Assembly: GCF_036621415.1 (NCBI RefSeq)
Contig: NZ_CP030941.1
Span: 744,001-808,000, forward strand
Direction: 5' to 3'
Source of the DNA: Nitratireductor thuwali
GTDB lineage: Bacteria; Pseudomonadota; Alphaproteobacteria; Rhizobiales; Rhizobiaceae
Length of the DNA: 64,000 nt
How positions within the stretch are numbered: the first letter of the stretch is position 1; every line of letters starts with the position of its first letter. Shown here piece after piece: positions 1 through 64,000 of the stretch. Under the pieces are notes generated by a model. The model saw only the letters and a program-made list of their open reading frames with translations, searched no databases and had not been told where the DNA came from. The position numbers and the translations under genes were made by a program.

Positions 1-32
1 CAGGCAATGGCCGGCGAACCTTCACCCGCCGC

Positions 33-1010
33 CTACCCCTCAACCCGCTCCCGGAACTGCCGCCGATACGCCATTGGCGAAACCGAAAACGCCGCCGAGA
101 AATGCTGGCGCAGCGTCACCGCGGAGCCGAAGCCAACGGCTTCGGCGACCGCTTCCATCTTGCGGTCGGTGGTCTCCAAAAGCCGCTGTGCCAGTGCCAG
201 GCGCTGCATCAGGATCCAGTGCGACACGGTAACGCCGGTCGCCTTGCGAAAGCGGCGGGAGAAATTGCGGCGGCTCATCGCCGCGCGCTCGGCCAGAAGG
301 TCCAGGCAGAGCGGTTCCTTCAGGTTTTCCGCCGCCCATTCCAGCGTGCTCGCCAGCCTGTCGCCGCCCTCGGCCTTCGGCAGCGGCTGCTCGATATACT
401 GCACCTGGCCGCCGCTGCGGTGCGGCGCCACCACCATGCGGCGGGCCACCTTGTTGGCGATCTCGGCGCCGTGGTCGCGGCGTAGGAGATGCAGGCAGCA
501 ATCGATGGCCGCCGCCGTGCCGGCCGATGTCAGCATGTTCCCCTCGTCCACGTAGAGCACGTCGCGGTCCAGCCTGACGGCGGGAAACCGGGCGGCGAAA
601 TCATCGGCCCATATCCAATGAGTGGAGGCGGTGCGGCCGTCCAGAAGCCCCGCCTCCGCCAGCACGAAGGCACCGAGGCACAGGCCCACCATCCGCGCGC
701 CCCGCGCATGCGCCGCGCAGAGGGCCTCGACCAGTTCCGGCGAAGGCGGCGTGTCGGGATCGGCCCAGGCGGGAACGATCACCGTATCCGCCTCCCGCAG
801 CGCCGACAGATCGTTCGGCACGTCGAGCGAAAACCCCGAAAGCGTGGCGATGCTGCCTGGCCGTTCCGCGCATACCGTCAGGTCGTAGCGCGGCGCGCCG
901 AGCCGGGCCAGATCGTCCCCGAACACCATGCAAGGCACCGACAGGTGGAACGGGCTGATCCCCTCGAACGCGACCACCGCGACGCGGTGCGCAGCTTTTT
1001 TCTGCAACAT
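33..1010 (-). CDS. GlxA-type regulator: DJ-1/PfpI-like domain plus AraC helix-turn-helix
   Basis: A 325-residue protein with two domains. Residues about 8-190 have the class I glutamine-amidotransferase-like (DJ-1/PfpI) fold, with a nucleophile-elbow-like stretch GLCLGAF around Cys111. Residues about 220-320 are an AraC-type DNA-binding domain (ERAAMSRRNFSRRF, then the second helix-turn-helix near VAEAVGFGS). Family knowledge: such proteins activate catabolic genes for small nitrogenous or carnitine-like compounds. The inducer cannot be told here. It is divergent from the isochorismatase-like hydrolase at 1152, a plausible target. Intact, usual length. Confidence 0.9.
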   Translation of the reverse strand: MLQKKAAHRVAVVAFEGISPFHLSVPCMVFGDDLARLGAPRYDLTVCAERPGSIATLSGFSLDVPNDLSALREADTVIVPAWADPDTPPSPELVEALCAAHARGARMVGLCLGAFVLAEAGLLDGRTASTHWIWADDFAARFPAVRLDRDVLYVDEGNMLTSAGTAAAIDCCLHLLRRDHGAEIANKVARRMVVAPHRSGGQVQYIEQPLPKAEGGDRLASTLEWAAENLKEPLCLDLLAERAAMSRRNFSRRFRKATGVTVSHWILMQRLALAQRLLETTDRKMEAVAEAVGFGSAVTLRQHFSAAFSVSPMAYRRQFRERVEG

Positions 1011-1151
1011 GGCCCGATCCCATCGCTTTTTGTCATTTGGGACACTTGTGAAGGGGCGCGAGGTAAACGAATTTGCCGACGATTACAAGGCGAGTAGTCC
1101 TCGGTTCGCCGTTTACGTAATATCCACTACAGCGACAAGGAAAGAGTGCTC

Positions 1152-1763
1152 ATGAGCAACCCTACGATCAGAACCCTCGTCGGCGCCACGGCGCCGCAGA
1201 AGATCGACCGCAGGAGCACCGCGCTTCTGGTGATCGACTTCCAGAAAGAGTATTTCTCCGGCAGGATGCCGATACCCGGCGGCACGGATGCGCTTGCCAA
1301 TGCCAGACGCCTCATCGCCATGGCCGATAAATCCGGCATACAGGTTTACCATGTACAGCACGTAACACCGGCCGGCGCGCCCATCTTTGCCGAAGACGGC
1401 GAGACGGTTGCCTTCCACCCCGACATCACCCCGGGCCCGGACCATAAGGTGCTGCGGAAATCCTCGGTCAGCGTCTTCCCCACTACGGATATCGACGCGC
1501 AACTGAAAGCCGAGGGCATCGAAACCCTCATCATTGCCGGCCTGATGACCCATGCCTGCGTTTCGGGCGCCGCGCGCGATGCCGTGCCGCTCGGCTATGG
1601 CGTCATCGTCGCAGCCGATGCCTGCGCAACGCGCGACCTTGACGGACCGGACGGCAAGACGGTCTCGCATGAGGCGCTGCATCAGGCTGCCCTCGCGACC
1701 CTGGCCGACACATTTGCCGATGTGCTCGGCACTGACCAAATCCTGTCGCTGCCTCACGCCTGA
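1152..1763 (+). CDS. Isochorismatase-family cysteine hydrolase
   Basis: A 203-residue cytoplasmic alpha/beta hydrolase of the isochorismatase/nicotinamidase superfamily. The three catalytic residues are visible: Asp29 in LLVIDFQ, Lys103 in VLRKSSVS, and Cys136 in LMTHACVSGA, with the cis-peptide-type turn before the cysteine. Start chosen at the ATG six bases downstream of an in-frame GTG at 1146, because an AAGGAAAG ribosome site lies about seven bases before it. Substrate unknown; an amide or N-carbamoyl compound is likely for the family. Faces the GlxA-type regulator across a 140 bp gap. Confidence 0.88.
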   Translation: MSNPTIRTLVGATAPQKIDRRSTALLVIDFQKEYFSGRMPIPGGTDALANARRLIAMADKSGIQVYHVQHVTPAGAPIFAEDGETVAFHPDITPGPDHKVLRKSSVSVFPTTDIDAQLKAEGIETLIIAGLMTHACVSGAARDAVPLGYGVIVAADACATRDLDGPDGKTVSHEALHQAALATLADTFADVLGTDQILSLPHA

Positions 1764-1829
1764 AACGCGGCAAGATCGATTATGAGCTTTTTCATTACCC
1801 CTGCATTTCACCCAAAGGAGTTTTAAGAA

Positions 1830-2275
1830 ATGAAGACATTCACAAGGATCGCCCTGCCGCTTGCCGCGGTGCTGTTCGCCTCCATCGCTTCCGCACAGGA
1901 TGCCGGCAAGAGCGATGCGTTCGTCTCCTACCCCGCCTCGCAGCTGAACTGGATCGAAATCCCGGACACCGGCGGCATCAAATACGCCAATGTTCGCGGC
2001 GATCTGGCTGGCAAGGGCCCCTATGAGGCCTTCGTGATTTCCCCGCCGGCAAGGACAATCCGTTCCACTACCACACCCAGTCCATCCCGACCGTGGTCCT
2101 CAAGGGCACGTTCTACGCGGTCGTCGACGGCAAGCGCACAGAATATCCGGCAGGCTCGTTCTACGATCTGCCGGGCAAGCTGAACCATTTCAGCGGCTGC
2201 GTCGCCGGCAAGGACTGCCTTCTTTTCCAGTATCAGGACGACCGTTTCGACCTCGTGCCACAGCCCGAAAAGTAG
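1830..2275 (+). pseudogene. Secreted cupin-like protein, frameshifted
   Basis: The first frame starts at ATG 1830 after AAAGGAG and encodes a Sec signal peptide (ending ASAQ) plus the N-terminal half of a small cupin-like protein. Near 2036-2042 the sequence slips one frame: the text reads ...AFVI then switches to an out-of-frame tail, while the next frame continues smoothly as FPAGKDNPFHYHTQ and runs to the stop at 2275. HYH in that part looks like a cupin metal-ligand motif. One missing base at GTGATT/TCCCC explains it. Rejoined length would be about 148 residues. Either a recent pseudogene or a sequencing error. Confidence 0.75.
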
Positions 2276-2323
2276 AGACAGCCTCGCCGGGCGCGGCGCT
2301 ATACCGCACCCGGCGAAGGCCGT

Positions 2324-3133
2324 TCAGTTACGCCTGTAAAGCCACAGCACCACCGGCGCCAGCACGAGCGTAAGCAGCGCGGGCGCGGCAAGAGCCAGAA
2401 GCACCTGCCCGCTCGTCGCCTCGCCCGCCATCAGCCCGCGCAGCGCCGTCGTCATATGCGAGACCGGGTTGCGCACGACGAAGGCCTCGAGCCAGCTCGG
2501 CATGGTCTCCGGCCGCACCATGATGTTGGAAGCGAAGACCAGCGGGAAGATGAAGGTGAAGCCGATGGTCATCACCGTCATCGGCGTACGGATCAAAAGG
2601 CCGAGCACGATGAATATCCAGCCCACGCCGAACCCGATAGCGATAAGAAGCGCGAAGGACGCGACCACCCCTACGAGGCCCGCTTCCGGCCGATACCCCA
2701 GGACCAGCCCGACGCCGAGGATGATCAGCCCGGCGATGATGTGGCGCAGCACGTCGCCCACCATCAGCCCGGCGAAGGGCGCCAACGGCCAGATGGGAAG
2801 CGAGCGGAAGCGCTCGAAAAGCCCTTTCGACAGGTCCGTGGAAAGGCCCATACCCGAATAGACCGAATTGAAGACCACGGTCTGCACCAGGATGCCCGGC
2901 AGGAAGAATTGCAGATAGTCGCTCGTCGAGCCCGCCAGCGCGCCGCCGAACACGAAGGTGAACAGCAGCGTGAACATGAGCGGCGTCATGATGAGGTCGA
3001 AAAGCTGCTCCGGCACGTGCTTGAACTTCAGCACCGCGCGCCAGCCGAACACCAGCGCGTTCGAAAACGCGGAAGGCTGCGGCGGACGTGCGACGTTGGA
3101 GAGCGTCGCGGGGCTGATATTGGTCGTGCTCAC
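2324..3133 (-). CDS. ABC-2 type transporter permease (DrrB-like)
   Basis: A 269-residue integral membrane protein with six predicted membrane segments and the ABC-2 permease pattern: a cytoplasmic N-terminus, then FDLIMTPLMFTLLFTFVFGG and an extracellular stretch with FFLPGILVQT. Family knowledge: pairs with a DrrA-like ATPase to export hydrophobic compounds or lipids. Its start overlaps the stop of the ATPase gene by four bases, so they are translationally coupled. Substrate unknown. Confidence 0.9.
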   Translation of the reverse strand: MSTTNISPATLSNVARPPQPSAFSNALVFGWRAVLKFKHVPEQLFDLIMTPLMFTLLFTFVFGGALAGSTSDYLQFFLPGILVQTVVFNSVYSGMGLSTDLSKGLFERFRSLPIWPLAPFAGLMVGDVLRHIIAGLIILGVGLVLGYRPEAGLVGVVASFALLIAIGFGVGWIFIVLGLLIRTPMTVMTIGFTFIFPLVFASNIMVRPETMPSWLEAFVVRNPVSHMTTALRGLMAGEATSGQVLLALAAPALLTLVLAPVVLWLYRRN

Positions 3134-4140
3134 TGCGCGTCCTCCTTCTCGTCCTCATCCAGCGGCTGGCCCGTCAGCGCGAAGAACACTTCGTCTAGGC
3201 TGGGCGAGCCCATGGAGAAATCGGCGAGCTCTATCCCGGCCGCGATCAGCGCCGCCAGCGCCTCGTTGGCGGCCTTGGGCGTCCCGGCCACGATGGAAAG
3301 CTGCGCGCCCTCGGGGCTGCGCTGCACGGGGCCCGCCAGCCGCGTCTCCAGGATAGCCTCGGCCTCATCCAGCCGTGCCGGGTCGGCCACCGCCACATGC
3401 AGGAAGCCGGAGCCGATCGCCGCTTTCAGCTCGCGGCTGGTCCCCTCCGCTATCTTGCGACCGTGGTCGATGACGGCGATGCGCGCGGCGAGCTGGTCCG
3501 CCTCCTCGAGATATTGCGTGGTGAGCAGTATGGTGACACCCGAATGCGCAAGCTGCCGGATCATCCGCCACACGCCCTGCCTTGCCTTCGGATCGAGCCC
3601 CGTGGTCGGCTCGTCGAGGAACAGCACTCCCGGCGTCACGATCAGCGAGGCGGCAATGTCGAGTCTCCGCCGCATGCCGCCGGAATAGGACTTGACCTGC
3701 TTCCTGGCCGCATCCGAAAGATCGAAGGCGGCAAGCAGCTCGTCGGCGCGGTCCTTCGCCCGCCTGCCGGCAAAGCCCCAGAGCCGGGCCAGCATGATCA
3801 GGTTCTCGCGTCCCGTCAGATCCTCGTCCAGCGATGCGAACTGCCCTGTCATCGCAATGGCGCCGCGCACGGCCTGCGGTGCGCCGGCCAGATCATGGTC
3901 CATGATCGTGGCCGAACCAGCGTCCGGCTTCTGCAGCGTCGCCAGAATGCGGATAAGCGTCGTCTTGCCGGCGCCGTTTGGGCCGAGAATGGCGAAGATC
4001 ATGCCGCGCGGCACGTCGAGGTCGATGCCGTCCACCGCCTTCACGTCGCCGAAATGCTTGACCAGCCCGCGCACCGAAATGGCAAGCGGCGCTGCTTCTC
4101 CGGCACGGACGGGCATGCCGACCGGCGTGGCGTCATTCAT
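3130..4140 (-). CDS. ABC transporter ATP-binding protein (DrrA-like)
   Basis: A 336-residue ATPase when started at ATG 4140, which has GGAGGG upstream; an in-frame extension reaches 4218 but lacks a good ribosome site. Walker A is GPNGAGKTT, signature SYSGGMRRR, Walker B GVLFLDEPT, followed by a DrrA-type C-terminal accessory domain (about residues 230-330). Drives the DrrB-like permease encoded immediately downstream; together they form an exporter of the daunorubicin-resistance type, named by family and not by known substrate. Confidence 0.92.
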   Translation of the reverse strand: MNDATPVGMPVRAGEAAPLAISVRGLVKHFGDVKAVDGIDLDVPRGMIFAILGPNGAGKTTLIRILATLQKPDAGSATIMDHDLAGAPQAVRGAIAMTGQFASLDEDLTGRENLIMLARLWGFAGRRAKDRADELLAAFDLSDAARKQVKSYSGGMRRRLDIAASLIVTPGVLFLDEPTTGLDPKARQGVWRMIRQLAHSGVTILLTTQYLEEADQLAARIAVIDHGRKIAEGTSRELKAAIGSGFLHVAVADPARLDEAEAILETRLAGPVQRSPEGAQLSIVAGTPKAANEALAALIAAGIELADFSMGSPSLDEVFFALTGQPLDEDEKEDAQ

Positions 4141-4312
4141 TGCAGAACCCTCCGATGGTGCACCGACGTCCGTAAGACGAATTGGGCCGGTCATATCCGA
4201 CAGCGCGAAGCCATACACAACTCCACAGTTGTTTTAAAGGCAGCCGATGCCCGCGGGACGAAGCCTCCTGCCACCTCCGGACGTGGGCGGCACCAAAGGC
4301 AGCCGGCTATGT

Positions 4313-4951
4313 TCAGCTTCTCAGCCCGGTCTCCCTCAGCAGTCCCTTGCGCTTGGCGTCGTAGTAGTAGCCGCTGGCATAGAACCGCACCGCCTGGTCC
4401 TCATTGCCGCCGGCGGTCAAATAGGCGCCGCGCAGATATTTGACGGCGTATTTGAGATTGGTTTCGGCGTCGAGCAGGCCGCTGGCCGGGCCGCGATAGC
4501 CCATCGTCTGCGCCGTGTCGTGGCGTATCTGCATGAGGCCCCAATAGATGCGGTTGCGCGCCGCCGGGTTGAAATTGCTTTCCCGTTTCACCACCCGCCG
4601 CACCAGCCGTTCGGGCACCTCGTAATAGGCGGCATAGCGCGAAATCAGCCCATCGAGCTCTGCGCTGCCTGCCTTCACGGGCGTCACCGCCGCGCCGGCT
4701 TCCAGCGCCGTCAGCGCGGCCGCCTTTGGCGGCTCCGCCGCATAGGCGCCGGCGAAGAACCCTTCCTCGCCCTCGATCTCGCTTTCCTGCTCGGCGACAA
4801 GGCTGTTCGCCGTAAGCTGCCTACCGCTGTCGGCCGCCACCGAGGCGGTTTCAGGCGCGACGCAGCCGCTTAGCGCCAGCCCGGCGGCAATCACTGAGAT
4901 GGAGAAAAGGAAAATACGGATCGATGGCGAAGGCACGACTTGCCGCCTCAT
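4313..4951 (-). CDS. Lipoprotein lytic transglycosylase (SLT fold)
   Basis: Read from Met at 4951, a 212-residue protein starts with a basic n-region and hydrophobic segment ending in the lipobox LSGC (Cys30), so it should be a lipoprotein. After a low-complexity linker (about 35-105) comes a soluble-lytic-transglycosylase domain with the catalytic glutamate in RESNFNP and the GLMQI motif. Role: cleaves peptidoglycan glycan strands with 1,6-anhydro product formation, by family. The longer in-frame start at 5035 would mask the signal peptide and is less likely. Confidence 0.87.
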   Translation of the reverse strand: MRRQVVPSPSIRIFLFSISVIAAGLALSGCVAPETASVAADSGRQLTANSLVAEQESEIEGEEGFFAGAYAAEPPKAAALTALEAGAAVTPVKAGSAELDGLISRYAAYYEVPERLVRRVVKRESNFNPAARNRIYWGLMQIRHDTAQTMGYRGPASGLLDAETNLKYAVKYLRGAYLTAGGNEDQAVRFYASGYYYDAKRKGLLRETGLRS

Positions 4952-5084
4952 TGTCACGGAAACCCATCCACCCGCGCCTTCAATACATGAGCCGGCAGGG
5001 CGCTTCAATAACAATCCCGCGAGGAAAGCGTTCACACTATGTTCCGAGGCGAAACCATGCTAGTTTCGATTCCCGGAGAGAAAT

Positions 5085-5630
5085 ATGCGCTATCACGTGT
5101 TCAAAACCGCTTTCGGCTGGTGCGGGCTTGCCTGGACCGATGCTGGCGTCGCTCGAACCGTGCTGCCGTCCGCAAGCGAAAACGAGGCGCGGCGTGGCAT
5201 CGCCGCCAAGGCGCCGAACGCCGCCGAAGGGACGCCTGATGCGCTGGCCGGCCCCATCGTCGCGAAAATGCAGCGTTATTTCGAGGGCGAGCGGGAAGAT
5301 TTTTCGGAAATTCCACTCGATCTCGGCCAGATGCCACCCTTCAACCGGGCCATTTATACGGCCGCACGGGTGCTTCGCTACGGCGAGACGACCACCTATG
5401 GCGGGCTCGCCGCTCGGGCTGGCTTTCCCACGGCCAGCCGCGAAACCGGCGTCGCGATGGGGCGCAACCGCGTGCCGCTCATCATTCCCTGTCATCGCGT
5501 GCTGGCCGCCGGCGGCAAGCTGGGCGGTTTTTCCGCCCCCGGCGGCATTCTTGCCAAGCAAAGGATGCTCGCGCTCGAGCGCGCCCGTCCGCCCGCATCC
5601 GATCCTGCCCAGGAAAGTTTCGCTTTCTGA
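5085..5630 (+). CDS. ogt: Methylated-DNA--protein-cysteine methyltransferase (Ogt type)
   Basis: A 181-residue suicide DNA-repair protein. The active-site motif IPCHRV (Cys136) is intact, preceded by the DNA-binding region with TTTYGGLAARAG and the asparagine hinge MGRNRVP. It transfers O6-alkyl groups from guanine to itself. The N-terminal domain lacks an AraC/Ada region, so this is the stand-alone Ogt form. It is divergent from the lytic transglycosylase gene. Confidence 0.92.
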   Translation: MRYHVFKTAFGWCGLAWTDAGVARTVLPSASENEARRGIAAKAPNAAEGTPDALAGPIVAKMQRYFEGEREDFSEIPLDLGQMPPFNRAIYTAARVLRYGETTTYGGLAARAGFPTASRETGVAMGRNRVPLIIPCHRVLAAGGKLGGFSAPGGILAKQRMLALERARPPASDPAQESFAF

Positions 5631-5905
5631 TCCATAGACAAGCCTCTTGAACACGCAGGGCTGGCAGGCATAATCGGCTCAGGTGATTCGCTCAGTAGCT
5701 GCCAAATGGCAGGCGTTTCAAAGGGCGTTGTGCCTCGTTCAGGCATACGGTTGCGCCCTGTCTGTTTCCGCATTTCGACCCCGTCAGGTCTCCACCTGCC
5801 GCGGAATGCGAGGAGTTCTCCGGGTTGTTCCGCCGCGTTTCCGGCATGGGATATCTGCTCGCGGTCGAGCCGGCCTTGCGGCCGACCGGCAGGACAGGGG
5901 GAAAA

Positions 5906-6136
5906 ATGCATCCGATCCGCGAAGACAGCATCAAATCGCGCCTTACGGAACATGCCGAACTGGCGCTGATCGTCGACATGCTTGCCGCCAGAGACCTAAG
6001 CGAAGACCAGATCGTCATCGAACTTTCGCGCCGCTTCTATGTCGATATGGACGCTTTAAACGCCGTATTCGACAACAGGCGGGCACTTCGAGCGCAAAAA
6101 CAGGCGCCTCGGCAGCCGATACGCGCGGTGGCCTAA
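5906..6136 (+). CDS. Small conserved-type hypothetical protein
   Basis: A 76-residue cytoplasmic protein starting MHPIREDS, with an AGGGGG ribosome site just upstream; an in-frame extension to 5825 exists without such a site. The central stretch AELALIVDMLAARDLSEDQI followed by a short helix looks like a compact helical domain; the C-terminus is basic. No known family recognised. It lies alone between ogt and a convergent GST gene. Confidence 0.6.
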   Translation: MHPIREDSIKSRLTEHAELALIVDMLAARDLSEDQIVIELSRRFYVDMDALNAVFDNRRALRAQKQAPRQPIRAVA

Positions 6137-6162
6137 GGCGCCCGCAGTTCCGATAGTCGGCC

Positions 6163-6768
6163 TCAGCCCGGCATCATAGGCACATGGCCGGGATCGTTCT
6201 CAACCCGCTTCAGCCAGCCCGAAACGGCAGGAAACGCCGTCAGGTCGAAACCGGCTTCACCCGCGTCATGCGTATAGGCGTAGAGCGAGATGTCGGCAAC
6301 GCTCATGGCCGCGCCCGCGAGGAACGGCGAGCGTTCCAGTTGCTGTTCCATGACACCCAGCGCCCGGTTTCCACCCTCCAGCGTTTCTGCAAGGCGCTCC
6401 GGCGTCGCAAGCTTCGCCCGCTCGGGATATTTCAGCAGCGCCCGCCTCACCGCCACATAGGGCTCGTGGCTATATTGCTCGAAGAACAGCCACTGACAGA
6501 CAACCGCCCGTTCGTAGCGTTCCTCCGGCAGAAGCCGTGTTCCCTCCGCCAGATACAGCAGGATGGCGTTGGATTCGGCGATAAAACGGCCATCGTCGAG
6601 TTCCAGAAGCGGCACTTTTCCGTTGGCGTTCTTGGCCAGATAGTCGGGTTTGCGCGTCGTTCCATCGCGCGAGCTGGTCTCGACATGCTCATAGGGAATA
6701 CCCAGCTTCGCCATGGCGAGGCGCGGCTTGTAGCAATTGCCGCTATCGGTCATCCCGTAGAGTTTCAT
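6163..6768 (-). CDS. Glutathione S-transferase family protein
   Basis: A 201-residue protein with the N-terminal thioredoxin-like domain (about 1-78, including the glutathione-site motif KVPLLELDDG and the ESNAIL stretch) and the all-helical C-terminal domain (about 85-200). The first turn carries SGNC, so the catalytic residue could be Ser or Cys. Family knowledge: conjugation or reduction with glutathione; substrate not predictable. Confidence 0.88.
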   Translation of the reverse strand: MKLYGMTDSGNCYKPRLAMAKLGIPYEHVETSSRDGTTRKPDYLAKNANGKVPLLELDDGRFIAESNAILLYLAEGTRLLPEERYERAVVCQWLFFEQYSHEPYVAVRRALLKYPERAKLATPERLAETLEGGNRALGVMEQQLERSPFLAGAAMSVADISLYAYTHDAGEAGFDLTAFPAVSGWLKRVENDPGHVPMMPG

Positions 6769-6870
6769 CGTTTCGCCCTTCCGATCGCATGCCGGCTGTT
6801 TAGCCGGATGGGAGGTTCGATACGAATGAATTGTTCTGCAACGAACGTTTAACGGAGCTGACGGATCGCC

Positions 6871-7740
6871 TCACCGGCCTCGCTGATTGAACAGCGGCAC
6901 GACGTTGCCGTCCGGCACGATGAGCCGCTCGACCGGAATGCGGCGCGTGTCGAACGCGGTGCCAGCGAAGCTGGGCATGCCGAGCAGATATCCCTGCAGA
7001 TAATCGGCTCCCGTCTCCAGGGCGGCCCGCAGCTGCTGGCTCGTCTCGATGCCTTCGATCAACACCTTGCGCCCTTCGCGCTGCAAGGCATTGACCAGCA
7101 GGGCGAGAAGGCGGACGGCGGTCGCCGCGTCCGAAATGCGCCTGAACCATTCGCCGTCGAATTTAACGATCTCCGGATCGAGCGCGCGCATCCGCTCCAG
7201 CGTCGATTGCGTCATCCCGAAATCGTCGACCGCTATCGCTACGCCCAGCCGGCGCATTTCGCTGCCAAGCTCGTGCAACATCCGGCGATCCTGCGCGAAG
7301 GCGACCTTGCATACGAGCTGGCCGGGCTCCACGCCCATTCCTTCATACTGCCGCAGCGCCGCCTCGACCTGCCGCACCAGGCCGGCCACATCGCCCTCTT
7401 CGTAAGGGTCGGAGCTGAAGTAAAGGTCCAGGCCGTCGACGCCTACATTGATGTAGTTGCCGAGGTGCAACGCCCGGCAAAGGGTTTCGACGAAAGGCCG
7501 GTCCTCGTCGGGAGCCTCATCGAAAAAGGTCCGTGCGCCCACCGCCCTGCCCTCGCGAAACGGGCGCGCCTGACCGTCGATTCCGCAGGGTTCCAGCCAC
7601 TCGCCATCGTTGCGCATGATAGGCTGATAGGTCGTGCGGATGTGGAACCGGCCGTAAACGCCCGTTTCGATGCCAACCTCGTCGACGAGCGTTGCATCCA
7701 GCACGCGCCGGAGACGTGAGTGGGACAAATCCATGCTCAA
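6871..7740 (-). CDS. Degenerate EAL-domain protein
   Basis: A 289-residue protein made almost entirely of an EAL-fold domain. It keeps late motifs (AVDDFG, KFDGEWF, IEGIET) but has lost early catalytic ones: the EAL/ESLLR position reads GIDGQARPF and the E-x-T motif reads CKVAFAQ. Metal and cyclic-di-GMP hydrolysis are therefore unlikely; a binding or protein-interaction role is inferred. Its start overlaps the stop of the next EAL gene by four bases (ATGA), so the two are co-translated. Confidence 0.85.
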   Translation of the reverse strand: MSMDLSHSRLRRVLDATLVDEVGIETGVYGRFHIRTTYQPIMRNDGEWLEPCGIDGQARPFREGRAVGARTFFDEAPDEDRPFVETLCRALHLGNYINVGVDGLDLYFSSDPYEEGDVAGLVRQVEAALRQYEGMGVEPGQLVCKVAFAQDRRMLHELGSEMRRLGVAIAVDDFGMTQSTLERMRALDPEIVKFDGEWFRRISDAATAVRLLALLVNALQREGRKVLIEGIETSQQLRAALETGADYLQGYLLGMPSFAGTAFDTRRIPVERLIVPDGNVVPLFNQRGR

Positions 7741-8666
7741 TTCATCCGCTTTCCAAATGGGTATCTTTGCTGCTTCTGACGTGGCCGCACGGCCCGCGCC
7801 TCAAGCGGAAATTCACCAGCTTCTGGGGAAGTGCAGGCCGCCGTGGCAGGCCGGTTCGGGCCGTCGCGGCGGAACAGCTCGAACCGCGCCGGCGCCAGTT
7901 CCGGACGAGCAAGGACAAAGCCCTGCACCATGTTGACGCCGGCCGCTTCGGCAAGGTCGAGCTGCCAGCTCTCTTCCATGCCCTCGAAGACGGTCCGGAT
8001 GCCCATTCCCCGAAACCGGCGGACCATCTCGAACAGGAGGTCCCGGCCAGGCTCCGTCGCCATCAGATGATTGACCCAGAGCCCGTCGAACTTCACCACG
8101 TCCGGCTTCAGTTCCAGGATGCGGCGCATGTCGGAATCCTCTGCGCCATAGTCATCCACGGCGACCTGATAGCCGAATTCCCGCAAGTGGCAGACGAAGC
8201 GCAGGAGTTCGCTTTCGGTGTGGAGCTTCTGCTCGGTGATCTCGCACATAATCCGAGACGGCTGGATGTCCGCTTCGTTGAGCACGAGCCGGATATCCTT
8301 GAGGGCGCCGTCGACCGCTCCCGCCCCGTCGAAATGGCTGGGGTCGAAATTGATGAACAGGAGCGCGGTCTCATCAAGGCACCGCGCATTGAGGAAGTGA
8401 AGGGCCCGCGCGAGCGTTTCGACATGCCCGCGGTCAGCCTCCGGCACGGCGGAGAAGAAGGCCGCAGCGCCGACCGGCGCACCGTCGCGAAAAGGGCGCA
8501 GGAGGCCTTCATAGGCCGTGGCCACTAGTCGCCCTTCCTGAAAGGCGAAAATCGGCTGAAAGGCGCTTTTCAGCGTATGGACGCCCCACACGCCAATGGC
8601 GGCGCCATCCTCATGCCGCGTAATCTGGGCCAGTCCTACGCCGCGTGACACAATACAAACCTGCAA
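7737..8666 (-). CDS. EAL-domain protein (possible c-di-GMP phosphodiesterase)
   Basis: A 309-residue single-domain EAL protein. The signature is YEGLLRPF (EGL variant of EAL), followed by INFDPSHF, the glutamate of CEITEQ, AVDDYGAEDS, KFDGLW and FEGMEE; these are the positions that bind Mg2+ and c-di-GMP in active enzymes, so activity is possible though several are non-standard. No sensory domain is attached. The C-terminus after residue 260 is basic and low in complexity. Pairs with the more degenerate EAL gene downstream. Confidence 0.86.
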   Translation of the reverse strand: MQVCIVSRGVGLAQITRHEDGAAIGVWGVHTLKSAFQPIFAFQEGRLVATAYEGLLRPFRDGAPVGAAAFFSAVPEADRGHVETLARALHFLNARCLDETALLFINFDPSHFDGAGAVDGALKDIRLVLNEADIQPSRIMCEITEQKLHTESELLRFVCHLREFGYQVAVDDYGAEDSDMRRILELKPDVVKFDGLWVNHLMATEPGRDLLFEMVRRFRGMGIRTVFEGMEESWQLDLAEAAGVNMVQGFVLARPELAPARFELFRRDGPNRPATAACTSPEAGEFPLEARAVRPRQKQQRYPFGKRMN

Positions 8667-8716
8667 GCGTTCCTTTGAAGCCGCAGTCTTGCATCCAACG
8701 CTTTATCCGGCGTTAA

Positions 8717-10060
<1,344 letters not shown>

Positions 10061-10179
10061 GCAGAACTCCCCGCGGCCGTCCCGGGAACGGAACCCCGGG
10101 ATGGCATCCTCTCGCGGGCGGCTCCAAATGCTTGACCAAGTCAATTACATGTTTGACACTGGCAAGCAGAGGTACCGCC

Positions 10180-11115
10180 ATGGAACACATCCAGCCGCCC
10201 GGCGATGAACAGATCGCCGCCGTCCGCGCGTTCAACCGCTTCTACACCCGCCAGGTCGGCCTTCTTGGCGAAAGCGTGCTCAAAGGCGGATTTTCGCTTA
10301 CTGAGATGCGTATTCTTTACGAGCTGGCGCATCGGCAGTGCCTTACCGCCACGGAACTCGGAGGCGACCTTGGGCTCGACGCCGGGTATCTGAGCCGGAT
10401 ACTGAAAAAGTTTGCCAAGCAAGGCTTGCTCGAACGTCGCGCCTCGGCTGATGACGGCAGGCAATTCCTGTTGACATTGACCGGCGAAGGCCACCGGGCT
10501 TTTGCACCGCTCGATCGCGCTTCCCGGGAACAGATGGCTGACCTGCTCGCTCCCCTGCTTCCGCACGAGCGTGAGAAACTGGTCTCCGCCATGGAAACGA
10601 TCCGGCGCATGCTGGAACCGGCGGCGGACCGCCAGGTGTCCTACATCCTTCGCCCCTTGCGGGTCGGCGACTTGGGCTGGATCACCCATCGCCAAGCCAT
10701 CCTCTACCACCAGGAATATGGCTGGAACGAAGACTACGAGGCGCTGGCGGCACGAATCCTGAGCGAGTTCGTGGAAAACTTCGACCCACGGCATGAGGTG
10801 GCGTGGGTCGCCGAGCGCAATGGGGAGGTCGCGGGCTCCGTGTTCGTTGTACGGGACACGGCGGCGGTGGCCAAGCTCCGGCTGCTCTATGTGGAACCTG
10901 CAGCACGAGGTCTGGGCATCGGCCGCCGCCTGGTCGGGGAATGCATCGGCTTCGCACGGGCAAAAGGCTATGAGGAACTCACGCTATGGACCAATGACGT
11001 ACTGGTCTCGGCGCGCCACCTCTACCAGAGCGTCGGATTCGCGCTTGTGAAGGAGGAAAAGCACCACTCCTTCGGTAAGGACCTTGTCGGGCAGACCTGG
11101 ACGCTTCGATTGTGA
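10180..11115 (+). CDS. Fused MarR regulator and GNAT acetyltransferase
   Basis: A 311-residue protein with a winged-helix MarR domain (about 1-145; TATELGGDLGLDAGYLSRILK is the recognition region) joined to a GNAT acetyltransferase domain (about 155-311) with the acetyl-CoA loop RGLGIGRRL. Such fusions are widespread. An inverted repeat TTGAC-CAA-GTCAA at 10132-10144, about 36 bp before the ATG, is a plausible autoregulatory operator. Longer in-frame readings run back into aatA and are not real. Confidence 0.88.
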   Translation: MEHIQPPGDEQIAAVRAFNRFYTRQVGLLGESVLKGGFSLTEMRILYELAHRQCLTATELGGDLGLDAGYLSRILKKFAKQGLLERRASADDGRQFLLTLTGEGHRAFAPLDRASREQMADLLAPLLPHEREKLVSAMETIRRMLEPAADRQVSYILRPLRVGDLGWITHRQAILYHQEYGWNEDYEALAARILSEFVENFDPRHEVAWVAERNGEVAGSVFVVRDTAAVAKLRLLYVEPAARGLGIGRRLVGECIGFARAKGYEELTLWTNDVLVSARHLYQSVGFALVKEEKHHSFGKDLVGQTWTLRL

Positions 11116-11446
11116 TCGCTTGAGCTAAGGCGTCTGCCCGCCGGCCCCTTGCTCTCTTCGGCCTCTCGTGTGACGATGTTTTTCAGGGGAGTATCGGGAA
11201 ACGATACCCGCTGGCGCGACGGCCGCAGCAGCCTGTCCCCGAAGAGGAGCATGCGAGAGTTGCAAAGGAACCATCCAGCCCGGAAAGCAGGACCGATCGA
11301 GGGGCAGGTCCCTCGCGCGGCCTTGCGCAATGGCGAGGGACGGTTGCCTGCGAGGCGGTCAAGGTCCGCTATCGTCCGCTCCTGATCGCGGGAAAGTCCA
11401 TGCCGGCCGCCGCCCCAGTGCGGGTGTGTGACAGGAGGTCGGTTTC
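11116..11446. other. Intergenic region without a convincing gene
   Basis: 331 bp between the MarR-GNAT gene and the EF-G-like gene. It holds a short inverted repeat GTATCG-5nt-CGATAC at 11191-11207 without a T-run, possibly an operator. Reading frames here show no recognisable domain or ribosome site. Confidence 0.4.
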
Positions 11447-13480
11447 ATGGGAGAACGCGCGGGAGGAAGACAGACGGGGCCGAAATGCGTTGCCATTCTT
11501 GGCCCTTTCGCGAGTGGAAAAACCACGCTTTTCGAAGCCACCCTGGCTCGTGCCGGAGCGATAGAAAAGCACGCGCCCGGCGCGCACCAGATAGGCGACC
11601 CATCGCCCGAGGCACGGGCGCATGGGATGAGTGTCGAGGCGTGTTTTGCGACATTCGACTTCCTTGACGAAAGCCTGACGCTCGTCGATTGTCCGGGCTC
11701 CGTCGAGTTCGGCTTCGATGCCGAACCGGTTCTGACGGCGGCCGATGCGGCGGTCGTGGTGGTCGACGCCGCTGACAAGAAGTTGCCCGCGCTTCAGGTC
11801 ATCCTGCAGCGGCTCGACCAGTTGGGCATTCCGCGCATGCTTTTCCTCAACAAGATGGATAAGAGCAGCGCCGGCGTGCGCGAGACGCTGAAGGAGTTGC
11901 AGACCGTCAGCTCCGTGCCGCTGCTTCTGCGCCAGATACCGCTGCGCAAGAACGGCATCGTCATAGGCTCGATCGACCTGGCGATGGAGCGGGCCTATAT
12001 CTATCGGGAGCATGCGCCGAGCGAAATCCAGCCCATCCCGGACGACGACAGGGCGCGCGAGGTCGAAGCCCGCTTCTCCATGCTGGAGACTTTGGCCGAT
12101 CATGACGATCAGCTCATGGAACAACTCCTTGAAGAGATCGAGCCTCCCCGCGACGCGATTTTCGACGATCTGGCGGCCGACCTGCGTGCCGGCTCCGTAA
12201 CGCCCGTGCTGATCGGCGCGGCGGAGAAGGGCAATGGGGTCCTGCGTCTGCTCAAGGCGATCCGCCACGACGTGCCCGACGTGACCGAGACGCGCAAGCG
12301 GCTTGGCCTTCCTGCCGGAGGGGAAACGGTGCTGCAGGTTATGAAAACGCTGCACACCGGCCATGGCGGCAAGATCTCGGTCGCTCGCGTCCTGTCCGGC
12401 GCGATCGCCGACGGTACGGAACTTCCGGGCGCCGGCAAGGTGTCGGGCCTCTACACGCTCATGGGCAGAGAGCAGAAGAAGACGCCCAGGGCCGGTGAAG
12501 GCGATACGGTCGCCCTCGGCAAACTCGATGAGGCCCGCACCGGCGCCACGCTGACTGCGACGAAAACCGCCGCGCCGACGCTCACCTTGATCGCTGTGCC
12601 GCAGCCCGTCCACGCGGTATCGCTCCGCCCGCGCGACCGCAAGGACGAGGTCAAGCTGTCGGCCGCGCTGCAGAAATTGACGGAGGAGGATCCCTCCCTG
12701 GTCGTCGACCAGAATCAGGAGAGCGGCGAGACCATCCTGGGCGGCCAGGGCGAAATGCACCTGCGGGTGGCGCGCGAGCGGCTGGAAGGCAAGTTTCAGA
12801 TCGCCGTTGACACGGACACGCCGAGCATCCCCTACCGCGAAACCATCCGCAAATCCGTGACCCAGCGCGGCCGCCATAAGAAGCAGTCCGGCGGGCACGG
12901 GCAATATGGCGACGTCGTCCTCGACATAAAGCCGCTGCCGCGCGGGACGGGCTTCGAGTTCACCGAGACGATCACCGGCGGCGTGGTGCCGAAGCAGTAC
13001 ATACCCTCCGTCGAGGCCGGCGTGCGCGAAGCGCTCAAGCAGGGTCCGCTCGGTTTTCCGGTCGTCGATATCGCCGTCAATCTGGCGGACGGCTCCTACC
13101 ATTCTGTCGATTCGTCCGACATGGCCTTCCAACTGGCCGCCCGGCTTGCCATGAAGGAGGGGCTTCCCCAATGCCAACCGGTGCTGCTCGAACCCATTTT
13201 GAAGGTCGAGGTGGCTACCCCGTCCGAGGCCACGGCCCGGGTGACGGCAATCCTGTCGCAGAGGCGCGGCCAGATCCTCGGCTTCGACACCCGCGCCGGC
13301 TGGAACAGCTGGGACATGGTCCAGGCTATGATGCCGCAAGCCGAGACGGCCAACCTCATTATCGAGCTGCGCTCGGCCACCGCTGGCGTGGCGAGCTACG
13401 AGGCGCGTTTCGATCACATGGCGGAACTGACGGGCCGTCAGGCCGAGGAAGCGATGAACGGCAAGGGGAAAGCAGCCTGA
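11447..13480 (+). CDS. Elongation factor G-like translational GTPase
   Basis: A 677-residue paralogue of EF-G. Domain I carries the P-loop GPFASGKTT (about 19-27), a G3 motif DCPGS in place of DTPGH, and the G4 motif NKMD. Domains II-V follow, including the domain IV loop region RGRHKKQSGGHGQYG and GGVVPKQYIPSVEAG. The G3 histidine that drives GTP hydrolysis in EF-G and EF-Tu is replaced by Ser. Family knowledge: rhizobial genomes carry such an EF-G-like protein besides fusA; its function is not settled. Preceded by AGGAGGT ahead of the ATG. Confidence 0.9.
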   Translation: MGERAGGRQTGPKCVAILGPFASGKTTLFEATLARAGAIEKHAPGAHQIGDPSPEARAHGMSVEACFATFDFLDESLTLVDCPGSVEFGFDAEPVLTAADAAVVVVDAADKKLPALQVILQRLDQLGIPRMLFLNKMDKSSAGVRETLKELQTVSSVPLLLRQIPLRKNGIVIGSIDLAMERAYIYREHAPSEIQPIPDDDRAREVEARFSMLETLADHDDQLMEQLLEEIEPPRDAIFDDLAADLRAGSVTPVLIGAAEKGNGVLRLLKAIRHDVPDVTETRKRLGLPAGGETVLQVMKTLHTGHGGKISVARVLSGAIADGTELPGAGKVSGLYTLMGREQKKTPRAGEGDTVALGKLDEARTGATLTATKTAAPTLTLIAVPQPVHAVSLRPRDRKDEVKLSAALQKLTEEDPSLVVDQNQESGETILGGQGEMHLRVARERLEGKFQIAVDTDTPSIPYRETIRKSVTQRGRHKKQSGGHGQYGDVVLDIKPLPRGTGFEFTETITGGVVPKQYIPSVEAGVREALKQGPLGFPVVDIAVNLADGSYHSVDSSDMAFQLAARLAMKEGLPQCQPVLLEPILKVEVATPSEATARVTAILSQRRGQILGFDTRAGWNSWDMVQAMMPQAETANLIIELRSATAGVASYEARFDHMAELTGRQAEEAMNGKGKAA

Positions 13481-13581
13481 GGCAAGCCGTAAAACCGGCA
13501 GAACGCGCAAAGTTGATCGCTTGTGATTGGCGCTATCGTCCCCACACGCTACTTTCGGCGAGAAGTCCCATGGAGGCTCTT

Positions 13582-14538
13582 ATGCCAGTCTATCACCGTC
13601 GGCCTCGCTGGGCCATCGCCGAGGCGCAAGCCACGCCCGAGGATGTTTTCCTGAACCGCAGGAGCATCTTGCAAGGCATGGGCTTGGCAGGCCTCGCGCT
13701 CGCCACCGCGGCCGCCACAAGGCCCGCCCGCGGGCAGGATGGCGGGCTCTATCCAGCCAGCCGCAACGACGCCTACAAGATCGAGCGCGACCTGACTCCG
13801 GAAGACATCAGTTCCCGCTACAACAATTTCTACGAGTTCGGTTCCCATAAGCAGATACACAGGGCGGCCGAAGCGCTGGTGACCGACCCGTGGGATATTG
13901 AGATAGACGGCATGGTCGAAGAGCCCATGACCATCGCCTTCGATGACCTCGAGAAACGATTTCCGCTGGAGGAACGGCTCTACCGCCACCGCTGCGTCGA
14001 GGCTTGGTCCATGACGGTGCCATGGACCGGCTTTCCGCTGGGCGCCCTGGTGGACCATGCCAGACCGCTCTCCACGGCGCGCTACGTGCGCTTCGAGACC
14101 TTCAACGATCCCGCCATGGCCAGCGGGCAGAAGCAGGTCTGGTATCCCTGGCCTTATGTCGAAGGCCTCACCATGGCCGAGGCCCGCAACGACCTTGCCT
14201 TCATGGTCACCGGCGTCTACGGCAAGCCGCTCGCAAACCAGTTCGGCGCCCCGCTGCGCCTGGCTCTCCCCTGGAAATACGGCTTCAAATCCATCAAGTC
14301 GATCACCAGGATCTCCTTCACCGACCAACGCCCCAAAAGCTTCTGGGAACAGATCGCGCCAAACGAATACGGCTTCTGGGCAAACGTGAACCCCGAAGTG
14401 CCCCATCCACGCTGGAGCCAGGCCACCGAGCGCGTGCTGGGTACCAATGAAGATGTGCCGACGGTGATCTACAACGGCTACGGAGACGAGGTCGCTGCGC
14501 TCTATGAAGGCCTGGAAGGCGAAAGCCTATTTATGTAA
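13582..14538 (+). CDS. msrP: Periplasmic methionine-sulfoxide reductase catalytic subunit
   Basis: A 318-residue molybdopterin enzyme. A twin-arginine signal is visible (NRRSILQGMG then a hydrophobic run ending ARGQ). The sulfite-oxidase-type fold has the molybdenum-ligand cysteine Cys138 in RHRCVEAWSM. Start placed at the second ATG since GGAGG lies six bases upstream; the ATG at 13570 is also in frame. Role: reduces methionine sulfoxide in periplasmic proteins. The usual haem partner MsrQ is not next to it. Confidence 0.93.
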   Translation: MPVYHRRPRWAIAEAQATPEDVFLNRRSILQGMGLAGLALATAAATRPARGQDGGLYPASRNDAYKIERDLTPEDISSRYNNFYEFGSHKQIHRAAEALVTDPWDIEIDGMVEEPMTIAFDDLEKRFPLEERLYRHRCVEAWSMTVPWTGFPLGALVDHARPLSTARYVRFETFNDPAMASGQKQVWYPWPYVEGLTMAEARNDLAFMVTGVYGKPLANQFGAPLRLALPWKYGFKSIKSITRISFTDQRPKSFWEQIAPNEYGFWANVNPEVPHPRWSQATERVLGTNEDVPTVIYNGYGDEVAALYEGLEGESLFM

Positions 14539-14630
14539 GAAGAGGCGGCGCGCCTTCCGATCATTGCAACGCAATATTGCCGCTGGTAGCTGTGCCTCTT
14601 AGACTGGATATCGTGTCGGGAGTCGCAGCT

Positions 14631-15233
14631 GTGCATGTCTTTAAGCGTGTGACCTGGGTGAAGGATTTGGCGGAGGCTCTGCCGTCGATTGTGTTTATCG
14701 CCCTCTGGCGAGGCGGCGTCGGCCTGGAAGCAGCCGGATGGATAGCAGCTCTGTTGTCGGCCATGGTGCTTTTCTTGCACCAGGTCTCGCAAACGCGCTC
14801 CAACCCGCTATTTCTAGGAATCAACATTCATCTGCTACTTGTGACACCGGTGATCGTGGGAATCCACTCACTCGGCATGCACGAGGTCGGGCGGTTTCTG
14901 GAAACGAATTCCTATAATGGCGTCTTCGTCACAATCCTTGCTACGGGCGGCCTATTGACATTGTTTTCTCCCAGAGGATTTATCGGTCTAGAAAGCAGGC
15001 AATCGCACCTGCCGTATTCGCTGATTCTTCTAGCAGCCTCCGCCATAGCGGCGGCATGGAGTTTTGCATTCGCAGGGCCCGGTGTCCTCTCTGTTGCCTT
15101 ACCGGCAACAGGACTTTTTATTCTGCGCCGCGTCCTCATAGCCCACGCGAAAGGCGCTTCGGGCTTGCTTGGACTGGCCGTCGCCCCCGTTGCCGGTGGC
15201 ATGACAGCCGCTTGGTTATCAGACGGCAGCTAG
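14631..15233 (+). CDS. Unknown integral membrane protein next to msrP
   Basis: About 200 residues with at least five hydrophobic segments and few charged loops. The start is uncertain: GTG 14631 has GGGAG upstream; a TTG at 14577 is also in frame. It does not show the MsrQ/ferric-reductase pattern of paired haem histidines in adjacent helices, although several histidines exist (FLHQ, NIHLL, GIHSLGMHE). The short gap after msrP suggests co-transcription. The last four bases overlap the convergent MarR gene. Not assigned to a family. Confidence 0.55.
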   Translation: MHVFKRVTWVKDLAEALPSIVFIALWRGGVGLEAAGWIAALLSAMVLFLHQVSQTRSNPLFLGINIHLLLVTPVIVGIHSLGMHEVGRFLETNSYNGVFVTILATGGLLTLFSPRGFIGLESRQSHLPYSLILLAASAIAAAWSFAFAGPGVLSVALPATGLFILRRVLIAHAKGASGLLGLAVAPVAGGMTAAWLSDGS

Positions 15234-15721
15234 CCCTCCCCTTCGATCCGCGACAGATAGCGCCCCAGCATTTCGTCCAGCGCCTTGCGCTCTTCTTCCG
15301 ACAGCATCGCCGTCAGCCGCGCCTGGGTGGCCACGTGGTCGGTCACGGCGGCGTCGATCACCTCCCGCCCCTTCTGCGTCAGCGAAATCCTCATGCTGCG
15401 CCGATCTTCGGGATTATGCGCGCGGGCCACCAGGCCCGCCTTTTCAAGCTGGTCTATGCGATTGGTCATGGTGCCGGAGGTCACCATCGTGGCCGCCAGC
15501 AGATCGCCGGGGCTGAGCGCGTAGGGCGGCCCCGAACGCCGCAAGGTGGCGAGAACGTCGAAACTGGCCCGGTTCAGCCCATGCTTGGCAAAGGTTTCGC
15601 TCATCTCCCGCATGAGATGGCCATAGATACGGCTGATGCGGCCGATGAGGCCCATGGGAGCGACGTCGAGGTCCGGCCGCTCCCTGTTCCATTGTTTCAG
15701 AATGCCGTCGACATGATCCAT
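15230..15721 (-). CDS. MarR-family transcriptional regulator
   Basis: A 163-residue winged-helix protein: dimerisation helices at both ends and a recognition region around SPGDLLAATMVTSGTMTNRID, with the wing at PEDRRSMRISLT. It is divergent from an EamA exporter and the wrbA gene; two palindromes fill the gap, so it very likely represses the exporter operon and itself. Ligand unknown. Confidence 0.9.
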   Translation of the reverse strand: MDHVDGILKQWNRERPDLDVAPMGLIGRISRIYGHLMREMSETFAKHGLNRASFDVLATLRRSGPPYALSPGDLLAATMVTSGTMTNRIDQLEKAGLVARAHNPEDRRSMRISLTQKGREVIDAAVTDHVATQARLTAMLSEEERKALDEMLGRYLSRIEGEG

Positions 15722-15739
15722 GTCGCATCATCCCCAAAT

Positions 15740-15787
15740 ATTATCTTGACGTCAAGACAAATGGCATTATCTTGAGGTCAAGATAAT
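15740..15787. promoter_or_regulatory. Two tandem palindromic operators between MarR and EamA genes
   Basis: Site 2 (15766-15787) is a perfect 22 bp palindrome, arms ATTATCTTGA and TCAAGATAAT around GG. Site 1 (15740-15761) has the same left arm and centre CG with a right arm that differs at three positions. Their centres are 26 bp apart. They sit between the two divergent starts, where MarR dimers usually bind. Confidence 0.85.
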
Positions 15788-15800
15788 TTCGAGGTGACGC

Positions 15801-16733
15801 ATGTCCAGGCACACAGACCTTCTCCTGACCGCTATCGCCCCCGCCATCTGGGGCAGCACCTATCTGGTGACGACGGAGTTCCTGCCCGATGGCTATCCGC
15901 TGACGGTCGCCATGCTGCGCGCCCTGCCCGCGGGCCTGCTGCTGCTCGCCGTCATGCGGCAGCTCCCGCAAGGCGTATGGTGGGCGCGCGCCTTTGTGCT
16001 CGGTGGGCTCAACTTCACGATCTTCTGGTGGATGCTGTTCGTCACCGCCTACCGCCTGCCGGGCGGGGTGGCCGCTACAGTCGGTGCGATCCAGCCTCTG
16101 GTGGTCATTTTCCTCGCCCGGCTGCTCATCGGCGCGCCGATACGTTTCCTCGCCGTCGTCGCCGCCGTCGCCGGCATGGCAGGCGTGGCCCTGCTCATTC
16201 TCACCCCGCAGGCGGCACTTGACCCCGTGGGCATCCTCGCCGGCCTCTTCGGCGCGCTGGCGATGGCCGTAGGCACGGTGTTGAGCCGGCGCTGGCAGCC
16301 TCCTGTTTCGTCGCTCACCTTCGCCTCGTGGCAATTGACCGCCGGCGGCATCCTGCTCCTGCCCCCCGCGCTCTTTCTCGAACCGCCCCTGCCCGCCCTT
16401 ACGGGCGCCAACATTGCCGGCTTCGCCTATCTCGGCCTCATCGGCGCCGCGCTCACCTATTTCCTCTGGTTCCGCGGCATATCCAGGCTGGAGCCTTCCG
16501 CGGTGGCCCCGCTCGGCTTCCTGAGTCCTCTCACCGCCGTCATCCTCGGCTGGGCGATCCTCGGCCAGCACCTGACCCCGCCTCAGCTGGCCGGCATAGC
16601 CGTCGTTCTGGCCTCCGTCTGGCTGGCCCAGGCCGCCCAGCGCCCCGCCGTATCCTCCACGCCCGTCCACCGGCAGGAACTGCCCCTGCCGGCAACCCAG
16701 AAACCAACGCCCAGTACAGGAGCCGCCTCATGA
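15801..16733 (+). CDS. EamA/DMT-superfamily permease
   Basis: A 310-residue inner-membrane protein with two five-helix EamA repeats (about 5-140 and 150-285) and a low-complexity cytoplasmic tail. The first helix carries [15 protein letters not shown], typical of the group. Likely an exporter of a metabolite or drug-like compound, controlled by the divergent MarR protein. The stop overlaps the wrbA start by four bases. Confidence 0.9.
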
Positions 16734-17377
16734 CCCGCATACTCGTGCTCTACTATTCCGCCTACGGCCACATCGCTGAAATGGCTCGCGCCGTCACCGA
16801 AGGCGCGCGGGAGACCGGTGCGAGCGTCGTCCTGAAATGCATCCCGGAGTTTGAGGCGCGTGAGGCGCCTGCGGAAGGACAAGGCGACGTTCCGGTCGCA
16901 ACAATCGACGAGCTCCCCGACTATGATGCGATCGTCTTCGGCACGCCCACTCGCTTCGGAAATATGGCGGCACCGATGAAAGCTTTTCTGGATCGGTTGG
17001 GAAGCCTGTGGGCGCAGGACGCCCTTGTCGGCCGCGTCGGCGGCGTTTTCACCTCCAGCGGCAGCCAGCACGGAGGTCAGGAGCACACGCTGCTTTCCAT
17101 GCAGGCTTCGCTCATGCATCTGGGGATGGTCGTTGTCGGGCTGCCCTACACGTTCAAGGGCCAGACCAGAATGGACGAGATCACCGGCGGCTCGCCCTAC
17201 GGCGCCACCACCATTGCAAGCGGCGGGAATGGCGGCGATCGCCGCCCAAGCACCAACGAGTTGGAGGGTGCCCGCTTTCAAGGCGCACATCTGGCGCGCA
17301 TCGCCATCTCGATCCGAGGAACAGGCCCGATAGAAAAAGTTCAGCGGCAAGCCCTGCTTGCCAGGGCCGACGGTTGA
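16730..17377 (+). CDS. wrbA: NAD(P)H:quinone oxidoreductase, WrbA family
   Basis: A 215-residue flavodoxin-like FMN protein: phosphate loop [32 protein letters not shown], and the C-terminal [14 protein letters not shown] signature. Reduces quinones by two electrons and so limits redox cycling. The start is the ATGA overlap with the EamA gene; longer frames are artefacts. Being in an operon with a MarR-controlled exporter suggests a response to quinone-like or electrophilic compounds. Confidence 0.92.
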
Positions 17378-17395
17378 CACTCACCGCCACAGCTC

Positions 17396-17428
17396 CGAAA
17401 AAAAAGCCGGATCAAAAGATCCGGCTTT
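17396..17428 (-). terminator. Intrinsic terminator of AbcR, bidirectional with wrbA
   Basis: An 11 bp perfect stem (AAAGCCGGATC / GATCCGGCTTT, 17403-17428) with an AAAA loop. On the - strand it is followed by a run of eight Ts; on the + strand the same stem follows the wrbA stop with a short T-run, so it probably ends both transcripts. Confidence 0.9.
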
Positions 17429-17513
17429 AAAAATTGGAAGTGCCTGTTAAGGCGAAACCTCCAGAGGGGAACATTCACGGGGGCAAATGGGAGGAGAACG
17501 CGCCCCGCGAATG
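17396..17513 (-). ncRNA. abcR: AbcR-type trans-acting small RNA (alpha-r15 family)
   Basis: Read on the - strand, about 118 nt form three hairpins. Hairpin 1 pairs an AUUCGCGGGG-like arm with CCCCGUGAAU and exposes CUCCUCCCAU, an anti-Shine-Dalgarno loop. A second small hairpin uses CCUC/GGAGG. The third is a perfect GC-rich terminator followed by eight Ts. A -10-like CATATC with TTGTTA 17 bp upstream gives a start near 17513. Family knowledge: AbcR RNAs lie beside lsrB/vtlR in S. meliloti, Agrobacterium and Brucella and, with Hfq, repress many ABC-transporter mRNAs. The match in position, length and loop motif is strong; exact ends are inferred. Confidence 0.85.
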
Positions 17514-17558
17514 ATCAAGATATGAGCATTCGTTGCTCAAATAACAACCACCAGCTTT

Positions 17559-17575
17559 TGCATTCCACCCATGCA
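17559..17575 (-). promoter_or_regulatory. LTTR-like box upstream of AbcR
   Basis: An inverted repeat TGCAT-7nt-ATGCA containing the T-N11-A pattern of LysR-type sites. Its centre is about 54 bp upstream of the inferred AbcR start. In Brucella VtlR binds the abcR2 promoter directly; the LsrB/VtlR gene here ends 30 bp away. Binding is inferred. Confidence 0.6.
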
Positions 17576-17605
17576 CATTTGCATAGGTAAACAGGACATG
17601 TACCT

Positions 17606-18496
17606 TCAAAAGGTCCAGCCGCGTGACTTGGAGATCAGGAAATCGCGGAAAACCTGCAGTTTGGCCTGGTGTTTCATCGTCTCCGGATAACAGAAATAGG
17701 TATCGAAGGATGGCACCGCCGTCTCCGGCAGAAGCTGCACCAATCCGCTTTCCTTGCCTACGACGTAGTCGGGCAGCATGGCTATTCCGCCACCTCGCTG
17801 CACGGCGAGCTTGATCGACAGGATGTTGTTGATCTGCAGCGCGACGGCTCGCTTCGTGCCTTCCGGCCGGCCGGCCGTCTCCAGCCAGTTCATATCGCTG
17901 AGATGGGCGGGCACCGCTTCGCCGAAGGTCACGATCCGGTGGCGGTCGAGATCGTCGATGGAAGCCGGCTTGCCGTGGCGGTTCACGTAGCCGGGCGAGG
18001 CATAAAGATGGAAATGCACGGTGAAAAGCTTGCGCTGGATGAGGTCCGGCTGCTGCGGCTGGCGCATGCGAATGGCGCAATCGGCCTGGCGCATGGTCAG
18101 GTCCAGCTCTTCGTTGTCCAGGATGAGCTGAAGCTGTATCTCCGGATAAAGATCGCCGAACTCGGGCAGCCTTTCGGTAAGCCAGCCGGTGCCGAGGCCT
18201 ACCGTGGTTGAGACCTTGAGCATGCCTGACGGCCTGTCCTTTGTTTCCGACAGGCGCACCTTCACGCTTTCCAGCTTCATCAGGACTTCGTGGGCGGCGT
18301 TGTAGAGGATCTCGCCTTGCTCGGTCAGCACCAGCCCCCGCGCATGGCGATGGAACAGGGGAACGCCGACCTCCTGCTCCAGCGCGCTCACCTGGCGCGA
18401 GATCGCCGATTGCGAAAGATGCAGCGTCTCGGCCGCATGCGTAAAGGATCCCGCGGCCGCGGCCGCATGGAACACACGTAATTTATCCCAGTCCAA
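17606..18496 (-). CDS. lsrB: LysR-type regulator LsrB/VtlR
   Basis: A 296-residue LTTR: N-terminal helix-turn-helix (SQSAISRQVSALEQ, about 28-42) and a periplasmic-binding-like effector domain. The start MDWDKLRVFHAAAAAGSFTHAA and the end match the LsrB/VtlR proteins of rhizobia and Brucella, which govern redox balance, LPS and the AbcR RNAs. Only two cysteines are present (Cys140 and Cys269). It lies directly downstream of trxB, as in S. meliloti, and upstream of AbcR. Confidence 0.92.
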   Translation of the reverse strand: MDWDKLRVFHAAAAAGSFTHAAETLHLSQSAISRQVSALEQEVGVPLFHRHARGLVLTEQGEILYNAAHEVLMKLESVKVRLSETKDRPSGMLKVSTTVGLGTGWLTERLPEFGDLYPEIQLQLILDNEELDLTMRQADCAIRMRQPQQPDLIQRKLFTVHFHLYASPGYVNRHGKPASIDDLDRHRIVTFGEAVPAHLSDMNWLETAGRPEGTKRAVALQINNILSIKLAVQRGGGIAMLPDYVVGKESGLVQLLPETAVPSFDTYFCYPETMKHQAKLQVFRDFLISKSRGWTF

Positions 18497-18559
18497 CGCC
18501 TTGTTCCCCTCGTAATGTTTTGGGCGTGCAACCGTTATTGTGGCTCTGGTCTTGCCAGC

Positions 18560-19534
18560 CTATTCCGCTGCTTCGCGGTGCGCCTCCAGTCCGGCCAGAT
18601 ATTTCTCCGCCTCGAGGGCGGCCATGCATCCAAGTCCTGCCGCAGTCACCGCCTGGCGATAGATGTCGTCCGTAACGTCGCCGGCGGCGAAGACGCCCGG
18701 CACATCGGTGCGCGTGGAATTGGGCTCGGTCCAAAGATAGCCATTTGGCTTCTGCTTCAGCTTACCCTCAAATAGCTCGACCGCCGGTGCATGGCCGATC
18801 GCCACAAACACGCCGTCGACGGAAAGTTCGCTCACCGCACCGGTCTTCACGTTCCGCGCGCGAATGCCGTTGACGGAAGGCGGCAGCGGCGGCTTGGCCG
18901 GCTCGCCGACGACCTCGTCCACCACCATGTCCCACAGGACCTCGACATTGTCCCTGGCCAGAAGGCGCTCCTGCAGGATGCGCTCGGCCCGGAATTCGTT
19001 CCGCCGGTGGAGAACCGTCACCTTCCTGGCGAGGTTTGCCAGGTACAGCGCCTCTTCCACCGCCGTATTGCCGCCGCCGACGACAACCACGTCCTTGCCG
19101 CGGTAGAAGAAGCCGTCGCAGGTGGCACAGGCCGAAACGCCGAACCCCATGAAGGTCTGTTCCGAGGGAATGCCCAGCCACCTCGCCTTCGCCCCGGTCG
19201 CGATCACCAGCGCGTCGCAGGTATAGACCGTGCCCGAATCGCCCGTCAGCCGGAAAGGCCGCATGGAGATATCGACGTCGACGATGATGTCGTTGACGAT
19301 GTCCGTGCCGACATTCTCCGCCTGCGCGCGCATCTGCTCCATGAGCCACGGCCCCTGAACGGGGTCGGCAAAGCCCGGATAGTTCTCCACGTCGGTGGTG
19401 ATCATCAACTGGCCGCCCTGCTCCAGACCGGCGACCAGCACCGGCTTCAGCATGGCACGCGCCGCGTAGATGGCCGCTGTGTAGCCGGCCGGCCCCGAGC
19501 CGATGATGAGAACGGGCGCATGGCGGCTGGTCAT
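18560..19534 (-). CDS. trxB: Thioredoxin-disulfide reductase
   Basis: A 324-residue FAD/NADPH enzyme starting MTSRHAPVLIIGSGPAGYTAA (FAD-binding), with the redox-active pair Cys136-Ala-Thr-Cys139-Asp and NADPH site VVGGGNTAVEEAL. ATG at 19534 chosen because AAGGAA precedes it; the 31-residue upstream extension has no such site. Keeps thioredoxin reduced. Same strand as lsrB and only 63 bp upstream of it; divergent from lrp. Confidence 0.95.
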   Translation of the reverse strand: MTSRHAPVLIIGSGPAGYTAAIYAARAMLKPVLVAGLEQGGQLMITTDVENYPGFADPVQGPWLMEQMRAQAENVGTDIVNDIIVDVDISMRPFRLTGDSGTVYTCDALVIATGAKARWLGIPSEQTFMGFGVSACATCDGFFYRGKDVVVVGGGNTAVEEALYLANLARKVTVLHRRNEFRAERILQERLLARDNVEVLWDMVVDEVVGEPAKPPLPPSVNGIRARNVKTGAVSELSVDGVFVAIGHAPAVELFEGKLKQKPNGYLWTEPNSTRTDVPGVFAAGDVTDDIYRQAVTAAGLGCMAALEAEKYLAGLEAHREAAE

Positions 19535-19783
19535 GGGTGTTCCTTTCGTTGATGCGGACGGCCCGCGAAGTGGTCCTGATCTAAGTATTCCATATCCCTG
19601 CGTGCAAGGCGAAGAACGGTTTTCCAACAGCTACATCGGTTGCAGGCCGGCTTTTCACCAAGAAAGCGCGCGAAAGGACAGCCATAGCGTGCCTGCGCAC
19701 TTGGACTTGGCTGCGCCTTGCTGTAGTTTTATTTCACACATGCGACAGATTCGTGCGCAAACCGAGCAGAATTGGGGCAAAAG

Positions 19784-20257
19784 ATGCCGCTGAAGGCCGA
19801 CCTCGACGCCATCGACTGGAAGATCCTCCGCGAACTTCAGAAGGACGGCCGTATCACCAATGTCGAATTGTCGCGGCGCGTCGGCATCTCGGCGCCGCCC
19901 TGCCTGCGCCGCGTCAAGCGGCTGGAGGAAAGCGGCATCATCAAAGGCTACCGCGCGCTGCTCAACAGCCCTGCCCTGGGCTTCGACGTAGTGGCCTTCT
20001 GCCTTGTCGGCCTCCATCATCAATCGGAGGTGGAGCTGCGCACCTTCGCCGAGCGCTCCCGCACATGGCCCATCGTCCGCCGCGCCTGGATGGTCTCCGG
20101 CGATTCGGACTTCCTGCTGCATTGCGTAGCGACCGATCTCGGCACCTTCCAGACCTTCGTCATCGACGAACTGACCTCCGCTCCCAATGTCGACACGGTC
20201 CGCACGGCGCTCACCATCCGTCAGGTCAAGGATGAAGGACTGGTCGCCATCGAGTAG
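19784..20257 (+). CDS. lrp: Lrp/AsnC-family regulator
   Basis: A 157-residue protein with the N-terminal AsnC helix-turn-helix (DAIDWKILRELQKDGR, then VELSRRVGISAPPCLRRVKRLE) and a C-terminal RAM ligand-binding domain. Started at ATG 19784, with a short in-frame TTG extension unlikely. Divergent from trxB, the same arrangement as the S. meliloti lrp-trxB-lsrB block. Effector, probably an amino acid, not identifiable. Confidence 0.9.
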   Translation: MPLKADLDAIDWKILRELQKDGRITNVELSRRVGISAPPCLRRVKRLEESGIIKGYRALLNSPALGFDVVAFCLVGLHHQSEVELRTFAERSRTWPIVRRAWMVSGDSDFLLHCVATDLGTFQTFVIDELTSAPNVDTVRTALTIRQVKDEGLVAIE

Positions 20258-20285
20258 GCCCGACGACATCGACATTCATTCCTTA

Positions 20286-21059
20286 ATGAGAGCTGTATCT
20301 ATGGCACCACGGGCGCGCGCACCTCAACCATGGGAGAATCGGGTTTTCGTATTCTGGACCGGTTCGAACGAAATGAGTGAGGCGCGCAGGCGATGCCTGG
20401 AGACGCTTGTCAGCACCCAGTGCGACATCGTGGTGGTAAACAACGACAATCTCGCCCCATGGATGGCCACTACCCCGTTGCATCCGGCATATCCATTTCT
20501 CAGCCCTATTCACAGGTCGGACTATCTGCGCGCTTACTTTATGCACCATCACGGCGGCGGCTACTCCGATATCAAGCGGACGAGCCAAACCTGGCTACCA
20601 GCCTTTCGGAAACTGAAAGAATCCAGCGCGCTCGGTGTAGGGTATCCCGAACTCCGCCACGGAGTGGCAAAGATTGCGCGTTCGCGGGTTGAAGGAAGCT
20701 ACTATCTACTGGAGAGGAAGTCCTCCTACCTGAGGAACTACCTCCTCTACCGAAAGCTGAAGCTTTTCCACGGTCGTCTGATCGGAAATTGCGCCTTTAT
20801 ATTCAAGCCAGGAACCGAGTTCACATCGCGATGGCTTGCGATAGTGGAAAGCAGGCTCGACATCTTGTTGCCGCACCTGCGCAATCATCCGGCACGCTAT
20901 CCGAAGGAGCGTCAAGGCGTCGACTATGGAGACGGCCCCAGCAAATACACTGTGCCGTGGTCGCTTCTGCTCGGTGACATTCTGGCACCTTTGAGTTTTC
21001 AATATCGGACGAAAATCCTACGGGACCTTCCGATGCCTGACTTTTGCGAATACGAATAA
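20286..21059 (+). CDS. Capsule/LPS-type glycosyltransferase (GT32-like fold)
   Basis: About 257 residues. The core SDYLRAYFMHHHGGGYSDIK matches the region where GT32/capsular-polysaccharide-synthesis proteins place the metal-binding DxD; here it reads SDIK, so the second aspartate is missing. Starts at 20286 or ATG 20301 are both possible; the ribosome site is weak. Base composition is lower in G+C than its neighbours. It lies between lrp and a GT25 gene in an LPS-core locus. The donor sugar is unknown and activity is uncertain. Confidence 0.7.
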   Translation: MRAVSMAPRARAPQPWENRVFVFWTGSNEMSEARRRCLETLVSTQCDIVVVNNDNLAPWMATTPLHPAYPFLSPIHRSDYLRAYFMHHHGGGYSDIKRTSQTWLPAFRKLKESSALGVGYPELRHGVAKIARSRVEGSYYLLERKSSYLRNYLLYRKLKLFHGRLIGNCAFIFKPGTEFTSRWLAIVESRLDILLPHLRNHPARYPKERQGVDYGDGPSKYTVPWSLLLGDILAPLSFQYRTKILRDLPMPDFCEYE

Positions 21060-21100
21060 AAACTAACAAGTTTTCCAAAACAAAGCTCTAGTTTATCCCA

Positions 21101-21880
21101 ATGACGCAACCAAAGATATACTACATAAACCTGGATCGCTCACCCGATCGCCGGCAGTTCATGAACGACCAGTTCCATGCGTTCGGCCTTCCTGCTGAGC
21201 GCATACCTGCCGTTGACGGAGAGCATATCGACCTCGGCTCCCATCCGGAATCAGGGCTAAGCCCCGGCGAGATCGGATGCTTTCTCAGCCACCGCGCCGC
21301 ATGGAAAAAACTCGTCGAATCCTCGGATCCCAATGCGATCATCTTCGAGGACGATGCGCATCTAAGCCCCGATCTGCCGAGACTGCTTGCTGACATGAGC
21401 TGGCTTCCGGCAGATGCGATGATTGTGAAGTTGGACACAAATCTGGTTCCTGTGGTTCTGGATCCGGCGCGGCACGAAGTTCGGCCCTCCCGGAGCCTCA
21501 GGAGGCTGCGCACGGCGCACATGGGGGCGAGCGGCTATATTCTCAGTCGTGATGCGGCAAACGTGCTTCTGGAAAAGTCCGAAAGGGTCCAGATGGTTGT
21601 GGACGAACTCATGTTCTCCGGCAGCGCGTTGGATCGCATCACCACCTACCAGATGATCCCCGCCCCGGTGCTTCAGCAGTTCTTCATGAAGCGGCAAGAC
21701 GTTCAGTTTGAGCCAAGCCTGCTGGTGCCGGAATACAAGCGGGCGAAACTGAAGCGAAAGCGGCCACCACTTCACAGAACCATCGTGCGAGAAATTGGCA
21801 GGGCTGTGCGCAAGTTCCGGTACCGAACCATTCCACGGCTTGTATACCGCGGTCGCTTTGAAGTCGTTCCTTTCGACTGA
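21101..21880 (+). CDS. Glycosyltransferase family 25 (LPS biosynthesis type)
   Basis: A 259-residue protein with the GT25 start KIYYINLDRSPDRRQFM, the acceptor-loop region GEIGCFLSHRAAWKKL, IIFEDDA for the EDD metal motif, and GASGYILSRDAA. The C-terminus is basic. Family knowledge: adds a sugar to LPS or lipooligosaccharide core. Corresponds in position to lpsC of S. meliloti but on the opposite strand to the other three transferases; orthology not claimed. Confidence 0.82.
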   Translation: MTQPKIYYINLDRSPDRRQFMNDQFHAFGLPAERIPAVDGEHIDLGSHPESGLSPGEIGCFLSHRAAWKKLVESSDPNAIIFEDDAHLSPDLPRLLADMSWLPADAMIVKLDTNLVPVVLDPARHEVRPSRSLRRLRTAHMGASGYILSRDAANVLLEKSERVQMVVDELMFSGSALDRITTYQMIPAPVLQQFFMKRQDVQFEPSLLVPEYKRAKLKRKRPPLHRTIVREIGRAVRKFRYRTIPRLVYRGRFEVVPFD

Positions 21881-21888
21881 CGACACGC

Positions 21889-22956
21889 TTAGAAGCCTTC
21901 CAAAACGCTCTCATAAACTCGTTGATGCGCTGAGGCGACGGCATTTGGATCGAACAGGCGCTGGGCTCGAGCCGCAGCCGCGAGACCGAACTTCTTCCGC
22001 AGATCGGCGTTCTTGGTAAGCCGCAAGAGGTTTTGCGCCAATGCGACGGGATCGGCGACTTCGGACAAGAAACCGGTGTGGCCGTTTGCAATCGCCTCGC
22101 CGGCGCCGCCGGCATCCGTTGCTGCAACAGGCTTTCCGACCCATTGCGCCTCGCACAGAAAGGTGGGAAGGCCCTCGAGCCGGGACGATAGGACGGCTAT
22201 GTCACAGCCCGCCACCAGGTCAGGCAGATCGTCGCGCCACCCGACGAAAAGCACGCGCTCAAGACCAAGCTCGCGGCAAAATTGATGCATTGCCGCGCGC
22301 AATGGTCCGTCCCCGGCGAGAACCAGATGGGCATCTCTCTCCTCCGCCTCAACCTGTTTCCATGCCTTGAGAAGTGTTTCATGGTCCTTCTCCTCAGCGA
22401 ACGCTGCGGCGCAAAGCACGACGACGGCTTTATCCGAAATCCCGAACCGCTCTGTTGTCGGATTGGCAAAACGCTCGCGGTCGACAGCCGGTGGAATGAC
22501 GGTGATCCGGCTGACGGGAACCTTCGCCCTCGCCAATGCGCCTCGGGCTGCTTGAGATACCGCGATGACCGCGTCTGCCATGCGGTACTTCCAGCCACTC
22601 TTCACCGAGAAGGCATTGTGCCTGGATACGACGAGCGGCACTTTCTGTCCGAACCGCGCTAGAAGCGCTGTCTCAAGCGCTTTGCTTGAATGAGCATGCA
22701 GAAGCACGCGCCCGTTCTGCCCCTCGATCATTCTCCGCAACCGCAACCCGGCGAGCGGATGTTGGAAACCGAACCCACTCATCGGCTCCACATGCAACGC
22801 GGTCAACCTGAGGTACAGCTCGGAATTGTCGGGAACGAGCATCCGCCCCTTCCATCCCGCGTCGAGATGCCGAACGAGCAGGGCGAGTTGACTCTCGCCC
22901 CCGCGCCAGCCTCGCTCGCCGCTTAGATGAAAAACACTGTTTTTTTCCACGATCAT
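21889..22956 (-). CDS. Glycosyltransferase family 4, LpsD-like position
   Basis: A 355-residue GT-B transferase: N-terminal Rossmann domain with [13 protein letters not shown]-terminal nucleotide-sugar domain with [41 protein letters not shown] (the GT4 EGLP/E-x7-E motif) and GGAGEAI. Its start overlaps the upstream transferase by four bases. By locus order it is the LpsD equivalent of S. meliloti; the linkage made is unknown. Confidence 0.85.
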
Positions 22957-23888
22957 ACCGATCGAAACGCTGCTCGAACCGCCTGGGCAAACGCCATTTC
23001 CGACGCAACGAACGCTTCGCGAGCCCTTGTACCCATCGCCTCTTTCTGCTCCGGCGACATCGCAAGAGTCACTTCAAGGGACTTTTGCAGTGCGTTCATG
23101 TCTATGTGGTAGTTGGTGCCCAAGTGCCTTGGTTCCTTCCGGTCCCAGGCGACAAGCACCCCCGTTTCCGCGCTCACATGTTCGTTCATCGGCGGCGCAT
23201 CGGTGGTGACGGTCACGGCGGCGCAGGACATCGCCTCCCAGATGTAGTGGCCCCATCCTTCGGAGCGCGACGGACACAGATGAATGCCGCAGCGATTCTG
23301 CAGGTGCCTCAGCTCGCCATCATCGATATAGCCGGAAATGAGGCGGACATTCGGCGGTACGGCCGCCGGCGCATTGTCCGCCTTCTGCACAAGCACGAGT
23401 TGCGGCCATTCGGGATGCCTCCGCCACAGGGTCAGAATGTCCTCGGTGCCTTTGAGCGTACTACCGCCGGCCAGGTGAAAGAACATGTTCCAGTCCTTCT
23501 CCACCTCGGGAAGGTAGCGGTCCGGCGAGGCGAAGCCGCAATAATAGGCGGGAATCCCGAACGCGGCGAAAATCGCCTCGCCGTGCCGCGACTTGGCCCA
23601 CACCCGGTCGACCAGCTTCAGGCGGCGTAGATGCCGGCGCGGAAAACGCTCCTGGTTGGGCACCAGCACGTTGGTTCCAGCGCCGCCGACCCAGGCCGGA
23701 AAGACACGCTCCATATGAAAGGCGATGTCCGCCTTCTTGCGTGCGAAAATGCGGTCCAGGAAGCCGCGCTCCTTCGGCGTCGCCGTGGCGACTTCAAGAC
23801 CCGCGCCCTCCAGCGCGCGCTTGAGGATCGCGGTGTCCTGCATGAGGCCGTAGGCATTGTCCCGCGCGATGATGAGAGCCTGCCTCAT
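22953..23888 (-). CDS. Glycosyltransferase, LpsE-like position
   Basis: A 311-residue GT-B type protein. The C-terminal half carries [19 protein letters not shown], the donor-site pattern of GT1/GT4 enzymes, and [16 protein letters not shown] before it. The N-terminal half is short. Four-base overlaps with both flanking transferase genes show tight coupling. Position equals lpsE of S. meliloti. Confidence 0.82.
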
Positions 23889-24970
23889 TGCGCGCCCCAG
23901 AGTTCTTCATAAACTTCGCGCAGGCTTGTCGCTTCGTTTTCGAGCGCGAAGCTGCCGCGCACATGCGCCAGCCCCGCCGCCCCGTGCCGCCCGGCCATCG
24001 CCGGGTCTGCCAGATAGGGCTCGACCGCCCGCGCCAGCGCCTCGGCATCGCCCGCCGGCGTGACCGCGCCGGTCTCGCCCGGCACGATCAGTTCGGCATA
24101 GGCGCCCGCATCGCTCGCGACGGTCGCAGTGGACGACGCCATGGCCTCCAGCGGCGTCAGCCCAAACCCTTCATTGCGGGAGGGCGCCACACACAGGCTT
24201 ATCCGCCGGTACCACGGCTTCACATCCGGCACCTCGCCGAGAAAGAGGATGCGTTCGCCAAGAGCCGCCTCTTCGACCTTCCGTCGAAGCCCATCGGCAA
24301 AGGCACGGTTTTCTGCCGTCACCCGCCCGAGGATCACCGCCGTCCACTCGGGATAGCGCGGCAGCAGTTCCGTCATGACCTCGACGAAAAGATCCGTACC
24401 CTTCTGATGGCGGATCCGCCCGAAGCAGCCGATGCCGTATTTCCCCGGAAGTCCGGTCGCCTGCCACCGATCTGCCGGGCCGGACGGCGGGTGAAAGCGT
24501 GCGGTGTCGATGCCGTGCATCACCACGCGGTGCGGTACCCCGAGATAGGAGCCGGAGCGGGTGCTTGTCGCCACGACCCGGTCCATCCGGCGGATCAGCC
24601 AGCGCGTGAACGGCTTGTGGCGGCGCTGCGCGGCCGAGGTGAAGACAAGCCGCACGGGCGCCCGCAGCACATGGCGAAGCAACACGCCCGCCACCATTTC
24701 GGTGTTGCGGCGCGCATGCCATATGCGGAAGGGCTTGCCTTGCGGCCGGCGCAGCAGCCCCGGCGCCTGCCACCATGCAAGCCGAGGCAGCGTCTCCGGC
24801 AGTCCCGGCCCCAGCGTCGCGATGCGGAGCGATTGCGCCTGCAGCGGAACGAGTTGAACGATGGTGCTGGTCACGCCGGAAAGCCGGCGCTTGAAGTTGG
24901 GGGCGACAACCTCGACCTGGCGCACGGCCGGACGGGAGGGCCCCCCGCCCTTCGGCTCATGCGCCTTCAT
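23885..24970 (-). CDS. lpsB: LPS core mannosyltransferase-type GT4 protein LpsB
   Basis: A 361-residue GT4 enzyme closely resembling rhizobial LpsB from [20 protein letters not shown] at the N-terminus through [20 protein letters not shown] and [19 protein letters not shown]. Known role in S. meliloti: a core-LPS glycosyltransferase needed for symbiosis and resistance to cationic peptides. It starts a three-gene overlapping run and lies 8 bp after greA, as in S. meliloti. Confidence 0.88.
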
Positions 24971-24978
24971 GGTCTTGC

Positions 24979-25452
24979 TCAGCCGTACCGGACCTGAACG
25001 ACCTCATAGCCGCGCGCGCCCCCGGGAGCGTTGACCTCGACGGAATCGCCGACGCCCTTGCCGATCAGCGCGCGCGCGATGGGCGAGGAGATCGAGATGC
25101 GGCCCTTCTTCACATCGGCTTCCTGGTCGCCGACGATCTGATACGTCTTTTCTTCTTCCGTATCCTCGTCGACAAGGACCACCGTCGCACCGAACTTCAC
25201 CGTATCGCCCGACAGCTTCGTGACGTCGATCACCTCGGCGCGCGCGATCAGGTCCTCCAACTCGCCGATGCGCCCTTCGTTCAGGCTCTGGGCTTCCTTG
25301 GCCGCGTGATACTCGGCGTTCTCCGAAAGATCGCCATGAGCGCGCGCTTCCGCGATTGCCTCGATGATGCGCGGCCGCTCTTCCTGCTGGCGCCAGCGCA
25401 GTTCCTCCTTCAGCGAAGCATATCCGCCCTGGGTCATCGGGACCTTATTCAT
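24979..25452 (-). CDS. greA: Transcription elongation factor GreA
   Basis: A 157-residue protein when started at ATG 25452 (GGTGAATGAG upstream), the usual GreA length; the in-frame extension to 25533 is not used. N-terminal coiled coil ([22 protein letters not shown], then [21 protein letters not shown] with the acidic tip residues) and C-terminal FKBP-like domain ([18 protein letters not shown]). Rescues backtracked RNA polymerase. First gene of the greA-lpsB-lpsE-lpsD run. Confidence 0.95.
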
Positions 25453-25531
25453 CTCATTCACCTTCCCAAAGCAGAAGATTGCATGCCCCCGGCCGCAATA
25501 ATGCCAGGGCCGGCAACCGTTCCAAGGGTAC

Positions 25532-25600
25532 AAAAAGAAAACGGTCCGCCAGCCTCAGGCTACGGAACCGTCTCGTACGAGTCTGCCGAATATAGCAATC
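25532..25600 (-). promoter_or_regulatory. greA leader: promoter plus internal intrinsic terminator
   Basis: On the - strand a -10 CTATAT (25590-25595) with TGGTGA 17 bp upstream starts a leader. Within about 15 nt comes a hairpin (25541-25571; ACGGT-CCG against CGGAACCGT, inner stem AGCC/GGCT) followed by TTTTCTTTTT (25532-25540). This terminates about 80 bp before the greA ATG, with no other gene upstream, so it is either an attenuator or the end of a roughly 50 nt leader RNA. Confidence 0.7.
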
Positions 25601-25789
25601 CCGCAACAATTTTCACCACCTTTTTTTGGCACGGTCCCGCCGCTTGAAAAGGCGTGCGGCAAAAAGCCGGCAAACGGAATCGCTTCATACGGGCCACGAT
25701 ATGGGTGGCCGTTCGCCGCGCTCTTGGCGCCGCGCAGCCAAGCCCCTATGTGCATTTGGGCGGGCCTCCTGCAGGAACGGAGACACGAG

Positions 25790-26917
25790 ATGCAGAAAAC
25801 TTTCCTCGCCGCGGCCGCATTCCTTGCGGCCGCGTCCACCGGCGCAAGCGCTCAATTGTTCGAGGCAGGCGGCTTGACCCTTAGGGCCCAGGTGCTGGCC
25901 GAGGGCCTGGACCATCCCTGGGGCCTCGACTTCCTCCCGGATGGCGCCGCTCTGGTGACGGAACGTTCCGGCAGGTTGCGGCTTTTCACCGATGGCAGTC
26001 TTTCAGCGCCGCTGGCCGGCGTTCCGGAGGTCGCGAATTTCGGCCAGGGTGGTTTGCTGGATGTCCGTGTCTCCCCCGATTTCGAGACGAACAGCACCAT
26101 CTTTCTCTCCTATTCGCAGCCCGGTTCGGGCGGCGCCGGCACAGCCATCGCCCGCGCAGAGCTGGTACGAGAAGGTGAAACGCCCACCCTCAAAGCCGCC
26201 CAGACCATCTTCTCGATGAGCCGCAAGACTGGAGCTGGCCAACACTTCGGCTCGCGCATCGTCTTCGCGCCCGACGGCACGCTGTTCTTCACCATCGGCG
26301 AACGCGGCGAGCCGGACCGTGCGCAGGATCCCGGCGACCACGCCGGTTCCGTCCTGCGCATACTGCCGGACGGCGGCGTGCCGGAGGACAATCCCTTTGC
26401 CGATCAGGAAGGCGCGGCGCCCGAGATCTGGTCCGTCGGGCATCGCAATCCGCAGGGCGCCGTCTGGGATCCCGTTACCGACGCCCTATGGATCGTCGAG
26501 CATGGCGCGCGTGGCGGCGACGAGGTCAACCGCCCCGAGGCCGGCCGAAACTACGGCTGGCCCGTCATCTCCTATGGCCGGCACTATTCGGGCATGAAAA
26601 TCGGCAGGGGCACGCAGGCGCCGGGCTACGAGCAGCCCGAATATTACTGGGACCCCTCCATCGCCCCCTCCGGCATGGCCGTCTACACAGGCTCCATGTT
26701 CCCTGAGTGGCAGGGCGATTTTCTCCTAGGCGCGCTACGCTCCCAGCTTGTCGCCCGCCTCGACCGGGACGGCGAAGGCAACATTGCCGGCGAGGAACAC
26801 CTGTTCGAGGGAGCCTTCGGCCGCATTCGCGACGTCGATGTGGCGCCCGATGGTTCGGTCTGGTTGCTGACCGATGAGGATAACGGCCAGATCATCCGCA
26901 TCTCGCGCGCCGATTGA
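25790..26917 (+). CDS. Periplasmic PQQ-type aldose sugar dehydrogenase
   Basis: A 375-residue protein with a Sec signal peptide (residues 1-22, ending ASAQ) and a six-bladed propeller of the soluble glucose/sorbosone dehydrogenase family (YliI/Asd type): LDHPWGLDFLPDG, a histidine at AGQHFGSRIVF, GHRNPQGAVWDP, and EHGARGGDEVNRPEAGRNYGWP. Oxidises aldoses with PQQ by family. Start chosen at ATG 25790 behind GGAACGGAG. Divergent from greA. Confidence 0.88.
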   Translation: MQKTFLAAAAFLAAASTGASAQLFEAGGLTLRAQVLAEGLDHPWGLDFLPDGAALVTERSGRLRLFTDGSLSAPLAGVPEVANFGQGGLLDVRVSPDFETNSTIFLSYSQPGSGGAGTAIARAELVREGETPTLKAAQTIFSMSRKTGAGQHFGSRIVFAPDGTLFFTIGERGEPDRAQDPGDHAGSVLRILPDGGVPEDNPFADQEGAAPEIWSVGHRNPQGAVWDPVTDALWIVEHGARGGDEVNRPEAGRNYGWPVISYGRHYSGMKIGRGTQAPGYEQPEYYWDPSIAPSGMAVYTGSMFPEWQGDFLLGALRSQLVARLDRDGEGNIAGEEHLFEGAFGRIRDVDVAPDGSVWLLTDEDNGQIIRISRAD

Positions 26918-27146
26918 GTCCTGCAGGCACCAAGGCTTCGACGCAGATCGGCAGCCGGCTCCTGCTTCTCCCGTCTGCGCAACAGCCGCCTCTGGCCTAG
27001 CAGGCATGGGGCGGCTGCCGGCTTGCACGTCGGCGCTGGCCTGCTAAAGCAACGGCCCGAGAACAGACCATAGCCACAACGGCCCCGACCGCGCCTGCCC
27101 CCACGAAGCTGGCGCTGCAAGCTGCCGTTCATCCATGTGAGAAATC

Positions 27147-28037
27147 ATGACCCGCACCCAGGCCAACCTCCTGCTGCTAACCGCCGGCGCAATGTGGGGC
27201 ATGGGTTTCGTGGCCCAGTCCACAGCGATGGACGCGATCGGACCGCTCCTCTTCATCGGCCTGCGCTTCGCCATCGCGGGCCTGTCGATGCTGCCTTTCG
27301 CCTTGCGTGAAAGCCGCCGGGCAAGCGAGCCGCTTGCCGGCCATCAGTGGCGGGCCTTCCTCATGATCGGGGTTCTGCTGTTTGGCGGCATGACCGCCCA
27401 GCAGGTGGGCCTGCTGACCACGACTGTCACCAATTCCGGGTTCCTCACCGGCCTCTACGTGGTGATGGTGCCCTTTTTCGGCGTTATCCTCTTCCGCCAG
27501 TGGCCGCATCGCATCGTCTGGCCGGCGGCGCTCTGCGCGCTTCTGGGCATCTGGCTGCTTTCCGGCGGCGGCGCCGTGGCGCTTCACGTGGGCGATTGGC
27601 TCACCATCCTTTGCGCTGCACTTTGGGCTCTCCAGGTGATCTTCATCCAGCGCAGCGCCACCGGGACGGGCCGTCCGGTGACATTGGCCGTCACGCAATT
27701 CGCCGTCACCGCCGTGATCGCGCTGGCCTTGGCCTTTGTCTTCGAGCCCGTCGATATCGCCGCCATCAGATCGGCCGCGCCCGAGATCGTCTATGCCGGC
27801 ATCTTCTCCGGCGGCATCGCCTTCACCTTGCAGGTGATAGGCCAGCGCTACACGACCGCCTCCCAGGCCGCCATCTTCCTGTCGACCGAAGCCGTCTTCG
27901 CGGCACTGTTTGCCGCCATCTTCCTCTCCGAACGCCTTCCGGCTGCCGGACTCATCGGCTGCGTTTTGATCTTCTCGGCCATACTCCTGGTCGAGATCGT
28001 CCCTGCCCTGCGCAGGCAGCGCCAGCCGGCCGTCTAG
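27147..28037 (+). CDS. EamA/DMT-superfamily permease
   Basis: A 296-residue ten-helix inner-membrane protein with two EamA repeats (about 5-135 and 150-285). The first helix reads LLLLTAGAMWGMGFVAQSTAMD. Substrate unknown. It stands alone 229 bp after the sugar dehydrogenase; that gap contains an 8 bp inverted repeat (TAGCAGGC/GCCTGCTA) and no gene. Confidence 0.88.
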   Translation: MTRTQANLLLLTAGAMWGMGFVAQSTAMDAIGPLLFIGLRFAIAGLSMLPFALRESRRASEPLAGHQWRAFLMIGVLLFGGMTAQQVGLLTTTVTNSGFLTGLYVVMVPFFGVILFRQWPHRIVWPAALCALLGIWLLSGGGAVALHVGDWLTILCAALWALQVIFIQRSATGTGRPVTLAVTQFAVTAVIALALAFVFEPVDIAAIRSAAPEIVYAGIFSGGIAFTLQVIGQRYTTASQAAIFLSTEAVFAALFAAIFLSERLPAAGLIGCVLIFSAILLVEIVPALRRQRQPAV

Positions 28038-28101
28038 ATCGAGCGGCTGGCAGCAGCACCGTTTTCGGCTATGATGCCGGCAGTGAGAGGGCAGGCCGGC
28101 G

Positions 28102-28527
28102 ATGAAGACAGTGCAGGAAAAGAACTGGGATCTTTCGATAGGCGCCGACACCGTGCGCATGCTCGCCGCCAAGGCGCGCGCCTTCTCGGCTGCCGTGAAC
28201 GAAGACTACGACAGCGGCCACGAACACGAGATCGAATTCACCGACCAGGCCATCGATGCCCACAGCCATGACGGCCTGCAGGAAGAAGAAGAGGAAAATC
28301 TGACCGAGGAGGAATTCCGCGAGCTTATCGCCGACCTCAATGTCGACGAGGCATCGGAACTTCTCGCCATCGCCTGGATCGGCCGCGGCGACTACGACTG
28401 CCGGGAATGGAACGAAGCGGTCGCCGGCGCGCGGCAGCGGGTCAACAAGCGGCTGGCCGGCTACCTCCTGAGCATGCCGATGCTGAGCGACTGGCTGGAA
28501 GAAGGTCTTGAGGAACTCGGCGCTTGA
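28102..28527 (+). CDS. DUF3775-domain protein
   Basis: A 141-residue acidic, helical cytoplasmic protein. The pattern WDLSIGADTVRMLAAKARAF at the start and LNVDEASELLAIAWIGRGDYD in the middle is that of DUF3775, a family of unknown function found in Hyphomicrobiales. A glutamate-rich stretch lies around residues 59-72. The next gene begins inside its 3' end. Confidence 0.85.
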   Translation: MKTVQEKNWDLSIGADTVRMLAAKARAFSAAVNEDYDSGHEHEIEFTDQAIDAHSHDGLQEEEEENLTEEEFRELIADLNVDEASELLAIAWIGRGDYDCREWNEAVAGARQRVNKRLAGYLLSMPMLSDWLEEGLEELGA

Positions 28528-29302
28528 CAGTTCCCCAACGGTCAGCGTGTCCTGCGGCAATCCGGGATTGAACATCGCTGCGCCCCAATGCCGGCTGTCG
28601 CCGCTCCTGCCGCTTGTTGTTCTTGCTGCTCTCGCCGGGCATGCGCAGGCCGGGAACGTCGTGCTTCCCGACGAAGCTCCGATACCGCTGCTCCGCGAAC
28701 AGGCAGCCCCACTCGGCGAAAGGGCCGTGCCCCCGGTCGAAACGTCGCCGCCCGTCCTCGCCGCCGGCGAAATCGCCTGCCGCAGCGATCTCGCGCGCCT
28801 TGGCGTTTCCTTCGCGGACATGCCGGCGGTCGAGGCTGAAGGCGGCTGCAGGCTGCCGCACCCGATCCGCGTCACCACCCTTGGCGCGGCAATATCGCTG
28901 CGTCCCGCCGCGATCATCAACTGCAACACGGCGCGTGCCGCCGCGCAGCTTGTCCAGCAGGCGGGCCGCAAGGCCGCAGAAGCCCACCTCAAATCGCCGA
29001 TCGAAGCAGTGAACCACGCTTCCGCCTATGTCTGCCGGGTGCGCCGGGGTACGGTACACCTGTCCCAGCACGCGTTCGGAAACGCATTGGACATTGCGAG
29101 CCTGACGCTCGCCGACGGCAAGCATGTCGCCGTTCGTGAATATGAGGACGCCGAAAGTCCGGAGGCGCTGTTTCTCGACGCGTTCCGCACGGCCGCCTGC
29201 GGTCTGTTCACCACCGTCCTCGGCCCCGGCGCCGACGCCGATCACGCCGATCATCTCCATCTGGACATGAAACGGCGGCGCGGCGGCGCCTACTGCCGCT
29301 AG
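28508..29302 (+). CDS. Secreted extensin-like protein
   Basis: About 250-264 residues. The start is uncertain (TTG 28508, GTG 28547 or TTG 28568); the last gives a clean Sec signal ending AGHAQAG. The C-terminal extensin-like domain has four or more conserved cysteines and the HAFGNALDI and ADHLHLD motifs, which resemble zinc ligands of the D-Ala-D-Ala peptidase (VanY/MepA) fold. Role probably in peptidoglycan or envelope; enzymatic activity unproven. A paralogue follows at 29585. Confidence 0.8.
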   Translation: MRNSALDSSPTVSVSCGNPGLNIAAPQCRLSPLLPLVVLAALAGHAQAGNVVLPDEAPIPLLREQAAPLGERAVPPVETSPPVLAAGEIACRSDLARLGVSFADMPAVEAEGGCRLPHPIRVTTLGAAISLRPAAIINCNTARAAAQLVQQAGRKAAEAHLKSPIEAVNHASAYVCRVRRGTVHLSQHAFGNALDIASLTLADGKHVAVREYEDAESPEALFLDAFRTAACGLFTTVLGPGADADHADHLHLDMKRRRGGAYCR

Positions 29303-29375
29303 GTGTCTGATCCCGAAAAGTGGACGACCGTCGGAAAAGACCATGCTCCAGCTGGGCGACGGGTCAGGATGACGA
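29303..29375 (+). repeat. Dispersed rhizobial intergenic repeat
   Basis: Directly after the extensin-like stop, the stretch with GATCCCGAAAAGTGGA, GGAAAAGACCATGCTCCAG and GTCAGGATGACG resembles a repeat seen widely between genes in rhizobial genomes. It can fold imperfectly. Recognised by pattern memory, so family naming is not attempted. Confidence 0.5.
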
Positions 29376-29584
29376 TGCAAGGAAGCCTCGTCGCTGCCAA
29401 CGAGCACATTTGCGCCACAGCTCTTAACCGCCGCGCACAGCTTTCCTTTACCCTTGTCCGGCAGAATTGCTCCGTTCCGGCACCCTTGCGGCATGGTTCT
29501 GGCGAGGATGGGCGGAAGATGCGGGTGTTGTCTGTCAGGGGGAAGTACAGCGTGTTACGGTTGAGGGGGATCCCGCGAAGGCTC

Positions 29585-30346
29585 ATGCCTGCCGCTCGGC
29601 ACGCCCGAAAGATCTTCATGTTCTCCGGCCTCTTGCTGATCTCTTCCTGCTCGGTGGATACGGTGATGCGCCCCGATGTCGATGTGGGCATGCACACCGC
29701 CACAGTCGGCGGCGGAGGGCTGCAGAACCTGGTGCCTTCAAACCCCATGATGATGAGCTATCCGCGCATCAGGCTTCCGCAAAGCCCCTCGGCTGTCATG
29801 CCCGCCGACGAGGTTTCCTGCCGCAGGCAGCTCAAGCGCCTCGGCGTGACGTTCCGCAACCTTGCGCCCATCGACGACGGCGGCGCCTGCCGTATCGACC
29901 ATCCGGTGGAGGTCAGCGGCCTATCCGGCGGCATCGACATGAAACCCGCCGCCACGCTCACCTGTGACATGGCGCTGACCGTCGCCCGCTGGACCAAGAA
30001 CGAACTCGCGCCCGCCGCCCGCATGCGCTATCTGTCGGGCATCGGCACCATACACCAGGGCTCGAGCTATTCCTGCCGCCGCATCCGCGGCACGAGCGTT
30101 GCCTCGGAGCATTCGAAGGGCAACGCCCTCGACATCATGAGAATCACCTTGAAGAACGGCAACGACATCGACGTCCGCCGCCCCGGCTTCTTCGCCTTCC
30201 GGCAGAAGAGCCTGCTCAACAAGGTGCGCGCCCAGGGATGCGACTACTTCACGACCGTTCTGGGCCCTGGCTACGACGCCGACCACAAGGACCACTTCCA
30301 CTTCGACATCAAGGACCGCCGCAACGGCTATCGCGCCTGCAGATAA
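29585..30346 (+). CDS. Extensin-like lipoprotein
   Basis: Read from ATG 29585, 253 residues with a short basic start and lipobox ISSC, hence a probable lipoprotein. The C-terminal extensin-like domain contains SEHSKGNALDI and DADHKDHFHFD, the same putative metal-ligand pattern as in the upstream paralogue, plus conserved cysteines. An alternative start at 29519 is in frame. The tandem pair probably arose by duplication and then diverged in anchoring: one secreted, one lipid-anchored. Confidence 0.8.
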   Translation: MPAARHARKIFMFSGLLLISSCSVDTVMRPDVDVGMHTATVGGGGLQNLVPSNPMMMSYPRIRLPQSPSAVMPADEVSCRRQLKRLGVTFRNLAPIDDGGACRIDHPVEVSGLSGGIDMKPAATLTCDMALTVARWTKNELAPAARMRYLSGIGTIHQGSSYSCRRIRGTSVASEHSKGNALDIMRITLKNGNDIDVRRPGFFAFRQKSLLNKVRAQGCDYFTTVLGPGYDADHKDHFHFDIKDRRNGYRACR

Positions 30347-30486
30347 GGCCTCATCCATGCGCAACTGCCGCCGATTGCGCCGGATCTTCATTTGCCTGCA
30401 GGGCTGGCCGCTCGGGTTCCGGTTGCGGGCTTGGCATTGCCCGAAAAGCGTTTCCGGTTTCCCCTCCCTTGCGATAAACAGCAGAC

Positions 30487-31785
30487 ATGCTTGCTGTCGA
30501 ACTGATCATCCTTTTCGTCCTCATCCTCTTCAATGGCTTCATGGCCATGTCGGAGCTGGCGGTCGTCTCCGCCCGCCCCGCCCGGCTGAAAGCCAGGCGC
30601 GACAAGGGCGAGCGTGGCGCGGCGCGCGCCCTCGCCCTGTCGTCCGATCCCGGACGCTTTCTTTCGACCGTCCAGATCGGCATCACCCTTGTCGGCATCC
30701 TTTCCGGCGCATTTTCGGGCGCGACGCTGGGCGTGCGGCTGTCGGACACGCTGGCTGCGCTGGGCGTGCCGCCATCGGTTGCAAGTCCGGCCGGCATAGG
30801 CATCGTCGTGGCGCTCATCACCTATGTCTCGCTTATCATCGGCGAGTTGGTGCCCAAGCAGATCGCGCTCAAGAACGCCGATGGCATCGCCGTCAAGGTC
30901 GCGCCGGTCATGGTCTGGATTGCGCGCATCGCGATGCCGCTCGTCTGGCTGCTCGACATCTCGGGGCGCACGGTGCTGGCGCTGCTGGGGCAGAGCTCCC
31001 AGCCTGCCAGCTACGTCACGGACGAGGAGATCCGCACACTGATCGCCGAGGCCGAGCACGCCGGCACGATCGAGAGCGGTGAACGGCGCATGATCACGGG
31101 CGTCATGCGCCTTGCCGACCGCAAGGCGCGTGCGATCATGACTCCACGCGGCGAGGTCGACTGGGTAGACCTGACGGCCGACGAAGAAGCCATCGTCGAT
31201 GTGCTTCGCCGCACCGATCATTCACTCCTGCCGGCAGGCAAGGGCTCGATGAATGCGTTAACGGGGGTGATCAGGATCCGCGACATCTCCATTGCCGATA
31301 TTAGGGGAAAGGCCCTCGGCATCGCCGACCGGGTCCATCCTGCCCCCTTGGTGCATGACAACACGCCGGCCCTCGACGTGCTGACGCTCCTGCGCGAAGC
31401 AGAAGTGCCCATGGTCCTTGTGCACGACGAGTTCGGCACTTTCGAGGGCGTCGTCACGCCGGCCGACATATTGGAGGCCATCGCCGGTGTCTTCCGCGCG
31501 GATGCGGAAGAAGGAGAACTCGACATAATCCAGCGCGATGACGGCTCTTGGCTGCTCCCCGGCATGATGCCTGCCGACGAAATGGCCGATCATCTCGGCA
31601 TCAGCCTCCCGCCCGACAGAAGCTATTCAACATTGGCGGGTTTTCTCCTGACGCATTTCCAGGAACTGCCGAAAACCGGCAGCAAGGCCGTTATCCAAGA
31701 TTGGCGTTTCGAAATCGTGGATATGGACGGTCGGCGTATCGACCAGGTGATCGCGTCCCGGCTCGAGCCGGCAGAAGTTCGCTGA
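30487..31785 (+). CDS. CNNM/CorC-type membrane protein (hemolysin family)
   Basis: A 432-residue protein: DUF21 membrane domain with about four helices (residues 1-190), a CBS pair (about 210-335, beginning RAIMTPRGEVDW) and a CorC/HlyC C-terminal domain (about 350-430). Family knowledge: linked to Mg2+/Co2+ export or leak; the hemolysin label is historical. Its stop codon opens a strong hairpin. Confidence 0.9.
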   Translation: MLAVELIILFVLILFNGFMAMSELAVVSARPARLKARRDKGERGAARALALSSDPGRFLSTVQIGITLVGILSGAFSGATLGVRLSDTLAALGVPPSVASPAGIGIVVALITYVSLIIGELVPKQIALKNADGIAVKVAPVMVWIARIAMPLVWLLDISGRTVLALLGQSSQPASYVTDEEIRTLIAEAEHAGTIESGERRMITGVMRLADRKARAIMTPRGEVDWVDLTADEEAIVDVLRRTDHSLLPAGKGSMNALTGVIRIRDISIADIRGKALGIADRVHPAPLVHDNTPALDVLTLLREAEVPMVLVHDEFGTFEGVVTPADILEAIAGVFRADAEEGELDIIQRDDGSWLLPGMMPADEMADHLGISLPPDRSYSTLAGFLLTHFQELPKTGSKAVIQDWRFEIVDMDGRRIDQVIASRLEPAEVR

Positions 31786-31832
31786 AGCAATTCCAGGACA
31801 AGTGGAAGCCGGTTTTGCGTCCGGAATTGCTT
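31785..31832. repeat. Hairpin-forming intergenic repeat, likely bidirectional terminator
   Basis: A perfect 10 bp inverted repeat (AAGCAATTCC / GGAATTGCTT) around a 28 nt middle containing AAGTGGAAGCCGGTTTTGCG. It starts at the last base of the CorC stop codon and lies 8 bp from the stop of the convergent thioesterase. The sequence resembles a dispersed rhizobial repeat. Confidence 0.65.
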
Positions 31833-31840
31833 GAAAGAGC

Positions 31841-32269
31841 CTATACCTCCGGCGGCACCGGCATCGGCTTGCCGGTGGCATCGAGCGCCACCATGATGAA
31901 ATCGGCGTGGGTCACCATCTCCATCTCTTGGGAAAGATAGCGCTGCGACCAGGCCTCCACCTTGAGCTTTATCGAGGTCCGCCCCACGCTGTCGACCCGC
32001 GTATAGACGCACAGCGTATCGCCGATCTTCACCGGTTTGGCGAAAGCCATCTCCTTGACGGCGGCGGTGACGACGCGCCCCCGCGCGCGCTCGGCTGCCC
32101 GGATGCCGCTCGCAAGGTCCATCTGCGCCATGACCCAGCCGCCGAAAATATCGCCCGCGGCATTGGCATCGCCCGGCATGGCCTGCGTGCGCAGCGTCAA
32201 GTCGCCGTCGGGTTTGGCGGTAGGTTCCAGCATGTGCGGCCTCGCATCGATATCGGGCTCATCCGGCAT
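31841..32269 (-). CDS. Acyl-CoA thioesterase, YciA-like hotdog fold
   Basis: A 142-residue single hotdog-domain protein. The motif GDANAAGDIFGGWVMAQMDLASG carries the catalytic aspartate and the helix of the YciA group, followed by VTAAVKEMAFAKPVKIGD. Hydrolyses short to medium acyl-CoA by family. The true start may be Met13 (32233). Confidence 0.9.
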   Translation of the reverse strand: MPDEPDIDARPHMLEPTAKPDGDLTLRTQAMPGDANAAGDIFGGWVMAQMDLASGIRAAERARGRVVTAAVKEMAFAKPVKIGDTLCVYTRVDSVGRTSIKLKVEAWSQRYLSQEMEMVTHADFIMVALDATGKPMPVPPEV

Positions 32270-32364
32270 CCACCACCATCGCCCAAGTCAGCATCGGTTT
32301 ACATAAATCACACGGTTTCAACGATTTACACAGAAAACCGGAATCATCGCCGGATCCGGTTGAA

Positions 32365-33246
32365 TCATTCTGTGAAGATCAGGGTGCGGACGGTTTTCTC
32401 CAGCAGTGCCGCTCCACCCGGCCTCCACCCTAGGCTTTGAAGCCTTTCGGTTTCCATTGCGTTAACCGATGCCTTGTCGGCCGCCATCGGCAAGGGATGC
32501 GGACAGTCCGTAAGCCTCTGCACAATTGACAGCAGGTCGTGGCGATCGACCACCAGATCGGAAACATTGAAGATCTTCCCTTCAACGTCACCGGCTTCCA
32601 AAACCAGCCGCACCGCGGCAGCAACATCGTCGCCATGAACTTCGGTCCCCACGCGCGGCGATAGCGGCTTGCCGTCAAGGTAATCGCGAAACAGCCCCGC
32701 CCACTTATGTGTCTTTCCGACGCCGGCGGGACCATAGACTCCGGTGATGCGCAAGCTCACCCCGCCGATTGCTCTCAGCCGCGTTTCCGTCTCAAGCTTA
32801 ATCTCGCCATAGAGCGTGTCCGGCCGCGCCGGATCGGTCTCGGCCAGCCTGACGCCGGCCGGCCGGGGGCCATAGACGGCGCGGCTGGAAAGAAAGGCGG
32901 TGCGCGCCACCCCTGCCGCGCGCGCCGCATCGAACAGCGCCAGGCTGCCTTCCAGATTGCGCCGCCGGAAACCAGCAGGGTCATCCCCCTCGCCACCCCG
33001 GTATTTGCCGGGCTCATGGTCGAAGGCGCCGTGAACCAGGAAATCGGCGCCGGCAAATGCGCTGCGGTCGAGCGCCGAAGGCTCCAGATCAAGCGGGACG
33101 AATGCGACGGCACGCGAGAAAAACCCCTCCACCGGCGGCCGGCGCCCCATCACCGTGACCTCATGACCCGCCTGCAAGAGGGCTTCCACGATGAAACGGC
33201 CGACATAGCCGGTTCCTCCGGTGACGATGCTGCACGGCGCAGCCAT
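32365..33246 (-). CDS. NAD-dependent epimerase/dehydratase, probable sulfolipid gene SqdC
   Basis: A 293-residue extended short-chain dehydrogenase. Start at ATG 33246, which overlaps the stop of the upstream GT8 gene (TGATG); the longer frame is an artefact. N-terminal NAD loop TGGTGYVGRF, catalytic pair in YGEIK, with SSRAVYG before it. In Rhodobacter and Sinorhizobium the sqdBDC genes make sulfoquinovosyl diacylglycerol and SqdC resembles a small-molecule reductase. Assignment as sqdC rests on this position and is inference. Confidence 0.7.
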   Translation of the reverse strand: MAAPCSIVTGGTGYVGRFIVEALLQAGHEVTVMGRRPPVEGFFSRAVAFVPLDLEPSALDRSAFAGADFLVHGAFDHEPGKYRGGEGDDPAGFRRRNLEGSLALFDAARAAGVARTAFLSSRAVYGPRPAGVRLAETDPARPDTLYGEIKLETETRLRAIGGVSLRITGVYGPAGVGKTHKWAGLFRDYLDGKPLSPRVGTEVHGDDVAAAVRLVLEAGDVEGKIFNVSDLVVDRHDLLSIVQRLTDCPHPLPMAADKASVNAMETERLQSLGWRPGGAALLEKTVRTLIFTE

Positions 33247-34070
33247 CAGGAACCTGTCGGATTGGCCAGCGCGTCGACGTCGGGCACACCCTCGCCCGCG
33301 TGGTAGGCGTGCCACAGATCGATCAGCGGCTGGAGCTCGGTCCGCTTCGGACGATCCTTTTCCCAGGGCTTTTCGTACTGGTAGTGCACCACCGACACAG
33401 ATTTCCAATCCCAAAGCTCGGGCAGGTTGAACCATACATATTGCAGCATGTTGAAGAAGACCGGCAGGCCGTGCCATGCGGGAAAGAATGCCTGAAGGAA
33501 GGTCTGGTCGGTACGCCGCCAGAAGGCATCCGGCGCATCGAGCATGGCAAGCATCGCCTGGAAAGTGGCCGCCGACGGGCTGGCGACGAACACGCCGGAA
33601 TTGAGCCGGTGGAAATCGGCGAGGCTCTCATAGACATTGGGCGCGGCGGAGAATTCCGGGTAGCCGAACAGCCGGTCGATATTGCGGATGACGATGGCGT
33701 CGGCATCGATGAACACCACCCGCTCATACTCCGTCATCTGCCACAGGCGAAGCTTGGCGAAATTGTCGAGCGGCGTGTGGAAGGCCGGCTTGTTGCCCTT
33801 TGTGAAGGGCGCGTCGGCGTGCAGCTTTGCCCGCTGGTGACGCTCGTTGAACGCGTTGGAGGTAGGCAGGAGGTCGGCCCTTCGCAGTTGCGCACCGAGC
33901 GCCGCCAAGGGTTCGAGCGCCCTTTCCGCCACGCCCCCGGTATGCATCACGACGATATCCGCCGCCGTTCCCGAAAGCCTCAGCGAGCGCACCAGCGCCA
34001 ACGCGCCCGTGGCATAATCGGCGTTGGTGACGAGGGTGGCGTAGGCCTGGCGTGAACTCATCCTGCGCAT
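33246..34070 (-). CDS. sqdD: GT8-family glycosyltransferase, SqdD-like
   Basis: A 274-residue glycogenin-like GT8 enzyme: AYATLVTNADYATGALALVRSL at the start, the DxD-type motif VVFIDADAIVI, LNSGVFVASP and WFNLPELWDW. In purple bacteria and rhizobia SqdD is a GT8-type protein proposed to move sulfoquinovose from UDP to the lipid acceptor. Start at 34070 or the Met at 34061. It overlaps the epimerase gene and follows dctM by about 35 bp. Confidence 0.75.
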   Translation of the reverse strand: MRRMSSRQAYATLVTNADYATGALALVRSLRLSGTAADIVVMHTGGVAERALEPLAALGAQLRRADLLPTSNAFNERHQRAKLHADAPFTKGNKPAFHTPLDNFAKLRLWQMTEYERVVFIDADAIVIRNIDRLFGYPEFSAAPNVYESLADFHRLNSGVFVASPSAATFQAMLAMLDAPDAFWRRTDQTFLQAFFPAWHGLPVFFNMLQYVWFNLPELWDWKSVSVVHYQYEKPWEKDRPKRTELQPLIDLWHAYHAGEGVPDVDALANPTGS

Positions 34071-34071
34071 T

Positions 34072-34115
34072 CCTAATTCAGATGGGGCCTAATTCAGATG
34101 GGGCCTAATTCAGAT
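34072..34115. repeat. 16 bp tandem repeat across the dctM 3' end
   Basis: The unit CCTAATTCAGATGGGG occurs at 34072-34087 and 34088-34103, with a third partial copy (first 12 bases) to 34115. It covers the dctM stop codon and reaches the region just ahead of the GT8 start. Because 16 is not a multiple of three, copy-number change would alter the end of DctM. Confidence 0.9.
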
Positions 34116-35379
34116 ACGGAAGCAGCCCCACGGAAATCTGCGGCAGATATGTGATGACCATCAGACAGGCAAGACACACCGCGACGAAAGGAATGAGCTT
34201 GGGCACGACCTTCTGGAGCGGCAGATTGGCCACTTGGCAGGCGGCGAACAGATTGACGCCCAGCGGCGGCGTAATCATGCCGAGCGCCAGATTGACCACC
34301 ATGATAAGCCCGAAATGAATAAGATCGACCCCGAACAGGACGGCTACCGGGGCCAGTATGGGCGCGAGCACGATGATCGCCGCCGACGTCTCGATGAACA
34401 TCCCCACCACGAATAAGAACAGATTGACCGCGATTAGGAAGGCGACCTTGCTTTCCACATGGCCGGCGATCCACTCGCCGACTGCCGCCGGCACGCCGGC
34501 CCGCGTTACCAGAAACGAGAACAGGCCGGCGGCCGCGATGATGAACATGATGATGGTCGACGAGATGACCGACCGGTGCAGCACCTGAAGCAGGTCGTTC
34601 CAGCCGATCGTGCGGTAGATGAAGACGCCGAGCAGCAGCGCATAGAACACCGCGACCACTGACGCCTCCGTAGGGGTGAAGATGCCGCGATAGATCCCGC
34701 CGACGATGATCACCGGCATGAGAAGCGCCAGAAAAGCCTGACGCAGCGCCGTAAAAAAACTCAGGCGGTCCACATGGTCGTTCGCGCCCCAGCCCTTGGT
34801 CCGGCAGTAGAGATACACGAACAGCATCAGCGCGCCCGCGATCAGCACGCCCGGACCGATGCCGGCCACGAAGAGTGAACCGATCGAAACCTCGGCGCTG
34901 ATGCCGTATAGGATCAGCGGGATCGACGGCGGTATGATCACGCCGAGTTCGGCGGACGTCGCCTGCAGCGCGGCGGCGAAGCTCGTGGGATAGCCATGGC
35001 GGGTCATCGCCGGGATGAGAATGGCGCCGATGGCGAAGGTGGTGGCCACCGACGAGCCGGAGACCGACGCGAAGATCATGCAGGTGAGCACGCACGAACA
35101 GGCAAGCCCGCCCTGCACCCCACCGACAAGCGTCTTGGCGAACTCGACGAGCCGCGCCGAGATGCCTGCCTGTTCCATCAGATTGCCGGCCAGGATGAAA
35201 AAGGGCACGGCCATCAGCGGAAACGAATCGATGGAGGTCATCAGCTTCTGCGCGGCCACCAGCAGCGGCAGCGGCGTGAAGAAGGCGATGCCGCCGATGG
35301 AGGCTGCGGCAATGGCGATGGCGATCGGCACGCCGAGCGCGAACAAGGCCACCATGGCGAACATCATGAATGTCGACAT
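34105..35379 (-). CDS. dctM: TRAP transporter large permease DctM
   Basis: A 424-residue, about 12-helix inner-membrane protein of the DctM family, with SIDSFPLMAVPFFILAGNLMEQ, ATTFAIGAILIPAMTRHGYP and the second inverted repeat ending MITPPLGVNLFAACQVANLP. Forms the sodium-driven transport channel with DctQ. Three bases separate it from dctQ. The end of the gene is formed by the 16 bp tandem repeat. Confidence 0.94.
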   Translation of the reverse strand: MSTFMMFAMVALFALGVPIAIAIAAASIGGIAFFTPLPLLVAAQKLMTSIDSFPLMAVPFFILAGNLMEQAGISARLVEFAKTLVGGVQGGLACSCVLTCMIFASVSGSSVATTFAIGAILIPAMTRHGYPTSFAAALQATSAELGVIIPPSIPLILYGISAEVSIGSLFVAGIGPGVLIAGALMLFVYLYCRTKGWGANDHVDRLSFFTALRQAFLALLMPVIIVGGIYRGIFTPTEASVVAVFYALLLGVFIYRTIGWNDLLQVLHRSVISSTIIMFIIAAAGLFSFLVTRAGVPAAVGEWIAGHVESKVAFLIAVNLFLFVVGMFIETSAAIIVLAPILAPVAVLFGVDLIHFGLIMVVNLALGMITPPLGVNLFAACQVANLPLQKVVPKLIPFVAVCLACLMVITYLPQISVGLLPYLN

Positions 35380-35381
35380 GG

Positions 35382-35924
35382 CTAAACTTCCACCTCGATG
35401 TTGCTTTCCTCGGGCGCGCTGCCGACAAGTTCCTCAGCCAGCCGCGCGATCACGGCAACGACGGAAAGCGCCGCGCCCACGGGAACGGCGGCATAAACCA
35501 GCGCAATGGAAATCCGGGCTCCCGTGAAGGGATCGGTCAACCCCGCCAGGCTCTGTGAGCTGGTGCGCATGGTCATCAGCCAGCCATAGCGGATCATCAC
35601 GTAGAGAACCGCAAGCGTGATGGCCGCAATGGCCAGCGACAGCGCCTTGCGCAGCAGAGCCGGCGCCATGTCGAGCACCAGATCGATGGAGATGAGCGCG
35701 CCGCGTCGCAGCACCGCGACCAGGCCCAGATACACCATCCAGATCATCAGCGAGCGCGCCGTCACCTCGGACCACTGCGATGGCCGCTCCAGGACGAAGC
35801 GGGTGACGACCTGATAGAATGTGACACAGGACATCAGTGCCAGAAGCGCCATGGCGAGCCCCAGCGACGCCTTCACGATCAGCCGGTCTATGAAACGCAA
35901 TACGCCAACCATCGGCTCCCCCAA
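35382..35924 (-). CDS. dctQ: TRAP transporter small permease DctQ
   Basis: A 180-residue four-helix membrane protein of the DctQ family, with TFYQVVTRFVLERPSQWSEV and ISIDLVLDMAPALLRK. Start at 35924 or Met5. Lies 3 bp before dctM and 48 bp after dctP, as usual for TRAP operons. Confidence 0.92.
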   Translation of the reverse strand: MGEPMVGVLRFIDRLIVKASLGLAMALLALMSCVTFYQVVTRFVLERPSQWSEVTARSLMIWMVYLGLVAVLRRGALISIDLVLDMAPALLRKALSLAIAAITLAVLYVMIRYGWLMTMRTSSQSLAGLTDPFTGARISIALVYAAVPVGAALSVVAVIARLAEELVGSAPEESNIEVEV

Positions 35925-35972
35925 GCGGCGCCGGGCCCAGCGGGCCCAGTGCCGGATTCGGATCCCGAGGGA

Positions 35973-36956
35973 TCAGTAATCGTGGTTGATGATGGCGTCG
36001 AGGCGGTCCTTGCCGAACCGCTCCGAGTACTTGGCCATCAGCGGCTCCAGCGCCGTTTCGAATGCGGCGCGGTCGACCTCCTCGACCACTTCCATGCCCT
36101 GCTCCTTGAGGATTGCCACGCCGTTATCGGCATCCTCGCGCACCTTCTTGCGCATCGCGGCGGCGGCAATCCGTGCCGATTCCGTGAAAGCCGCCTTCTC
36201 GTCATCGCTGAGACCGTCCCACACAACGGGCGAAAGGATGATGAGGGCCGGCGAATAGACGTGGTTGGTCAGCGAGATGTGCTTCTGCACCTCGGAGAAC
36301 TTCGCCGACAGGATGACGCCGATGGGGTTTTCCTGGCCGTCGACGGTGCCCTGCTGGAGCGCGGTGAAGAGCTCGGGGAACGCCATCGGCGTGGGCAGGA
36401 TGCCGAACTCGCTGAAGGCTTCCATATGCACCGGGTTCTCCATGGTGCGGATCTTCAGCCCTTCGGCGTCGGCCGGCGTTTTGACGGCGCGCTTGGAATT
36501 GGTGAGGTTGCGGAAGCCGTTCTCGCCCCAGGCCAGGGCGATCAGCCCCTGCTCGGGAAACTTGTCGAGGATTTCCTGGCCGATCGGTCCATCGAGCACG
36601 GCATGGGCATGCTCGTAGTTCTTGAACAGGAACGGGATGTCGGTGATCAGGGTCTCCGGCACGAAATTGCCGACCGGGCCGGTGGAGGTGATGACCACGT
36701 CGACCGTGCCGATCTGCGCGCCCTCGACCATCTCACGTTCGCCGCCCAGCGCATTGGCCGGGTACTGCTCGATCGTGTACTTGCCGCCCGTGCGCTTTTC
36801 GAGCTCCTCGCCGAAAACGGTGGCGGCGACCCCGTAATGGGACGTTTCGGAAAGCGAATAGCCGACCTTGAGCTCCGCTGCCTGCGCGGCGGCGGCGACC
36901 AGTGCCGAGGTGGCGGCTGCGCCGGCGAATGCCAGCGCCTTTGACATGAATGACAT
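35973..36956 (-). CDS. dctP: TRAP transporter substrate-binding protein DctP
   Basis: A 327-residue periplasmic protein with a Sec signal (cleaved after AAAQA). The family core is intact: GLKIRTMENPVHMEAFSEFG, whose arginine binds the substrate carboxylate in known members, then TPMAFPELFTALQQGTVDGQENP. The substrate is not known. Its setting between sqdB and the other sulfolipid-type genes raises the possibility of a sulfonate, sugar acid or lipid precursor. Confidence 0.92.
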   Translation of the reverse strand: MSFMSKALAFAGAAATSALVAAAAQAAELKVGYSLSETSHYGVAATVFGEELEKRTGGKYTIEQYPANALGGEREMVEGAQIGTVDVVITSTGPVGNFVPETLITDIPFLFKNYEHAHAVLDGPIGQEILDKFPEQGLIALAWGENGFRNLTNSKRAVKTPADAEGLKIRTMENPVHMEAFSEFGILPTPMAFPELFTALQQGTVDGQENPIGVILSAKFSEVQKHISLTNHVYSPALIILSPVVWDGLSDDEKAAFTESARIAAAAMRKKVREDADNGVAILKEQGMEVVEEVDRAAFETALEPLMAKYSERFGKDRLDAIINHDY

Positions 36957-37064
36957 GAAGTCCTCCCGGAAATGGAACGCGCCGCCGGCGGATGGCCGAC
37001 GGCGCTCCTGTTTGAGTCCGTCAGGACGAAACTGTCAACCTCGGGAACGGCATTTTCCGCTGCG

Positions 37065-38285
37065 TCAGGAAACGCTCTTGAGCCGCTTGCCCTCCGGATC
37101 GCGTTCGATGGTCGAGGCGATGTCCTTGGTCCAGGCGGAGACGGAGGGAATGCGGCTGCGGTCGACGCGGTAGGAATATTTCCTTGCAACGTCCACCACC
37201 TCGGCAAGCAGTCCCTCTGCGAGCGTCGTCGGGTTGAGGCCGAGTTCCAGGAATTGCTCGTTCCTGACCACGAGGTCGTTTTCCGGCGCTTCCTTGCGCG
37301 GATTGGGAAGATAGGCGACCCGGCCGCCGGTCATGCCCGCCACCAGCTCGGCCAGGTCGCGCACCCGGTGCGTCTCGGTCATCTGGTTGAATATCTTGAC
37401 CTTCTCGCCCCGCTGCGGCGCGGTCTTCAGCGCCAGCTCGATGCAGCGCACCGAATCCTGGATATGGATGAACGCGCGCGTCTGCCCGCCGGTCCCGTGC
37501 ACGGTGAGCGGATAGCCGATGGCCGCCTGGATGAGGAAGCGGTTGAGCACCGTGCCGTAGTCGCCGTCATAGTCGAAACGGTTGATGAGCTGGTCGTGCA
37601 GCCGCGTCTCCCGCGTATGGGTGCCCCAGACGATGCCCTGATGCAGATCGGTGATGCGCAGGCCGTCATTCTTGGCATAGAACTGGAACAGGAGCTGATC
37701 CAGGCATTTGGTCATGTGGTAGATGGAGCCCGGATTGGCCGGATAGAGGATTTCCTGCGTCGCCGTCTCGCCCGACAGCGTCTCCACGCCCACCGGCAGA
37801 TACCCTTCGGGAATGGCTGCGCCGACCGAGGAATAGCCGTAGACGCCCATGGTGCCCAGATGCACCAGATGCGCGTCGAGGCCGATCTCCACCATCGCAT
37901 TGAGCAGGTTGTGCGTGGCATTGACGTTGTTGTTGACGGTGTAGTTCTTGTGCCGGTCGCTCTTCATCGAATAGGGCGCGGCGCGCTGCTCGGCGAAGTG
38001 GACGATGGCGTCCGGCCGGTGCTCGGCGAGCCAGGCCTTGAGGACGTCGTAGTCGCGGGCAAGGTCGATGAGGTGGAAACGGATGCGGCGCCCCGTCTCC
38101 TTGTGCCAGATGCGGGTGCGCTCCTGGATGGAATCCATCGGCGTCAGCGACTGCACGCCGAGCTCCGTATCGATCCACCGCCGCGACAGATTGTCGACGA
38201 TGTGCACCTCGTGCCCTTCGGCGGAAAGATGCAGAGAAGTCGGCCAGCCGACGAAACCGTCTCCGCCCAGTACAGCAATCTTCAT
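37065..38285 (-). CDS. sqdB: UDP-sulfoquinovose synthase
   Basis: A 406-residue extended SDR enzyme. Visible: NAD loop LGGDGFVGWPTSLHL, the SqdB-specific DNLSRRWIDTELGVQSLTPM, THR-type motif GTMGVYGYS, and catalytic Tyr and Lys in YHMTK. Makes UDP-sulfoquinovose from UDP-glucose and sulfite, the head-group donor of sulfolipid. First gene of a co-directional run: sqdB, dctP, dctQ, dctM, GT8, epimerase. Confidence 0.93.
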   Translation of the reverse strand: MKIAVLGGDGFVGWPTSLHLSAEGHEVHIVDNLSRRWIDTELGVQSLTPMDSIQERTRIWHKETGRRIRFHLIDLARDYDVLKAWLAEHRPDAIVHFAEQRAAPYSMKSDRHKNYTVNNNVNATHNLLNAMVEIGLDAHLVHLGTMGVYGYSSVGAAIPEGYLPVGVETLSGETATQEILYPANPGSIYHMTKCLDQLLFQFYAKNDGLRITDLHQGIVWGTHTRETRLHDQLINRFDYDGDYGTVLNRFLIQAAIGYPLTVHGTGGQTRAFIHIQDSVRCIELALKTAPQRGEKVKIFNQMTETHRVRDLAELVAGMTGGRVAYLPNPRKEAPENDLVVRNEQFLELGLNPTTLAEGLLAEVVDVARKYSYRVDRSRIPSVSAWTKDIASTIERDPEGKRLKSVS

Positions 38286-38506
38286 TTAGCGAATCCCTTC
38301 CAGCAAGACAGCCAACTGCTTATCCGGCATTTGTGACAACAATTCTATGCCGGGCCGATCCTGTTGAGAAGCGGCGGTATCGGGGAAGGTTCCCGCCGTC
38401 AACGGAGAAGAGGCCGGCGCCCGTGAGGGCACCGGCCGGCGGTGGCTGCGTTGGGAGGGAAAGGACGGGGTCGGGACGCAGCCAGCGCGTTCAGGACCTC
38501 CTTTCG

Positions 38507-38833
38507 TTACAGGCGGCAGTAATGGCGGTATCCGTCGTAGCCCAGATAGGTGTCGCTGTAGGGATCGTAGGACCGGTAGCGGGCGGCGCATCGGGCCACA
38601 TGCGCGTTCCAGCCATAGCCGCCGCCCACATGATGGTGGCCGGGGTGGCCGTGGTGGCGGTGGGCGGACCCGACGATCAGGCCGCCGACGATGAGCCCGC
38701 CGACCCCGGCGATGGCGGCGGCTTCGGCCGGCGACAGGCCGCCCGCCCGGCTTTCCTGCACCGCGCCGCCGAGGGCGGTGGCGGCAATGGCTGCGGCCAG
38801 CAGGCCGGCGGTGATCTTGCTCTTGAAGTTCAT
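38507..38833 (-). CDS. BA14K-family small secreted protein
   Basis: A 108-residue protein with a Sec signal (ends ESRAGG), a hydrophobic glycine-rich segment (VGGLIVGGLIVG), a histidine-rich stretch and the BA14K C-terminus with CAARYRSYDP, TYLGYDG and a final cysteine. Family knowledge: named after a Brucella immunoreactive protein; function unknown. A second member lies at 51897. Confidence 0.85.
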   Translation of the reverse strand: MNFKSKITAGLLAAAIAATALGGAVQESRAGGLSPAEAAAIAGVGGLIVGGLIVGSAHRHHGHPGHHHVGGGYGWNAHVARCAARYRSYDPYSDTYLGYDGYRHYCRL

Positions 38834-39051
38834 GGCGTTTCTCCTTCGGTTTCAGGCATTCGATGACCGTCTGTCGGCCCGGCCGCGAGAAAGGTTCATC
38901 CGCTTCGCCATTATTTTTGAAGATTCTTCTTGACGGCCCCTCGCCGCGAATCAAAGCTTCATCGGGCGGCCACATTTGAAAGGCATAATGCAATCCGCTC
39001 GGTGGGAGAGGCAGGTTGCCAAGGGCTGCGTGTCGAAGGAAGGAGGCCCCC

Positions 39052-39297
39052 ATGGCCAGGTCTGGAACGAAGAAGCGTACCGTTCTCAAGGCTATGCGCA
39101 TCGAGAACGGCATTTACGACGAGCGGGACCTCACGGAACTCGCCGGGGCCGTCGATGCGGTCTGCGCCGAACTCGGCATCGAGCGCACCGACGTGGTTGC
39201 CCGCGAGCGCGTGGCGGGACGCATGATGCGCTCCTGGGCCGCCGGACGGCGCACGCCGCTCGGCCTCGTGCAGGCGGGCCTCGACGGCACGCCGTGA
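39052..39297 (+). CDS. Small basic hypothetical protein
   Basis: 81 residues, start MARSGTKKR with AAGGAAGGAGG in front. A helical stretch ENGIYDERDLTELAGAVDAVC and LGIERTDVVARERVAGRMM could form a compact DNA- or protein-binding bundle, but no family is recognised. Strong ribosome site and G+C-rich third positions argue it is real. Confidence 0.6.
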   Translation: MARSGTKKRTVLKAMRIENGIYDERDLTELAGAVDAVCAELGIERTDVVARERVAGRMMRSWAAGRRTPLGLVQAGLDGTP

Positions 39298-39341
39298 CGT
39301 GCAGGACGGGCGCCGCCCCGCAAACCCGGTTGTTTTCGCGC

Positions 39342-39371
39342 CGGTCCCTTTCGGCCCGGTCCCTTTCGGCC
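39342..39371. repeat. 15 bp tandem repeat
   Basis: Two exact head-to-tail copies of CGGTCCCTTTCGGCC followed by a decayed third. Lies between two hypothetical genes. A similar short repeated phrase is translated in the UvrB tail as [10 protein letters not shown], which suggests a shared repeat-prone sequence type. Confidence 0.8.
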
Positions 39372-39518
39372 CTGTCATTTCGCCCCGGCCATGCCGGCCG
39401 GGCGGGGGAGGCAGCACGGCTCTCATAGCTCCAGGGACGGCCTGAACCCGCCGAAGATCATCCGCTCGCCGCCCGACACATCCTTCCACCCATCGACCGA
39501 CGCGGGCGCTGCGCCGCG

Positions 39519-39914
39519 TCATCGCAGCCAGGCGCCGGCGGGCCGGTCTCCATAGCCGAGCATCGCCGCCAGCACGTGATGGCGCTCCGTCTCGCAGCTC
39601 CAGGCCAGCGCGAGGGCGAGCCAGGCGGCTTCCAGGCGGGCGAGATCGGCCGCGCTCCATAGCGGCACGCAGGCCTCGCAATCGCCGCCGATCCCGCCCC
39701 GGCAATCGCCGGTGCGCCGGCAACGCCGGTCGGGGCAGCGCGACGGCAGGTCCATGTCGCCGGCAAGCACGCGGAACATCACATTCATCTGCGCGCGCGG
39801 CCATGGCGGCGGCGCGAACAGGTCGTCCGGCGACTTCACGGGCGATGGCTCGGTCTCGAGCGCCTCCCCGAGCCTTTTCACCATTTCGCGCAGCCGCGGG
39901 TCGATCTTGTCCAT
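39519..39914 (-). CDS. Cysteine-rich hypothetical protein
   Basis: 131 residues from ATG 39914, with AAGGAGAACGAG before it. The central block has five cysteines, CPDRRCRRTGDC followed by CEAC, separated by 4, 5, 10 and 2 residues; this could bind zinc. The C-terminal third is helical. No named family recognised. No signal peptide, so probably cytoplasmic. Confidence 0.6.
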   Translation of the reverse strand: MDKIDPRLREMVKRLGEALETEPSPVKSPDDLFAPPPWPRAQMNVMFRVLAGDMDLPSRCPDRRCRRTGDCRGGIGGDCEACVPLWSAADLARLEAAWLALALAWSCETERHHVLAAMLGYGDRPAGAWLR

Positions 39915-40754
39915 CTCGTTCTCCTTTGGTTGAAGCTGGTTTCGTTGAAATCGGGCGGATGCCGCCAAGGGGCCATGCGGGGGCGCACTTCATCGCCGCC
40001 ACGCCCGCTTTCGCGTCTGGCCATTGATCCCTTCGACAGGGGTGGGAAGCGGGGCGCGTTGTCCGTGCCTCTCTGTGTAGTTTATGTGGCGCGATCAACG
40101 CGCCCCGCCGGCCGCTGTCCTGCATGACCGGTCAAGGAAGGTTCCCATTGCCCTTTTGGGGCGCCCAGGCTCGTCACTGAGACGCCTGGACCGAACCTCC
40201 CGCGGCTTCTCCGCGCCCTGCGTCCTTCGACACGCTCAGGACACAGGACTCCGGCCTGCTGCAGGCCCTCACATGCCTCCGGTACCGACCCGGAGGGGGA
40301 GGCTGCCGCCGCCCTCCCTGATCCCCGGTCCGGACCCGGTTCCCGCAAGGGCGATGGGGAGCATGATAAGGCAGGCCGGGCGGGTGGGGATAAACCGGCG
40401 GGAAGAAAATCGGAAAGGCGTGGCAGGACAAGGGCTTGGCCGGAACGGGGGGCGTTTTCCGTCCACGGGGCGGGTGGCTTTATGGGAATACCGGTGGCCG
40501 CCGCTGCCGTTCCGGCATGGATCCTCGGGTCAAGCCCGAGGATGACGAATGGCAGGAGGGATGGCGGCAAAACGCGGACGCCGGCGATTGGCAAGCCCCT
40601 CTCCTTCTCGTCATGCTCGGGCTTGACCCGAGGATCCATGCCGGAACGGTGCGGACGCGCGCGGCGGTATCCGCCAGCCCTTATGGACGCGAGCGGATCG
40701 CCGTGCCAAAATCGGGCCCGCGCATCAGCCGCCCGCCCGGAAAGGGATTTCCCG
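39915..40754. other. Long intergenic region made of dispersed repeats
   Basis: 840 bp with no gene supported. Fragments recognisable as common alphaproteobacterial intergenic repeats: TTCGACACGCTCAGG near 40218-40232, GGCATGGATCCTCGGGTCAA near 40514 and its inverted partner near 40640. Several open frames here only translate those repeats (for example as DPRVKPE and LGLDPRIH) and are not genes. Confidence 0.7.
40509..40648. repeat. Inverted pair of 40 bp palindromic repeats
   Basis: Copy 1 at about 40509-40548 and copy 2 at about 40608-40648 in reverse orientation match at all but one position, 59 bp apart. Each copy is itself a hairpin (CCTCGGG / CCCGAGG with a TCAAG loop). It is upstream of clpS. 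Confidence 0.85.
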
Positions 40755-41060
40755 ATGAGCGACACCGGAACGAAACGGCGCGTGAAGACCCGGCCCAAGG
40801 TCGAGCGCCCGCGCCTGCACAAGGTCATTCTGATCAATGACGATTTCACGCCGCGCGACTTTGTCGTGACGGTGCTGAAGGGGGAGTTCCGGCTCTCCGA
40901 GGACCAGGCCTACCGCGTCATGATCACCGCCCACCGGCGCGGCGCGTGCGTGGTGGCGGTGTTTCCGAAGGACGTGGCGGAGACCAAGGCGACGCGGGCA
41001 ACGGATGCCGGGCGGTCGCAGGGGTATCCGCTCAGGTTTGAGACGGAGCCGGAGGAGTGA
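40755..41060 (+). CDS. clpS: ClpS-family adaptor, divergent paralogue
   Basis: A 101-residue protein: basic N-terminal tail, then VILINDDFTPRDFVVTVL (N-degron pocket region) and MITAHRRGACVVAVFPKDVAETKA. Canonical ClpS has NDDYTPMEFV and H-x-x-G-x-A; here Arg replaces the Met gatekeeper position and the helix is altered, as in the ClpS2-type paralogues of alphaproteobacteria. Delivers N-end-rule substrates to ClpAP by family; clpA is not nearby. Start at ATG 40755. Confidence 0.85.
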   Translation: MSDTGTKRRVKTRPKVERPRLHKVILINDDFTPRDFVVTVLKGEFRLSEDQAYRVMITAHRRGACVVAVFPKDVAETKATRATDAGRSQGYPLRFETEPEE

Positions 41061-41127
41061 GGGGGCGGCGGGCCTTGAAGGTCCTTGCATGCGTCTGGGG
41101 ACGACCATCGCAGAGATGGACAGTTGA

Positions 41128-41499
41128 TTGAAAAGGGATAACCCTCAACTGCTGGCGGTTGCATATTCGACAAACCAGTATGCCGTGGTAGGCTTCCCTT
41201 GGGTTAAGGGAGGGTTTGAGCGGTTTCTCTCCACAGGCCTTCCAGCGCTGGCCGCCTTCATTGGGCTGATCTCGATCTATCTGCAGCACATGTCGATTGA
41301 ACTGCAAAAAGAAGGTTTGGAATTACAAAAGCAGAGCTTAGACCTACAGCGGCAAGACAGCAGCGCATCCGGCGATTTTTACCGAGATGCACTCAGATTG
41401 CTAGACGACCAAAAAAATCCCGTTCATCACAGGACCAGAGTCGTGTTCACTATAAGGGTAACCGCGCAACTGAGACAAAGCCCGGCAAGAAACCGGTGA
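41128..41499 (+). CDS. Possible membrane/coiled-coil protein, perhaps degraded
   Basis: Up to 123 residues from a TTG with poor ribosome site. One hydrophobic segment (LPALAAFIGLISIYLQ) followed by a coiled-coil stretch rich in ELQKEGLELQKQSLDLQ; the last 25 residues lose this pattern, as if frameshifted. Lower G+C than the flanks. Real status doubtful. Confidence 0.3.
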   Translation: MKRDNPQLLAVAYSTNQYAVVGFPWVKGGFERFLSTGLPALAAFIGLISIYLQHMSIELQKEGLELQKQSLDLQRQDSSASGDFYRDALRLLDDQKNPVHHRTRVVFTIRVTAQLRQSPARNR

Positions 41500-41613
41500 C
41501 GATCAAAAGCGCATCGAAACGCCGCGTTGAGGTCAACAAGAAGCGCCGAGATGCGCTCAGGGATCGGCGGCGCATGTTCCCGAGACGCAACCACCGCAAG
41601 CCCTCATCATAGC

Positions 41614-41766
41614 TTATTTGTCGAAGCTCTCAGGCTCATCTGACGGTGCTTTTGCCCCGTTCTCCATGATCTAGTCAAAGACTTCCTCGGACTGGTTTGT
41701 TTCCAGTACGCGGACTGCTTTGCGGAACTTATCTGCTTGACTCCTAGACCTTTCCGAGATTCCCAT
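41614..41766 (-). pseudogene. Small gene interrupted by an amber codon
   Basis: From ATG 41766 the frame reads MGISERSRSQADKFRKAV, then RVLETNQSEEVFD, a TAG, and another 18 residues to TAA at 41614. The style (KFR..AR.LE..E.EE.FD.) recalls small proteins I have seen in alphaproteobacteria that continue past this point, where FDE would be expected; a GAG to TAG change fits. Starts only 5 bp from the divergent DUF3800 gene. Confidence 0.35.
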
Positions 41767-41771
41767 CGCTA

Positions 41772-42593
41772 ATGCCTTGTCAATTCTTTGCCTATGTCGA
41801 TGAAGCCGGGGATGAAGGTTTCGGAAAGCTGCGAAATCCTGGGACCACAGGACAGTCACGCTGGCTTGGCCTTGGTGCGGTCATCGTTACGAGTGAAAAC
41901 GACCGTCTTATGCCGTCATGGCGCGATGAAATTATATCCCTGTTTCCTCAAAAGAAGAACCGCCGCGATCTGCACTTCAAGCATCTAAACCACAATCAGA
42001 GAGTTGCAGCATGCAATCTCTTGCGCGGGAAGCCATTGGGCATCTGTGTGGTTGCTTCGAACAAGGAGACGATCCTTGATAGTGAGGAAATATCGGTCTT
42101 TAAGCGGAAGCAGCATTTGTATAATTATCTCGTTCGCTTCCTGCTTGAGCGCCTCACAGCGGCTTGCGCGGAAAAGGCGCGCATTAATCGGAACGGACCG
42201 GCCAGCCTATTCGCAACGTTCTCTCGCCGCGCCGGGACCGACTATCAGAACATGCGCGAGTATTTCGAATTGATGCGAGACGGACGCGAGGTGATCCGTC
42301 CGGTGCGTTCGATAAACTGGGATATTTTTAATCCGGCCAATATTCGCGTGGAGAACCACGCCGTGCGTGCCGGTCTCCAGATTGCCGACGTCGCTACAAG
42401 CGCAACGTGCTGCGGATTGGAGCCCAACGAATTTGGGCACGTCGAACCACGCTATGCGCTGTCGATGAGAGATCGTTACCTAAAACACCGAAGCGCCATT
42501 TTGAACTGCGGCTTGACACTCATTCCACCATTAAACCGCTGCCCTCTCAACGACGAGCAACGATTGTTCATTCAAAACCTGATAAGAAGATGA
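41772..42593 (+). CDS. DUF3800-domain protein
   Basis: A 273-residue protein with the family's N-terminal motif FAYVDEAGDEGF, a central HFKHLNHNQR region and a late VRAGLQIADVATS, matching the RNase H-like arrangement of acidic residues proposed for DUF3800. Function unknown; members often sit in mobile or defence-associated regions. G+C is visibly lower than in neighbouring genes, suggesting transfer. No strong ribosome site at the start. Confidence 0.8.
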   Translation: MPCQFFAYVDEAGDEGFGKLRNPGTTGQSRWLGLGAVIVTSENDRLMPSWRDEIISLFPQKKNRRDLHFKHLNHNQRVAACNLLRGKPLGICVVASNKETILDSEEISVFKRKQHLYNYLVRFLLERLTAACAEKARINRNGPASLFATFSRRAGTDYQNMREYFELMRDGREVIRPVRSINWDIFNPANIRVENHAVRAGLQIADVATSATCCGLEPNEFGHVEPRYALSMRDRYLKHRSAILNCGLTLIPPLNRCPLNDEQRLFIQNLIRR

Positions 42594-43022
42594 CAGGCCC
42601 CCGGCCCCCTGGTGCACATCGCAAAGGATGCTGCTGCCTATTGGCAACTCGGGGTAGCTCCGGCGCTTGCCTGCCACTGATAATATGGCATAGGCACAGT
42701 CTCTTTTCAAGGGAAAGTTGGAAAAAGATATTGTGTTTCAAAGCCTTACCTAACCCGTTGAACGGAATCACATTTTTCCGCTCATTCTTTCTATAGCGGA
42801 TGCTGCAACTGAACAGGCTTACGGCAGTGGTCATCCTGGACTTCATGTCTGCGGTAGGTGAGTCGGCGCTCTTTGAAGGCCACCAGCATCCTAGCCGGGC
42901 GGCAAATCGCTTTCTCTCCCGCAAGGCGAGAGATAAGGCGCTGCGGCCTGCCGGGAATGACGGTGCGTCGGTTGGGCGGGTTCGCTATGCTGCTGGCGCT
43001 GAAAACGGCTGGGATGGCGGGC
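42594..43022. other. Intergenic region, lower G+C, no gene seen
   Basis: 429 bp after the DUF3800 gene. It begins A/T-rich (42700-42790 includes CATTTTTCC and TTTCTATAG) and becomes G+C-rich after 42880, which probably marks the edge of the transferred islet. No frame here has family features. Confidence 0.4.
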
Positions 43023-43523
43023 ATGAGATGGGTCGAGGTGAATGACCGGATGCAGCGGGGCTACCGCTATGTTCTGAGCGCGCCGGCCGGCTGCGATTTC
43101 CACGAGGGGTTCCGGCCCGAGCTGACGCCGGCGGAGATGCTGGCGCTCGGCGTTTTCTGCGGCAAATACATGACGGACTGCCGGGACGAGTTTCCCGCCG
43201 AATGGTTCGAGAACGCCAGGCTCTCGGCGCGGCGGGACTGCCGGCTCAACTTCTTCGGCGTCGATGCCAGCCAGAAGCTGAGCGTGTGGCGGGAGAAGGG
43301 CTGGATCCACCCGGACGATCCGCGCGGCTGGTTCCAGTGGTACTGCCGCTATTTCCTCGGCCGGCGCATGCAAGGCGAGGACGAGCGGCAGATCGGGCGG
43401 TGGAAGGCCATGAAGCGGCATATGGCGCAGCTTCGCCGCAATTGCGAGCCGGAGGACTGGCAATGCCGGCCGCGCCAGCGCCAGGCGCTGCTGCAGTGGG
43501 CCTATGACAGCCGAAGCTTCTGA
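43023..43523 (+). CDS. Conserved-looking hypothetical protein
   Basis: 166 residues from MRWVEVNDRMQRGYRYVL. Contains many aromatic residues (PEEWF-like AEWFENARL, HPDDPRGWFQWYCRYFLGRR) and ends in a basic helical region with two cysteines. Looks like a folded cytoplasmic protein; it resembles uncharacterised rhizobial and plant proteins in my memory, with no functional assignment. Upstream in-frame extension to 42858 is not favoured. Confidence 0.65.
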   Translation: MRWVEVNDRMQRGYRYVLSAPAGCDFHEGFRPELTPAEMLALGVFCGKYMTDCRDEFPAEWFENARLSARRDCRLNFFGVDASQKLSVWREKGWIHPDDPRGWFQWYCRYFLGRRMQGEDERQIGRWKAMKRHMAQLRRNCEPEDWQCRPRQRQALLQWAYDSRSF

Positions 43524-43544
43524 GCGCCGCGCGGAGCCGCCGGT

Positions 43545-46586
<3,042 letters not shown>

Positions 46587-46688
46587 CGGCGGAATATGGA
46601 ACCTCGCGCGCCTGATGGGAAGGGGGGGCGGAGGCAGGAAGTTGCGCCCGGCGCGCTCTGCTGACAGGAGGCTGTCAGGAAGGCGCCG

Positions 46689-47237
46689 TCAATCCCGGGC
46701 GCTGGCCACCGCCCTGGGACGCAGGAAATGCGTCAGCCTGGCCGCGGCGGGGCCGGCGCCGGCCCATCCGGCAGGAAGCTCGAAGCGGGCGAGCGCGGCG
46801 GTCGGGAACTTGGCGCGCATCGCCGTCAGCGCTTCTGCGTCGGAGCCCGGCCCGGCCAGCCCGCGCGCCAGCTCCTCCATGCCGGGATTGTGGCCGACCA
46901 GCATGAGGCGCGAGGTCTTCGCCGGGACGGCGCGGACGACGGCGAGCATCCGGTCGGCCGAGGCCATGTAGAGCGCCTCGTCGTATTGCGGGCGCGGCGC
47001 CGCCCCGTCCAGTTCCGCCGCGACCCGGCGCCAGGTCTGGCGCGTGCGCAGCGCCGCCGACACGACGGCATGATCGGGCAGCCAACCGCGCGCGGCGATC
47101 TCCGCGCCCATGCGCGATGCCGCCTTGCGCCCGCGCGGCGCCAGCGGCCGGTCGAAATCGTCAAGCGAAGGATCGTCCCAGCTCGACTTGCCGTGCCGCA
47201 TCAGGATCAGTTCGCGCAATCCCGCCTCCTTCATCAC
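46689..47237 (-). CDS. Histidine phosphatase, SixA type
   Basis: A 182-residue protein with the phosphoglycerate-mutase-like active site: LMRHGKSSWDD (His acceptor) and VGHNPGMEEL (second His). SixA-type proteins dephosphorylate histidine-phosphotransfer domains or other phospho-proteins; target unknown here. Confidence 0.9.
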   Translation of the reverse strand: MMKEAGLRELILMRHGKSSWDDPSLDDFDRPLAPRGRKAASRMGAEIAARGWLPDHAVVSAALRTRQTWRRVAAELDGAAPRPQYDEALYMASADRMLAVVRAVPAKTSRLMLVGHNPGMEELARGLAGPGSDAEALTAMRAKFPTAALARFELPAGWAGAGPAAARLTHFLRPRAVASARD

Positions 47238-47348
47238 TCTCCGCCGTTAGCACATAGGGGCCGGCTGGGTAAACGCATGTTATTACCCGGGTGATATTGA
47301 CTCATCTTTTACCCGGATATAAATGCGCTGGCCAATGGAGTGCGATCA

Positions 47349-47930
47349 ATGGATGTGGAAACAGCCGGCTTTACGGCCTTCGACGGCGAGCGCTGTGTTG
47401 CGCAAGGGGCCAAGCGCGATGTCGCGCTGAAGCTGAAACGCGACGGCAGAACCGAGAACGTGCTGATATTCGACGACGCCACGGGACGTCAGGTCGATTT
47501 CGACCTGACGGGAAGCGAAGCGGAGATGCTCGCCCGGCTCGACCTGCCGGAAGCGGCGCCCCCTGCCCGCATGGCCTCGCCGGTGCGCGGTCCGGGCCGG
47601 CCGAAACTCGGCGTCGTTGCCCGTGAAGTGACGCTGCTGCCCCGCCACTGGGACTGGCTCGCCGGTCAGCCGGGCGGCGCATCGGCCGCGTTGCGCAGGC
47701 TGGTGGACGCGGCCCGCGCGGCCAATGGCGACCGCGACCGTGCGCGCAAGGCCGCCGCGGCGGCCGACCGCTTCATGCTGGCGATGCTGGGCGACAAGCC
47801 GGGTTACGAGGAGGCAGCGCGTGCGCTGTATGCGGGCGACGGCGCGGCTTTCGGCAAACGGATCGCCGAATGGCCGGGCGATCTGCGGGCCTATGTGCAA
47901 AGGCTGGCCGAACCGGCTTTCGCCCGTTAG
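47349..47930 (+). CDS. DUF2239-family protein
   Basis: 193 residues from ATG 47349. The pattern FTAFDGERCVAQG, IFDDATGRQVDFDL, then GRPKLGVVAREVTLLPRHWDWLA and FMLAMLGDKPGYEEAARALYAGD is that of DUF2239, of unknown function. Cytoplasmic, no membrane segment. A dispersed repeat begins at its stop codon. Confidence 0.85.
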   Translation: MDVETAGFTAFDGERCVAQGAKRDVALKLKRDGRTENVLIFDDATGRQVDFDLTGSEAEMLARLDLPEAAPPARMASPVRGPGRPKLGVVAREVTLLPRHWDWLAGQPGGASAALRRLVDAARAANGDRDRARKAAAAADRFMLAMLGDKPGYEEAARALYAGDGAAFGKRIAEWPGDLRAYVQRLAEPAFAR

Positions 47931-48030
47931 AGCGCCGTGCGTCCCTTTTGGACACACGGCGCTCCAACAGTTTGAATCTACGCATCGTGCTTTCCGAAAA
48001 TCGATTCCGATTTTCGGGCCGATGCTGTAG
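47928..48030 (+). repeat. Stop-codon-abutting dispersed repeat, copy A
   Basis: Starts at the DUF2239 TAG. First hairpin: GAGCGCCGTGCGTCC / GGACACACGGCGCTC; second: CCGAAAATCG-ATTC-CGATTTTCGG. Matches copies at 52384-52480 and 61951-62053, all in the same orientation relative to the gene they follow. Likely acts as or near a terminator. Confidence 0.88.
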
Positions 48031-48033
48031 CTC

Positions 48034-48918
48034 TCAACGCAGCACCTGCGCCAGTATGTCGAAAACGAGCCTGATGCGCTTGCTGGTGTGGAGCTCGCGG
48101 TGGGTGGTGAGCCAGACCGGCACGGGAAACGGTTGGAAATCCGGCAGCACGCATTCCACGCCCGGCAGCATCCGGCTCGTCTCGCGCGTCATGACGCCGA
48201 CGCCGAGACCGTGCTTCACCAGCTCGCACATGGCGATGCCATTGTCGGTGACGACCTTGAACTGGCTGCGGTCGATCGGCAGGCCCATGCCGTTGAGGAC
48301 GGAGCGAACCCGGTCCACGGGCGCGAAGCCGACAAAGGGGAACTCCCGCAAATCGTCGACCGTGGACGGGCGGCCCAGCCGGTCCAGCAGGCTGGCGGCG
48401 GCATAAAGATGGGCGGTCGTCTCCCCCAACAGGCGCGCCACCAGGTCTCCCTCCTGCGGGCGGACATGGCGAATGGCGATGTCCGCCTCGCGCCTTCGCA
48501 AATCCTGAATCTGATTGGAGACCACCAGGTCGATCTCGATCCCGGGCGCCTCCTCGGCAATGCGCTTGATGGCCTCGGGCAGCCGAAAGGCCGACATGAC
48601 ATCCGTCGCGGTGATGCTCACGCGCCCGCTGACGGCCTGCGAACGGCCGGAGGCGGCAAGCGAGATCTGCAGCGCGGCATCGCCCATCGCGCGAAAATGG
48701 TCGAGCAGGTCCAGCCCCGGCTCGGTAAGCCTCAATGTGCGGCCAACGCGCTGAAAGAGCAGGACGCCGAGACCGGATTCGAGCGCGGCCACCTGCCGGC
48801 TCAGCGTGGGCTGGGTGAGCCCCAGGGCACGCGCCGCAGCCGAAAAGGAGCCCGCTTCCGCCGTCGCCAGAAAGGCGCGGGCCTGATTCCAATCGAAGGA
48901 GATGTTCTGCCAGTTCAT
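48034..48918 (-). CDS. LysR-family regulator
   Basis: A 294-residue LTTR: helix-turn-helix LGLTQPTLSRQVAALES (about 27-43) and a two-lobe effector domain. Divergent from a methyltransferase gene with a palindrome between, so that gene and itself are the likely targets. Effector not identifiable. Confidence 0.92.
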   Translation of the reverse strand: MNWQNISFDWNQARAFLATAEAGSFSAAARALGLTQPTLSRQVAALESGLGVLLFQRVGRTLRLTEPGLDLLDHFRAMGDAALQISLAASGRSQAVSGRVSITATDVMSAFRLPEAIKRIAEEAPGIEIDLVVSNQIQDLRRREADIAIRHVRPQEGDLVARLLGETTAHLYAAASLLDRLGRPSTVDDLREFPFVGFAPVDRVRSVLNGMGLPIDRSQFKVVTDNGIAMCELVKHGLGVGVMTRETSRMLPGVECVLPDFQPFPVPVWLTTHRELHTSKRIRLVFDILAQVLR

Positions 48919-48973
48919 GCAAATTCGTATGAAGCTAATGCCGATTTCGGCAGTTTATATCGAAAGTTTGCAT
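48917..48973. promoter_or_regulatory. Nested palindromes between LysR and methyltransferase genes
   Basis: TGCCGA-TT-TCGGCA at 48939-48952 and, outside it, ATGCAAA near 48917 with TTTGCAT near 48967, arranged about the same region. Suits LTTR control of divergent promoters. Confidence 0.6.
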
Positions 48974-49027
48974 AGCTACAATCAGCGGACGAGCAATGTG
49001 GCAGCGGCCGATGGCCAGGGCGAGGCA

Positions 49028-49660
49028 ATGATGATGACGAATACGGATGCGGCTTTCTGGGACCGGACCGCCAGGCGCTACGCCAAAAGGCCGGTCAAGG
49101 ACCAGGCCGCCTACGAAACGACGCTCGAGCGGACCCGCTCCTACCTTTCCAGCGAGGACCGGGTCCTGGAACTGGGCTGCGGCACGGGGACGACGGCGCT
49201 GCTGCTTTCGAACGCGGCGCGCCGCATCACGGCCACCGACATTTCCGAGGCCATGCTGGCCATCGGCAGGGAGAAGGCCGCCCGGCAGAATGTGGGCAAT
49301 GTGGATTTCGAACGGGCCACGCCCTTCGACGCGCCATTCGCAGAAGCGTCCTTCGACGCGGCGCTGGCTTTCAACCTGCTGCACCTGATCGGGGACGTAC
49401 CGACGGCTGTGGAGCGGATCGGCAGGCTGGTGAGGCCGGGCGGCCATTTCATCTCCAAGACGCCCTGCCTCGCCGGGCAGGGCTTTGCGATCCGCGCGCT
49501 GATCGGCTTTCTCCAACGCATCGGGAAGGCACCCTATGTGAATTTTCTTTCCACGGAGGGGCTGGAGCGGACGATCGCTGCTGCAGGTTTCGAGATAATC
49601 GAGACGGGAGATTTTCCCCGTAAGCCGCCGGCCCATTTCATCGTCGCCAGGAAAATCTGA
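49028..49660 (+). CDS. Class I SAM-dependent methyltransferase
   Basis: About 210 residues; three consecutive ATGs at 49028, 49031 and 49034. SAM-binding motif VLELGCGTGTTAL, then ITATDISEAMLAIG and ALAFNLLHLI. The substrate is unknown; the small size with HFISKTPCLAGQG and a lid-like C-terminus fits a small-molecule methylase. Probably controlled by the divergent LysR protein. Confidence 0.88.
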   Translation: MMMTNTDAAFWDRTARRYAKRPVKDQAAYETTLERTRSYLSSEDRVLELGCGTGTTALLLSNAARRITATDISEAMLAIGREKAARQNVGNVDFERATPFDAPFAEASFDAALAFNLLHLIGDVPTAVERIGRLVRPGGHFISKTPCLAGQGFAIRALIGFLQRIGKAPYVNFLSTEGLERTIAAAGFEIIETGDFPRKPPAHFIVARKI

Positions 49661-49821
49661 AGGAGCCGCAAAGCACCGGCACCGCCCCGGCCTGCACGGC
49701 TGGTCTGCGAATGGAGGGCAATTGCCACGCCGGGAACAGCTGCAACTATGCGGCGCTCCTGACAGGATGCTGGCAGCAGGCACGGCTTAGAACGGGCTCA
49801 ACGTCCTGAATCGGAGAGAAA

Positions 49822-50487
49822 ATGAGCCAGTCTTCGCCGTCCACGCCCTTCACAGAAGTTCTTTCTCCGCCCTTCCAACCGATCGTCGAGCTTCGCCGCT
49901 ATCGTTTGCATCCGGACCGGAGAGAAGATCTCATCGACCTGTTCGAGCGGGAGTTCATTGAATCCCAGGAGGCCTGCGGCATGTCCGTGCTCGGTCATTT
50001 CCGCGACCTCGACCGGCCGGACGATTTCGTCTGGCTCAGGGGCTTTGCCGGTACGGAGAAGCGCGCCGAGGCGCTTGCGGCCTTCTATGACGGCCCCGTC
50101 TGGGCTGCACACAAGGATGCTGCCAATGCGACGATGGAATCTTCCGACGACGTCCACTTGCTGCACCCCTGCGGCACCGGTCCCGGCTTCGATTTCGCCG
50201 GCACCGTCCGTCCCAAGCCCCTGCTTGTCGAGGCGGGCGCAGCCCCCATGGGCAGTTTTGCCACGCTGGACGTGCCGAACAACTATCCGCGCCTGCCCGT
50301 GCGCACCGACAAGGCGTTTATCTGGATAAACCGATTCGAGGATGCCGGGCGGCACGAAGCGTTTCGGAGCGCGTTGTCGCGCTCCGGCTTCTGGAATCTT
50401 TTAGGCGCGACCCGAGCGAAAGGCGCATCCGCCATCGAGGCTATGGAACTTCGGCTGGAGCCCGCCACTCGGTCGCTTCTGCGTTAG
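49822..50487 (+). CDS. NIPSNAP-family protein
   Basis: A 221-residue cytoplasmic protein with two dimeric alpha-beta-barrel halves: VELRRYRLHPDRREDLIDLFE at the front, SVLGHFRDLDRPDDFVWLRGF, and a weaker second half. NIPSNAP proteins are poorly understood, some bind small ligands. An earlier in-frame Met does not exist; GAGAAA lies upstream. Confidence 0.82.
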   Translation: MSQSSPSTPFTEVLSPPFQPIVELRRYRLHPDRREDLIDLFEREFIESQEACGMSVLGHFRDLDRPDDFVWLRGFAGTEKRAEALAAFYDGPVWAAHKDAANATMESSDDVHLLHPCGTGPGFDFAGTVRPKPLLVEAGAAPMGSFATLDVPNNYPRLPVRTDKAFIWINRFEDAGRHEAFRSALSRSGFWNLLGATRAKGASAIEAMELRLEPATRSLLR

Positions 50488-50788
50488 GGTCAGGACGTGT
50501 TGCCAGCGACAACTGCAGAGCCAGGCACAGGCAGCGAACCCGCCTACCCTACCCGCCGAAGCACGATGCCATCACAGGCCGAACGAAACGTCCCGTGATG
50601 GCATCGTACTAGCTTGTGCAATGCTCTTTTTCATGCGATATAAATAGTGCGCTCGGGTGGTTGCAGACCCGGAGACTGGAAGCGTTTGATTTGGACGACC
50701 CCTTTCCCCGACTTGTTAAGCTCTCGACGACGGCGAAGCTGTGCACGTTGCGCAGACGCCTGCTCTCCAACGGGAAAAGGAGTTTCCC
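50488..50788 (+). promoter_or_regulatory. Promoter and long leader of the first cold-shock gene
   Basis: A TTGTGC/GATATA(AAT) promoter with 17 bp spacing (about 50611-50643) gives a start near 50650 and a leader of about 140 nt. Near its 5' end is CCCGGAGACTGGAA (50668-50681), shared with the leader of the second cold-shock gene. AAAAGGAG precedes the ATG. Earlier bases hold nothing evident. Confidence 0.65.
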
Positions 50789-51001
50789 ATGGCCCAGACC
50801 GGCACCGTAAAATTCTTCAACGCCACCAAAGGCTTTGGCTTCATCACGCCCGATGACGGCGCGAAGGACGTTTTCGTCCACATTTCCGCAGTCGAGGGTT
50901 CGGGCATGCGCACGCTCGTCGACGGCCAGAAGGTTTCCTTCGACGTCGAGCCCGACCGCATGGGCAAAGGCCCGAAGGCCGTGAACCTTTCCGCCGCCTG
51001 A
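50789..51001 (+). CDS. Cold-shock protein, CspA family
   Basis: A 70-residue OB-fold RNA/DNA chaperone with both RNP motifs, [11 protein letters not shown] and VFVHIS. Melts RNA structures at low temperature by family. An upstream in-frame reading to 50741 is part of the leader. Confidence 0.95.
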
Positions 51002-51515
51002 ACCAGGCAGCAATCGAATTTCAAGGGCGCGGCAGGCAACTGCGGCGCCCTTTTTCTTTGGGGGGTCTTCTCTGGGGCGCCGGCATGAAGATCAGGCAAT
51101 CGCATGTGCCGCGCCTTCCCCACTTGGTCCCGCCGCTGCGGGGCAGATGCCCGCCCTGTTCGGCAAAGGCCGAGGGATGTGGAAGTCTCCGGCGCGGCGG
51201 GCGCTCCATCGGCCGGTCGCGAAACAGCCCCTTACGAAACGGCCGGTCACGAAACTTTCGCTTGCCCTTTTCTGAAAATGAGGGAAAATTCCTGCCGTTC
51301 GGGCATTTGCCGGCCCGGAGACTGGAATAGCATGCCCCCGGTATACGACATACAAGGCAGCCGGATGTCGCGCGACCAAGGAAATCCGCCGAGGATCCGA
51401 GCGTGAAGCTGACTGTTTCTTCTCCCCCAGTAAACGACCCAGACATGAAGAGCCGTGGCCTGACCGGGCCGAGGCTCGCAGCGCTACAGATCGACGGGAG
51501 AAAAGGATCCTTCCC
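51002..51515 (+). promoter_or_regulatory. Intergenic region with the second cold-shock leader
   Basis: 514 bp. After the first terminator comes G+C-rich repeat-like DNA (about 51120-51220). A -35 CTTGCCC near 51259 and AAAATT 17 bp further suggest a start near 51290 and a leader of about 225 nt that carries CCCGGAGACTGGAA at 51314-51327. Ends with GGGAGAAAAGGA before the ATG. Confidence 0.6.
51023..51055 (+). terminator. Intrinsic terminator after the first cold-shock gene
   Basis: AAGGGCGC against GGCGCCCTT with an inner GC stem, followed by TTTTTCTTT. Lies about 20 bp after the stop codon. Confidence 0.85.
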
Positions 51516-51728
51516 ATGCCGCAAACCGGTACCGTGAAATTCTTCAACCATGCCAAGGGCTTCGGCTTCATCACTCCGGATGACGGCCAAAAGGACGTGT
51601 TCGTCCACATTTCGGCCGTCCAGGAATCCGGGCTCACAGGCCTCGAGGACGGTCAGAAGGTGACATTCGAGACCGAGCCGGACAAGCGCGGCAAGGGCCC
51701 GAAAGCGGTCAACCTGCAGGTCGCCTGA
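51516..51728 (+). CDS. Cold-shock protein, CspA family (second copy)
   Basis: A 70-residue paralogue of the protein at 50789, with [11 protein letters not shown] and VFVHIS intact. Differs mainly after residue 30. The two genes probably arose by duplication, leaders included. Confidence 0.95.
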
Positions 51729-51753
51729 ACCCGTTCCGGGTCGACAGCCAAGG

Positions 51754-51778
51754 GAACGCCGGCCTCGCGCCGGCGTTC
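51754..51778 (+). terminator. Hairpin after the second cold-shock gene
   Basis: Perfect 10 bp stem GAACGCCGGC / GCCGGCGTTC with a CTCGC loop; the T-run is poor, so this is a terminator of moderate confidence. Confidence 0.65.
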
Positions 51779-51896
51779 TGCGTTTCCGGCGCGCTCATTT
51801 ATGCCGTGTTTACCATTCAGCTACCGTTCAGCCAGGGCGCTGTAGGTTCCCACGACATCGCGCAGGATCACAAGCGCGCGACAGGAGACAATTGCC

Positions 51897-52373
51897 ATGA
51901 CCACCATTTTCAGGAATTCCGTTCTCGCCGCCGCCGTCGCGGCCACCGCACTTTCGGCCGTTCCCGCCCAAGCGGGCGACGGCTGGCACGGACACCGGCA
52001 TGACCGCCGCATCCATGTCCAGCGGGACAGGAGCGGCGACGCGCTGGTCGCCGGCATTGCGGGCCTCGCCGTCGGTGCCATCGTGGGCGGCATGCTGGCG
52101 CAGCCGGCAAGGCCGCAGCGAACCTATATCGACCCGCCCTACGACCCCTATGCGCGCCCGGCCTACCGGGCCTATGAGGAGCCGCAATACCGCTACCGCA
52201 CCTATGACTACTATCCCGCGGCGCCGGCCCGCCGGTCGGTGAACGTGTCGGCGCGGTTCGAGCCGTGGAGCCGCGAGTGGTTCCGGGCCTGCAGCGCGAA
52301 ATACCGCAGCTTCAACCCGAGCACCGGGACCTTCACGACCTATGGCGGCGAGAAGAGGTTCTGCCAGCCCTGA
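51897..52373 (+). CDS. BA14K-family secreted protein
   Basis: 158 residues: Sec signal ending PAQAGD, a glycine-rich hydrophobic segment (VAGIAGLAVGAIVGGML), a tyrosine/proline-rich middle and a BA14K C-terminus (ACSAKYRSFNP, then TFTTYGG and a final Cys). Longer middle than the copy at 38507. Function unknown. Confidence 0.85.
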   Translation: MTTIFRNSVLAAAVAATALSAVPAQAGDGWHGHRHDRRIHVQRDRSGDALVAGIAGLAVGAIVGGMLAQPARPQRTYIDPPYDPYARPAYRAYEEPQYRYRTYDYYPAAPARRSVNVSARFEPWSREWFRACSAKYRSFNPSTGTFTTYGGEKRFCQP

Positions 52374-52383
52374 CCGGGGCTGA

Positions 52384-52480
52384 CGCATCGGCCGGAAAAT
52401 CGGAATCGGTTTTCGGAAAGCCCGTGGATTAAAGTGTCGAGCGACCCTGCGTAGCGTCCGAATGGACGCACGGCGCTCTA
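52384..52480 (-). repeat. Stop-codon-abutting dispersed repeat, copy B
   Basis: Follows the metallo-hydrolase gene on the - strand, beginning at its TAG: AGCGCCGTGCGTCC, then a decayed middle, then TTTCCGAAAACCGATTCCG and GCCGATGC. More diverged than copies A and C. Confidence 0.85.
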
Positions 52481-53119
52481 TACCAGGAACGGATTGCTTC
52501 GGCGCTCGTCGCCGAAGCGGCCTCCCGGCCCGTGGCCGCAGAGGAACCCGACATCGTCGCCCAGCGGCAGCAGCTTTTCCTTGATCGAGCGGATCAGCGC
52601 GGCGTGGTCGCCGCCCGGCAGATCGGTGCGGCCGACGGAACCGCTGAACAGGACGTCGCCGACATGGGCGAAGCGCGCGGCCGCATTGTAGAAGACCACA
52701 TGGCCGGGCGCATGGCCGGGGCAATGGAAGACCTCGAAGTCGTGCCCGGCGAAGGCGACGGTGTCGCCCTCAGCGAGATACCGGTCCGGCGTGACGTTGC
52801 GCACGGGCTCGGCCAGCCCGAACATCCTTGCCTGCGCTTCCAGGTTCGACAGCAGCTCCCGGTCGGCCTCGTGCGGGCCGATCAGGTCCACCCCCAGCGC
52901 CTCCTTCAGATCCATCGCGCCGCCGGCATGGTCGATATGGCCATGCGTCAGCCAGATCGCCTCGATGGTGGCGCCCGTCCCGACGATGGCCGCGCGGATG
53001 CGGTCGACCTCGCCGCCCGGATCCACCACCACCCCGCGCATCTGCTCGGCATCGAAGAGGATGGTGCAATTCTGCTGGAAAGGGGTGACGGGGACGATGG
53101 CGGCTTTGAGCGTGGTCAT
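52478..53119 (-). CDS. MBL-fold metallo-hydrolase (glyoxalase II-like)
   Basis: 213 residues from Met 53119. Zinc ligands are complete: THGHIDHAGG (HxHxDH), HCPGHAPGH and GDVLFSGSVGRTD, and the C-terminal GHG. Hydrolyses a thioester or similar bond by family; glyoxalase II identity is not certain because the protein is short. The 16-residue in-frame upstream extension is not favoured. Confidence 0.9.
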   Translation of the reverse strand: MTTLKAAIVPVTPFQQNCTILFDAEQMRGVVVDPGGEVDRIRAAIVGTGATIEAIWLTHGHIDHAGGAMDLKEALGVDLIGPHEADRELLSNLEAQARMFGLAEPVRNVTPDRYLAEGDTVAFAGHDFEVFHCPGHAPGHVVFYNAAARFAHVGDVLFSGSVGRTDLPGGDHAALIRSIKEKLLPLGDDVGFLCGHGPGGRFGDERRSNPFLV

Positions 53120-53250
53120 GGCGGCGGTCCGGGGTTGGGCGGATAAGGGAACAAGGCAGTAAGGCAAGAGGCCTGCGGCATGTCTTCCCCTACTGCCCTA
53201 ATACAGAACGGGCGGCAATGCCGCCCGTTCGCAACTCTCGAAGGCTGGCG

Positions 53251-53526
53251 TCAGGTCTTTTTCATCGCGCCCATGGCCGCGCCGACGATGGCGGTCAAAA
53301 TGCCGCCGCCGGCGACGCCGCCGACAGCATCGCCCAGCAACCCGCCGAGCGCTCCCGCATCGCCGCCAAGACCGGAAAGCAGCGCGCCACCGCCGATCCC
53401 GCCGATGATGCCGCTCAGGATCTTGACGCCGTGGCTCATCGCCGCCTGCTTGACGACCGCACCGACGGCCTCGCCGCCGATGATGCCTGTCACCGCCTGA
53501 ACAATGATTGGAAGAAGTGCTTCCAT
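53251..53526 (-). CDS. Glycine-rich small hydrophobic protein
   Basis: 91 residues from MEALLPIIVQAVTGIIGG, with GAGGGAGCAGAC ahead. Over a third glycine and alanine, in GxxxG-like spacing through GGIGGGALLSGLGG and GGVAGGGIL, so it may insert in membranes as a glycine zipper. No family recognised; could be structural or a stress-related membrane peptide. Confidence 0.55.
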   Translation of the reverse strand: MEALLPIIVQAVTGIIGGEAVGAVVKQAAMSHGVKILSGIIGGIGGGALLSGLGGDAGALGGLLGDAVGGVAGGGILTAIVGAAMGAMKKT

Positions 53527-53645
53527 GTCTGCTCCCTCACGCAAACGCCGACCTTGCTGGCCGGCATGTACATGAAACCGCGAATACAACCAAAGTCAAA
53601 TAAGGTTGATTTCATCGCGGCAGGGTTGCGCTGGCGGCAGCGGCG

Positions 53646-54539
53646 TCATTCCGCCGCCATGCGCTGGCGCGGCCGCACTTCCTCGGCATAGTCGTTCATC
53701 AAAAGCCGTGTGATTTCACCCACTTGGAACGAATAGGGACCGATCTCCGATACCGGCGTCACCTCGGCAGCCGTGCCGCACAGGAAGCACTGTTCGAAGC
53801 CTTCCAGCTCATCGGGCATAATGACCCGCTCGACCACTTCAAGGCCCCGCCGGCGCGCCAGATCGATCACGGTGCGGCGGGTGATTCCATCCAGGAAGCA
53901 ATCCGGCACCGGCGTGTGCAGCACGCCGTCCTTGACGAAGAAGATGTTGGCGCCGGTGGCTTCGGCGACCTGGCCGCGCCAGTCGAGCATCATGGCGTCC
54001 GTGTAGCCCTTGGCCTCCGCCGCATGCTTGGAAAGCGTGCAGATCATGTAGAGGCCGGCCGCCTTCGACTTCGACGGGGCGGTGCGCGGATCGGGCCGGC
54101 AATATTCGGCGATGTCGAGCCGGATGCCCTTCAGGCGCTGCTCCGGATCGAAATAGCTCGGCCACTCCCAGATGGCGATGGCCAGGTTGATGCGGTTCTT
54201 CTGGGCCGACACGCCCATCATCTCGCTGCCGCGCCAGGCGATGGGGCGCACATAGGCGTCCTCCAGACGCTGCTTGACCAGGAGCTCGTTGCAGGCCGCG
54301 TCGATCTCCTCGACCGAATAGGGAATGGTGAAGCCAAGGATGCGCGCCGATTCATGCAGCCGCTCCGTATGCTCCCTCAGCTTAAAGATCTGCCCGCCAT
54401 AGGCGCGCTCGCCCTCGAACACGGCGCTGGCATAATGCAAGCCGTGGGTGAGCACATGGATCCTGGCGTCCGCCCATTTAACGAATTCGCCATTGAACCA
54501 GATATAACCATCCAGCTGGTCGAAAGGAACCGATGCCAT
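53646..54539 (-). CDS. ilvE: Branched-chain amino-acid aminotransferase
   Basis: A 297-residue fold-type IV PLP enzyme: YIWFNGEFVKWADARIHVLTHGLHYA, the PLP-lysine region APSKSKAAGLYM, EATGANIFFVKDG and CFLCGTAAEVTPV. Final step in valine, leucine and isoleucine synthesis. Divergent from a MarR/two-component operon, an arrangement I recall in other rhizobia. Confidence 0.92.
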   Translation of the reverse strand: MASVPFDQLDGYIWFNGEFVKWADARIHVLTHGLHYASAVFEGERAYGGQIFKLREHTERLHESARILGFTIPYSVEEIDAACNELLVKQRLEDAYVRPIAWRGSEMMGVSAQKNRINLAIAIWEWPSYFDPEQRLKGIRLDIAEYCRPDPRTAPSKSKAAGLYMICTLSKHAAEAKGYTDAMMLDWRGQVAEATGANIFFVKDGVLHTPVPDCFLDGITRRTVIDLARRRGLEVVERVIMPDELEGFEQCFLCGTAAEVTPVSEIGPYSFQVGEITRLLMNDYAEEVRPRQRMAAE

Positions 54540-54719
54540 CCTAGCCTCTCCCGCATGCGCCTTCTGCTGAACCGAAAGGAGCGCGATCCGAAAACAATAT
54601 GCCGGAACATTGCAAGGCGAAGCAAATCAAGCTTGCAGGAAGTTCCGAAAAAACGACCTCTGGACGTCTTTTTGTTCGCCATTGGCCGAAAACCTTGTCA
54701 AAAATTATCAAGCGGCCGT

Positions 54720-54746
54720 AATTATGTCAATATGGCTGACATAATT
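54720..54746. promoter_or_regulatory. Perfect palindrome between ilvE and MarR genes
   Basis: Arms AATTATGTCA and TGACATAATT separated by 7 bp. It is 31 bp upstream of the MarR ATG, a position typical of autorepression, and could also influence ilvE. Confidence 0.85.
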
Positions 54747-54776
54747 TTGGTCGAGCCAACGAGGACATGCCGATCC

Positions 54777-55301
54777 ATGAAGCAAAGCGCGCCGAAACGG
54801 GCCAATTCATCGCCGGGCGAAGACATCGATTTCCCGCTGATCGAACTGCTGTTCTTCGCCTATCGGGACTTCATCTCCGATCCCGATGCGATACTGGACA
54901 GCTATGGTTTCGGCCGGGCGCACCACCGGGTGCTGCACTTCGTCAACCGCCGCCCCGGCCTGACCGTGGCCGAGCTGCTGGACGTGCTGCGGATCACCAA
55001 GCAGAGCCTTGCCCGTGTGCTCAAGCAGCTCGTCGACTCCGGTTATGTCGTACAGGTGCAGGGGCCGCGCGACCGGCGCCAGAGAGAACTTTATCCGACG
55101 AAGAAGGGGCAGGCGCTGGCAACGGCGCTGGCCCTGCCACAGTCCCGCCGCATCCGTGCTGCAATTGAGGAAGCGGGGCTGGAAGACCGCGCTGCGCTCG
55201 AACGGTTCCTGCGGGCCATGGTGAACCCGGAACTGCGGGTTCAGCTGGACCAACCGTCCAGCGGCGGCGTTCCTTCGGGCGAGGGAGATTCGGACAGATG
55301 A
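54777..55301 (+). CDS. MarR-family regulator heading a two-component operon
   Basis: A 174-residue winged-helix protein (recognition RITKQSLARVLKQL, wing GPRDRRQRELYPT). Start ATG 54777; the earlier Met at 54732 lies inside the palindrome. Its stop overlaps the response-regulator start by four bases, so the MarR protein and the two-component system are made together. Ligand unknown. Confidence 0.88.
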   Translation: MKQSAPKRANSSPGEDIDFPLIELLFFAYRDFISDPDAILDSYGFGRAHHRVLHFVNRRPGLTVAELLDVLRITKQSLARVLKQLVDSGYVVQVQGPRDRRQRELYPTKKGQALATALALPQSRRIRAAIEEAGLEDRAALERFLRAMVNPELRVQLDQPSSGGVPSGEGDSDR

Positions 55302-56035
55302 CCGCGATACGGACCAACGAGAACGGCCTAGCCGCAGCGCCAGTCGTGCCGCCGGACGATGCGCCGCATCTGCTGGTGGTGGACGACGACACGCGCATCC
55401 GCACGCTGCTCAACCGGTTCCTCCGCGAGCAGGGCTTCCGGGTGACGGTGGCGGGCAACGCCGCCGAGGCGCGGCGCAAGCTCGACGGCCTCGACTTCGA
55501 CCTTCTGATCCTCGACGTGATGATGCCGGGCGAGGACGGCGTGACCCTGACGCGCGGACTGCGCGAGCAAAAGAACGTGCCGATCCTCATGCTGACCGCC
55601 CTGTCGGAAACCGACAGCCGCGTGACCGGGCTGGAAGCCGGCGCCGACGACTATCTGCCGAAGCCCTTCGACCCGCGCGAACTGGTTCTGCGCGTCAACA
55701 ACATCCTGCGCCGCGGCGGCCCGCAGATGCAGCCCAAGCTGGAGCAGGTCGTGTTCGGGCCGTATACGTTCCAGATACCCAGGCGCGAGCTGAAACGCGG
55801 CGGCCACACCATCAAGCTGACGGACCGCGAGCGCGAGATCATGGTCACCTTCGCCGAACGCGCCGGCGAGACCATCCCCCGCCACGAACTGGTGGGCGAG
55901 GAATCGGAAGTGGGCGAACGGACCATCGACGTCCAGATAAACCGGCTGCGCCGCAAGATCGAACAGGATCCCTCCAATCCCATCTGGCTGCAGACCGTGC
56001 GCGGCATCGGCTATAAGCTGAGCGTGGAACAATAG
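55298..56035 (+). CDS. OmpR-family response regulator
   Basis: A 245-residue protein: receiver domain (about 25-140, VVDDDTRIR, phospho-acceptor Asp73 in LDVMMPGEDG, KPFDPRE) and OmpR winged-helix DNA-binding domain (about 150-240, RTIDVQINRLRRKIE). Partner of the downstream histidine kinase. Confidence 0.95.
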   Translation: MTAIRTNENGLAAAPVVPPDDAPHLLVVDDDTRIRTLLNRFLREQGFRVTVAGNAAEARRKLDGLDFDLLILDVMMPGEDGVTLTRGLREQKNVPILMLTALSETDSRVTGLEAGADDYLPKPFDPRELVLRVNNILRRGGPQMQPKLEQVVFGPYTFQIPRRELKRGGHTIKLTDREREIMVTFAERAGETIPRHELVGEESEVGERTIDVQINRLRRKIEQDPSNPIWLQTVRGIGYKLSVEQ

Positions 56036-56169
56036 GCCCCGGCCGCGCGCCCGATTCCGGTTTCCGCGACGATTGTTATAGTGTCCTCCTTCGGGATGCG
56101 TTACAGCGCGTGCTTCCCCCGGGTGCCATCCCCCGGGGGGCGCCGGCCGCCGATGCACGGAAGGAAGGA

Positions 56170-57582
56170 ATGGCGAGATACGAACTGCCCTTTGCGGGCC
56201 ATCACGGACCGCTGGCGCGCGCCGCAAGGCTCCGGCACGCCCTGACCCGGCCGTGGCGGCGGTTCTGGCGGGCGGTTTCGCGGTTTCTGCCCAAGCGCCT
56301 TTATGCTCGCTCGCTCATCATCGTGATCGCGCCGATGATCCTTCTGCAATCGGTCGTCGCCTTCGTGTTCATGGAGCGGCACTGGCAGACGGTCACCCAG
56401 CGCCTGTCCCAGGCCGTCACCCGCGACATCGCCGCCGTGATCGATCTCATCGAGACCTATCCGACCGAGGAAGATTACGCCAACATCATCCGCATCGCGC
56501 AGGAGCGGCTGTCGCTGCGGGTCAGCATCGAGCCGCCCGATCCCCTGCCCGCGCCGGGGCCGAAGCCGTTTTTCTCCATTCTCGACCAGACGCTGAGCGA
56601 GGAGATAACCCGTCAGATCAACCGGCCCTTCTGGCTGGACACGGTGGGCGATTCCAACATCGTCGAAATCCGCATCCAACTTGCGGACAAGGTGCTGCGC
56701 GTCTTTGCGCGGCGCAGCCAGGCCTATGCGTCCAACACGCATATCTTCCTCTTGTGGATGGTGGGCACCTCGCTGGTGCTGCTGACCATCGCCGTCGCTT
56801 TCCTGCGCAACCAGATCAAGCCGATCCTGCAGCTTGCCGAGGCGGCCGAGAGTTTCGGCAAGGGGCGCCCGACGCCGAGCGGCTTCCGCCCGCGCGGCGC
56901 CGAGGAGGTGCGCCGCGCCGGCAGCGCCTTCCTGCAGATGCGCGAGCGCATCGAGCGCCAGATCGAGCAGCGCACGGCGATGCTGACCGGCGTCAGCCAC
57001 GATCTGCGCACCATCCTCACCCGCTTCAAGCTGCAGCTCGCCCTGGCCACCACCAAGGCCGACATGAAGGCGCTCGACCAGGACATCGAGGACATGCGCT
57101 CGATGCTGGAGGGCTATCTGGCCTTCGCCCGCGGCGAGGCCTCCGAGGATCCCGGAACCTTCGACCTGCAGAGCTGCTTCGAAAGGCTGGAGGAGCAGGC
57201 AAAGCTGCATGAATGCCAATTCGAAGGCAGGCTCGAGGGCTCCCCGGAAATCACCGTCCGCCCCAACGCCTTCGCCCGGCTGCTGAACAATGTCGTCGGG
57301 AATGCCTTTCGCTATGCATCGAGCGTCAAGGTCGATGCCCGGCACGGCGCAGGGATGCTGACCGTGACCGTCGACGACAACGGCCCCGGCATACCGGAGG
57401 AGATGCGCGAGGATGTCTTCAAGCCCTTCGTAAGGCTCGACACGGCGCGCAACCAGGACGAAAGCGGCACCGGCCTCGGCCTTTCCATCGCCCGAGACAT
57501 CGCCCGCAGCCACGGCGGGGACGTGGTGCTGGAGGACAGCCCGCGGGGCGGCTTGAGGGTGGTGGTGCGCGTCCCGGCGTGA
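56170..57582 (+). CDS. Membrane sensor histidine kinase (EnvZ-like)
   Basis: 470 residues: TM1 about 47-68, periplasmic loop of about 130 residues, TM2 (TSLVLLTIAVAFL), HAMP, dimerisation domain with His277 in TGVSHDLRT, and ATPase domain with LLNNVVGNAFRYA, DDNGPGIP and GTGLGLSI. Start ATG 56170 behind AAGGAAGGA. Signal unknown; paired with the OmpR-type regulator 135 bp upstream. Confidence 0.93.
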   Translation: MARYELPFAGHHGPLARAARLRHALTRPWRRFWRAVSRFLPKRLYARSLIIVIAPMILLQSVVAFVFMERHWQTVTQRLSQAVTRDIAAVIDLIETYPTEEDYANIIRIAQERLSLRVSIEPPDPLPAPGPKPFFSILDQTLSEEITRQINRPFWLDTVGDSNIVEIRIQLADKVLRVFARRSQAYASNTHIFLLWMVGTSLVLLTIAVAFLRNQIKPILQLAEAAESFGKGRPTPSGFRPRGAEEVRRAGSAFLQMRERIERQIEQRTAMLTGVSHDLRTILTRFKLQLALATTKADMKALDQDIEDMRSMLEGYLAFARGEASEDPGTFDLQSCFERLEEQAKLHECQFEGRLEGSPEITVRPNAFARLLNNVVGNAFRYASSVKVDARHGAGMLTVTVDDNGPGIPEEMREDVFKPFVRLDTARNQDESGTGLGLSIARDIARSHGGDVVLEDSPRGGLRVVVRVPA

Positions 57583-57621
57583 CGGACGGCCGGACGAAAG
57601 GGAAAGCGGGAGGTATGGGCG

Positions 57622-57981
57622 ATGCTGGAAGCGACCTGCCATTGCGGCAGCATAAAGATCCGGGTCGAGACGGAGCCCCGATGGCTCACCATTTGCAATT
57701 GCTCGCTCTGCCGGCGGCTCGGAACTCTTTGGGCCTACTATCATCCAAGCCAGGTATCTTTCGTGGAGGGTGCCGGAAGGACCGTCGCCTACGCCCAAGG
57801 CGATCGCACCCTCGAGATCCACCATTGCGCCACCTGCGGCTGCACCACCCATTGGGAGAGCGTGGAGAAGCGCAATGCGCAGCGGATGGCGATCAACGCG
57901 CGGCTGATCGATCCAGGAAAGATCAGGGAAATCCCGCTACGACATTTCGACGGAGCCGAGAGTTTCACCTATCTCGACTGA
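57622..57981 (+). CDS. GFA-family protein (CENP-V/GFA zinc fold)
   Basis: 119 residues with the Mss4-like zinc-binding cysteines of the GFA family: CHCGSIKI, CNCSLCRRLG and CATCGCTTHW. The family is named from glutathione-dependent formaldehyde activation but most members have no known reaction. Weak GGGAGG-type ribosome site. Confidence 0.9.
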   Translation: MLEATCHCGSIKIRVETEPRWLTICNCSLCRRLGTLWAYYHPSQVSFVEGAGRTVAYAQGDRTLEIHHCATCGCTTHWESVEKRNAQRMAINARLIDPGKIREIPLRHFDGAESFTYLD

Positions 57982-58052
57982 CGGTCTCCTTCACCGTCCA
58001 CGCGTTCGGGCCGATTGATCGAGGGCGGTGACCTGGCGGCATCATTGGTCGC

Positions 58053-58823
58053 TCAATCAGTGCGGCCTTGCGCACCTTCCGCGCGGTATCGCTCGATCCA
58101 AGCGCGGCTGGTCTCGTCAGCCAATTTCGCGACGCCTGGGGATATCTCTCTTGCAGCTGCCGCATCCAATCCAAGCCGGTTTAATATACCGGCCACGGTG
58201 CCTTTTGGATCGTCGGAAAGCACGTCGTAGCCAACGAGAACCGGGTCTATGCGTTCCCGTTCGAACCAGCGAACCCACTCTTCGTCATGCGCCGTCAACT
58301 CTGCCACGTTCCTCGCGATCTCGCCGGCATTGTAGCTGGGCGGCCGCGGCGGCGCTGTCCGCTCCAGCTCCGATCCGTCCGACGCAAGATGCCAAAGGCC
58401 GGTCTGGCTGGCCTTAATGAGGGAAACCGCCTGTGCGACCTTATCGCTGCGCGTCAGGTGGATGTAGAGCGTACGACCGAAGGCCATTTCAAACCGTTCA
58501 GCATCGTTGGCCAGCCCCGGACAAAGGATGTCCAACTGCTCCATGAGAAAATCAAAGCTTTTTCTCATCAATCGCAGACCGAACACGCCCGTTCCTGCCG
58601 AACCTCGCTCGCGCGTGGCCTTCACTACTGCCTGCAAAAACTCTTCCTGGGTGGCGGAGGCTCCCCTCGGCAGATCGAATTTGCTTGCCCATGACGAAAC
58701 CGAAGGCCGATGGAAGTAGGAGTTCGGTTCCCCGGCAACTCCCGTTTGCGACAACAGCTTGCAAAGAAGTGTGCTGCCGCTTCGGCTGGTCGTGCAGATT
58801 ATATAGGACCGATAACTATCCAC
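58053..58823 (-). CDS. Stf0-type sulfotransferase
   Basis: A 256-residue cytoplasmic sulfotransferase: PAPS 5'-phosphosulfate loop TTSRSGSTLLCKLL (residues about 11-24), RTLYIHLTRSDKVAQAVSLIKA for the 3'-phosphate site, and GLRLMRKSFDFL. Known Stf0 of mycobacteria sulfates trehalose; a carbohydrate target is a guess here. Lies alone. Confidence 0.88.
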   Translation of the reverse strand: MDSYRSYIICTTSRSGSTLLCKLLSQTGVAGEPNSYFHRPSVSSWASKFDLPRGASATQEEFLQAVVKATRERGSAGTGVFGLRLMRKSFDFLMEQLDILCPGLANDAERFEMAFGRTLYIHLTRSDKVAQAVSLIKASQTGLWHLASDGSELERTAPPRPPSYNAGEIARNVAELTAHDEEWVRWFERERIDPVLVGYDVLSDDPKGTVAGILNRLGLDAAAAREISPGVAKLADETSRAWIERYRAEGAQGRTD

Positions 58824-59029
58824 GACCGCTTCTCGTACCGTCTTCAGGAAGGCGCACCCAATACCGCAAATTGCGACAGTGATCTGACGACACCCGGGGA
58901 CATTCTGGACCCGGTCAGCTCGTTTATAGCGTCAATCGCCAACGCCAACAACGGCTCGGAACGACCAGCTAATGGAGTCCTCTGCCGTTCAGTTCCGCAT
59001 GCCCGACGTCTGCTTCTGGCATCATGCAT

Positions 59030-59485
59030 TCAGATCGGCACAGACAGTCCAATCTTGACTTGATCCACCACGACGTTGGTATGAAAACGGCGGATGTTCG
59101 GATTTTCGGTGAATATTCTCCGCGAGAACATTTCGTAGCTGGCCATATCCTTGGCCATAACAATCAGTATGAAATCAGTATGTCCGGTGACATAATAGCA
59201 TTGCTGCACCTCTTCCAACCTGGCCATCGACCGCCGGAACTCGTCAAGAAGATCTATCCGCTCCCTTTCCAGTTCGACTTCGACGATGAATGTCATTGCG
59301 GCATCCGTGCGCTTTGCGTTTACAACCGCAATCTCTTTCTCAATCACACCTGATCCACGCAAGGTCTGGAGGCGGCGCTGCGCTGAGGACCGGGAAATAC
59401 CTGCTTTCTCCCCTAATTCCTCCGCAGATAATCTCGCGTTCTGCTGCAATTCGCGCAGGATCACGCGGTCAGTCTCATCAAGCAT
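59030..59485 (-). CDS. Lrp/AsnC-family regulator
   Basis: A 151-residue protein: AsnC HTH (DETDRVILRELQQNARLSAEEL, then GISRSSAQRRLQTLRGSG) and RAM domain with CYYVTGHTDFILIV. Divergent from the transaminase at 59612 and the likely regulator of it, with an amine or amino acid as effector. Confidence 0.92.
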   Translation of the reverse strand: MLDETDRVILRELQQNARLSAEELGEKAGISRSSAQRRLQTLRGSGVIEKEIAVVNAKRTDAAMTFIVEVELERERIDLLDEFRRSMARLEEVQQCYYVTGHTDFILIVMAKDMASYEMFSRRIFTENPNIRRFHTNVVVDQVKIGLSVPI

Positions 59486-59528
59486 TTAGCAAACTGCCCC
59501 ACATTCCATGAGATTTCAGGCAAATTAC

Positions 59529-59560
59529 CTGCATTATTGCATAAATGAAAGCAAAATGCT
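59529..59560. promoter_or_regulatory. AsnC-site-like imperfect inverted repeat
   Basis: GCATTATTGC and GCAAAATGC face each other across an A/T-rich centre between the AsnC and transaminase starts. Consistent with Lrp/AsnC binding; inferred. Confidence 0.5.
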
Positions 59561-59611
59561 GACTGCGTGTGGATAAAATAGGTTTGAAATTCGTCAAGCG
59601 AGAGCGGCACA

Positions 59612-60553
59612 ATGACCTTCCCGAAAATTTCCCAATCATACACCGATCCTCATCGCTATCCGGAAGGCGTTGCGTTCCTGGACGCCCAGTACCTGAAGAT
59701 GAGAGATGCCAAAGTCTCGGTGCTCGATTGGGGGTTCCTGCACTCCGATGCGACCTACGATACTGTTCACGTCTGGGATGGTGCGTTCTTCAGGCTGGAT
59801 CTTCATCTGAACCGCTTCTTTGAAGGGCTTGCGAAGCTGCGCATGACGATCCCTTTCGATCGGGATGAAGTAACGGAGATTCTCAAGAACTGTGTCGCTC
59901 TATCAGGGCACCGAAAGGCCTATGTTGAAATGATCTGCACGCGCGGCGGATCGCCCAGTTTTAGCCGTGACCCGCGAGAGGCGACCAACCGCTTTATGGC
60001 TTTTGCGGTTCCATACGCTTCCGTCGCGAATGCCGATCAAATGAAACGCGGCCTCGATGTTGCGATCAGTGATGTGCAGCGCATACCGCCGAAATCCGTG
60101 GACCCGTCGATCAAGAACTATCATTGGCTGGACCTCGTCCGTGGCCTCTACGATGCCTACGACAAGGGTGCAGAAACGGCGCTTATTCTGGATACCAATG
60201 GCAATATCGCCGAAGGGCCGGGGTTCAATGTCTTTGTCGTCAGCGAAGGTGCGCTGATTACGCCGGACTTTGGCGTGCTGCCCGGCATCACACGTCGGAC
60301 CGTTTTCGATCTGTGCGACAGACTGGACATAGGTGTGTCCGTTGGCGCCGTCTCGACGGATGCGCTAACGGGGGCGGATGAAGTGTTCGTGACTTCGACC
60401 GCCGGCGGGATCATGCCGGTTCGTTCAGTTGATGCTGTCCAAATAGGCAGTGGAGAGCCTGGCCCTGTCACCACGCAGATCAAAGAACTTTATTGGAAGA
60501 TGCACTATCACCCGGAATGGACCACGCCAGTCGCATATCCCGAAGGTATTTGA
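59612..60553 (+). CDS. Fold-type IV transaminase resembling (R)-selective amine transaminases
   Basis: 313 residues. PLP lysine Lys168 (SIKNYHWLDL), Glu201 (AEGPGFN), and the N-terminal WGFLHSDATYDTVHVWDGAFFRLD. This N-terminal pattern, the IKNYHWLDLVRGLYDAYDKG block, TTAGGIMP-like STAGGIMPVRSVD and PVTTQIKELYWKMHY closely follow fungal/Arthrobacter (R)-amine transaminases rather than IlvE or D-amino-acid transaminase. Donor and acceptor are not known. Controlled probably by the divergent AsnC protein; G+C lower than average. Confidence 0.85.
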   Translation: MTFPKISQSYTDPHRYPEGVAFLDAQYLKMRDAKVSVLDWGFLHSDATYDTVHVWDGAFFRLDLHLNRFFEGLAKLRMTIPFDRDEVTEILKNCVALSGHRKAYVEMICTRGGSPSFSRDPREATNRFMAFAVPYASVANADQMKRGLDVAISDVQRIPPKSVDPSIKNYHWLDLVRGLYDAYDKGAETALILDTNGNIAEGPGFNVFVVSEGALITPDFGVLPGITRRTVFDLCDRLDIGVSVGAVSTDALTGADEVFVTSTAGGIMPVRSVDAVQIGSGEPGPVTTQIKELYWKMHYHPEWTTPVAYPEGI

Positions 60554-60753
60554 AGTCTTGCTGAACTCATCCGCGCAGGCGGCACGCGAGCCCGTGTAAA
60601 ACCAAAGCGACTGGCTGCGGGTTGATGACCGAACAGGTGAAAACCCGCACTGCTCGACTGCCTTGACCCAAAGCATCGAGCCTATCCGACTTCGATTTGA
60701 TTTCCGAGCCGACCACGCGGGTCGGGGAAGGACATCACACCGGGGCCCTTCGC

Positions 60754-61656
60754 TCAGTTGGCGATCAGCGTTGCGAGCGTGCTGCCGATTTCGGCTATGG
60801 CGGCGTTGCGCGCATCCATGGGTGCTCGGGTCCGGGTGATGTAGATGGCGGCGACGACGGGCTGGCGCCCGGGCGGCCGGATCACCGCGACGATGCCGCG
60901 CGAGCCGTGTCCGCCTGCTCCCGTCCTGTCGGCGATGCCCCAGCTTTCCGGCAGGCCCGCGCGCAGCAGCGGCCCGCCCACCTGGTTGCCGGCCAGCCAG
61001 CTTTCGAGCTGCCCGCGCGAGCCGGGCGAAAGAGCGGTCCCGAGCACCAGCTTGCGCAGGCTCTCCATGATGGCGTTCGGGCTCGTGGTGTCGCGCGGGT
61101 CGCCCGGGATCGCCTCGTTGAGCGCCGGCTCCCATCGGTCGAGGCGGGTCGCCTCGTCGCCGATCGAACGCATGAAGCGGGTGAAGCCTTGCGGCCCGCC
61201 GATGCTATCCAGCACCAGATTGGCCGCCGTATTGTCGCTCATCGCCGTGGCGGCTTGGCACAGTTCGCCAACGGTCATTCCCTCGCCCGCCGCGCGCAGT
61301 TCCGTGACCGGCGAATAGGTGACGAGATCGCTCTTGTGAAAGACCATGCGCCTGTTCAGCTCTTCCTCGCCCCGGTCGACCCGCGCCAGAACCGCGGCGC
61401 AGGCGAAAGCCTTGAAGGTGCTGTTGAGGGGAAAGCGCTCGTCGGCGCGGTGGCTCCACCTCGTTCCCGTTTCCGTGTCCAGCACGGCCGCGCCGAGCCG
61501 CGCGCCCAGCCGCGCCTCGATCTCCACGAACTTGCGCGACAGGGCGTCGTCCGCACCGGACTGCGCCCGGGCGGGGTGGATGATCGAAAAAGCCCCGGCC
61601 GCCATGAACGCGCCGGCAGAAAGCGCAAAGCCGCGCCGCGAAACAATCAGATGCAT
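60754..61656 (-). CDS. Class A beta-lactamase, RTG type, Tat-exported
   Basis: 300 residues. A twin-arginine start (SRRGFALSAGA) leads to the periplasm. Active site: Ser79-x-x-Lys82 in STFK, SDN at 140-142, Glu176 in RWEPALNE, and RTG at 244-246 in place of KTG. RTG is the mark of the CARB/carbenicillinase subgroup and relatives. All catalytic residues are present so it should be active on penicillins; intrinsic chromosomal gene, no mobile context seen. Confidence 0.92.
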   Translation of the reverse strand: MHLIVSRRGFALSAGAFMAAGAFSIIHPARAQSGADDALSRKFVEIEARLGARLGAAVLDTETGTRWSHRADERFPLNSTFKAFACAAVLARVDRGEEELNRRMVFHKSDLVTYSPVTELRAAGEGMTVGELCQAATAMSDNTAANLVLDSIGGPQGFTRFMRSIGDEATRLDRWEPALNEAIPGDPRDTTSPNAIMESLRKLVLGTALSPGSRGQLESWLAGNQVGGPLLRAGLPESWGIADRTGAGGHGSRGIVAVIRPPGRQPVVAAIYITRTRAPMDARNAAIAEIGSTLATLIAN

Positions 61657-62049
61657 GAAAAAAGCTCCAGAACCGTCAGCGGATCGATAGACGAAGCCCC
61701 GCCAGCGCTGGGTAAGTTCGATCTGTGACGAGTGTAAGGCGCAGCTTCTCCCCGCGTCGTGCCGCCATCAACTTTGGGGGACCATGATGGCTCTCAACCT
61801 GCGTCGATAGCGCTGGGCACCTACCTCGTCATCCCGGTCGACCGCAGGGAGAGCCCGATGACGAGGCTGGGACTCGTTCCCTAGAGCGCCACGAAAGCGC
61901 TTGGAGTCGATGACGGCGGGTGCGTTCGAGCCGTTTGGTTTCAGCGCACTACGGCATCGGCCCGAAAATCGGGATCGATTCCCGGAAAGCACGATGCGTA
62001 GATCCAAACTGTCGGAGTCCTTTGTGCTTCCGAAAGGGCGCACGGCGCT
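61657..62049. other. Intergenic region ending in a dispersed repeat
   Basis: 393 bp between bla and csaA. The left part has no supported gene; a decayed repeat-like piece (GTCATCCCGGTCGACCGCAG) lies near 61829. From 61951 on it is copy C of the stop-codon-abutting repeat. Confidence 0.5.
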
Positions 62050-62053
62050 CTAA
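61951..62053 (-). repeat. Stop-codon-abutting dispersed repeat, copy C
   Basis: On the - strand it starts at the csaA TAG with AGCGCCGTGCGCCC and ends GGGCCGATGCCGTAG, including TCTACGCATCGTGCTTTCC, nearly as in copy A. Confidence 0.87.
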
Positions 62054-62403
62054 TGCAGCCGGCTGCCGTCGGGCACGTTCTTGTCCGGCACCGCCAGCAC
62101 GACGTCGCCGGACGCGTCGGCAAAGCCGAGCGTCAGCACTTCGGACATGAACCTGCCGATCTGGCGCGGCGGGAAATTCACCACCGCCATCACCTGACGG
62201 CCGACGAGCTCTTCGGGCGTGTAGTGGACCGTGATCTGGGCCGAGGATTTCTTCACGCCGATTTCGGGACCGAAATCGATCCTGAGCTTGATCGCCGGCT
62301 TGCGCGCCTCGGGAAAGGGCTCGGCCTCCACGACCGTGCCCGCCCTTATGTCCACCTTGAGGAAATCGTCGAAGCCGATGTCCGGCGCCTTTTCCGATGA
62401 CAT
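62050..62403 (-). CDS. csaA: CsaA-type tRNA-binding/chaperone protein
   Basis: 117 residues from [14 protein letters not shown], a stand-alone tRNA-binding (EMAP-like) OB fold: [28 protein letters not shown], and a hydrophobic dimer end. Known CsaA is a dimer linked to protein export and tRNA binding. The longer frame to 62517 overlaps the ybjN-type gene and is not used. Confidence 0.9.
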
Positions 62404-62420
62404 GGGTTCTCCGGGCTTCC

Positions 62421-62921
62421 TCAGGCGGTGCCGTAGGTCTCGAACAGCACGGCGTTCAGCGCCTGCTGCGCGCTGGTGTTCGACCAGATGACGTATTGGA
62501 AGGCCTGATAGTAGCACTCGCAGGCTTCCAGCGCGCTGTTGAGCATGACCTCGACCTGCTGGCCGGTCGGCTCCACCCCGCCCGCCAGCACCAGCGACTG
62601 GCGGAACATGATGACGTCCTCGCGCTCCCAGAAGTCAAAATGGCCGAACAGCATCTGCTCGTTGATCAGCGAGATGAGGCGCATGACCTCCAGCGCCCGC
62701 TTTTCCGGTACTTTCAGATCGAAGGCGCAGGCGACATGCAGCGCCTCGAACTCCTCCATCCACGAAAAGGAGACGTGGTAGTCGGTCCATGTGCCGGCCA
62801 CCGCGATGGCGATCTCGTCGTCGCCATTGCGCTCGAAGCTCCAATCGTTGGAATGGGCGACATGTTCGATGACATCGACCGGATGGGCCTCACGCGCCAT
62901 GTCGAGTTCAAGAAGGCTCAT
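62421..62921 (-). CDS. YbjN-domain protein
   Basis: 166 residues from [15 protein letters not shown]. The YbjN/DUF1790 (SctB-like chaperone) fold shows [45 protein letters not shown] and [13 protein letters not shown]. Unknown exact role; family members alter stress and motility phenotypes. 17 bp before csaA on the same strand. Confidence 0.88.
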
Positions 62922-63257
62922 AAATCTGCTTTCCCGTTTATCTGTGCGAGCGCCATGGGGCCCCGCGATGTGGCACATGCGGTTCAAGGCATACGCAACC
63001 AAAATTCCGACACACTGAGCGGAGCGACAATGAACGCGAGAACATAGCAACGAGCCCACCCCAGCCCGGCTGCCGACCCTGTTCCGAATCATGCAGCAAA
63101 TTCAGTGTATTGATGCGCCGACGCGAGACCAGCCCTTTTTTGACGGGAAAGCTTTCAGCATGTGGATAGTCGATTTTGTGGAAGATTCAGACGAACGCCT
63201 AAGCGACTCTCCAACCTGCATTTTTTGCGGTTGCACACAGGGTAAAGAAAGTCTGAA
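62922..63257. other. Intergenic region, no gene seen
   Basis: 336 bp between the ubiK-type and ybjN-type genes, both on the - strand. No hairpin-plus-T-run was found; a TTTTTTGACGGG stretch near 63135 and an ATTATTTTTTGG end are A/T-rich. The ybjN promoter should be here. Confidence 0.4.
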
Positions 63258-63566
63258 TTATTTTTTGGAAGAAGGCTTCGGGGAAGCTTTTCCACCGCCC
63301 GCCGGAGCGTTTTCGCCGGCGCCGAGCTTTGCTTCGAGCGCTTCGATTCGAGCGGCGAGCGCGGCATTTTCCTCGCGCGCCTTGATCGCCATCTCGCGCA
63401 CCGCCTCGAACTCCTCGCGCTGGACGATCTCCATGGAGTTGAGCACGCGCTCGGCCTGAGACCGGAACGCCGTCTCCATCTCGCGCCGCACGCCCTGGGC
63501 GGCGCCGGCGGCATCGGTCATCAGCTTCGCAAACTCGTCGAGGATGCGGTTCGGTCCGTTTGTCAT
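63258..63566 (-). CDS. ubiK: UbiK/BMFP accessory factor
   Basis: 102 residues: helical start GPNRILDEFAKLMTDAAGAAQGV and a C-terminal coiled coil (AREENAALAARIEALEAKL) then a disordered Lys/Pro tail. Family proteins fuse membranes in vitro and assist aerobic ubiquinone synthesis. Divergent from lgt, 213 bp apart, as in other rhizobia by recollection. Confidence 0.88.
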   Translation of the reverse strand: MTNGPNRILDEFAKLMTDAAGAAQGVRREMETAFRSQAERVLNSMEIVQREEFEAVREMAIKAREENAALAARIEALEAKLGAGENAPAGGGKASPKPSSKK

Positions 63567-63779
63567 CTTGCTTCCTCACCGATTGTCGGGGCCGGGTCCG
63601 GCCAGGTCGATAGGAGATGAGGTAGGGCTCCGACGGGCCGAATGCAAGCGCTTTGGGATCGCCGTGCCGGCCGGGCACAGCCCGCCCTCCTTTCTCTGGA
63701 ACAGGCACGGCAAGGCCGGGCTTGACCACGACATGTTGCTCGCGCATAGGCTCCACACGCCGGAAACGAGGAGGCTCCT

Positions 63780-64000
63780 TTGAGCGACTATCTTCTTCTT
63801 CCCGTGGCCGCTCTGCCCTTTCCGCAGATCGATCCCGTGATTTTTCAGGTCGGACCGCTCGCCGTGCACTGGTACGGCCTCGGCTATGTGGTCGGCATCC
63901 TGTTTGGCTGGTGGTACGCCAAGCGGCTCGTGGCCAACAACCGGCTGTGGGCCCATGAGACATCGCCGATGAAGCCGGAAGACCTCGACGACTTCGTCAT
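63780..64000 (+). CDS. lgt: Prolipoprotein diacylglyceryl transferase, 5' part
   Basis: The first 73 residues, cut by the window end. TTG start with GAGGAGG four bases upstream: [20 protein letters not shown], then the first membrane segment with [20 protein letters not shown], the typical Lgt N-terminus. Transfers diacylglyceryl to lipobox cysteines, so it serves the lipoproteins found in this window. Confidence 0.92.

Follow-up and report, generated by a model that had tools for sequence, protein, structure and literature searches.

AbcR (ar15) is a known family of bacterial small RNAs with a presumed role in silencing genes of nutrient uptake. According to published work, the S. meliloti small RNAs AbcR1 and AbcR2 carry two 8-nt targeting motifs, the anti-Shine-Dalgarno stretches aSD1 (CUCCUCCC) and aSD2 (UUCCCCUC), and abcR1 has an LsrB site at -61 to -49 (PMC8844928). 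The sequence GCAT-N3-TG-N3-T is given as the VtlR site of Brucella and A. tumefaciens in PMC7486931, and work on Brucella places DUF1127 genes together with AbcR2 under the control of VtlR (PMC12595884). Other papers describe the activation of NfeR1 by LsrB in S. meliloti (PMC10746234) and, in Rhodobacter, the co-transcription of a DUF1127 gene with CcsR RNAs, a pairing named the CIN1 locus that is reported to be frequent in alphaproteobacteria (PMC10253847).

Here we analyzed a window of 64,000 nucleotides (the whole stretch of DNA under study) from a presumed member of the Chelativorans genus, whose genome comprises 4.75 Mb in 3 contigs. The gap between wrbA and lsrB was measured as 228 bp (17378-17605), as originally predicted, and contains on its - strand what is very probably a single AbcR1 (ar15) gene, activated by LsrB and silencing the mRNAs of uptake genes. 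Computation provided the basis for this reading, namely the family membership, the single copy, the sequence, spacing and conservation of the upstream box, and the complementarity to Shine-Dalgarno sequences of uptake genes.

The locus shares with S. meliloti AbcR1 (alpha-r15) the RNA family, both anti-Shine-Dalgarno motifs, the lsrB neighbor and, very nearly, the distance of the putative LsrB site (-62 to -50 here vs. -61 to -49 there), and differs from it by having no tandem AbcR2 beside the copy and by its other neighbor (wrbA here, SMc01226 there); at the present locus, a dyad fills the -35/-10 spacer. With the VtlR-activated Agrobacterium AbcR1 and Brucella AbcR2 it has in common a homologous regulator and the consensus GCAT-N3-TG-N3-T, but it is a single copy. 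The DUF1127 genes that are VtlR co-targets in Brucella (PMC12595884) likely have a counterpart here, and an ar14 RNA lies behind this likely co-target. A second locus with an LsrB site resembles NfeR1 and the DUF1127-CcsR arrangement of CIN1: downstream of its DUF1127 gene it has an RNA that carries repeated CCUCCUCC motifs and matches ar14. As ar14 is a separate small RNA family (RF02344), this locus serves as LsrB regulon context for AbcR1. The analysis extends the well-studied riboregulator AbcR1, its regulator and its probable targets to a little-studied genus. No literature on AbcR in Chelativorans was found in the collection searched, the older strain name BNC1 being sought inside PMC3712013 only (0 matches).

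The features are as follows (a dot stands for no assigned strand):

16730-17377, + strand: wrbA, convergent neighbor (NF002999, 281.8 bits, cut-off 141)
17398-17428, - strand: AbcR1 intrinsic terminator with an 11-pair stem plus T8 (terminator scan, sequence)
17399-17512, - strand: AbcR1 (ar15) small RNA gene (Rfam RF02345, fold, custom model)
17464-17471, - strand: aSD2, UUCCCCUC, between hairpins 1 and 2 (sequence; unpaired in the predicted fold)
17488-17497, - strand: aSD1, CUCCUCCCAU, loop of hairpin 1 (sequence; unpaired in the predicted fold)
17520-17548, - strand: putative core promoter, GTTGTT-N17-TCATAT (by eye)
17523-17539, dot: second dyad, located in the -35/-10 spacer, TGAGCA-N5-TGCTCA (sequence)
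17562-17574, - strand: putative LsrB/VtlR site, GCATGGGTGGAAT, at -62 to -50, inside the dyad 17559-17575 (consensus match)
17580-17583, dot: third TGCA half-site of the LsrB element (sequence)
17606-18496, - strand: lsrB (vtlR), gene of the LysR-type regulator that presumably activates AbcR1 (LysR family, homology, synteny)
18560-19627, - strand: trxB, thioredoxin reductase, presumably in one operon with lsrB (TIGR01292, 392.2 bits, cut-off 343.45)
C1:3933709-3934085 (L136 1343-1719), - strand: LsrB site followed by the DUF1127 gene and the ar14 RNA

Family membership, fold and terminator

The Rfam model RF02345 (ar15) matched 17512-17399 on the - strand with 60.2 bits (cut-off 40, E 8.7e-10) over its whole length (model positions 1-112), so that the covariance-model match on which the AbcR identity depended was found. 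A custom model of 29 sequences, which include the present copy and five short second copies, scored AbcR1 at 125.2 bits. This stretch is a clear copy of the ar15/AbcR family and, as a known kind of RNA, largely an ordinary find. The single-sequence fold was predicted to have the three - strand hairpins originally proposed (-50.8 kcal/mol, z -7.08), and 0 of 200 shuffles were as stable. The anti-Shine-Dalgarno loop of the same proposal corresponds to CUCCUCCCAU at 17497-17488 (- strand), a stretch that contains the published aSD1 and is unpaired in the predicted loop; aSD2 is identical to its published counterpart. The invariance of CTCCCA and TTCCCCTCTG among the relatives arises by selection, as the pattern by which these were chosen (for the box count and for the model) requires both. 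In the RNAalifold consensus of the 29 sequences, the terminator hairpin was recovered and hairpin 1 was not, five bases of the aSD1 stretch pairing instead with GGAGG of hairpin 2, an alternative that would hide aSD1.

The RNA ends in an 11-pair stem (17428-17403, - strand) followed by T8 as read in the sequence, in agreement with the predicted terminator. We doubt the further proposal that this hairpin serves as a terminator for wrbA too: TTTAAAAATT, the sequence after the stem on the + strand, makes a poor T tract, and the scan of the locus gave a terminator-like site on the - strand and none on the + (wrbA) strand. A hairpin between convergent genes could also be read as nothing but a bidirectional terminator of wrbA and lsrB, with no small RNA in the gap; we consider this extremely improbable, since the covariance match extends over all 112 positions, two more hairpins and two published anti-Shine-Dalgarno stretches are present, and the T tract on the wrbA strand is poor.

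Putative LsrB site, promoter and relation to the lsrB message

The dyad TGCAT-N7-ATGCA, originally predicted upstream of the RNA, was found at 17559-17575 with its center 55 nt before the ar15 start (17512); it occurs once in the window vs. 0.07 times expected, and at least once in 7 of 100 shuffles. The dyad proposed as a LysR-type box is there, but the published LsrB/VtlR consensus, which is asymmetric, describes the element better: it matches at 17574-17562 (- strand), and a further TGCA half-site, the third, lies at 17580-17583. Counted from the ar15 start at 17512, the putative site GCATGGGTGGAAT is a perfect GCAT-N3-TG-N3-T that matches the published sequence and nearly the published distance. 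Among the best 80 of 572 lsrB relatives, AbcR was recognized by the anti-Shine-Dalgarno pattern downstream of lsrB in 69 (flank of up to ~1.5 kb) and was not found by this pattern in the available flank of the other 11. In these 69 relatives, whose records were not de-duplicated and include many close Mesorhizobium, the LsrB site was sought 78-84 nt ahead of CTCCCA; all 69 carried it with at most one mismatch, 59 of them without any (offsets 79-83), compared with 1/552 exact and 6/552 within one mismatch in eight other offset windows, and with 0/69 for the reversed consensus. The two-site core was present in 59/69 AbcR1 loci and the full TGCA triple in 15. Of six lsrB loci from Brucella/Ochrobactrum, five (L101-L104, L106) had no AbcR detectable by pattern within ~1.5 kb downstream.

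The putative core promoter was assigned by eye against CTTGAC-N17-CTATAT, the reference promoter quoted in PMC8844928; a generic sigma-70 scan called no promoter at the locus. CATAT, the presumed -10 element, was found in 95 of 108 AbcR copies. The second dyad (17 bp) fills the -35/-10 spacer. Paired changes across 77 promoters preserved its symmetry in 286/462 cells vs. 262 expected from column composition, and across 44 non-redundant promoters in 143/264 vs. 128 (13 of 108 rows without CATAT were dropped); with slid centers the counts were 65-111/462 and 39-72/264. The symmetry is kept in relatives, far above the slid controls but only slightly above column composition. As an operator of a regulon the dyad was rejected, because the genome contains a single instance of its pattern and also a single one of the reversed control.

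The lsrB gene sits behind trxB and upstream of AbcR1. It is the conserved neighbor: when 30 ar15 loci (out of 73 places) were examined, 25 had lsrB within ~1.5 kb, unlike wrbA, which adjoined AbcR1 in 2 of 110 loci searched (the present genome and one relative) and is probably outside the AbcR1/LsrB system. The LsrB protein belongs to the LysR family and is below the curated cut-off of every model among the 25 listed of 56, so that its name is based on synteny and on 72% identity to Brucella/Ochrobactrum homologues. It has two cysteines, 140 and 269, which by position, unaligned, probably match C144 and C273, the conserved pair of the A. tumefaciens redox switch (PMC11975290); the cysteine probably matching 269 is described there as required for peroxide resistance. 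Among the best 80 of 572 LsrB homologues, 41 had cysteine 140 only and lacked the second cysteine near 269.

The box follows the lsrB stop after only 31 nt, in which the scan of the window found no terminator-like site, and the trxB-lsrB message may consequently end in AbcR1. From this one could argue that the trxB-lsrB mRNA supplies AbcR1 mainly as its 3' UTR, processed from read-through, and that the AbcR1 output follows the lsrB mRNA besides or instead of a promoter of its own. In a crude terminator scan of the 69 loci, the spacing was <70 nt in 18, 16 of which had no terminator-like site in between, and all 69 had one after the RNA, which would agree with such processing. The conserved LsrB site just ahead of the RNA and the frequent CATAT argue for an own promoter, as does S. 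meliloti AbcR1, reported to be an independent transcription unit by 5'-RACE (PMC3712013). An obligatory 3' UTR would also fit poorly with the gaps of ≥ 700 nt in many Mesorhizobium loci and with the terminator-like sites between lsrB and the box in 30/69 loci (28 of them in gaps >100 nt, including that of Chelativorans multitrophicus, L034). Overall, we regard a chiefly 3' UTR origin as very improbable and prefer an AbcR1 gene activated by LsrB.

Copy number across genomes

A single ar15 match at E 0.001 was obtained in the whole genome, and the search for a second AbcR suggested with the original prediction, which had seen only one, returned nothing credible genome-wide: with Rfam at E up to 10, the next best match had only 17.8 bits (E 0.70), and with the 29-sequence model at most 19.6 bits (E 0.17), in neither case beside AbcR1. 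A second AbcR in the genome and a tandem AbcR1/AbcR2 locus were therefore rejected. When 101 genomes (the own included) were searched with stricter filters, by which weak matches are lost, 53 had an ar15 match at E 0.001 and 40 one over the cut-off. Tandem pairs within 250 nt, as read from the match coordinates, were found in 7 of the 53 (G018, G024, G026, G029, G032, G044, and G060). Within the genus of Chelativorans, all 16 genomes had at least one ar15 copy and none a tandem, which makes a lone AbcR1 the usual state in the genus. Such a single-copy genome offers a simpler setting for the study of AbcR1 than redundant tandem systems.

The present copy scores lower (60.2 bits) than the best copies of the seven tandem-copy genomes (101-127 bits), as might be expected of a degenerate or silent remnant whose single copy is decaying. 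The lsrB-type copies of the genus range from 33.5 to 60.2 bits with the present one at the top, so the lower score reflects lineage-specific sequence; the anti-Shine-Dalgarno motifs, stem, terminator and promoter site are all intact and a copy is kept in 16/16 genus genomes, which leaves decay with a negligible probability compared with a functional AbcR1.

Four of the 16 genus genomes (G001, G003, G007, and G011) contained a second, shorter AbcR copy far from the first, and no exact LsrB site was present in the 120 nt upstream of these. Short second copies without an exact LsrB site were recorded as L024, L122, L123, L124, and L014. An extra ar14 match was located on the same contig as the short copy in G001 (~8.7 kb away), G003 (~7.5 kb) and G007 (~0.8 kb, a match below the cut-off), which hints at a shared movable segment.

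A second putative LsrB-site locus and candidate mRNA targets

When lengthened to GCAT-N3-TG-N3-TGCA, the site pattern has 10 matches in the genome vs. one for the reversed pattern. Seven of these sites lie inside long frames, so the LsrB consensus alone is not specific; the others are at AbcR1, at L116 and before a DUF1127 gene. The L116 site (GCATAGCTGCCATGCA, C1:1666154) overlaps an unsupported 202-aa frame and was not counted as an LsrB target; no Rfam RNA was found there at E 0.1, and the surrounding DNA was matched in 2 of 16 genus genomes (the own included), i.e., it is poorly conserved. The DUF1127 site is exact and located 104 nt upstream of a 46-aa gene (C1:3933867-3933974), which is followed by an ar14 RNA with 91.7 bits (cut-off 58.8) that carries repeated CCUCCUCC motifs. 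It is the only ar14 of the genome over the cut-off (second match, 36 bits), and of the four DUF1127 matches in the genome, the remaining three had no LsrB site just upstream. By coordinates, ar14 lies behind the best DUF1127 match in 16/16 genus genomes; the exact LsrB site precedes the pair in 10 of these, and by eye the other 6 have GCAA for GCAT. The AbcR1 and DUF1127-ar14 promoters of the present genome share the TGCA triple, with spacings of 8 + 13 nt in one and 9 + 13 nt in the other.

A regulon with DUF1127-ar14 agrees with the published LsrB/VtlR targets, as AbcR, DUF1127 genes and NfeR1 are among these. We take NfeR1 to be an ar14 RNA. No link between LsrB or VtlR and a DUF1127-ar14 unit was found in the literature searched. 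The element common to both loci suggests that the DUF1127 targets of VtlR in other genera may have a downstream RNA as well.

Tentatively, and with rather less than even likelihood, AbcR1 could be at once the tail of the trxB-lsrB message and an LsrB target, with LsrB driving both AbcR1 and DUF1127-ar14 through the three-half-site element and with the spacer dyad adding a contact for a further regulator or a second one for LsrB. If so, a redox-linked LysR regulator would command two separate families of anti-Shine-Dalgarno RNAs simultaneously, of which one could also arise when the regulator's own message is processed, and the mRNA of the activator would end at the terminator of the small RNA.

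In the preferred reading of an LsrB-activated AbcR1, we infer from the sequence that the RNA is transcribed, that LsrB binds and activates its promoter, that targets are repressed and that Hfq may be needed. LsrB, supplied by the upstream trxB-lsrB unit, would most likely bind the TGCA-rich element at about -62 to -50 and activate the weak sigma-70 promoter of AbcR1; both anti-Shine-Dalgarno stretches of the ~114-nt RNA would then pair with ribosome-binding sites on uptake mRNAs, many of which encode periplasmic binding proteins, so that translation of these mRNAs is blocked. The likely chain would run from an oxidative or growth signal to LsrB, then to AbcR1 (and DUF1127-ar14), and result in fewer uptake proteins.

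The pattern TGGGAGGA-N4-9-ATG, complementary to aSD1, was present 37 times in the genome vs. 2 for its reverse, and the control AAGGAGGA-N4-9-ATG 21 times vs. 6. After dropping frames <60 aa (7/37 and 7/21, respectively), ABC, TRAP and TTT uptake proteins recognized by Pfam made up 16/30 of the genes after TGGGAGGA vs. 3/14 after AAGGAGGA (Fisher p 0.058), in a grouping made post hoc, once the gene lists were known, and leaving out the MFS permease L202. For ABC proteins alone the counts were 12/30 vs. 1/14 (p 0.035), and for uptake proteins among genes with a Pfam match 16/24 vs. 3/11 (p 0.065). This modest enrichment would fit the known role of AbcR and is weak as proof, as binding-protein genes may have strong Shine-Dalgarno sequences for other reasons.

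Elsewhere in the window, a DUF3800-VII RNA was detected at 42587-42675 on the - strand (Rfam, 59.4 bits, cut-off 36.2); its 3' end shares a few positions with the end of a 273-aa frame in convergent orientation (41772-42593, + strand) that may be the DUF3800 gene.
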